Part shown: one piece after another, positions 1 to 32,346 of the stretch
Layout of the letters: every line of letters starts with the position of its first letter
How positions within the stretch are numbered: position 1 is the stretch's first letter
Assembly (NCBI GenBank): GCA_018003015.1
Contig: JAGNEZ010000065.1
Coordinates: forward strand, 1-32,346
Direction of reading: 5' to 3'
DNA: 32,346 nt
Origin: Phycisphaerae bacterium
Lineage (GTDB): Bacteria > Planctomycetota > Phycisphaerae > UBA1845 > PWPN01
The notes under the pieces: model-generated
The model's input: the letters and a program-made list of their open reading frames with translations, nothing else
What the model was told of the DNA's origin: nothing
The model's database searches: none
Made by a program: the position numbers and the translations under genes

Positions 1-197
1 AGGAGAAGCAGATGTTTGGCAACAAGAAGTTCGGCCCGAAGTGGGAAGAAGCCATCGCGAAGGGTGGTGGCTGGGTCGATTACGCCGTGGTCTACTACTG
101 GTATCAGAGCTCGCCCGGCGGCTACAAGCACCAGCCCTTGCCGGCGGTGGCCGAGCGAGCCAAGCTCATCACCAAGCCCGACCGCGCGGGGACGTGA
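1..197 (+). CDS. GH172/DUF2961 family protein, C-terminal fragment
   Basis: This is the 3' end of a gene cut by the left edge of the window. The open frame already reads Glu-Lys-Gln before the first Met at base 12, so that Met is internal. The roughly 64 visible residues end with the tail I associate with DUF2961 proteins: an aromatic stretch YAVVYYWYQS, a KHQPLP segment and then an AER. DUF2961 is now classed as glycoside hydrolase family 172, which includes difructose-anhydride and arabinofuranose-acting enzymes. No catalytic residue lies in this fragment, so activity cannot be judged. It runs towards the minus-strand phosphoesterase gene, leaving a convergent gap of about 97 bases with no clear terminator. 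A second GH172 gene begins near the right edge. Confidence 0.72.
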   Translation, partial: EKQMFGNKKFGPKWEEAIAKGGGWVDYAVVYYWYQSSPGGYKHQPLPAVAERAKLITKPDRAGT

Positions 198-294
198 AGG
201 CTGGTCTGCGGGCGGGCTGCAGCGACGGAGGGAACGACGAGGGATGCTGGTCGACGTTGGGGGAAGCGGTCGCTGGCCGATCTGGTCTGGCGGA

Positions 295-1278
295 TCACTT
301 CTGCTTCTTCCAGCCCCAGGCGACGTACCTGTTCTCGAAGGTCCCGTCACTGTACAGGTCGACGACGCCGTATCCGGGATGGCACTCCTGGAACTTGCCT
401 TTCCACCAGCGGCCGCACACTGCCCCGTGGCACAGGTAGGTGACGCCGAGGTACTCGACGCGGTCCACGAGGTGCAGGTGGCCGCTGAGGCACAGCTTGA
501 CGTTCGGGTACTTGAGGAACAGGTTCTTCATTCGCCGGGCATCGATGAGCATGACGGAGGCCGGGATCTGCCAGTTGCCGGTTTTTTCTGCCTCGGACAC
601 GAAGAAGGCTGCGGCGGACAGCAGCGGGATGTGGCTGAAGAGCAGGATGGGGGTGGTCGGGTTGACCTTGGCCAGGTCGCTTTCCAGCCATGCGAACTGC
701 TCCTGGTCGATTTGGCCGGTGTACTTGCCCTCTCCTGGCGACACGCTGTCGAGGGCGATGAAGTGCCAACCGCCCCGGTCGAAGCTGCGGTACGGCTTTT
801 CCCATCCGTACAGCGACATGATCCACTTCTTGCCGTAGAGGGGCTCCCGGCCGGTTGTCTTGCTCTGGGCTTTGTCGATGCCCCAGATATCGTGGTTACC
901 GATGGCATGCTCGACCGGGATGCTGCACTCGTCCTTCCACACTTTCAGGGAGAGATTCCAGAGCGAGTGGACAGTAGATAGCTCGGCGGCCATTGAATCA
1001 TAGATGGTGTCGCCGGTGTTGAGGACGAGGTCGGGGCGGGCGTGTTGCTGAGCGTGACGCAGGCAGGCGGCCATACCTTGTGCGGCGTGCAGTTCCGGCT
1101 TGACGTGGATGTCGGTCACATGAACCAGCCGCAGGGTTCGGACGCGGCTCTGAGCGGGAGCGGTGTGGGCGGAGACTCTGTTCAGGGGGCCGCCGGCCGC
1201 CAGGATGATGGCAGCCAGGCCCGCCTGGCTCAGCAGGTCACGGCGAGACTGTTCCTTGGCCCCACGGGCAGGCTTCAC
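295..1278 (-). CDS. Tat-exported calcineurin-like metallophosphoesterase
   Basis: This 327-residue protein carries the full calcineurin-type metallophosphoesterase motif set. D56-x-H58 lies in VTDIHVK, GD is at 89-90 in NTGDTIYD, GNHD is at 127-130, SHIP lies in the middle of the C-terminal half and GHLH near residue 270. These residues normally bind two metal ions and hydrolyse phosphate esters; the substrate cannot be told. The N-terminus has a twin-arginine pattern (SRRDLL at 11-16) followed by a hydrophobic stretch rich in Ala, Ile and Leu, so it is probably exported folded. The nearest same-strand upstream gene is the dockerin-like protein, about 110 bases away. It faces the GH172 tail convergently. 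The fold is secure; whether it is a phosphodiesterase, nucleotidase or phospholipid-acting enzyme is open. Confidence 0.88.
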   Translation of the reverse strand: MKPARGAKEQSRRDLLSQAGLAAIILAAGGPLNRVSAHTAPAQSRVRTLRLVHVTDIHVKPELHAAQGMAACLRHAQQHARPDLVLNTGDTIYDSMAAELSTVHSLWNLSLKVWKDECSIPVEHAIGNHDIWGIDKAQSKTTGREPLYGKKWIMSLYGWEKPYRSFDRGGWHFIALDSVSPGEGKYTGQIDQEQFAWLESDLAKVNPTTPILLFSHIPLLSAAAFFVSEAEKTGNWQIPASVMLIDARRMKNLFLKYPNVKLCLSGHLHLVDRVEYLGVTYLCHGAVCGRWWKGKFQECHPGYGVVDLYSDGTFENRYVAWGWKKQK

Positions 1279-1388
1279 GCTTTTGCTCTCCCTTTGGGCA
1301 ACCGGTGTTCGCGGCGCTCAACAATCTGTCGAGTGCGAGGCTGGGCATTGTACTGGCTCGGCCGGCGGAAGGCACTTGGCGGTGGATG

Positions 1389-2096
1389 CTACGGCCGGCG
1401 TTGGGGGGCGGCCGAGGATTCGCCGCTGAAGCAGCGTTGGAGCAGGCCGAAGTCGGACTGATCCACATCGCCGTCGCTGTCGAGGTCGGCGATCCGGCAG
1501 CACGGGTCTATCCAGGGCAGGCTCGGACCGGTGAAGCAAGCGGCCAGGGCGTTGAAGTCGGAGCGGGCAACGCGGCGGTCGAAATCGAGATCTGCCGGGG
1601 GACGATCCATGGCCACCCGGGCGCCCAGGTGATTCAGTGCGAGGCAGTCATCAAGGCCGTCGTCGGGGCCGATGATCGCGAAGAAGTAGCCGTTGACCGG
1701 GCCGTCCGCGACGGTCACCGACTGCGAGCCCCGGCTGATCTGGAGGGACTCGCCGGCCGGGACCTTCCCGAACCCCGTCCCCGTCCAGCACTTCAGGCCG
1801 TCGAGAAGCATGAATCCGAGGAGCTCGCCTGCCCCTTCCGGAAAAGCACCGGGTTCAGCGAGGAATCCGGGATCCTCGGTCATGAAGGGCTGATCGGGAT
1901 CATCCTCGCCCAGCTCCGCACCGAAGACACGATGGTGATCAGCGGTCGGCAGGACCTGGCCGCCCAGCAGTTGAGCCGCGCCGATCATCACTTTGCCGTC
2001 GGCCACATAGGGTCGGGCGTCCAAGTGAGCGGCCCGCGCGACGCTGCAAGCCGCCGCGAGGGCGAGACAACTGGCGATGAGGCCTGTGTATCGCAT
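1389..2096 (-). CDS. Secreted protein with C-terminal dockerin-like repeat
   Basis: The start chosen is the ATG at 2096, which has an AGGGAGAA ribosome site about nine bases upstream and begins a classical signal peptide (MRYTGLIASC, then an Ala-rich core ending ARA). The frame is open further upstream, but that part reads like non-coding translation. The 235-residue product has an unrecognised middle region. Its C-terminal 60 or so residues hold two Asp-rich segments, ADLDFDRRVARSDFNALAAC and ADLDSDGDVDQSDFGLLQRC. These match the paired EF-hand-like, dockerin-type repeats common in planctomycete secreted proteins (DGDVD calcium loop followed by DFG and LLQRC). Such repeats usually bind calcium and may mediate attachment; no partner cohesin is visible here. 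Confidence 0.75.
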   Translation of the reverse strand: MRYTGLIASCLALAAACSVARAAHLDARPYVADGKVMIGAAQLLGGQVLPTADHHRVFGAELGEDDPDQPFMTEDPGFLAEPGAFPEGAGELLGFMLLDGLKCWTGTGFGKVPAGESLQISRGSQSVTVADGPVNGYFFAIIGPDDGLDDCLALNHLGARVAMDRPPADLDFDRRVARSDFNALAACFTGPSLPWIDPCCRIADLDSDGDVDQSDFGLLQRCFSGESSAAPQRRP

Positions 2097-2181
2097 TCGA
2101 GTATTCTCCCTGTCATGTCTGATCAACAGAACGTTCTGGCGCATTGGATCGATCGACACCGAACGAATGTCGGATCTGGGG

Positions 2182-2973
2182 TCACCGATTCTGGTAGTTG
2201 ATCCGCAAGCCGGGATCGAACTTATTCCGTTCCATATCTCGATATACTTTCTGGAACTGCAGGCTTTCGGCGTGCCCGTCGAGGAATCCGTAGTTGGAGA
2301 CCGATTCCCTGGACCACTTGGGTCCACCGTGGGCCTGGATCTCGAGTTGGGTCGCCGCCATGACTGGCGGATCACCGGCATCGGCCCACTCTTCCACGTG
2401 CGGATGGTCGGAGGCGGCCAGGCACTCGCCGGCGTGGTAGTAGGGGTTTGCGGGATCGCATTCCTCCACCATGTAGAGGAAGTGGACGATGGAGGAGGGA
2501 GCGGGGATTTTCTCGATCCGCTCCCAGGTCACATGCCGTCCGGTCAGATCGGGCACCGTATCCACATCAAGGAAGTTGTTCACCCCGTAGCTGGTTCGGC
2601 GGAACGGATAGCCGCGTTTGCCGTCCACCGGAATTCCTTGTCCGCCCTCCGTTTTTGGCCAGTGGGGACTCTGATCCACGGGGGACCGAGCCGTGAGCCG
2701 GTCTTTGTAGATCTGTTGGAGGCTCTTGATCCAGGCGACCTCGCTCTTGTCGTCATGGACGCCGTGCATGAGCCCCACGCGAATCAGGTATCCGTTGTTG
2801 GCGGTCATGTACAGCCAATGGGCGGTTTCCATGCCCTTGATGTTGCTCAGGCACAGGGTTCGCCTGGCCGATTGCCGGGCCTTGGTCAGGGAAGGCAGCA
2901 GGACAGCCAGGAGCAGGGCGATGATCGCCACCACCACCAGCACCTCGATCAAGGTGAAGCCTCGTCGCCGCAT
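2182..2973 (-). CDS. Type II secretion-like pseudopilin (DUF1559-like)
   Basis: The N-terminus is a textbook type III signal: [19 protein letters not shown], with prepilin peptidase cleavage expected between G5 and F6 and the conserved Glu at position 5 of the mature protein (E10). A 20-residue hydrophobic helix follows, then a 230-residue globular domain. Near the C-terminus [15 protein letters not shown] resembles the H-X9-DG motif of the large planctomycete DUF1559-type pseudopilin family. The ribosome site AGGAGG lies eight bases before the ATG. No secretion ATPase or platform gene is in the window, so this is probably one of many dispersed pseudopilin-like surface proteins rather than part of a complete secretion operon. 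A second such gene is at 29720-30676. Confidence 0.9.
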
Positions 2974-3162
2974 GGGACGGACCTCCTGTTGTTTGAACCG
3001 GGCCGCCTAGCCGCCGGCCGCGGTGCGGATTCATGGTTCTGGTTACCATGTTGGCAGCCGGAGCGACCGGTTGTTCGGCCTCGGGCTCGCAGCCGTGAAG
3101 GCGGGGGGACCGGTCTTCCGACGGAATCGACGCTGTGGACGGTTTGTTCGGGCTCTGGGGAG

Positions 3163-3447
3163 TCAGCGGGTGGGAGGCGCCCGGGACGCGATCGGGCGGG
3201 GAGGATCGGGGGCGGCGAACCGCTGGGTAGGCGGCCGGGGCTCCTTCTGGAGCAGTGGTGCATGAAATGCCACCACCCCCTCGCTTTGGGGGGCCGAGGC
3301 CTTATTGCCCAGCAGGGCCTGGCAGACGGTGCAGGAGTCTTGGTCGTGGCCGTCGTGCTCGTGGGCCAGGTGGAGCGCGAGCATCAGCCCGCTGGTCGCA
3401 CCCAACCAGCAACACAAGGTTCCGATCGCAAGCCTGCGCCGCGTCAT
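3163..3447 (-). CDS. Small membrane-anchored His/Cys-rich protein
   Basis: This 94-residue protein has an N-terminal hydrophobic helix (about residues 6-27), so it is a secreted or membrane-anchored small protein. Right after it comes a dense potential metal-binding segment, HLAHEHDGHDQDSCTVCQ, giving H26, H29, H31, H34, C39 and C42. The remainder is Pro/Ala-rich and probably disordered. The His cluster plus Cys-x-x-Cys resembles small DUF2946-like, metal-associated exported proteins, but I cannot assign the family with confidence. A modest AGGG ribosome site precedes the ATG. What makes it stand out is the promoter: a TTGACA -35 and a BlaI-type dyad overlapping the -10, like the blaI promoter 9.7 kb away. 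A role in metal or envelope stress is an inference. Confidence 0.62.
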   Translation of the reverse strand: MTRRRLAIGTLCCWLGATSGLMLALHLAHEHDGHDQDSCTVCQALLGNKASAPQSEGVVAFHAPLLQKEPRPPTQRFAAPDPPRPIASRAPPTR

Positions 3448-3454
3448 GCCGCCC

Positions 3455-3465
3455 TCGTAATACGA
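3455..3465. promoter_or_regulatory. Perfect 11-bp palindrome in the leader of the His/Cys protein gene
   Basis: TCGTA-A-TACGA is a perfect dyad lying between the predicted transcription start and the ribosome site of the 3163-3447 gene. It could be a second operator or chance; it does not match the ACTA-N6-TAGT box. Confidence 0.25.
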
Positions 3466-3468
3466 AGT

Positions 3469-3482
3469 ACTACCAGACTAGT
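3469..3482. promoter_or_regulatory. Candidate BlaI/MecI-type operator
   Basis: The 14-bp dyad ACTA-CCAGAC-TAGT has the same half-sites and six-base spacing as the box at 13178-13191 in front of the window's blaI gene. BlaI/MecI repressors are known to bind ACTACA-type inverted repeats. The central CA..TG of the classical consensus is not kept here (CCAGAC). The site overlaps the -10 element and the predicted start of transcription of the His/Cys protein gene, as expected for a repressor site. Confidence 0.5.
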
Positions 3483-3508
3483 CTAATGAACGCGTCCGCG
3501 GCTGTCAA
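3480..3508 (-). promoter_or_regulatory. Predicted sigma-70-type promoter of the His/Cys protein gene
   Basis: Read on the minus strand there is a perfect -35 TTGACA (3503-3508), a 17-base spacer and a -10-like TAGACT (3480-3485, four of six consensus bases). Transcription would start near 3473, giving a leader of about 26 bases before the ATG at 3447. The dyad at 3469-3482 covers the -10 and start region. Confidence 0.5.
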
Positions 3509-3637
3509 GCGGTCGAGGGAGGAAGCCGGGGGCTTGTGGGCGCGCTCGGGGGGGCTGCCGGAGTGTTGGCCTTGGCCGGGCGGCCGCGGGGAGGCTTGGT
3601 CGGCGTTCCGCCGCAGGGAGAAGGGTACGGGGTCGGA

Positions 3638-4447
3638 TTACAGCCTCAGGCCGTGGGTCTTAGCCGCTTCCTGGAGGGTAGCAGCCATGATCTCGTATCC
3701 TGCGTAGTGGGGGTGCAGGCCGTCGCGGGCGAGGGTCTTGAGCAGGGCGCCGTTCGGGTCGCGCATTCTGTTCCAGTAGTCCACGTAGACGCACCCTTTG
3801 GCGGCGGTCGTCGCCTTGATCTGCTCGTTGATTTGCGGCAGCAGGCGAGCCTTGCCTGGATAGTCGCGGGTGTCCGGGTTCGTGGGCACGATCGAGCAGA
3901 CGAGGGCGTTCACCCCCGCCCCGCGGGCCTTGTCCATCATCGACTCGACCGCTCTGACCACGGTATGGACGATTTCCTCGTCGCTCTTTTTCGCCTCCAG
4001 CATGCGGGCCACATCGTTGGTGCCGGCCAAGATGACGACGTTTCGCGGGCGGAGCTGAATCACATCCGCATCGAACCGCCTGTCCATGTTGACGGCGAGA
4101 TCGCCGCTGATGCCGCGATTCAGGATGACGCCGCTGCTCGGCCAGAAGTACGCGGCCAGTTCCCAGAACTCGGTGATCGAATCGCCCATGAACACGGTGC
4201 CGACGGCGATGTCCTGGCGGATGATTTCCTCGTTCCAGAAATCGAAGAAGGCGCGGCGTGTATCGGCCGCCGCCCGCTGGTCGGCGGTTCCGAACCTACC
4301 CGGCTTGGTGAGTTGCTCCTTCTGCAGGGTTGTTCGCCCCGCGTGGGGGAGGGCCTGCGGGCCCGCACACCCGGCCAATGAGGTCCATGTCGCCAGAGCC
4401 AGGACGGTCGACCACCGCACGATTGTGTTTGAAGGAACGCGGGGCAT
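3638..4447 (-). CDS. SGNH/GDSL hydrolase lipoprotein
   Basis: The ATG at 4447 is preferred over upstream in-frame starts because an AGGAG ribosome site lies seven bases before it and it opens a lipoprotein signal peptide: a hydrophobic core then LAGC with the lipidated Cys at 27. The 269-residue product has the SGNH blocks: GDSI at 88-91 with the nucleophile Ser90, a GISGD segment carrying the oxyanion Gly, GTND with the block III Asn, and DGLHPHYAGY near the C-terminus with the Asp and His of the triad. The family deacylates carbohydrates, lipids or peptidoglycan esters. Given the polysaccharide genes nearby, a carbohydrate O-acetylesterase role is plausible but inferred. Confidence 0.9.
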   Translation of the reverse strand: MPRVPSNTIVRWSTVLALATWTSLAGCAGPQALPHAGRTTLQKEQLTKPGRFGTADQRAAADTRRAFFDFWNEEIIRQDIAVGTVFMGDSITEFWELAAYFWPSSGVILNRGISGDLAVNMDRRFDADVIQLRPRNVVILAGTNDVARMLEAKKSDEEIVHTVVRAVESMMDKARGAGVNALVCSIVPTNPDTRDYPGKARLLPQINEQIKATTAAKGCVYVDYWNRMRDPNGALLKTLARDGLHPHYAGYEIMAATLQEAAKTHGLRL

Positions 4448-4550
4448 GTGTTTCTCCTGAGTCAGTGATGATGTCGGCAATGTAGCTTGAGGGCCGGTGG
4501 CGAGCAAGGGCACGGCCATGAAGGGGCTTTCCCATCGTCTGCATGTTTGG

Positions 4551-5465
4551 TCAATCGGCCGGTTTGCCGTTCTTCGAACCGATCGAGGCTCTGGCGATAT
4601 CTTCCGCGGTGCGGTAGCTCGCCTGCCGGTAGCGCTCGTGAGGTGTCACGCAGTGCACGATACTGATGCTGGTGACGGCGAGGGCTGCCAAGGTGAGCAG
4701 TCCTGCGATCAACGCGCCCACGGCGTACCGGCCGGCCACCTGGTCTGACTCAACGAACATAGCGCCGCCGAGGAGGTACACGGTCGCAATCAGCAGGACG
4801 ATGGCGCCGACGCACTTGACGACCACCAGAGGAGGCATGGGGAGAAGGTGTCCGCCCTCGGGCCGGAAGATGCAGCGGGGGCAGCGGGGGCGGCCGTTGA
4901 GCCCGATCATCACCTCGCCGAATTCCCCACAGGCTGAGCATTCACCGACGCTGCGACCCTGATGAACGGCCCGTGCCGAGCGCATGAGGATCCGGTAGGC
5001 GTTTGAGATCAGGACGAACCGCCGGCGGGCATGCTCCTCCCCGCGGTGTTTATCCGGGTGCATTCTCAGAGCCAGGCGCCGGTAGGCGTGTTTCACGTCC
5101 TCGACGGCGACGGGGTCGCGCAGGCCGAGGAGGTTCATGCAGTCGCGGGCCGACATCCGTCGAGCGACGCATGACAGGCAGAGTGGTCGTCGGTCGTGAT
5201 CGAGGACGACCTCGCCGACGTGGCCGCACCGCCTGCATTCGCCCAGCCGCCACCCCGGGTCGATCCGGCGAGACTGTCGCATGAGGGTTCGATAGGCGTT
5301 GGCCAAGACGATGAAGCGGCGGCGAGCCTGGTCGTCGCCTGGATGACGGTCAGGGTGCATCCGCCGGGCCAGCGTTCGATATGCCCGACGGATGTCCTCT
5401 GCCGACGCCGGCGCGGTCAGTTCCAGCAGCCTCATGCAGTCTGAGGTAGTGCGGGCGACAACCAA
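4551..5465 (-). CDS. Membrane protein with two J-domain/zinc-ribbon repeats
   Basis: From N- to C-terminus this roughly 304-residue protein shows J-domain 1 (HPD at 37-39), a CxxC...CxxC zinc ribbon (C77, C80, C96, C99), J-domain 2 (HPD at 136-138), a second zinc ribbon (C176, C179, C195, C198) and two transmembrane helices (about 213-234 and 247-270). J-domains stimulate DnaK-type ATPases through HPD, so it probably recruits Hsp70 to the membrane or binds a partner there. I chose a TTG start at 5465: it has GGAG eight bases upstream and restores the first DCM that matches the second repeat. The ATG at 5435 would begin at that Met. The open frame upstream of these starts overlaps the neighbouring lipoprotein gene and is not coding. 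It lacks the Gly/Phe region and peptide-binding domains of classical DnaJ. Confidence 0.85.
   Translation of the reverse strand: MVVARTTSDCMRLLELTAPASAEDIRRAYRTLARRMHPDRHPGDDQARRRFIVLANAYRTLMRQSRRIDPGWRLGECRRCGHVGEVVLDHDRRPLCLSCVARRMSARDCMNLLGLRDPVAVEDVKHAYRRLALRMHPDKHRGEEHARRRFVLISNAYRILMRSARAVHQGRSVGECSACGEFGEVMIGLNGRPRCPRCIFRPEGGHLLPMPPLVVVKCVGAIVLLIATVYLLGGAMFVESDQVAGRYAVGALIAGLLTLAALAVTSISIVHCVTPHERYRQASYRTAEDIARASIGSKNGKPAD
4851..5444 (-). repeat. In-frame tandem duplication of a 297-bp unit (99 residues)
   Basis: Two adjacent 297-bp segments (5148-5444 and 4851-5147) encode the two J-domain/zinc-ribbon units. HPD, the first CxxC and the second CxxC are each offset by exactly 99 residues, so the copies align without gaps. 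By eye, a little under half of the positions are identical, so this is an old duplication. Confidence 0.8.
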
Positions 5466-5635
5466 GGAACAAGCTCCAACTCCCCTCCCCAGCGCGCCGG
5501 AGCGGGGCAGAGGAGGTCGGAGCCTATTGTAATCTGACCGCTGGGATGGTGACAACGCCAGCCATCCGTCCGCCAACTCGCCGCAGGCAACGCGGCGCGA
5601 CAACGCAACCGGCTCCCGGCCGCCCGGTCGTTCGC

Positions 5636-6313
5636 TCAGCTCTCCTCTTGGTATTCGTAGAAGAGTCGTGCGATCTCGGTGGCCAGAGACTCGGCCATGA
5701 CTTGCTGGGCTTCCTTGACGGTCTTGCAGCGGCGGATATTGTGGGGGGAGACTTCGACCTCGACGATTTTGCCCTCGGTCGTCGTCGGCCAGAGGCGTAC
5801 GTCGTCGCGTCGCTCGGCCTGAGCGTTGACGATCTTGACGGACGCGCCGAAGTAGGCGGGCACTCCAGACCAATCCAGCTCGTCGGGCAGGGAATACCGG
5901 CTGATGTTCAGCCAGATCACGATATCGGCCTTGACCAGCCGGCCGACCTCGCGGGCCCCGCGCTTGTCGAAATTCGGCTCGCTCTGGCGTACCTTGGCGA
6001 GTTCCTCGTTGGTCGTCACCCGGTCCACGAGGTCCTGCTCGCGAAGCTCCTGGGCCAAGGCGTCGACGAGCAGGTCGCAGATCTGGCGCGGCTGAGCCAG
6101 GTCTCGATCGTCGTCCACCAGGATGAGCACGGGTTTCCTGGGCAGCTCGTAGCTGACCGCCTTCTTGGGGGGTTTGACCACTCCGAGCGTGTACCAGAAT
6201 GCTCCCGCCTGCTGGCCCGCGCAACTGACGGCGGCCAGGAGACCGGCCACCATGGGCAGCATCAGGATGCGGAAGACCGAGCCAGGGGGGCAAGATGATG
6301 ATGATCTGGGCAT
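5636..6313 (-). CDS. Predicted lipoprotein, paralogue of the 6429-7085 product
   Basis: The ATG at 6313 begins a signal peptide (MPRSSSSCPP, hydrophobic core, then VSC with Cys31 as a weak lipobox), and a GAGG ribosome site lies eight bases upstream. The 225-residue mature domain starts with a strand KPVLILVDDDRD, then a helix-rich part, KADIVIWLNISRYSL and a C-terminal helix ending LFYEYQEES. I do not recognise a named family. The alternating strands and helices resemble the nucleotide-free periplasmic folds of CsgG- or TolB-N-like lipoproteins, but that is only an impression. The neighbouring gene encodes a clear paralogue: ADIVIWLNISRYSL aligns with VDVVIHLSLYQFSL. A paired envelope role is inferred. 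Confidence 0.75.
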   Translation of the reverse strand: MPRSSSSCPPGSVFRILMLPMVAGLLAAVSCAGQQAGAFWYTLGVVKPPKKAVSYELPRKPVLILVDDDRDLAQPRQICDLLVDALAQELREQDLVDRVTTNEELAKVRQSEPNFDKRGAREVGRLVKADIVIWLNISRYSLPDELDWSGVPAYFGASVKIVNAQAERRDDVRLWPTTTEGKIVEVEVSPHNIRRCKTVKEAQQVMAESLATEIARLFYEYQEES

Positions 6314-6428
6314 GCCTTGACCCTCGGTGACGTACGACGGCAGCGGGTACCCGGAGGGGGTCGCTCTGCTCGGCTTGCCTGAAGACGGGCCACGCTGCAC
6401 TTCAAACACAGGACCACCCTCGCTCGGC

Positions 6429-7085
6429 CTAATCGAGCTGGCGCTCGTATTCGTGGAACTTCTTGCCGACTTCCGCGGTGAACATCTCATACGTCCGCTG
6501 GCGGACCTGGTCGGCCCGGACGTTGGTGAAGCCGATTTCCTTCTCTTCCGGGCAGACCACCTTCACCTCGCGGAGAGGAATACGTTCGGCCGGATCGCCC
6601 TTGGTCAGGTCGTGGACTTCCACCGAGGAGTACATTCGCCCGCGGTAGAAGTGGGCCATGCCCGGATCGCGCAGGGAGAACTGGTACAGGGAGAGGTGGA
6701 TGACCACGTCCACCTGGAAATGCTTGCCCAGTTCGACCGGATCGACCTCGGGGCTGCGGCTCTTCTCGAGGTATTTTTCGACCGCCTCCGGCTCCACCGT
6801 CTCGAAGTCCTTGACGTTGGTCTTGAGATAGGCGGCCAGATGCTTAGCCAGCTCAAGGCGGATATGGGGGTAGTCCCACTTGATCTCGATCGGGGCCCAG
6901 ACGTAGATGAGCGTCTTCTTGGCCGGCAGCCGGCTGAATTCGGCATCGACTTTCTCGGTTTTCTCCCCGCTGGCAATCGCGATTGCCTTGAAGACGCTGC
7001 AGCCACACACCACGGGGATGCAGAAGGACATGGCCGCCAAGCAGGACAGCCGCGGGTTGACCGAGCTTCGGTTGGGCCTAGGCAT
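6429..7085 (-). CDS. Predicted lipoprotein, paralogue of the 5636-6313 product
   Basis: The ATG at 7085 gives a 218-residue protein with a signal peptide ending VVCGC (lipidated Cys29 likely). Both paralogues begin Met-Pro-Arg. The mature domain has the same order of elements as its neighbour: a strand KKTLIYVWAPIE, a helix LELAKHLAAYLK, a charged linker, VDVVIHLSLYQFSL, an edge strand SSVEVHDL and a C-terminal amphipathic helix ending KFHEYERQLD. It lies immediately upstream of its paralogue (115-base gap), so the pair is probably co-transcribed after a local duplication. The AGGAG upstream is about 13 bases from the ATG, a long spacing, so weak translation or another start is possible. No function is assigned. 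Confidence 0.75.
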   Translation of the reverse strand: MPRPNRSSVNPRLSCLAAMSFCIPVVCGCSVFKAIAIASGEKTEKVDAEFSRLPAKKTLIYVWAPIEIKWDYPHIRLELAKHLAAYLKTNVKDFETVEPEAVEKYLEKSRSPEVDPVELGKHFQVDVVIHLSLYQFSLRDPGMAHFYRGRMYSSVEVHDLTKGDPAERIPLREVKVVCPEEKEIGFTNVRADQVRQRTYEMFTAEVGKKFHEYERQLD

Positions 7086-7216
7086 GTGCAGTGTACGTCT
7101 CCTCTTGTTGGTGTTGCCTGTCCGCGGGGCAGGCGGCAACGTTTGTCTGGCCTTGGCGGGCTTCCCCCGGCGAGTTCGGGGCGCGGGCGCCGGCCAACGG
7201 TGATCGAGCCTTGTTC

Positions 7217-7235
7217 CGGGGGCTAGCTACCCCCG
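7217..7235 (-). terminator. GC-rich hairpin after the DUF2752 gene
   Basis: CGGGGG (7217-7222) pairs with CCCCCG (7230-7235) around a seven-base loop, about 38 bases past the DUF2752 stop. There is no T-tract, so intrinsic termination is uncertain. Confidence 0.3.
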
Positions 7236-7272
7236 TGGTGGGGGAAGCGGGCGTAGCCCGGGCGGCGTTATT

Positions 7273-7827
7273 CTAACCTTCTGGCCATCGCACCGGTAGC
7301 GAGCCATCCAGCAGGCCGAGGGCGATAGTCAGGCCCCAGGCGGCCACCAGCATCAGGGCCACCCAGTATACCAGCCGTGCGGCGTCGACTCGATACCAGT
7401 TCAGGGTCGGATATCGTCCGGTCATCATGCAGAAGGCTGCCGCCAGGCCGACGATGGCGGTTCCGATGGCCAGCAGCGCCCCTGCGACCTGGGCTCGCAG
7501 GGCGGCTCGCAGCTGTCCGTGGGTGACGCAAACGAAGGCCGTTGTCATCCCGCAGGTCGGGCAGGGCAATCCGGTGATAGCCACGAAGCCGCAGGGAGGC
7601 AAGCCCAGTTGGCGATGGGTGCCCATATGGCTATCGTCCGGTGTCAGTCGGGCGGCCACGACCAGGGCGGCCACGGCGAAGGCGGTGACACCTGCGGCGT
7701 AAACCCGTCCCCAGACGGGGGAATCCACACGGGCCGTCACGACCAAGGGCCCGAGGGGGTGCTTCGCGGGCCGAGCCATTCTGAAACTCGTCGCGGAGAC
7801 ATCAGGGGCATTGCGATCCACATCCAT
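7273..7827 (-). CDS. DUF2752 family membrane protein
   Basis: The 184-residue protein contains the DUF2752 signature GLPCPTCGMTTAF (C89, C92) and an earlier CGF (C79), with three or four hydrophobic segments at about 42-60, 113-134 and 151-173. Family members are small integral membrane proteins with a conserved Cys-x-x-Cys at the membrane surface; their function is unknown. The start at 7827 follows only a weak purine-rich stretch, and the frame is open for about 80 residues upstream with unconvincing composition, so the N-terminus is uncertain. The first 35 residues are polar. It sits between the lipoprotein pair and the DUF2225-like gene, all on the minus strand. Confidence 0.8.
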   Translation of the reverse strand: MDVDRNAPDVSATSFRMARPAKHPLGPLVVTARVDSPVWGRVYAAGVTAFAVAALVVAARLTPDDSHMGTHRQLGLPPCGFVAITGLPCPTCGMTTAFVCVTHGQLRAALRAQVAGALLAIGTAIVGLAAAFCMMTGRYPTLNWYRVDAARLVYWVALMLVAAWGLTIALGLLDGSLPVRWPEG

Positions 7828-8082
7828 CTGTTCTTCAGCGTATCTGGGTGGGCAGGTGGGGTCAATGCCGGGACCGAGCTCAGGTGCTTGACCGGCAGTG
7901 GCCGGTGGAAGCGAGGTCACCGGCGAGAGTCTGCTGCCGTGGCAGGAACGGGACCACCCGGATATCGGCGGCTTGCCGAAGCCGAAGAGATGCTTGACGC
8001 CTCGCATGAGAACCTGACGCTCGCGGATCGCAGGGGAGGCATAGCAGGGCTCGCATGACTCATGACCCATCTGGGTTCGCCC

Positions 8083-9099
8083 CTACCGTCCCGATGCGCA
8101 CCAAGCGCGCTGCTCTTGTGCCCAGGTTTTGAGGTTCCCGGGCAGGGTGTTGTCCTGGGTCGCCCGGTCGTACCAGGAGATGGCCGCTTCTTCGTGGCCC
8201 AGCCTGCGATTGAGCTCGCCCAGAAGGTAGCAGGCGGGGGCGTGGTTCGCGGGGCTGATCTGTTTTGACGTCACCGCCGCCTCGAAACACTCAAGGGCGG
8301 CGGTTTGGTAGCGGCGTTCCAGGTCGATCGAGTCTCGCATTCGCTTGATGGCCGTGCGCAACGATTCGGGGAAGGCTTGGTAGGTGACGAGGGCGTCGAG
8401 CATCGGCACGGCTTGGGTGTGCTCGCCATGTCGGCGAAGGATCAGGGCCAGGGCGAGTTCCACGTAAGGTTTCTGGAAGCGGTTGAACCGGCCGCTGGCG
8501 ATGGCCTCGGCGACCCGGGTGGCGGTTCGCATTTCGACGTCCACCTGGTTGCCGCCCGCTGGCAGCGGCGGCCGCCAGCGTTCGATGAACTTCATGACCC
8601 GCACCAGGCGATCTTCGGGGGGCAGCAGGGAGCCCTCGTCCCGAGCGACCCAGGCTGCTCGCAGGTTCAGCCACGCCAGGGCTTCCTTGGATTGCCGGCG
8701 GTACTGGTAGCATGTGATGGCTAAGGCATATCGATCGGCGGCGTCCAGATCCCGGGGCTCGCTCTCGGGCCCAAAGCCTTTGGGCAGGGTCAAGCGCGGC
8801 TTTTTGAGGATCTTGTCGCGCACGTCGGGCGGGATAGCGGTCTTGGGATCGAAGTCGGTCGAGTAACCGCTGTAGCCGCACTTGGGGCAGGTGGCGATGC
8901 GGTAGTAGACCGGTTCCGGCCCGAGCGCGTGGGCGAACAGGTCGCGGTCGATTCCCCCCCGCGTATCGCCTTCCGGGCAGAAGAGGGCGTTGAAGACCTG
9001 TTTGCACACCGGGCAGTCCAGTTTGACCTCGGTCAAGCCGGGGCGCGGTGCGGCGATGACTGTCGTCATCAGCAAGAGCACAAGAGCGGTCATCGTCAT
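8083..9099 (-). CDS. DUF2225-like secreted zinc-ribbon/TPR protein
   Basis: The 338-residue protein starts with a short hydrophobic signal (MTMTALVLLLMTTVIAA). It is followed by two zinc-knuckle pairs, CPVC at 29-32 and CPKC at 71-74, with an extra Cys41, in the arrangement of DUF2225 proteins. The C-terminal half is alpha-helical with TPR-like repeats, for example HAPACYLLGELNRRLGHEEA followed by AISWYDRATQD. DUF2225 proteins I know of are mostly cytoplasmic, so an exported version is unusual; the signal could also be an anchor. A scaffold role is the most that can be suggested. The start ATG has a GGCGGAG-like element upstream. Confidence 0.78.
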   Translation of the reverse strand: MTMTALVLLLMTTVIAAPRPGLTEVKLDCPVCKQVFNALFCPEGDTRGGIDRDLFAHALGPEPVYYRIATCPKCGYSGYSTDFDPKTAIPPDVRDKILKKPRLTLPKGFGPESEPRDLDAADRYALAITCYQYRRQSKEALAWLNLRAAWVARDEGSLLPPEDRLVRVMKFIERWRPPLPAGGNQVDVEMRTATRVAEAIASGRFNRFQKPYVELALALILRRHGEHTQAVPMLDALVTYQAFPESLRTAIKRMRDSIDLERRYQTAALECFEAAVTSKQISPANHAPACYLLGELNRRLGHEEAAISWYDRATQDNTLPGNLKTWAQEQRAWCASGR

Positions 9100-9117
9100 C
9101 GTATGGCTCCGCCGGGA

Positions 9118-9396
9118 TTATCGCACATGGAAGGTGGGAGTGTAAGTGGAGGACGGAGGATACGCGGATTGGGTCCGCGGCAAGGTTGGTGGCGATGGAG
9201 AGACCGCGGGCAGCCTGAGTGGGGCCACTGGCGTTATGGAGGGGAGGAAGCCGATCACGATGAACCAGTTGCAATCGACCGGCTTGGGGAGACGGCTTCG
9301 GTGGAGAAGGTCGCTGAAGCCGCCTCCGAGGACGCCGGTGATCGCCGCAACCCATAGACCCGATGTCCGTCCGGGCTTGGTCCGTCTGGGAGTCAT
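9118..9396 (-). CDS. Doubtful small hypothetical membrane protein
   Basis: A possible 92-residue ORF begins at the ATG at 9396 and ends 18 bases before the DUF2225-like gene. Its first half has hydrophobic segments (LWVAAITGVLGGGFSDLL and WFIVIGFLPSI) and G/C-ending codons typical of the genes around it. The second half is Pro/Ser/Thr-rich and less convincing. There is no good ribosome site. It may be a real small inner-membrane protein, a remnant or non-coding. Confidence 0.3.
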   Translation of the reverse strand: MTPRRTKPGRTSGLWVAAITGVLGGGFSDLLHRSRLPKPVDCNWFIVIGFLPSITPVAPLRLPAVSPSPPTLPRTQSAYPPSSTYTPTFHVR

Positions 9397-9621
9397 GTCA
9401 GTGAACCTGCTCCCGGTTTTTCGGCGCACTAAGATGTCGCATCGACGGAATGGGACCACAGGGCCGGCCTTGCACCCAGGACTCGGAATGGCGGATCGCA
9501 GGGACAACGAGAACGACGGCTTTGACACGAACCGGGGATGCACTTAACCTCGCGCCGCCGGTGCCGGGTGGGTCGATCGCGAGTTTGTCATGAGGCCGCA
9601 GATCCGAGGGAAACCCGGGAC
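9397..9621. other. Intergenic stretch upstream of the queuosine-precursor transporter
   Basis: With the doubtful ORF at 9118-9396 this forms a 522-base gap between divergent genes. I looked for a preQ1 riboswitch in front of the transporter and saw no CTACACCC-like pocket or A-rich tail. No convincing promoter was found. Confidence 0.4.
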
Positions 9622-10353
9622 ATGATACCGACAGAAGATGCAGTTCTCAGGTCCGAAGCCGCCGGCCGGAGCTACAAGTATTACGACCTGGTCATGGCCG
9701 CCTTCGTGACGGTCCTGCTGTGCTCGAACCTGATCGGACCGGGCAAGGCCTGCATTGTGTGGGGAGTCACTTTCGGGGCGGGCAATCTGTTCTTTCCGAT
9801 CAGTTACATTTTCGGCGATGTGCTGACCGAGGTTTACGGCTATTCACGGACCCGGAAGGTGATCTGGGCCGGCTTCGTCGCCCTGGCCTTTGCGGGGCTG
9901 ATGGGTCTGGCCGTAGTGCGGATGCCGCCGGACCCGGCGGTTCCGTTCAACCGTCAGATCCAGCCGGCGCTGGAACTGGTGTTCGGCAACACCTGGCGGA
10001 TCGTGTTGGCGTCGATGCTGGCTTACTGGGCTGGTGACTTCACCAACTCGTACGTCATGGCCAAGATGAAGTTGCTGACCAGAGGCCGATGGTTGTGGAG
10101 TCGCACGATCACCTCGACGCTGGCCGGCCAGGCGGTGGACAGCACGATATTCTACCCGCTCGCGTTCCTGGGGCTATGGGAGGCGGAGACGATCCTGAAG
10201 GTCATCGCGTTCAACTGCATCTTCAAGGTGAGCGTGGAAGCGCTGCTCACCCCGGTGACCTACGCGGTCGTGGCGTTTCTGAAGCGGGCTGAGAACGAGG
10301 ACTACTACGACTGGCACACGGACTTCAACCCGTTCTCGCTGAAGAGTACCTGA
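9622..10353 (+). CDS. Queuosine precursor transporter (YhhQ/QPTR family)
   Basis: The 243-residue integral membrane protein has about six hydrophobic segments and the family hallmark FPISYIFGDVLTEVYGY near residues 58-74, where a charged Asp and Glu sit in a membrane-proximal helix. The family (COG1738; YhhQ in Escherichia coli) imports preQ0 or preQ1, the precursors of the modified tRNA base queuosine. The start at 9622 is chosen because a GGGA element lies just upstream and the frame above it reads as polar, low-complexity translation. No queuosine-pathway gene is adjacent, and it converges with the M56 gene, so it looks like a stand-alone salvage gene. The family call is strong; the exact substrate is not visible. 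Confidence 0.9.
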   Translation: MIPTEDAVLRSEAAGRSYKYYDLVMAAFVTVLLCSNLIGPGKACIVWGVTFGAGNLFFPISYIFGDVLTEVYGYSRTRKVIWAGFVALAFAGLMGLAVVRMPPDPAVPFNRQIQPALELVFGNTWRIVLASMLAYWAGDFTNSYVMAKMKLLTRGRWLWSRTITSTLAGQAVDSTIFYPLAFLGLWEAETILKVIAFNCIFKVSVEALLTPVTYAVVAFLKRAENEDYYDWHTDFNPFSLKST

Positions 10354-10437
10354 GGGAGAGCGTGGCTTCCGGGTCGTGGGCTCCCATGTGGATCGTCGGG
10401 AACCGACGCCGCGGAAGAGTCTTTGCTGGTAACGTTG

Positions 10438-12642
10438 TTACGGCACGGGCAAATCGTGGAACTTGAAGGCGATGCCCTGAGGCTTGCCGACCAGCTCGGT
10501 TATTGTGCAGGTGATTTTCTTGATACCGACGCCTTCTGGGAGCGGGGAGAAGGTGAAGGTCTGCGACGTCGTCACAGGACCGCTGCGGGCAGGGTCTCCC
10601 CCGCTGCGGCTGGAGAAGCTGAACGAATTCGACGGGCGTCCGCCGCCCATGCCTGCGCCGCCGCTGGTCCACCCGCCGCCACGAGCCCAGCCGCCGCCGC
10701 TGCCGCCGCCGGTGGTGCCGGCCCCAAAGCCTTGGGGAGAGTATTCATTCCCTTTGCCGTCTTCAAGAACTACGCGCACCCGAGGGGCAGTGCTGCCCAT
10801 GGCTTCGAAGGAATTGCCGCGTGCTCCAGCTCCCTCCAGCGAGGAGACACTCAAGGCGACCGTGACGCCGTCGTCCGAGCTGGCAACGTCGTCCAGACGA
10901 ACCGCCGCGCCTTTGAGTCGGTGGGTGGGCTTCCGATCGATCTCGTCCTGCTTGAACACCGTGGTCCGCACTCGCGCGTCTGCGACGAGCAGCTTGCCGT
11001 CGAGCAGCCTGATCCTCTCAACGTTCCTATCCGCGATGTTCAGGTGGACGGCCGCACACCCGCTTCCTCGGGGGTAGTCGACGCCGGACAGTTCTAGTTT
11101 CAGGGACGACGGTGTCTCCGGCGAGTCCAGCTTGCCGCCGCGATCGTCGCTGGCCTGGACCTTGCCCACCACGGCGCAGAGAAGCTGATTTCCCTGCCCC
11201 TTGGGTCCCTCGACGCGCAGATCCACGACCAGGTTGGGGCGGTAGAAGGACCCGCCGAATCCGCCGCCACCGGTACGGGTCATGGTTCGGGTGTCAAAAC
11301 CAGGCCCGGAGCGGTGATCTTCCCTGGTTTCGAGGTTCATCTCGAAGGGGAACCCGGTGTCGACCATCGCGATCTCCTTCCCTGCCACCCAGCGTACTGC
11401 ATCGACGTTGATCTTGTACTTGCCGGCCGAGATGGTAGCCAGAGCATCGCGGTGGGTCTGGTCGTCAGCCGGAAGGTCCTTCTCCTGGTCGCGGACGGCC
11501 GGTTTTTTCGATGCCGCGGCTGTGGCGATCATGCCGTTCTCGGCCCTGGGGGGCTGGGCCACGAGTCGCCACGGCAAAAGTCCGACGAGGGCGACGATGA
11601 GCAGCGAAATGGAAAGGGGGTTCATCCAGCGGGAGTGATCGTGCAGTTCTCTCATGGCCTTCAGTCTCCGTTTCAGGAACTCGAATGACTCCACGACGCC
11701 AACGGTCACCAGGAGGTTCGGCGACGCTCGGTTGCGATCTGCCAGTTCGACCAGCAATGTGCCGTAGTCGGCGAGCGATGCATCCGTGTGGGCCAGCGCG
11801 CAGGCGTCGCAGGCCAGTTCCTGGTTCAACCGCAATTCGCGCAAGGCGATCCACACCAGCGGGTGGAAGAAGAAGATGCCCCAAATGGCGGTGGCCACCC
11901 AGTTCCACACCAGATCGCCGCGGCGGATGTGGGCCATCTCGTGGCGAAGGATCATTTGCAGCCGCTCCGGACCGGCGTCGCGGACGAGAGAGGCGGGCAG
12001 CACGACGCTTGTTCGAAGGGCCCCGAAGACGATTGGGCTTTCGCAAGCGTCTCCGATGAGCAACAGTGGCGGGTTGGACAGACCCAGCTCGCCGGCCAGC
12101 TTCTCGCAAAGGCTCAGGATGCTCGCGTCTTTGACGAGCAGGCATCCTTTTCGCCATCGCCGGGCGGCTCTGACCCGGGCCAGCAGAACGGTGGCGGCAC
12201 CGGCCACGCCTAGTGCCCACAGTGCGACCAAGATGCCGCGGATCAGGTTGGTTTGATCGGAAGCCGGAAGAGGGGGGTAGGCGTCGGTGGCCGCATCTGA
12301 GGGGGTGGTGGTCGGATTGTCCTCGGTGGCCGGTTGCAAGGGGGGAGCTTGTGCCGCAACCGTTGGCTGGGCAGGGGGCGTAGCCTGGGCAACGGCTGGC
12401 GGTTCAACCCGTGGTTGCGGGAGCCAAGGCAGGTCGATTGTTCCCGGCGAGAGCGCGACCAGAAGGACCTTCACCAGGACGAGCCGCCACATCCAGCAGC
12501 GTGCCCAAGGGGGGATGCTGTGGACCCATCGGCACAGGCACCAGACCAGGACGATGCCGATAGCCCCCTGCCAGGACGCGCGATAGAGGGCGGTGAGCCA
12601 GTCGTGGGCCGCGACGTCGAGCTCAATGGAGGATGGGATCAT
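10438..12642 (-). CDS. BlaR1/MecR1-like M56 zinc metallopeptidase with atypical C-terminal sensor
   Basis: This 734-residue membrane peptidase has N-terminal helices (about 24-40, 50-66), a long Pro/Ala/Thr-rich insert (75-128), another helix (133-155), and then the M56 catalytic core HEMAH at 234-238 with the downstream ligand region NQELACDA around 273-280. A further helix follows near 325-345. In BlaR1/MecR1, ligand binding outside the cell triggers this protease to remove the BlaI repressor. Here the C-terminal half is not a penicillin-binding domain: no SxxK/KTG layout is seen. Instead there is a beta-rich region, then a Gly/Ser-rich segment of about 70 residues and a final beta domain. 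Its ATG overlaps the blaI stop codon as ATGA, indicating translational coupling. Confidence 0.87.
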   Translation of the reverse strand: MIPSSIELDVAAHDWLTALYRASWQGAIGIVLVWCLCRWVHSIPPWARCWMWRLVLVKVLLVALSPGTIDLPWLPQPRVEPPAVAQATPPAQPTVAAQAPPLQPATEDNPTTTPSDAATDAYPPLPASDQTNLIRGILVALWALGVAGAATVLLARVRAARRWRKGCLLVKDASILSLCEKLAGELGLSNPPLLLIGDACESPIVFGALRTSVVLPASLVRDAGPERLQMILRHEMAHIRRGDLVWNWVATAIWGIFFFHPLVWIALRELRLNQELACDACALAHTDASLADYGTLLVELADRNRASPNLLVTVGVVESFEFLKRRLKAMRELHDHSRWMNPLSISLLIVALVGLLPWRLVAQPPRAENGMIATAAASKKPAVRDQEKDLPADDQTHRDALATISAGKYKINVDAVRWVAGKEIAMVDTGFPFEMNLETREDHRSGPGFDTRTMTRTGGGGFGGSFYRPNLVVDLRVEGPKGQGNQLLCAVVGKVQASDDRGGKLDSPETPSSLKLELSGVDYPRGSGCAAVHLNIADRNVERIRLLDGKLLVADARVRTTVFKQDEIDRKPTHRLKGAAVRLDDVASSDDGVTVALSVSSLEGAGARGNSFEAMGSTAPRVRVVLEDGKGNEYSPQGFGAGTTGGGSGGGWARGGGWTSGGAGMGGGRPSNSFSFSSRSGGDPARSGPVTTSQTFTFSPLPEGVGIKKITCTITELVGKPQGIAFKFHDLPVP

Positions 12643-13031
12643 TTTGTGCCCTCGTGGCGTTTGGACTCCAGATCTCGCACCAGCTTCTTCAGTTCTGCGA
12701 GTTCCTTGTCGCCGATCTTGTCGGAGCGCGAGAGGTAGGCGAGGAACGGGGACAATACGCCGTTGAGCATGTTGTCCACGAAACTCTGCACGAGCCCCTG
12801 GCTCATTTCGGCCACTGACCTCTTGGGCGAGTATCGGTAGATCCCCCCGCTCTTGCGGCGAACGAGGAAGCCCTTGGCTCGGAGCCGCTCCATGACGGTC
12901 AGGACGGTGGTGCGGGCCTGGCCGGTGCTGGCGGCCACGTGATCGGCCACCTCGCGAACGGTGATTGGGTGGCGCTCCGCGACGTAGCGGAGGATTTCCC
13001 ACTCAGCTTGCCCGAGGTTGAACTGACTCAT
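12639..13031 (-). CDS. blaI: BlaI/MecI-family transcriptional repressor
   Basis: The 130-residue protein is the size of BlaI/MecI and opens with the typical winged-helix start, FNLGQAEWEILRYVAERHPI. The recognition region TGQARTTVLTVMERLRAKGF and wing GIYRYSP follow, then a helical dimerisation and cleavage region. BlaI repressors bind as dimers to ACTACA-type inverted repeats and are inactivated by the partner M56 protease, encoded here immediately downstream with an ATGA overlap. Two matching boxes lie in its own promoter, so autoregulation is likely. Because the partner lacks a penicillin-binding sensor, the controlled response is probably not beta-lactam resistance; no beta-lactamase gene is in the window. 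The symbol denotes the family, not a proven orthologue. Confidence 0.9.
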   Translation of the reverse strand: MSQFNLGQAEWEILRYVAERHPITVREVADHVAASTGQARTTVLTVMERLRAKGFLVRRKSGGIYRYSPKRSVAEMSQGLVQSFVDNMLNGVLSPFLAYLSRSDKIGDKELAELKKLVRDLESKRHEGTK

Positions 13032-13153
13032 GACCGGCTCCCTGGCTGAGCCTGGGCGGCGATGGGCCGCTGCCGCGGTGGTGCGGCGATTGGGCCCGGG
13101 TCGGCCGCCGACTCCGGGGTTGGGCGGCCGTGCACGCCGGGAAAGGCGTCCAG

Positions 13154-13167
13154 CCTACTGATGTAGT
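13154..13167. promoter_or_regulatory. BlaI-type operator box 1 (downstream box)
   Basis: CCTA-CTGATG-TAGT differs by one base from the ACTA-N6-TAGT dyad and keeps the TG of the classical centre. It lies just after the predicted transcription start, 24 bases centre-to-centre from box 2. Confidence 0.6.
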
Positions 13168-13177
13168 CAACCTATAG

Positions 13178-13191
13178 ACTATACATGTAGT
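13178..13191. promoter_or_regulatory. BlaI-type operator box 2 (over the -10)
   Basis: ACTA-TACATG-TAGT is a perfect match to the half-sites and is flanked by G and C (GACTA...TAGTC), extending the dyad. The centre contains TACATG, close to the classical BlaI/MecI core. It covers the -10 element, so binding would block RNA polymerase. Confidence 0.75.
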
Positions 13192-13206
13192 CAGGCCGCG
13201 AGTCAA
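13178..13206 (-). promoter_or_regulatory. Predicted sigma-70-type promoter of blaI-M56
   Basis: On the minus strand, -35 TTGACT (13201-13206) and -10 TATAGT (13178-13183) are separated by exactly 17 bases; each matches five of six consensus bases. Transcription would begin near 13171, leaving a leader of about 140 bases before the blaI ATG. Confidence 0.65.
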
Positions 13207-13216
13207 ATCGAAGGGT

Positions 13217-13226
13217 GAGAATTCTC
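13217..13226. promoter_or_regulatory. Palindrome upstream of the blaI promoter
   Basis: GAGAATTCTC is a perfect 10-bp palindrome, and a wider TGAGA...TCTCA dyad spans 13216-13239. It sits just upstream of the blaI -35 and within the divergent region shared with the esterase gene. It may be an operator for either gene or chance. Confidence 0.25.
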
Positions 13227-13389
13227 GAGGATTCTCTCAACGGGCCTGCGGGCGCGGTCGGGAGCGGGGGTCATGCGTCGTGAGCGGCGCGCCCGCTCGA
13301 GCGGGATCCGTGGCCGCAGTCCACAGTTCAACAGGCTGCGGACGGCTTCGAATTGACCCCTGTCCTGGCTGGCGATACCTTTTCTCTTC

Positions 13390-16300
13390 ATGAACCCACA
13401 TTCACACTCGACCTCGGGACGGCTGCGGATTCACGTTGGCCGATCGCTGTCAACCGTGATGACCTTGGTCATGATCTGCAATGGAATCGTGCTCTTGCCC
13501 GGGGCCCGGGGCGAGGCGCCGGCCACCGTGCGGGTGATGCGGTTCAGCGCCAAATCGCCGGCGGAAGCCAAGACGTGGCAGCAGGCCGCCAGGCAGAAGC
13601 TGTTTGCCTTGATGATGGGCGGTGGCAAGCCGCCGGCGGTGCCGCTCGATGCCAAGGTGGTACGCCGGATCGAGAAGCTGGAGGGGGGCTACGTTCTGGA
13701 GGAGATGACGCTGCAGTCCCTGCCCGACCGCCGGGCCCACGTCTGGCTGGCACGGCCCCTTCAGCCCAAGGGCAAGGTCGGGGCGGTCGTTGCGATCAAC
13801 GGGCACGGTGGCAGCGGGGCCCAGGTCGTTCAGGGTTCGGGGCCCTACTGGTATGGCCGGGCGCTGATCGAGATGGGTTACGTTGTGATCGCTCCGGACG
13901 TTGGCCAGCATGAACTGCAGCATGACAACTGGGCTTTGATGGGGGAACGGACGTGGGACGCGTTGCGCTGCATTGACTACCTGGTGACGATGCCGGAGGT
14001 GGACGCGGAGCGCATTGCGGTGGCCGGGCTCTCGCTTGGCGGCGAAACGACGATGTATGTGGCCGCGTTGGACGAGCGGGTCAAGATCGCCTGCTGCAGT
14101 GGGTGGCTGACCACGGTGGCCAACATGAAGAACGGGCACTGTCCGTGCTACAACTTCCCCGGCCTCGAGGAGAACTTCGATTTCTCCGACATCTACGCCT
14201 GTGTTGCACCGCGAGTCCTGGTCTGCGAACTGGGTGAGCAGGAGCGGGCACCGGGCGGTTTTCCGGTCGCCATTGGCCGCCAGGCGTGGGAGGCGGTCTG
14301 TGCTGCCTACCGGGTGTTCGATGCCGAACCGAGTGTGACGCTCACGGTCCACTCCGGGCCGCACGTTTTCAACGGCCGGGACTTCTTTCCCAAGCTTCGG
14401 GCCGCGTTGGGAGTTGTTCGCGAGATCCCGCCGGTGGAGAAGGCGGCCGTGGCCTGGTCGCGGTTCCTGGATGCCCCGGAGCGGCTTGATGACAAGCCGT
14501 ACTACTGGCTTGGCACGACCGGGTTGCGGTTGGTTTTGGATGTCAAGCCGCGGTCGGGTGATGCCCTGGAACTGAGCTGGGGCGGGAAGGGCGATTGGCG
14601 TGAAGCGGTGATTCTGGTCAATGGCAAGCGTGTTCAGGTTCAGGACGGCGGCCACTGGGGATTCCGGTGGATTCGGGTGCCCGTGCCGGTCGGGGTTCAG
14701 GGCGAGCGATACGAGATCGAGTTTGCCCGTGGGCAGCAGCGGCCGGCCTTCCTGAGTGAAGTGCGGCTCACCGCGGCCGAGGCGGACTCGAGCCGGCCGG
14801 ACCTCAGGCAAACGAAACACAAGGCCAAGTTGTCGCTGACGCCTCCGAGCCCCGCGGAGCAAGCCACGGAGGCGTTTCCGGAGATGCGCCAAGTGTGGGA
14901 TCGAGAACTGCCGGCGACAGCCGCCCTATCCGGCGACGAACGGCGCCGGCGGCTTGTCCGACAGGCGGACAAGAACGGCCGGCTGGCCAATGAGGCGCTC
15001 TACCGCTCCCGGCGGTATATCGACGGCTGGCTCGCCCATGCCGATCCCGCCACCGGACTCATTCCGAGGAACCTGACCCAGAGCAGATTCTGGAACGGCC
15101 GCGACTGCGGGGCGGACAACTACCCGTTCATGGTGTTGACCGCATCGATCACTGACCGACCGTTGATGGAGGGCCGGTTGCTGGACATGCTCCACAGCGA
15201 GACGCGGCTGACCTGCCGGGTGGATCGGCTGCCGGACGACTATGACTTTGCGAAGAAGGGATGGCGGCGTGAGAAACTCGATCTTGATGCTCTTGTCTTC
15301 GACGGGGCGGAGTATGTGAAGGACGGCCTGCTCTTCACCGCAGAATGGCTGGGGCCGAGCCCGTGGTCGGAACGGATGATCGGGATCATTGATGACATCT
15401 GGAAGAACGCCTTAATCGATACGCCGTTCGGCAAGATACCGACGCTCAACCTGGAAGTGTGCGGTGATCTGTTGCAGGCCAACTCGCGGTTGTACTGGTT
15501 CACCGGCGATCGCAAGTATCTCGACTGGGCCGTCCGGCTCGGCGACTACTTCCTGCTGGGCACGAATCACCCCACGCGCGATTTCAAGCAGCTTCGCCTG
15601 TTCGACCATGGCTGCGAGATCGTCAATGGCCTGACCGAGCTATACGTCGCGGTCGCTCATGCCCTTCCCGAGAAGAAGGCTGCTTACGAGAAGTCCTTGC
15701 ACGAGATGTTCGACTGCATTCTCGAGAAGGGTCGCAATGACGATGGACTGCTCTACATCTGGTTCAATCCCAAGACGGGTGAGCACGGCAAGGAGCTGTG
15801 CGATACCTGGGGCTACAATTACGACGGTTTCTACACCGTGTATCTAATCGACAAGACGGAGGCCTATCGTGAGGCGGTCCGCAAGGTCCTGGTCAATCTC
15901 AAGGGCAAGTACGTGGGGGCCTGCTGGGGCGACACCAGCGCCGACGGTTTTGCCGACTCGATCGAGGGGGCCATCAGCCTTCTCAACCGCGAGCCGGTCG
16001 ATTCTGCAGCCGACTGGGCGGACAGCCAGACGCGGATGATGTGGACGTTCCAGAAGCCCGACGGGGTCATCGAGGGCTGGCACGGCGACGGCAACTCCGC
16101 GCGGACTTCACTCATGTACGCGTTGTGGAAGACCCAGGGAGTCACGGTGCAGCCGTGGCGAGCGGACGTCCGATTCGGAGCGGTTCGCGATGGGGAGACG
16201 CTGTTGGTCAGCCTTGCCGCCGACAAGGGTTGGGAGGGCCGGGTCGTCTTCGATCGGCCGCGGCACAAACTGAACATGCATCTGCCGCTTGACTACCCGC

Positions 16301-16470
16301 GCATCAACCAGTTTCCCGAGTGGTTTACCGTGCACACGGAGGCGTCCTACCAGGTGAGTCTGGAGGAGGGGAAGTCGCAGGCGGCCAAGGGGGCCGAGTT
16401 GGCCGCGGGCATCCCCATGGCGCTCAAGCCTGGCGAGATGCGATTCATCGAAGTTCGGGCTGCCCCATAG
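13390..16470 (+). CDS. Secreted alpha/beta-hydrolase esterase fused to an alpha-barrel glycosidase-like domain
   Basis: This 1026-residue protein has an N-terminal signal (hydrophobic core about 19-40). An acetyl-xylan-esterase-like alpha/beta hydrolase follows at about 90-350: HGG at 139-141 for the oxyanion hole, nucleophile elbow GLSLGG with Ser215, and a late His325 in HSGPHVFNG. A beta-rich linker spans about 365-460. The C-terminal part (about 530-960) is helical, with repeats of Trp/Tyr/Asp-rich turns such as GLIPRNLTQSRFWNGRDCG and DTWGYNYDGFYTVY, typical of (alpha/alpha)6 barrels in glycosidases and polysaccharide lyases. I cannot name the glycosidase family. It probably removes acyl groups and also acts on the sugar chain outside the cytoplasm. 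The ATG at 13390 has no clear ribosome site; an internal Met near 13459 is the alternative start. Confidence 0.85.
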   Translation: MNPHSHSTSGRLRIHVGRSLSTVMTLVMICNGIVLLPGARGEAPATVRVMRFSAKSPAEAKTWQQAARQKLFALMMGGGKPPAVPLDAKVVRRIEKLEGGYVLEEMTLQSLPDRRAHVWLARPLQPKGKVGAVVAINGHGGSGAQVVQGSGPYWYGRALIEMGYVVIAPDVGQHELQHDNWALMGERTWDALRCIDYLVTMPEVDAERIAVAGLSLGGETTMYVAALDERVKIACCSGWLTTVANMKNGHCPCYNFPGLEENFDFSDIYACVAPRVLVCELGEQERAPGGFPVAIGRQAWEAVCAAYRVFDAEPSVTLTVHSGPHVFNGRDFFPKLRAALGVVREIPPVEKAAVAWSRFLDAPERLDDKPYYWLGTTGLRLVLDVKPRSGDALELSWGGKGDWREAVILVNGKRVQVQDGGHWGFRWIRVPVPVGVQGERYEIEFARGQQRPAFLSEVRLTAAEADSSRPDLRQTKHKAKLSLTPPSPAEQATEAFPEMRQVWDRELPATAALSGDERRRRLVRQADKNGRLANEALYRSRRYIDGWLAHADPATGLIPRNLTQSRFWNGRDCGADNYPFMVLTASITDRPLMEGRLLDMLHSETRLTCRVDRLPDDYDFAKKGWRREKLDLDALVFDGAEYVKDGLLFTAEWLGPSPWSERMIGIIDDIWKNALIDTPFGKIPTLNLEVCGDLLQANSRLYWFTGDRKYLDWAVRLGDYFLLGTNHPTRDFKQLRLFDHGCEIVNGLTELYVAVAHALPEKKAAYEKSLHEMFDCILEKGRNDDGLLYIWFNPKTGEHGKELCDTWGYNYDGFYTVYLIDKTEAYREAVRKVLVNLKGKYVGACWGDTSADGFADSIEGAISLLNREPVDSAADWADSQTRMMWTFQKPDGVIEGWHGDGNSARTSLMYALWKTQGVTVQPWRADVRFGAVRDGETLLVSLAADKGWEGRVVFDRPRHKLNMHLPLDYPRINQFPEWFTVHTEASYQVSLEEGKSQAAKGAELAAGIPMALKPGEMRFIEVRAAP

Positions 16471-16497
16471 GGCGGCGACCGACGTCCGCCCAGTCGG

Positions 16498-18252
16498 TTA
16501 CTCACCAGCGTTCGCGCTGGCCGGCTGCGAGGTCGCCCCCTGGGCCCGGACGGTAACGGAGTACAAGGCCAGGCCCAGTTCGCGGCCGTCCTGCGAACCA
16601 GGTTGTACCTCTACAGGCCGCCACTTTTTGACCTTGAGCGTGAGGGTGACGCGATCCGGTGTGCCGATCGGGATCGTAGCCTTGACGATACCTTGGTACG
16701 GCTTGTCGGGCAGCGTTGCCAGGCGTGTCTGGCCCAGATACAGGCCATTCTGGGGATCGATGGCCTGGGGGGGCAGGTTGACGTCCAGCTCGATCTCGCT
16801 TGGCTTGCCAGGCATCACCGGCAAACGCAACTGCGTGTTGCCGGAAGTCCAGCGCATGGTGTCCTCGCCTGGGTGAGGCATGTGTTCGCGGCCATGCGCG
16901 CGGCTGATGAACGGCTGGTCGCCCACCGATCCGACATCGACGCGATAGCACGATCGGAGGGCGTCGGTAAACAGGGTCGCCTCGTCGGGTTCGTTGGCGA
17001 GGAGTTGGGTCCGTGCGCCAGCCTGGTTTGTCACGGCCAGACCGCTGGCCGCCTGGTTACCGATGATGATCGCGGATCGGACCTTCGGCCCGACGAGGAC
17101 GTGGGTCTCGCCCTCGCGGAAGGTGTTGCCCTCGATGATCGCCCGCCCGGCGTCGATCTGGATAGCGGGCGAACCCGTACCGCCGACGTCCCAATCGCAA
17201 TAGTGGGTTCCGATCGAGGTGAACTGGGTCTGGCGGCTGCGAGACCAGACGCAGCGGTCGATCGGCCCCCAGAATGAGGAGTTCATCAAGCTCACCTTGC
17301 TGTCACCCGACTTCTCGGCGATTTCGATGCCCACGGAGTCGTTGCTGCCCCACCGGCCGACGAGTTCGGCGTTGGTGATGAGCAAGCCGGGATACTGGCA
17401 GCCCTCGACGAGGATTGCCCGCCGGCAGGAATCGGCCCCGATGCCCAGGAAGTTGCCGTTGCAGGAGCCGGCCTTGGTGGTTGAGAACTTGTAGCCGACG
17501 CCGTAACCGAAGCAGAACGTGTTGGTCACGTACTGCCAATCGGTGCGAGCGAACTCGAAGGCGACGGCGTTGACGTTGACCCACTTCGAGTAGGGGTCGT
17601 TCGGGTTGTAGTTTGTGCCGAATGGCCAGAAGTGGACATTCTCGACCCGGCCGATGTCGTAGCAGTTGTCAACGTAGAGGCCGCGGAAATCGGGGTAGCC
17701 GTGCACGTTTCGGATGAGGAACCGTGCCGCACCGTCGAAGTGGATGGCCTCATAGGGGTTGACGATCATGCAGTCGAGGACGGCCAGGTTATCGCCGTTT
17801 CTGGCGCTGATCGCGGGGGGATAGGGTACCGGGGGGACCTCGGTGATCTTGCGTTCGGGATAGGCGATCACCAGTCCTGCGATGGTGGCGGTTCTGCCGG
17901 CCAAGGTGATGAATGGCGGGTTTTCGGGCTTAGCGCGTCCGGCGTAGGCCAGCAGAACGGAGCCCTGGTAGCGGCCCTGGGCGTCGCGGGTGTCGGCCGG
18001 TGCGGTGCGGGCGATTCCCTGGAGGGTGACCAGGCCGGGCACCTTGAGTGTGCCGTTGATGCGAAACTGCCCCGCGGGCACGTTGACGATGCCACCACCG
18101 GCGGCGGCCGTCTTGTCCATGGCCTGCTGGAACGCGGCCGTGCAGTCGGTCTTGCCGTCGCCCAACGCCCCGGTCTCGAGCACGCTGAGATCGGCGCGGG
18201 TCAAGCCAGCGCAAACCAGGATGCAGCATCCGATGCGGAAGAACGTGGCCAT
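16498..18252 (-). CDS. Secreted pectate-lyase-like right-handed beta-helix protein
   Basis: The ATG at 18252 is chosen because AAGGAG lies seven bases upstream and it starts a signal peptide (MATFFRIGCCILVCAGLTRA). The 584-residue protein begins its mature part with the signature of the pectate-lyase-3 type beta-helix: GALGDGKTDCTAAFQQAMD, then GGGIVNVPAGQF. Regularly spaced Asn/Gly and hydrophobic rungs follow to about residue 430. The last 120 residues form a separate beta-sandwich-like tail. Such proteins cleave or bind acidic polysaccharides; the catalytic residues are too variable to assign by eye. It converges with the esterase fusion across only 27 bases, and the PQQ-like gene lies upstream on the same strand. 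Confidence 0.85.
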   Translation of the reverse strand: MATFFRIGCCILVCAGLTRADLSVLETGALGDGKTDCTAAFQQAMDKTAAAGGGIVNVPAGQFRINGTLKVPGLVTLQGIARTAPADTRDAQGRYQGSVLLAYAGRAKPENPPFITLAGRTATIAGLVIAYPERKITEVPPVPYPPAISARNGDNLAVLDCMIVNPYEAIHFDGAARFLIRNVHGYPDFRGLYVDNCYDIGRVENVHFWPFGTNYNPNDPYSKWVNVNAVAFEFARTDWQYVTNTFCFGYGVGYKFSTTKAGSCNGNFLGIGADSCRRAILVEGCQYPGLLITNAELVGRWGSNDSVGIEIAEKSGDSKVSLMNSSFWGPIDRCVWSRSRQTQFTSIGTHYCDWDVGGTGSPAIQIDAGRAIIEGNTFREGETHVLVGPKVRSAIIIGNQAASGLAVTNQAGARTQLLANEPDEATLFTDALRSCYRVDVGSVGDQPFISRAHGREHMPHPGEDTMRWTSGNTQLRLPVMPGKPSEIELDVNLPPQAIDPQNGLYLGQTRLATLPDKPYQGIVKATIPIGTPDRVTLTLKVKKWRPVEVQPGSQDGRELGLALYSVTVRAQGATSQPASANAGE

Positions 18253-18370
18253 GAGTTGGCTCCTTGCACTTCGAGGGTCAGCAGGATGCCAAGTCGACAC
18301 TGTGTCGACGCCGATCGGCAACCTGAAGATGCCTGTCCGGTCCGGGCATTGCGACGCTGCCGGGCGCCGA

Positions 18371-19594
18371 TCACTCGAGCATCCAGAGTGCGATCGAGAT
18401 CCGGTCTCGCACGAAGACGCGGTTTCCCGAGATGATCGGGAAGGCATACGTTTCCGCGTCGGCCACGGTGTACCTGGCGATCTCGGTGTACTCCTTGCCA
18501 TCCGGCTTGTAGACGACCAGGACTGGCTTGGTCGGCAGGGTCAGGAGCACGGGACCCGCATCCACGATGGTCGCGAAAGGCGAGCATCGGGCCTCGAGCG
18601 TCCAGTTGGCCGCGCCGGTCCTGGAGTCCATGCAGAAGAGATGGCCGCGGTCGGACACGCCAAACAGCAAACCGTCTTTCAGGACCGGGGTGTTGTAGCA
18701 GGTCCCCAGCTTCTCGTTGCACCAGAGCTGCCTCACAGCAAAGCCATCTCGCTGCCTCTCGATGCGCGCCGCCCGGGTACCGGTGCCCTGGCCGGTGTAG
18801 AACACGGTCTGATCGTCGACGACGGGGGTAGCGGAATGCCAGTAGCCATCCTTGCGCTCGGTCCCGACGTCCCAGAGCAGCCGGCCGTCTGCCAACCCCA
18901 GGCCGATGAGTCTTTTCTCCGTCTGGACGACGACCTGTTTCGTTCCTCCGGCGGTAATCAGCACTGGGGACGAGTACGAGGGGCCTTCGCCGGACCACTT
19001 CCACTTGGGTTCGCCGCTGGCCAAATCCAGGGCTGCGACGACTCCCTTGTTTTCTCCGCCGAGGTGCACGATGCACATGCGGTCGACGATCAACGGCGAC
19101 ATGGCGGTGAAGAACAGGGGGACTTCCTTGGGATCGTGCTTTCGCCAAATCTCCTTGCCGGTCTGGGCATTCAGGCATGACAGCACTCCCCCGACGCCGA
19201 GGCAGACGATCTTGCCGTCCGCGACGGCCGGTGAGCTGCGTGGCCCCGGGAACGGATTGGCCGGGCCGGTTACCGGCTGGGCTGAATATCGGTAGGCCCA
19301 TTTCTCCGTTCCGTCGGCGGGATTGAGGCATAGCAGCACTTCTTCGTCGCCCTGTCGAGCGAGGACGTACAGCCGGTCGCCGACCAGCGCCGGACTTGCC
19401 TCTCCCTGTCCCACCTTGACCCGCCATTTGAGGTTCAGTTGGTTTGGCCAGGTCACGGGGGGTTTGAATCCTGTGACCTTAGCGTCGCGGCCGGGCCCGC
19501 ACCACTGGGGCCAGTCCTGGGCGACCAAGTGCCCGGTGGCCAGCAAAGCGAAGCTGCCCGACGCTGCGACGATGAACGATACTGGGCTTCTCAC
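18371..19594 (-). CDS. Secreted PQQ-like beta-propeller protein
   Basis: I place the start at the GTG at 19594, which has AGGAGG directly upstream; a TTG six codons further up would bury that ribosome site inside the gene. The 407-residue product has a signal peptide, then DWPQWCGPGRD, a variant of the DWPQWRGP opening common in planctomycete PQQ-like proteins. Blade repeats follow: SPALVGDRLYVLARQ, CLNPADGTEKWAY, CLNAQTGKEIWRK, ALDLASGEPKWKW and CMDSRTGAANWTL. The Trp-docking repeats give a seven- or eight-bladed propeller. No quinone-dehydrogenase active site is evident, so a scaffold, binding or outer-membrane assembly role is more likely than redox catalysis. It lies 118 bases upstream of the beta-helix gene and may share its transcript. 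Confidence 0.9.
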   Translation of the reverse strand: MRSPVSFIVAASGSFALLATGHLVAQDWPQWCGPGRDAKVTGFKPPVTWPNQLNLKWRVKVGQGEASPALVGDRLYVLARQGDEEVLLCLNPADGTEKWAYRYSAQPVTGPANPFPGPRSSPAVADGKIVCLGVGGVLSCLNAQTGKEIWRKHDPKEVPLFFTAMSPLIVDRMCIVHLGGENKGVVAALDLASGEPKWKWSGEGPSYSSPVLITAGGTKQVVVQTEKRLIGLGLADGRLLWDVGTERKDGYWHSATPVVDDQTVFYTGQGTGTRAARIERQRDGFAVRQLWCNEKLGTCYNTPVLKDGLLFGVSDRGHLFCMDSRTGAANWTLEARCSPFATIVDAGPVLLTLPTKPVLVVYKPDGKEYTEIARYTVADAETYAFPIISGNRVFVRDRISIALWMLE

Positions 19595-19865
19595 GATGCC
19601 TCCTCTTGGCAATCTGCGGGCGGTCCGCCTCGGGCGACGAGGGCGGCATCCAATGCCGGTCTCGGCCCAGGATATCCTATCTCTGCCACTTCTGACCAGC
19701 CCCCCCCACTTCGGTTCGACATCGATCCGGGGTTCCTTCGGCGTGGCACCATACCCGGGCGAACAGACCTTGGGCGTTGGACGATGCGGGCCATCGGTCC
19801 TGCGGCACGTTTTCCCCTACCCCCACTGGATAACCGTCTGCCAAGATCGTATTCTGTGGGACACG

Positions 19866-20774
19866 ATGAAACCGGACACCTTCACCATCGCAGTGGTTCA
19901 GCACGCCTGTGCCGACGACCGGGGGACGAATATCGCCCGGGCGACGCAAGGGATTCGGGATGCTGCTTCGCAGGGAGCCCGGATCGTGTGTTTGCAGGAG
20001 CTTTTCGGCTCGACGTACTTCTGCAAGAAGGAGGACGTGGAGCGGTTTGCCCTGGCCGAGCCCGTACCCGGCCCGACGATTGAAGCCCTGCAGCCAGTCG
20101 CCCGCGGACTGGGTGTGGTGGTCGTGGTTCCTCTCTTCGAGCGGCGTGCACCGGGAGTCTACCACAACTCGGCCGCTGTCGTGGATGCGGACGGCTCGCT
20201 GATCGGCACTTACCGCAAGATGCACATTCCGGACGACCCGCTGTACTACGAGAAGTACTACTTCGCGCCGGGGGACGCGACCGGCCCGACCTGCGGCTTT
20301 CGGGTCTTCGAGACCCGCCACGCGCGGATCGGGGTGCTGATCTGCTGGGACCAGTGGTACCCTGAGGCGGCCCGGATCACCACGCTCCTTGGGGCCGAAG
20401 TGCTGTTCTATCCCACGGCCATCGGCTGGCACCCGAAGGAGAAAGCCCAGTACGGCCAGGAACAGGTTGCCGCGTGGCGAGCGATTCAGCGAAGCCACGC
20501 GATTGCCAATGGGGTATACGTTGCCGCGGCCAACCGGATCGGGCACGAGACCGAGCCGGGGACGGACGGCATCGAGTTCTTCGGCCAGTCGTTCATTTGC
20601 GGTCCCTTCGGGCAGTTTCTGGCCGAGGCTCCGAGCGACTGCCCGGCGGTCCTGACCGCCGAATGCAGCCGCTCGAAGATGGAAAGCGTTCGACGTCACT
20701 GGCCGTTCCTCCGCGACCGCCGGGTTGATGGGTACGCTCTGATCGTGGAGCGTTACCTGGGTGACCGGCCATGA
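19866..20774 (+). CDS. aguB: N-carbamoylputrescine amidase
   Basis: The 302-residue protein is a nitrilase-superfamily amidohydrolase with the complete Glu-Lys-Cys triad: E45 in CLQELFGSTYF, K118 in YRKMHIPDDP and C160 in LICWDQWYPE. The FGSTYFC and KMHIPDDPLYYEKYYF segments are characteristic of N-carbamoylputrescine amidase, which converts N-carbamoylputrescine to putrescine, CO2 and ammonia in the cytoplasm. The ATG at 19866 is favoured because the frame upstream is non-homologous. GGGA precedes it closely. The stop overlaps the start of the agmatine deiminase gene (ATGA), so the two steps of the pathway are translationally coupled. The identification is strong because both enzymes are present. 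Confidence 0.95.
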   Translation: MKPDTFTIAVVQHACADDRGTNIARATQGIRDAASQGARIVCLQELFGSTYFCKKEDVERFALAEPVPGPTIEALQPVARGLGVVVVVPLFERRAPGVYHNSAAVVDADGSLIGTYRKMHIPDDPLYYEKYYFAPGDATGPTCGFRVFETRHARIGVLICWDQWYPEAARITTLLGAEVLFYPTAIGWHPKEKAQYGQEQVAAWRAIQRSHAIANGVYVAAANRIGHETEPGTDGIEFFGQSFICGPFGQFLAEAPSDCPAVLTAECSRSKMESVRRHWPFLRDRRVDGYALIVERYLGDRP

Positions 20775-21847
20775 CGGGCGCCGGGATGAGGGGTGTCCCC
20801 CCCTGCCGCATGCCGGCCGAATGGGAATTGCACGATGCGACCTGGATTGCCTGGCCGCACCACGAGCCCGACTGGCCGGGCAAGTTGGAGCCGATCCACT
20901 GGGTGTATGCGGAGATCATCCGTGTGTTGAGCGGTTCCGAGCGGGTTGAGATTCTCTGCCACGACGAGGCGACCCGTGAGAAGGCGGCTAGCTGTCTCGA
21001 ACAGAACGGCGTTGGTGCCTGCCGATACCGCCTGCACGAGCTCGCGAACGACCGGTCGTGGCTTCGCGATTCCGCTCCCACCGCGGTGCGCTCCACGGAT
21101 GGTGAGGTCATCTGGATCCAATGGCGATTCAACGCCTGGGCCAAGTATGACAACTACCGGCTTGACGAAGGCGTTCCGCGGTTCATTGCCGAGGCCACCG
21201 GCCTGAAGCGGGTGGAGGCCTTGCGGCCCGACAACGGTCAGCCTTTCGTGCTGGAGGGTGGCAGCATTGATACGGACGGCGGAGGGACGCTGCTGGTGAC
21301 GGAAGAGTGCTTCCTGTCGGAGCAGCAGTGCCGCAATCCGGGCCTTAGCCGCGAGGGCTACGAGGAGGCATTTGCCCGCTACTTGGGCATTCGGAAGACC
21401 CTGTGGCTCGGTCGGGGTTGCGTAGGTGACGACACGCACGGGCACATTGACGATCTGGCCCGCTTCGTCGCCCCTTCGACGGTGGTGCTGGCTTACGAAG
21501 ACAAGGCGAGCGATCCGAACCACGAGATGAGTGTGGACAATCTGGGGCGGCTGAAGCGGGCGACTGACGCCGCCGGCCGATCGCTCACCGTAGTGACGAT
21601 TCCGATGCCGGAGCCGGTGTTGTTTGGCGGCGAACGGCTTCCGGCGAGCTACGCCAACTTCTACATCGCCAACAGTGTGGTTCTGGTGCCGACGTTCAAC
21701 GACCCGAACGACCGGACGGTTCTGGCGACTCTGGCCGGTCTGTTCCCCAACCGACGGGTGGTGGGCATCCACTGCCGGGATCTGATTCTCGGTCTGGGTA
21801 CGCTTCACTGTCTCAGCCAGCAGCAACCGGCCGCCCTGGGCCATTGA
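20771..21847 (+). CDS. aguA: Agmatine deiminase
   Basis: The 358-residue protein is a peptidyl-arginine-deiminase-type guanidino-modifying enzyme that converts agmatine to N-carbamoylputrescine and ammonia. Visible motifs are PAEWELHDATWIAWPH near the N-terminus, NDRSWLRDSAPT (93-104; the usual form has Gly in place of Ala102), LEGGSIDTDG at 161-170, HGHIDD with the catalytic His225/Asp227 pair, and the nucleophile Cys347 in GLGTLHCLSQQQ. Start and upstream stop overlap by four bases with aguB, indicating one operon. Together they make putrescine from agmatine; no arginine decarboxylase or agmatinase gene is in the window, so the agmatine source lies elsewhere. Confidence 0.95.
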   Translation: MTGAGMRGVPPCRMPAEWELHDATWIAWPHHEPDWPGKLEPIHWVYAEIIRVLSGSERVEILCHDEATREKAASCLEQNGVGACRYRLHELANDRSWLRDSAPTAVRSTDGEVIWIQWRFNAWAKYDNYRLDEGVPRFIAEATGLKRVEALRPDNGQPFVLEGGSIDTDGGGTLLVTEECFLSEQQCRNPGLSREGYEEAFARYLGIRKTLWLGRGCVGDDTHGHIDDLARFVAPSTVVLAYEDKASDPNHEMSVDNLGRLKRATDAAGRSLTVVTIPMPEPVLFGGERLPASYANFYIANSVVLVPTFNDPNDRTVLATLAGLFPNRRVVGIHCRDLILGLGTLHCLSQQQPAALGH

Positions 21848-21958
21848 CCGTCGGGTCACCGGTTGATCCTCGACGCTTGAACGGCCCCGGGTGATCAAGC
21901 GAGTTTCGTGGATCTCGCGGAGTCAAAAACTGCCTGCGCCAAACGAAGCCAATTAAGT

Positions 21959-21995
21959 GGTCAGCGGCCAACGGTCAGGGAGGTGGGCGCTGACC
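21959..21995 (+). terminator. Possible hairpin after aguA
   Basis: GGTCAGCG (21959-21966) and CGCTGACC (21988-21995) form a perfect 8-bp stem with a 21-base loop, about 110 bases past the aguA stop. There is no T-tract; the role is uncertain. Confidence 0.25.
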
Positions 21996-22164
21996 TTGGC
22001 GCCTATTCCAGCAGACCCCGTGACACAGGCCAGCTGGTTGAATAGGCAGCGGCGCGACGCGGCGGCGTCAAGGGCGCGGCGTCCTCTGAAGAGAACACCA
22101 CGGGTGTTCCGGTCTGATTGCCGCGGATGCCGAGAGTTGGGCCCGCGAACGGCATGGGCCCGGA

Positions 22165-22219
22165 CAATGCGGTCGAGGGGGGCAGGCGGCAGGCCCGGTG
22201 GTCCTCGATTGCCGCATTG
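22165..22219 (-). terminator. Bulged hairpin just after the S51 tandem gene
   Basis: CAATGCGG (22165-22172) pairs with CCGCATTG (22212-22219) and TCGAGG (22173-22178) with CCTCGA (22203-22208), leaving a three-base bulge. It starts about 25 bases beyond the stop codon of the minus-strand gene. No T-run follows, so termination is a guess. Confidence 0.35.
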
Positions 22220-22244
22220 CCTGGTCCGATTGGGGGATCATCGG

Positions 22245-23870
22245 CTACCAGTTTGGACGGCGGGTACGCATGTCGTAGTGTTCGCCGGTATCCAAGAGGA
22301 TGTGGGACTCGTCGTCCTCCCACGGCCAGCCGCGTCGGGTTGCATCAAACACGGCGACCTTGCCGTCGCCGATCACCTCGAATTCGTTTCCCTGGACCAC
22401 GATGGCGGCCGCGTGGTCGATCCCGATCCCGAGGAGTGAGTTTTCCTTCTTCAGGATCGCGACCACGTCGGCGATTGCGCGGTTTTCGGTCGGCCAGGTG
22501 TGTACGGTCGAGGCCCGAAGGAATCCCCCGCCTTCGTTCCAGCCGTAGGCATCGCCCGCCATCCGGGATGCCAGGAATCGGGCAGCACCGCCTTCCGCTG
22601 CGATGACGCCTCCTCTGTCCAGGAGATCGAACAGCTCCTTATGGGCCAGGGTGTGGAGGAAGGCGTCGGCCAGCCGCCACTGCTCACCGGTGCAGATCCA
22701 TACGCCGCGGGCGTTGCGCAGGGGTGTGACGAACCGTGTGGAGTTGGCGGCATTGCGGTCATTGGTGTGCCAGAGTGTCGCGTTCCTGGCACCCATTTTG
22801 CGGAGTGTGTCCAGTGGCTGGTTTCGTTGACCGGGGTTGTCGGCGCCGGGTGTTGGAATGACCACGATGTGGGCCTCGCGGTCGCCCAGGAGGTCAAGGA
22901 ACCGCTGCATGATCGCCGGCCCCGCCTGGGCTCCGCACATCAGCAGGGTACCTTCTGGCGGCCCACACGTTTTCCAATTCGCGGCCGGGTCCTGCCATGT
23001 CTTGTCCGCGCCGTTCCACTGCCCGGCCGGATCCCAGGGGTGTTGAGTGAGCGTGCGGCGATTCTTGAGATCGTAACGATCGCCGGCAAACAGGAACTCG
23101 TAGGGTTGTCCGACGGACCAGCCGGGACGCCGGGCATCACAGAGAGCGACCTTACTGGTGCCGGAGACCTCGAACGTATCTCCGCGGAGGATGATGAAGG
23201 TGTCCTCGTCGATCCCGATGCCGAGCAGTCCGGGGGACTGGCTCACAATCCTGGCGAGACCGCCCATGCGATGGCGTCGGATGTAGTGTTGCCCGATGGC
23301 GGATTGTCGCACGAAGCCGAAGCCGACGTCGCCGCCGTTATGTCCTCCGTACAGGAAGGAGCCCTGAATGGATGCCCCGGCCGAGTTACCGGCGACGACG
23401 CCGCCGCGTTGCAGGATGCCGAACAGTTCGCGGTGGGTGAGTGTATGGAGGTAGGCGGTAGCCAGGCGGCTCTGTTGCCCGCCGGAGATCCACACTGCCC
23501 TGGCCTGGCGCAGCGGTGCGACGAAGTCGACCGAGTTTGCGGTTTTCCGATCGCGGGTGTGCAAGACCTTGACGTTTTTTGCCCCCCGCTCGCGCAAGGG
23601 AGCGACGGCGGGAGCATTCTCGCCGCAGTTGGCGTCCGGGCCGGCGGTCGGAATGACCACGATGAGGGCCTCGGGGTCGTTCACCAGGCTGATGAAGGCA
23701 TCAGCGCCGCGTCCGCCGTGCGTTCCCCCGTGGATCAACAGGGTGCCGGTCGGCGGCCCGATGGTATCCCATGTCTCCGTGGGGCTCACCCACTTGGTTT
23801 GCCCGAAGGCGGAGCTTGCCAGGCACATGCACAGTGACAGGGGCCACGTTGTTGTGATCGGCCATAGCAC
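22245..23870 (-). CDS. Secreted tandem S51 (cyanophycinase-like) peptidase with degenerate second half
   Basis: The GTG at 23870 is preferred: AGGAGGTGA, an almost ideal ribosome site, lies seven bases upstream, and a signal peptide ending AFGQ follows. The 541-residue protein holds two homologous class I glutamine-amidotransferase-like domains of the S51/cyanophycinase type. Domain 1 (about 40-275) keeps SGGQQSRLA, the nucleophile elbow AGNSAGAS with Ser163, His194 in GQHYIRRHR and GIGIDE with Glu222. Domain 2 (about 305-541) aligns closely, but the elbow reads AAEGGAA so Ser becomes Gly427, and GIGIDH replaces Glu with His486. S51 enzymes cleave Asp-linked dipeptides or cyanophycin. The second half is probably non-catalytic. 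The substrate is unknown. Confidence 0.85.
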   Translation of the reverse strand: MLWPITTTWPLSLCMCLASSAFGQTKWVSPTETWDTIGPPTGTLLIHGGTHGGRGADAFISLVNDPEALIVVIPTAGPDANCGENAPAVAPLRERGAKNVKVLHTRDRKTANSVDFVAPLRQARAVWISGGQQSRLATAYLHTLTHRELFGILQRGGVVAGNSAGASIQGSFLYGGHNGGDVGFGFVRQSAIGQHYIRRHRMGGLARIVSQSPGLLGIGIDEDTFIILRGDTFEVSGTSKVALCDARRPGWSVGQPYEFLFAGDRYDLKNRRTLTQHPWDPAGQWNGADKTWQDPAANWKTCGPPEGTLLMCGAQAGPAIMQRFLDLLGDREAHIVVIPTPGADNPGQRNQPLDTLRKMGARNATLWHTNDRNAANSTRFVTPLRNARGVWICTGEQWRLADAFLHTLAHKELFDLLDRGGVIAAEGGAARFLASRMAGDAYGWNEGGGFLRASTVHTWPTENRAIADVVAILKKENSLLGIGIDHAAAIVVQGNEFEVIGDGKVAVFDATRRGWPWEDDESHILLDTGEHYDMRTRRPNW

Positions 23871-24006
23871 GGGGTCACCTCCTGGGATGGGATGGTGGCG
23901 GCCAACGGCGGTCACCTGCTCCGGCCGGCAAGCCGCAAGACCCCACCCTGACCGGGAAGTATACCCGCCCGGCGAGGCCGTCTCTCGGCCGGCTCGGCAA
24001 CCGTGA

Positions 24007-25275
24007 TCACGACGTGGTCTTGAGCGGCTCCGGGACATCGACGATGTACATTTGACGGGTTGGTTCGAAGCTACCGTCGAAGCAGATCCGGGTACCGTCG
24101 CGATTCCAGCGCGGGTGCAAATCGCAGCGTGATGCACCGGTGAGCTTCGGATTAGCGTCGAAGTCGCCGAGGTCGATGCGGGCGGCATCCGCGGGCCGGT
24201 AGAGGAACAACCGCTGTCGGTGGTGCCTATCGGGGTAGGTATCCAGAAGGATCCACTTGCGGTCCGGCGAATACGAGCAGTGGCCGTCGGCGGTGAGCGT
24301 GTTCTGGCCGACGATCTCGTAGGTTCCGGTGCGATCATTGATCAGGAAGAAGTGTGCGCCCTTGTCCTGGGTGGCTGTCCAGGCCAGGATGGTCTCGTCG
24401 TCGCGCCAGTCGAAGTGTGAGACGAGGAGGCTCCTGGACATGAGTCGCACGTTGCCGCCGTCGCGGTCGGCGGTGTAGAGGCGGGTGCGAAAAGAGCCCT
24501 TGTCGAGCGGGCGCCAGCGATGCAGGAACAGGAACCGGGTACCCGAGGGATTGAACTTAAGGTGATTGAACCAGTGGTGGGTATCCTTGAACTCGGGGAG
24601 GGGCTTGTTCTGTACCGCCCAGGCGATGGACAGGAGCTGCCGATGGTTTCCGGTAGCCAAGTCGATCCAGTAGATACCCGCATCGCGGGGTGCGGGATCG
24701 TCCTTGAGCTGTTCGGGCAGAGCGACATAGCCATAGCCTGGCCGGAGTCGATTGACCCGTTCGAAATCGAGGGTGAGGGCCTGTTTCCCGTCCAGGCTGA
24801 CGTCATAGACAGGTCGCGGCAAGCGGCGTGTGCTGCCGCGGTGGACGTCGCGAACGACGGACACGTAGTGGTTCCCGTCGAGGCTGTTGTAGATGATTTC
24901 GCGATCGGGTGCGTAGCCAAGCCACTGGAGCATGGTGCCCTGCTGCCAGCTCCAGGCGGTCGTGGTGTCCAAGGGCAGGAAGCGGTTTTCCTGCTTCAGA
25001 TCGACGATGCCCACGGTGACCGCCTCGCCGGGCCTGGGATCGCGACCGATGAAATCGACTTCCATGGCCAGCAGGTACCGGCCGGTGGCATCCGCTGGAG
25101 GTTTATCGTAGTAGCCCATGAAGTGGTGCTGAGGCCCGCGGGTGGCGGCCCCGGCGCGGGGAAAGCCGGGACGGGTTGTCGGTCGAGAGGCGAGATTCGC
25201 GTCTGGGGAGGCAGTCTTTGAGGCTTGAGCGGCCAGTACGCCGGCCAGGCCTTTCAGAAACGTGCGTCGCTTCAT
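24007..25275 (-). CDS. Tat-exported beta-propeller, oligogalacturonate-lyase-like
   Basis: The ATG at 25275 begins a Tat signal (MKRRTFLKGLAG) and has GGGGA seven bases upstream. The 422-residue mature region is a beta-propeller with WD40/TolB-like strands. HHFMGYYDKPPAD starts the domain, LQWLGYAPDREIIYN and KFNPSGTRFLFLHRW mark blades, and CSYSPDRKWILLDTYPD and CDLHPRWNRDGTRICFD close it. This resembles the PD40/oligogalacturonate-lyase-type propellers, in which a His cluster binds metal; HHWFNHLKF is a candidate. Activity on unsaturated digalacturonate is possible but not shown. It is 53 bases downstream of the purF-like gene on the same strand, a chance pairing as far as function goes. 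The fold is better supported than the enzyme call. Confidence 0.78.
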   Translation of the reverse strand: MKRRTFLKGLAGVLAAQASKTASPDANLASRPTTRPGFPRAGAATRGPQHHFMGYYDKPPADATGRYLLAMEVDFIGRDPRPGEAVTVGIVDLKQENRFLPLDTTTAWSWQQGTMLQWLGYAPDREIIYNSLDGNHYVSVVRDVHRGSTRRLPRPVYDVSLDGKQALTLDFERVNRLRPGYGYVALPEQLKDDPAPRDAGIYWIDLATGNHRQLLSIAWAVQNKPLPEFKDTHHWFNHLKFNPSGTRFLFLHRWRPLDKGSFRTRLYTADRDGGNVRLMSRSLLVSHFDWRDDETILAWTATQDKGAHFFLINDRTGTYEIVGQNTLTADGHCSYSPDRKWILLDTYPDRHHRQRLFLYRPADAARIDLGDFDANPKLTGASRCDLHPRWNRDGTRICFDGSFEPTRQMYIVDVPEPLKTTS

Positions 25276-25328
25276 GGTTTGTTCCCCGTCGGGGGCGCCG
25301 GTCCGGGGCCGGTGCCCTGATGCGGTTC

Positions 25329-26882
25329 TTATTGCCGGGGGATCGGACGGCCGCCGTTCCGCGGGCATGGTCCGGTGCCCGCAGCTTTCCGGCAGTCAGG
25401 CCGGCCTTGGACCGGGCGTGAACTCGGGCTGGGGGTGGTCACTACGGCCTCGGGGAACGGCAGGGGCGGCTCATCTACCTGGCGGTTGTCCACGCCGTCC
25501 CAGCAGTAGGTGCAGAGTTTGCACTTGGGCAGTCCGATGGCTGCCACGAGGTCGTCGAGCCGCTGATATTTCAGTGTCGTCAGGTTGAGTTGCTGGCGGA
25601 CGCGCTCGACCATGGCGGCGTGCTTGGTGCTGCGGTGATCGGCGTACTCTTCGAGATCGGGTTCGCGTTCGCCCAGTTCCTTGATTGCCTTTCGGGCGGC
25701 GAGGTCCAACTCTGACTTTGAACGGGAGAAGTTCAGGAACTTGCAGGCGTAGACCAGTGGTGGGCAAGCTGGTCGCATATGGACTTCCTGGGCCCCGTAG
25801 TCGAAAAGTGAGCGGATTGTCTCGCGGAGTTGGGTCCCGCGCACGATCGAGTCCTCGCAGAAGAGGATGCGTTTTCCCTGGATGAGTACCTGGATGGGGA
25901 TGAGTTTCATACCGGCGACGAGGTCGCGGGTTTCCTGATCTTGAGGCATGAAGCTGCGCGGCCAGGTCGGCGTGTACTTCACGAAGGGGCGTTGATGGGG
26001 TACGCGGGCCTGGTTGGAGTAGCCGATGGCGTGGCCGGTGCCGGAGTCGGGGATGCCGGCCACGAGGTCGACCTGGACATCATCGCTACGAGCCAAGGCC
26101 GCGCCGCAGCGATAGCGAGCGGCCTCGACGTTGATTCCCTCGTAGCTTGACGCGGGGTATCCGTAGTACACCCACAGGAAGGAGCAGATTTGCATCCGGT
26201 CGACCGGTGGTTTCTTTTGCTCGGTGCCCTCCTCGGTTACCAGGACGATTTCGCCGGGCCCGAGGTAGCGGTCCACCTCGTAGCCGAGGTTGGGCAGGGC
26301 GCAGGTTTCGAGGGTAACGGCGTGGGCTCCCGGCTTGCGGCCGATGACCAAGGGGGTGCGGCCGTATCGATCGCGGGCGGCGTAGATACCTTCTTCGGTG
26401 AGCAGGAGCAAGGAGCAGGAGCCGTCCACGCACTGCTGCACGTTGTGTATGCCCTCGATGAAGGAGGATTCCTGGTTGATGAGGGTGGCGACCAACTCGG
26501 TGGGGTTGATACCGCCGCCGCCCATTTCGGAGAAGTGGGTTCGTCGCTTGCTGAAGGCCCGGCGGGCGAGTTCATCGGCGTTGCGAACCAGGCCGACGGT
26601 CACGATCGCGTAGGTTCCCAAGTGGCTGCCGATGATAAGGGGTTGATCCTCGTAGTCGCTGATGACGCCGATGCCGCGTCGGCCCCTCATTCGGCGGACG
26701 TCGTCCTCGAACTTGGACCGGAACTGGGCGTTGGTGATGTCATGGATGTAGCGGGTGTAGCCGGTGCCGTCGACGACGGCCAGCCCGCCGCGTTTGGTTC
26801 CCAGGTGAGAATGGTAATCTGTCCCATAGAAGAGGTCGTGTACGCAGTCTTCCCGGGAAGCCGTTGCGAATAGTCCGCCCAT
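25329..26882 (-). CDS. PurF-like amidophosphoribosyltransferase homologue lacking the N-terminal Cys
   Basis: The ATG at 26882 has AGGAGG eight bases upstream. The 517-residue protein has an Ntn glutamine-amidotransferase domain (GTDYHSHLGTKRGG, then ISDYEDQPLIIGSHLGTYAI), a phosphoribosyltransferase domain with the PRPP loop ILFCEDSIVRGTQLRE, and a C-terminal CKLCTYCWDG. The usual PurF nucleophile is the Cys exposed after Met removal (MCG-); here the start is MGGLFA, so the glutaminase nucleophile is missing. Similar MGG-starting homologues exist, as far as I recall, in some Firmicutes and Bacteroidota. It may use free ammonia or another partner, or have a different role. The last 40 or so residues are a non-homologous Pro/Arg-rich tail, possibly from loss of the original stop. 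Confidence 0.85.
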   Translation of the reverse strand: MGGLFATASREDCVHDLFYGTDYHSHLGTKRGGLAVVDGTGYTRYIHDITNAQFRSKFEDDVRRMRGRRGIGVISDYEDQPLIIGSHLGTYAIVTVGLVRNADELARRAFSKRRTHFSEMGGGGINPTELVATLINQESSFIEGIHNVQQCVDGSCSLLLLTEEGIYAARDRYGRTPLVIGRKPGAHAVTLETCALPNLGYEVDRYLGPGEIVLVTEEGTEQKKPPVDRMQICSFLWVYYGYPASSYEGINVEAARYRCGAALARSDDVQVDLVAGIPDSGTGHAIGYSNQARVPHQRPFVKYTPTWPRSFMPQDQETRDLVAGMKLIPIQVLIQGKRILFCEDSIVRGTQLRETIRSLFDYGAQEVHMRPACPPLVYACKFLNFSRSKSELDLAARKAIKELGEREPDLEEYADHRSTKHAAMVERVRQQLNLTTLKYQRLDDLVAAIGLPKCKLCTYCWDGVDNRQVDEPPLPFPEAVVTTPSPSSRPVQGRPDCRKAAGTGPCPRNGGRPIPRQ

Positions 26883-27268
26883 GACCCTCGCCTCCTGCTC
26901 CAGCACCTGGGCAATTGGGTATCTGCGCCGTCAAGCGTCCACCGAACGGGCCGTCAGCAGCCGGGAGCACCCGGCATCACGGCTGTTCGCCGGCGATGGC
27001 AGGCAGGCTATCGCCTGAGCTGGTGGCGTGCAAACCCGGGGGCCGTGCCGGTCCCGAGGCGGCTGTGAGTTTCGGGTACCGACCAGGTCGTTCAGCCTGT
27101 CCGGGGGCGTTCAACGGGGTGGGGCGCGGCCCGGCGGTGGGCCGCGCAGCCGGCGGCGCCCGGGCTGGTGGCTGATCGGCGAAGCTTTCCGGTTGCATGG
27201 CGCAATGTGAGGGGTGGAGAGACCGGCAGTTGACGAGGGCCGGGGGGTCTCCCCGGGCTCGCGGCTGG
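26883..27268. other. Intergenic region upstream of the purF-like gene
   Basis: This 386-base gap has one strong hairpin (27124-27147) and otherwise no gene or recognisable riboswitch. The minus-strand promoter of the purF-like gene was not identified. Confidence 0.5.
27124..27147 (-). terminator. Perfect 9-bp GC hairpin
   Basis: GCGCGGCCC (27124-27132) pairs with GGGCCGCGC (27139-27147) around a six-base loop. It lies beyond the OPT gene and the coding remnant and well ahead of the purF-like start, so it could separate the two units. There is no T-tract. Confidence 0.35.
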
Positions 27269-27421
27269 TCACCTGGTCTTGAACTCGATCTGGGCGGTCT
27301 CGCTTTTGTTGGCTCTCACCGTCAGTACGAGCTTGTACTTCTTGCCGGGATCGAGTCGGACTCCCTCGACGGTCTTGCCTTGCAGGTTGATGACGTTGAG
27401 TTTTTCGGATGCTGGTTCGGG
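27269..27421 (-). pseudogene. Orphan 50-residue coding remnant after the OPT gene
   Basis: In the same frame as the OPT gene, after its TGA and a second TGA, 50 codons read as convincing protein: PEPASEKLNVI, then QGKTVEGVRLDPGKKYKLVL and ANKSETAQIEFKTR before a stop. It has no ATG, GTG or TTG. A start at the nearby ATG in the neighbouring frame (MVLNVTRTSIRK) would join it if one A were lost from the CGAAAAACTC run. It may be a frameshifted small gene, a decayed C-terminus or an assembly indel. The strand-rich sequence resembles the end of a beta-sandwich domain. Confidence 0.5.
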
Positions 27422-27436
27422 TCACATTGAGAACCA

Positions 27437-29518
27437 TCACGTGCCCCAGGCGAGCTTCGTGCCGGTGGCCGCCATGGCCAGGAGGGCCAGGACGATGGAC
27501 TCCCCGGCGATGAAGCCAGCGGCGATGGGATAGGCGAAGATATCGGCCGTTGGGTGGTGGATTCTTTTCCACAGCCACGCCAGGACGGCGCCGAGGGCAA
27601 ACGACAAGCTGGTTTGGAAGGGTACGACCCAAGCGAGGCCGAGGCCCATAGCGGAGGGCAGGTACGGAGCGGCCTTGGGGAACAGGATGCCGAGAATGGG
27701 GAGGGCGATGCCGACCAGGGCGCCGATCACCACGGCGTATCGGGCGGTGACCGGGATGGTGTCCAGGCCTCGGGTGAGGGCGACGGCCACGGCGCGCCAG
27801 ATCTCTGTTGATGGCAGAGGAAAGGCCTGCAGGGCATTGAGGTCCGGGACCATGAGGTACCAGGCGGGGACGATGGCGAGGGTGCCGAAGAAGATGCCGA
27901 GAAACTGGGCGGTGAACTGTTTGCGTGGGTTTGCCCCGAGGAGGTAGCCGGACTTGAGATCGGTGAGCAGGTCGGCGGCCGCCGCACCGCTGGCCGAGGT
28001 TGAGCCGGCGGACATGAGGTTGACCACGCGGTCGCCTTGGGCGAGCACGGCATAGATGAGTTGGGTGACCTTGCCGAGGGCGCCGGTGGGGGTGAAATCG
28101 GTCTCGCCGGTGGCCCGGCCGGCGACCAGGGCGACGACGAACGACATGGCCACGGCGATCGCGCCGAGCCACCAAGCCATCTGAAAGGCCAGGGCGTTGA
28201 CGACGATGAGGCCGATACCGGTAGGAATCACGCCCAGGATGACCCAGCGGAACGGGACCTCGATGGCGGCCATCGTGGCCGCATCCGAGTTCCCGTTCGG
28301 CTTGCGGAACACGTTGAACGATCGGGCGAGTGTGCGCCACTGGAGGGTGAAGGAGACCAAGCTGGAGAAGAGCATGACGGAGGTGCCGGTCCAGAGGGAC
28401 CATTTGAGCGGCAGGACCAGGGTGCTGCCTGGGACGCTCGATCCGGGGAGGGGGTCTTCGTGGCCGGCGACGAAGACCGGCCAGTTATGGCCCAGTGAGT
28501 GCGGGATGACGACGTAATAGAGCAGGACCGAGGATGCGAGCATGGAGAGTGTGACGCGCAGTCCCATGAACGATCCTGCCCCGATCATGAGGACACTTGG
28601 TTCGAAGCCCAGCCCTTTGAGGGTCAGCGACCGGCCGGCGAGCGGATTGAGCCAGCCGGTGAACTTGACCAGGTCGGTCACATGGAATGTAGCCTGGAAG
28701 ATCTTGTCGACGAGGGTGATCGTCCCCTGCTCGAATTTGAAGAAGCCGACGAAGGCTGCGAGGATCAGGCTGGCGATCAGGGCGATGGCCTTTCGCACGG
28801 CCTCCCTGCCGTGGGCGTGGAGGCTACGGAGTGTTTCCGCGGTTGCCATACCGCTGGGGAAGGTGAGCTGTTCGACGTTGATGAACTGGCGTTTCATCGG
28901 GACGGCTACGAACACGCCCAAGGCGGCGGTGAAGAACACGAATGGGGTGACGTAGTACCAGGGGGTATGGACACCGGTGAGGAGCATGAGGGCTCCGAAG
29001 GCCAGGCCGAGGGTATGTCCGGTGGAGGCTCCGGCGGCGGTTGCGGTGGACTGCATGCAGTTGTTTTCGAGGATGCTCATGGGGGAGAGCCGGTTGCGGG
29101 AGAGGCTTCGAATCGCATTCCATATCACGTAGGACAGCACGCAGGAGGCGATGGCCACGCCGAACGAGAAGCCGAGCTTAAGGATGGTGTACAGGTTGGA
29201 GATGGACATGAACATGCCGAGGATTCCGCCCATGAGCACGGCCCGGACGGTGAGTTGGGGGATGCGGTCGCCCTGGTAGACGTACCTGAGCCAGTGGCGG
29301 TCCTTCTCTTCCTGGGCAGCGTCGGGCGGCAGCGGCGGGACGGGTTCTGCCGGGGTGGCGGGGAGCGGCCGCAGGGAGTCGTTGACGGGTTCGGCCGCAC
29401 CGTTACCCTGGGCCGTAGGGCGGGGCCGGTCGGTTGAGTGGTCGGGCGTGGCCCGAAGCGTGTGTCCCGCAGGCACCGGCACGGGACTTTCACGCTTTTC
29501 ACTGGCATCAAAAGGCAT
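27437..29518 (-). CDS. OPT-family oligopeptide transporter
   Basis: The 693-residue protein starts with a 75-residue Pro-rich cytoplasmic tail and then has about 14-16 hydrophobic helices. Family features are QLTVRAVLMGGILGMFMSIS in the first helix, NNCMQSTATAAGASTG, the VEQLTFPSGMATAETLRSLH loop typical of the prokaryotic OPT group, and DLLTDLKSGYLLGANPRKQ. OPT proteins are proton-coupled importers of oligopeptides or metal chelates; the substrate cannot be predicted here. The ATG at 29518 has only a weak purine-rich site. The gene is followed by a broken coding remnant in the same frame. Next to secreted peptidases and polysaccharide enzymes it could import peptides, but that is inference. 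Confidence 0.93.
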   Translation of the reverse strand: MPFDASEKRESPVPVPAGHTLRATPDHSTDRPRPTAQGNGAAEPVNDSLRPLPATPAEPVPPLPPDAAQEEKDRHWLRYVYQGDRIPQLTVRAVLMGGILGMFMSISNLYTILKLGFSFGVAIASCVLSYVIWNAIRSLSRNRLSPMSILENNCMQSTATAAGASTGHTLGLAFGALMLLTGVHTPWYYVTPFVFFTAALGVFVAVPMKRQFINVEQLTFPSGMATAETLRSLHAHGREAVRKAIALIASLILAAFVGFFKFEQGTITLVDKIFQATFHVTDLVKFTGWLNPLAGRSLTLKGLGFEPSVLMIGAGSFMGLRVTLSMLASSVLLYYVVIPHSLGHNWPVFVAGHEDPLPGSSVPGSTLVLPLKWSLWTGTSVMLFSSLVSFTLQWRTLARSFNVFRKPNGNSDAATMAAIEVPFRWVILGVIPTGIGLIVVNALAFQMAWWLGAIAVAMSFVVALVAGRATGETDFTPTGALGKVTQLIYAVLAQGDRVVNLMSAGSTSASGAAAADLLTDLKSGYLLGANPRKQFTAQFLGIFFGTLAIVPAWYLMVPDLNALQAFPLPSTEIWRAVAVALTRGLDTIPVTARYAVVIGALVGIALPILGILFPKAAPYLPSAMGLGLAWVVPFQTSLSFALGAVLAWLWKRIHHPTADIFAYPIAAGFIAGESIVLALLAMAATGTKLAWGT

Positions 29519-29719
29519 AAGCCTGGTCTCACACAGGCGATCTGCCGGCGGGTCGCCCTCGGTCCAGGCATGGAACCGGCCGGACGCCGGTATTCTACGG
29601 CAGATCGGATTAAGGGGAAGGGACGTCTGGGCCAGGGTTATGCGTGGCGAAGTCGGGTGAAGGAACCGGGCACGAGGATCTCTGTTGGCCGCGTTGGTGG
29701 CCGGAGGAGGGGAGCCTCA

Positions 29720-30676
29720 TCATCGTTCGTTATCGACCGCCTCGAAGATCGAGAGGATCCGGCCGAATGCGTCGCCGAGGACCTTGGGATCGTCGAGATT
29801 GAGGACGAGGGCGCCGTCCTTATTCACCACTCGGCGAGCGTGTCCATCGGCGGCCAGTACGCCGCATGATTGCTGGGAATGGTGAGTACGGGGACGGATG
29901 CCGAAGGTAGCGAATCCGCTGGAGGCGAGGAGTTGTGTATCCATGACCAGGGCGCGGATGCGGCTGCCGTTGCGATTGAGGCCGAGATTAGCGAGGCGGA
30001 CGTGTTCCGGCGGATCGAGGGTGCCGACCGGGTCGAAGAGCCGGGTCACCGAATCATGGCGATAGAAGTAGCAGCCTTGAGCCTGCCCGAAGCCGACCTT
30101 GGCGAGTTCGTCGGTTGCCTCGACGGCCTGGTCGGCGCCGGGGCAGAACAGGACGCGCGGCTGGGACGCGAGATGTTGCCGCAGGAGCAGTCCGATTCCG
30201 ACCGGTTTTCCGTTACTGAGTGAGATGAGGCTGGTCGGGGCGCCGGTTGACGGATAGAACTCGGTCGCGGTCATCACCCGCCGGGCTTTGGGGCCGTAGG
30301 GGATTGAGCCGCCCTGCTCGCCGGCGTACATCTGGATGGCGAGCCCGATCTGGTGGAGGTTGGAGAGGCAGGATGCGAAGGTGGCGCTCTGGCGCACTCT
30401 GCCGAGCGACGGCAGAAGCACGGCGATGAGGATCAGGATGACTCCCACAACGACGAGCAGTTCGACGAGGGTGAAGCCCGTTGTCGGGGCGCGGCGGACC
30501 GGAAGGCGCGGCGCGGAGGTTTTTGGGATCGCGGTCTGATCGGAGGTGAGGCCGGAGCCGGGCAGAATGGGTGCTTTTCCCGTCGCGGACCTCGGTCCGC
30601 GTTGGGACTTTCGGAGGCTGTCCCGATCACTGAATGAGGCCTGTCCTCGCAATGTCACCTCGTCCGCGCAGGTCAT
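29720..30676 (-). CDS. Long-leader type II secretion-like pseudopilin
   Basis: The 318-residue product has a class III signal, TTGFTLVELLVVVGVILILI, with predicted cleavage between G67 and F68 and the conserved Glu at 72. The 67-residue leader is far longer than the usual 5-15. The start at 30676 is supported by a four-base ATGA overlap with the PEP-CTERM gene, so the two are translationally coupled. The mature part has the conserved N-terminal helix, a CLSNLHQIGLAIQMYAGEQG segment typical of planctomycete DUF1559-like pseudopilins, and a late HHSQQSCGVLAADGHARRV that fits the H-X9-DG motif. It may build a short surface fibre or be a secreted protein using prepilin processing. Confidence 0.87.
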   Translation of the reverse strand: MTCADEVTLRGQASFSDRDSLRKSQRGPRSATGKAPILPGSGLTSDQTAIPKTSAPRLPVRRAPTTGFTLVELLVVVGVILILIAVLLPSLGRVRQSATFASCLSNLHQIGLAIQMYAGEQGGSIPYGPKARRVMTATEFYPSTGAPTSLISLSNGKPVGIGLLLRQHLASQPRVLFCPGADQAVEATDELAKVGFGQAQGCYFYRHDSVTRLFDPVGTLDPPEHVRLANLGLNRNGSRIRALVMDTQLLASSGFATFGIRPRTHHSQQSCGVLAADGHARRVVNKDGALVLNLDDPKVLGDAFGRILSIFEAVDNER

Positions 30677-31416
30677 TTCTTGCGGCGGCGGGTCGCAACG
30701 CCAAGGGTCGCCGCAGCGAACAGGATAGCGGCGGCGGGCTCGGGTACCGCGCTGGTCAGGCGTACATTGTCGAAGACCCAGAATCCGCCCGTGTTGGCGA
30801 AGGTAGCCGCCGAGTAGAGCTGGATGCCGATGCTCTTGCCCGCCCAGGCATCGGAGGCGCGGACGACCGGCAGATCAAGCTGGTAGTCGGTCAAGTGGGT
30901 CTGATCGGCCGTGGCGTTGGTGTTGGGGGCGAGTGTCGAGCCGATGGTGACGCGAGCGCCGGTGTCGTCGACGTAGTAGAGGCCGATTGCCATAGGAACG
31001 TCCAGCTGCATGCCGTATCCGCCGCCCTGGATGGCGACGATGAGCTGATAGGATTGACCCGCCTCGAAGGTATCGGTGAGTTCCTGAAAAAGCTCATAGC
31101 CGGGGGGTGAGAACATGAAGCCGACCTGATTGCCGTCGACGTTGTCGATCGGGGTGTTGTAGGTGGGGTCGACATTGACGAAGATGCCGCCCGCGTCGCG
31201 CCACTGGTCGGAGGAGTAGCCTGCCCCGGCCCACCAGGCGGGCACCGGGGCCTTCTGCCAGACCTCAATCGTCGATCCGGCATAGGGTGGCGCCACTGCG
31301 AGCTGAGGCAACTCGAAAGAGCCGTTCGGGACGAGAATGACGCCGGCGGGCGCCATGTTCGCGACCCAAGCCCACGTGACCAGCCCAACGACGCCGATCT
31401 TTCCCATACCTGCCAT
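30673..31416 (-). CDS. PEP-CTERM surface protein
   Basis: The ATG at 31416 is chosen over a GTG nine bases upstream because GGAG sits eight bases before it. The 247-residue product has a signal peptide, an N-terminal GVILVPNGSFELPQ start seen in DUF642-like beta-sandwich proteins, and a C-terminal PEP-CTERM tail: VPEPAAAILFAAATL followed by a basic RRRKK end. PEP-CTERM is the sorting signal processed by exosortase, which delivers proteins to the cell surface; exosortase itself is not in the window. The middle domain resembles choice-of-anchor-type carbohydrate-binding sandwiches. Its stop overlaps the pseudopilin start, so an operon is likely. Confidence 0.88.
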   Translation of the reverse strand: MAGMGKIGVVGLVTWAWVANMAPAGVILVPNGSFELPQLAVAPPYAGSTIEVWQKAPVPAWWAGAGYSSDQWRDAGGIFVNVDPTYNTPIDNVDGNQVGFMFSPPGYELFQELTDTFEAGQSYQLIVAIQGGGYGMQLDVPMAIGLYYVDDTGARVTIGSTLAPNTNATADQTHLTDYQLDLPVVRASDAWAGKSIGIQLYSAATFANTGGFWVFDNVRLTSAVPEPAAAILFAAATLGVATRRRKK

Positions 31417-31636
31417 CTTCGTCACTCCTCTCCTGATTGCCTGAGTAGAGCGCGTGCGGCCGGTTATTATTCTCTACGAAGCCGCACTCCTGGAACGACA
31501 TTACGCGGGGCCATCATGCATGAGTTTGGCTGGCTTGTCCAGTGTTTCCTGCAGGCGGCCGAACTGAATTTCCGGGTGTGGGGCGGGGTGGACCGGTGGT
31601 GGCGGAAAGCGCGCGGTTGACAGACGGATCCAGCCT

Positions 31637-31658
31637 GGCCAAAGTTTAGGTTTTGGCC
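31637..31658 (+). promoter_or_regulatory. Leader hairpin before the GH172 gene
   Basis: GGCCAAA (31637-31643) pairs perfectly with TTTGGCC (31652-31658), 23 bases before the ATG at 31682. It could be a leader structure; a TTGACA at 31617-31622 upstream lacks a good -10. Confidence 0.25.
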
Positions 31659-31681
31659 CTATGCAGGGTGGAGGTGTCTTG

Positions 31682-32346
31682 ATGATGCGACGAATGCGGA
31701 ATGCGTGGTGGTATGCGGGTGTTGTGGCGATGGTGGGTGTGGCGGCGGGGTATGTATCGCCGGTTCCGGCGATGGCCGACACGATGGAGCAATTGGCCGC
31801 CCCGAAGGAAGGGCGGAGCATGCGGGCGACATCCACGGCTCGTCTGAAAGGCAAGCCCGACGAGTGCGACCCCAACAGCAACAGTGACAACCGCACGATC
31901 AAGCCCGGGCAGACGCACGTGCTGATGGACGAGAAAGGACCGGGTGCCATAACCCATATCTGGGTGACCTTCCTCGGCCCTGAGCCGCAGAACTGGGCCC
32001 CCCAGGGTGCCGCCAACCACCAGGAGATGCTTCTGCGGATCTTCTACGATGGCGACGAGCGGCCGGGTGTCGAGGCCCCGGTGGGCGATTTCTTCGCCAA
32101 CTGCTTTGGCGAACGCCGGTCGGTGGTCAGTATCCCGGTGATTGTCGAGGATGCCGACTCGTACAACTGCTTCTGGCGGATGCCCTTCCGGAAGTCCTGC
32201 CGGGTTGAGATCACCAACCAGAGCGAGGACAAGAACATCGCTCTGCTGTACTACAACATTGACTGGGTCAAGCTGGACAGGCTGTCTGAGGACACCCCCT
32301 ACTTTTACGCCCAGTACAAGCAGGAGTATCCGGTGGAGCAGGGCAA
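31682..32346 (+). CDS. GH172/DUF2961 family protein, N-terminal fragment
   Basis: The gene is cut by the right edge after 221 codons. The ATG at 31682 has GGAGGT six bases upstream and opens a signal peptide (MMRRMRNAWWYAGVVAMVGV, Ala-rich end). Conserved GH172 features follow: HVLMDEKGPGAITHIWVTFL, IFYDGDERPGVEAPVGDFF, then RMPFRKSCRVEITNQS and LLYYNIDWVKLD, ending in YFYAQYKQEYP. The family contains jelly-roll hydrolases acting on fructofuranose or arabinofuranose linkages, usually as oligomers. The catalytic Glu residues probably lie in the missing part. It stands alone on the plus strand next to the PEP-CTERM/pseudopilin operon. The identity of the family is secure; the substrate is not known. 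Confidence 0.88.
   Translation, partial: MMRRMRNAWWYAGVVAMVGVAAGYVSPVPAMADTMEQLAAPKEGRSMRATSTARLKGKPDECDPNSNSDNRTIKPGQTHVLMDEKGPGAITHIWVTFLGPEPQNWAPQGAANHQEMLLRIFYDGDERPGVEAPVGDFFANCFGERRSVVSIPVIVEDADSYNCFWRMPFRKSCRVEITNQSEDKNIALLYYNIDWVKLDRLSEDTPYFYAQYKQEYPVEQG

Follow-up and report, generated by a model that had tools for sequence, protein, structure and literature searches.

A planctomycete J-domain protein with a J-ribbon unit doubled in frame ahead of a two-helix hydrophobic hairpin

The locus and its J-ribbon gene

The window analyzed here is the whole 32,346-nucleotide stretch of contig JAGNEZ010000065.1 (assembly GCA_018003015.1) from a Phycisphaerae bacterium, referred to below as G000. 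Its minus strand carries a gene for a J-domain and ribbon (J-ribbon) that occur twice, followed by an LPxP motif and two predicted membrane helices; genes for two lipoproteins and a DUF2752 membrane protein lie upstream (Table 1). No RNA features were found in the window with Rfam.

Table 1. Features of the J-ribbon gene and the adjoining genes, in window coordinates
Feature	Position	Strand	Evidence and remarks
Whole gene, (J-ribbon)x2-LPxP-TM-TM, 304 aa	4551..5465	minus	TTG start at 5465
J-domain 1	5262..5441	minus	Pfam PF00226, 55.4 bits; HPD at 5349-5357; helices in model
Ribbon 1, CxxC-x15-CxxC	5166..5243	minus	Sequence; strands in model; putative zinc ribbon
J-domain 2	4965..5144	minus	Pfam PF00226, 52.9 bits; HPD at 5052-5060
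Ribbon 2, CxxC-x15-CxxC, G-L-N-G turn	4866..4946	minus	Cysteines invariant in 29/29 relatives
Membrane helix 1	4764..4829	minus	Follows conserved LPxP; hydropathy, model; LP invariant in relatives
Membrane helix 2	4656..4727	minus	Hydropathy, model
Lipoprotein B, PelC/GNA1162-like fold	5636..6490	minus	Same order in seven genomes; fold; start codon provisional
Lipoprotein A, distant homolog of B	6429..7139	minus	Gene order, homology
DUF2752 membrane protein	7273..8070	minus	Pfam PF10825, E 2.3e-12; same order in seven genomes

The TTG start has a GGAG 8 nt upstream, and both are conserved in G001, another species of the genus. The J frame stays open upstream of the TTG, and that extension overlaps the lipoprotein gene in another frame; codon-position G+C shows the J-frame pattern only from about 5400 onward. 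The alternative start, an ATG at 5435, would cut off the beginning of J helix I.

HPD occupies residues 37-39 (repeat 1) and 136-138 (repeat 2) of the protein, and the CxxC pairs lie at 77-80/96-99 and 176-179/195-198. The offset is 99 in each case, so the gap-free 99-residue spacing reported in the first-pass annotation is accurate, as is its statement that both HPD motifs are intact. Its description of the duplication as exact holds for this spacing but not for the copies themselves, which are only about half identical (48/94 positions, ungapped, E 1e-34, far beyond chance). Each J-domain alone exceeds the Pfam cut-off, with a whole-protein J match at E 1.5e-29. The G-L-D/N-G ribbon turn is no longer present in repeat 1, and J-domain 2 is the copy that aligns with the single J-domain of relatives.

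Two membrane helices had also been proposed, and hydrophobic stretches at about residues 213-234 and 247-270 are helical in the AlphaFold2 model (29 sequences; pLDDT 85.9). Both J-domains, both ribbons, and the helices are formed in this model, but with a pTM of 0.56 the relative placement of the domains is not to be trusted. In fold, the J part agrees with the J-domain bound to DnaK in complex 5nro (rmsd 2.0); among the matches listed in a PDB search with the protein model there were only J-domains and none on the ribbon. Positive charges are concentrated beside the helices, on the J side and in the C-terminal tail, with few in the loop (29/29 sequences), and this distribution, read together with the model, favors a topology with cytoplasmic J-domains.

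The protein belongs in class C: it has a J-domain with HPD, shares only that domain with DnaJ, and has neither a G/F region nor a client-binding beta-sandwich (Pfam finds the J-domain only). It also falls below the NCBIfam equivalog cut-off for DnaJ (79.0 versus 377.2 bits) and the cut-offs for CbpA (46.3 versus 403 bits) and DjlA (39.4 versus 162 bits), and its helices are C-terminal, which bears out the earlier statement that its architecture is that of none of the three.

A single-headed family and the origin of the second unit

In 150 relatives that were searched, many ORFs match the second half of the window protein only. About a third of the genomes of the order encode shorter proteins of this type (J-ribbon-LPxP-TM-TM, about 180 residues) with a single J-domain, and HPD, four cysteines, and LP are invariant in 29/29 aligned sequences. 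The window protein itself has the HPD, the CxxC/CxxC ribbon, the LP, and the two helices of this family. A profile search gave long matches through the J-domain, ribbon, and helices in 38/114 genomes of the order; G006, where the stretch reads N, and G009, where a contig end truncates it, are probably two further carriers. The window protein matches the profile over its full length at 1.7e-61, a value obtained with a profile that includes the window sequence itself, and a single-protein search with the window protein also recovers the single-headed relatives. Outside the order, there was no full-length profile match in the class (397) or phylum (392) samples, in which at most eight candidates per genome were scored, so this search may have passed over distant relatives. 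The family has no named model in Pfam or NCBIfam; J and DnaJ-type models do hit it, but below the whole-protein cut-offs of NCBIfam.

The single-headed proteins share the unit and its motifs with the window protein and, in the nearest species, are 42-52% identical to its second half, but they have one J-ribbon where the window protein has two. Apart from G000 and G001, every carrier read has a single J-ribbon unit; G028 carries two separate genes. The architectural novelty suggested by the first-pass annotation is therefore narrower than proposed: the doubled J-ribbon was seen in one genus only, whereas J-ribbon-TM-TM proteins already form a family in this lineage, normally with one J-domain. 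Separately, in G017 a paralogous J-membrane gene with HPN for HPD and no ribbon (L106:7522-8076) lies directly before a single-headed J-ribbon gene, and this is another way to pair two J modules, one of them probably inactive.

The earlier annotation had allowed that the two halves could be separate ORFs joined by a sequence error. The same in-frame protein, 94% identical and in the same gene order, is found in G001 (contig JAKLEZ010000001.1, from a Planctomycetota MAG); this makes such a join negligibly probable and rules out a sequencing, frameshift, or assembly artefact. Doubling of the J-ribbon unit in frame, N-terminal to the two-helix hairpin, is a feature of one genus's lineage. The duplication is not recent, because of the low identity between the repeats; at the DNA level they are 58.6% identical with saturated synonymous sites (dN 0.41, dS about 1.9). 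In a tree of J-ribbon units, both repeats fall within a clade with G010, G011, and G007 (support 96/91), and the duplication therefore most likely arose within the family-level group of the window's genus, as judged from these sequences. The repeats may or may not be each other's sisters in this tree: grouping them as one clade gave an AU P of 0.33. A duplication common to the whole family was rejected, as the other carriers have one unit, and no remnant of a second unit was found by tblastn in G010, G007, G011, or G008.

The two repeats differ in how fast they have changed, which raises the question of whether repeat 1 is now a spare copy, redundant at least in part or already decaying, left to drift after a neutral internal duplication while repeat 2 does the work. 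Its branch is threefold longer (0.85 versus 0.29), its ribbon turn is gone, and between G000 and G001 omega is 0.36 for repeat 1 compared with 0.07 for repeat 2 and 0.12 for the membrane part. The latter two are clearly under constraint in this comparison, but purifying selection on repeat 1 is not significant (P 0.09). These tests come from one species pair, however, and the difference between the repeats is not significant either (P 0.14). HPD, all four cysteines, and the open frame of repeat 1 survive a saturated synonymous distance and are kept in both species, which is the better evidence that repeat 1 works. We consider a spare repeat 1 rather unlikely.

Gene neighborhood

The order DUF2752-lipoprotein A-lipoprotein B-J, on one strand, is found in G000, G001, G006, G007, G008, G010, and G011, all of the family-level group. 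The adjacent lipoproteins (window 5636-7139, minus strand) have no Pfam family and are distantly homologous to each other (E 7e-5). The model of lipoprotein B (pLDDT 83.3) has a fold of the PelC/GNA1162/CsgG/TolB-N type (Foldseek E 4e-6; VIA Z 11.7, rmsd 2.8, 129 residues); there was no sequence match in PDB or Pfam, and the PelC/GNA1162 likeness is one of fold only. In other bacteria, the PelC/GNA1162/CsgG fold forms outer-membrane rings. Relatives of the lipoprotein pair are present in 108/114 genomes of the order, mostly without a J gene beside them, and the majority of these genomes lack a J gene of this kind altogether; G004 has the pair on one contig and the J gene on another. The association is therefore local.

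Elsewhere the neighbor of the J gene is an LpxL-like acyltransferase in four genomes and an M56 peptidase in three (G004, G012, and G113). By inspection, this pattern of envelope and membrane-protein neighbors suggests a role in envelope biogenesis, although the link is weak because the neighbors vary by lineage and the lipoprotein pair mostly lacks an adjacent J gene. Neither the protein nor its neighbors had a PADLOC match to a defence system, and a phage origin was rejected, as the PHROGs matches lie almost wholly on the J parts. The window also holds an 854-residue BlaR1/M56-type membrane peptidase (10438-13002, minus strand) and, at 19323-21847 on the plus strand, two adjoining genes that likely act in a polyamine pathway, one for a carbon-nitrogen hydrolase and one of the peptidyl-arginine/agmatine deiminase type.

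Hsp70 partner and proposed role

The DnaJ residues that contact DnaK are HPD, R22, K26, R27, K48, and K51 (PMC8215388). Positions 22 and 26 and the HPD are kept in both repeats; repeat 2 is basic at 22, 26, and 27, whereas repeat 1 has T at 27. K48 and K51 are absent from both repeats and from most relatives. The DnaK of the genome keeps R167, E217, Q378, L391, P419, and D477, with D at position 206 and position 211 in an alignment gap, and a DnaK-type Hsp70 is present in nearly all genomes of the order. Because contact residues are kept on both sides, the protein likely contacts DnaK, but the absence of K48 and K51 means that the match may differ from that of DnaJ. The two Hsp70 contacts per chain allowed for in the first-pass annotation are possible, but the two J sites may be unequal, given the longer branch, lost turn, and R27-to-T change of repeat 1.

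Replacement of K48 and K51 across the family could instead mean that the protein serves an Hsp70 other than DnaK, for example the second Hsp70 of this genome, in which there are two further long Hsp70 matches; in E. coli, DjlB and DjlC serve HscC. The second Hsp70, however, lacks D477 and E206, and a weak J-like gene of its own lies just upstream; carriers of the family show no visible excess of Hsp70s (one to three each, like the rest of the order), so we regard another partner as improbable. This stretch (G000:C15:24029-26359, L005 and L007), with the weak J match (23.6 bits, below the cut-off) and the second Hsp70, possibly holds a dedicated J/Hsp70 pair.

J-proteins usually have one J-domain per chain, and classes A and B reach two by dimerising. 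Like class A DnaJ, the window protein joins a J-domain and a zinc-binding part (here putative) in one chain, but DnaJ has one J-domain, a G/F region, beta-sandwich client domains, a CxxCxGxG zinc finger, and no membrane helix. DPH4/DNAJC24 and human HSCB, in which a J-domain sits beside a small Cys4 zinc domain, offer a lead; they differ in being soluble, with a single J-domain and other ribbon types and pathways. DjlA of E. coli is a membrane-anchored J-protein that works with DnaK (PMC11709261). It resembles the window protein in its inner-membrane anchor, intact HPD, and cytoplasmic J-domain (predicted, for the window protein), but in DjlA a single helix stands at the N terminus and a single J-domain at the C terminus, along with a TerB-like domain, whereas the window protein has J-ribbon twice at the N terminus and two helices at the C terminus. 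Leishmania J14 has two J-domains in a 326-residue chain and belongs to class III/C (PMC9141911); it is eukaryotic, with no ribbon or membrane helix listed, and is compared here by architecture, not kinship. No bacterial tandem-J protein was found in the literature searched; the bacterial J-protein survey of Barriot et al. (2020) lay outside that search, so an earlier mention is possible.

On balance, we favor the reading that the protein is a membrane-anchored, DjlA-like class C co-chaperone that recruits DnaK to the membrane on its cytoplasmic side, probably for envelope biogenesis, and whose J-ribbon has been duplicated in frame. Anchored in the inner membrane by its helices, it would expose J-domains and ribbons to the cytoplasm, where each HPD could engage the housekeeping DnaK at its interdomain linker and trigger ATP hydrolysis, and DnaK would thereby be loaded onto clients at the membrane. 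The ribbons may hold clients or partner proteins. The clients would most likely be envelope precursors, because, wherever its surroundings are conserved, the gene adjoins envelope or membrane-protein genes. The second module could add avidity or a second DnaK site but would not be required, because relatives manage with one. A stronger version, in which two working J-domains per chain load two DnaK molecules at a single site on the membrane and each module has a client ribbon of its own, and in which this bivalent recruiter for envelope biogenesis derives from the single-headed family, is possible but tentative.

What is odd about the protein is only the extra J-ribbon, in one genus, and it is an understandable variation on a known kind of protein. 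The family, so far of one planctomycete order, adds a membrane J-protein to the possible bacterial routes of Hsp70 to the membrane. One-headed and two-headed forms with the same anchor make a natural pair and would allow a direct test of what a second J-domain does.
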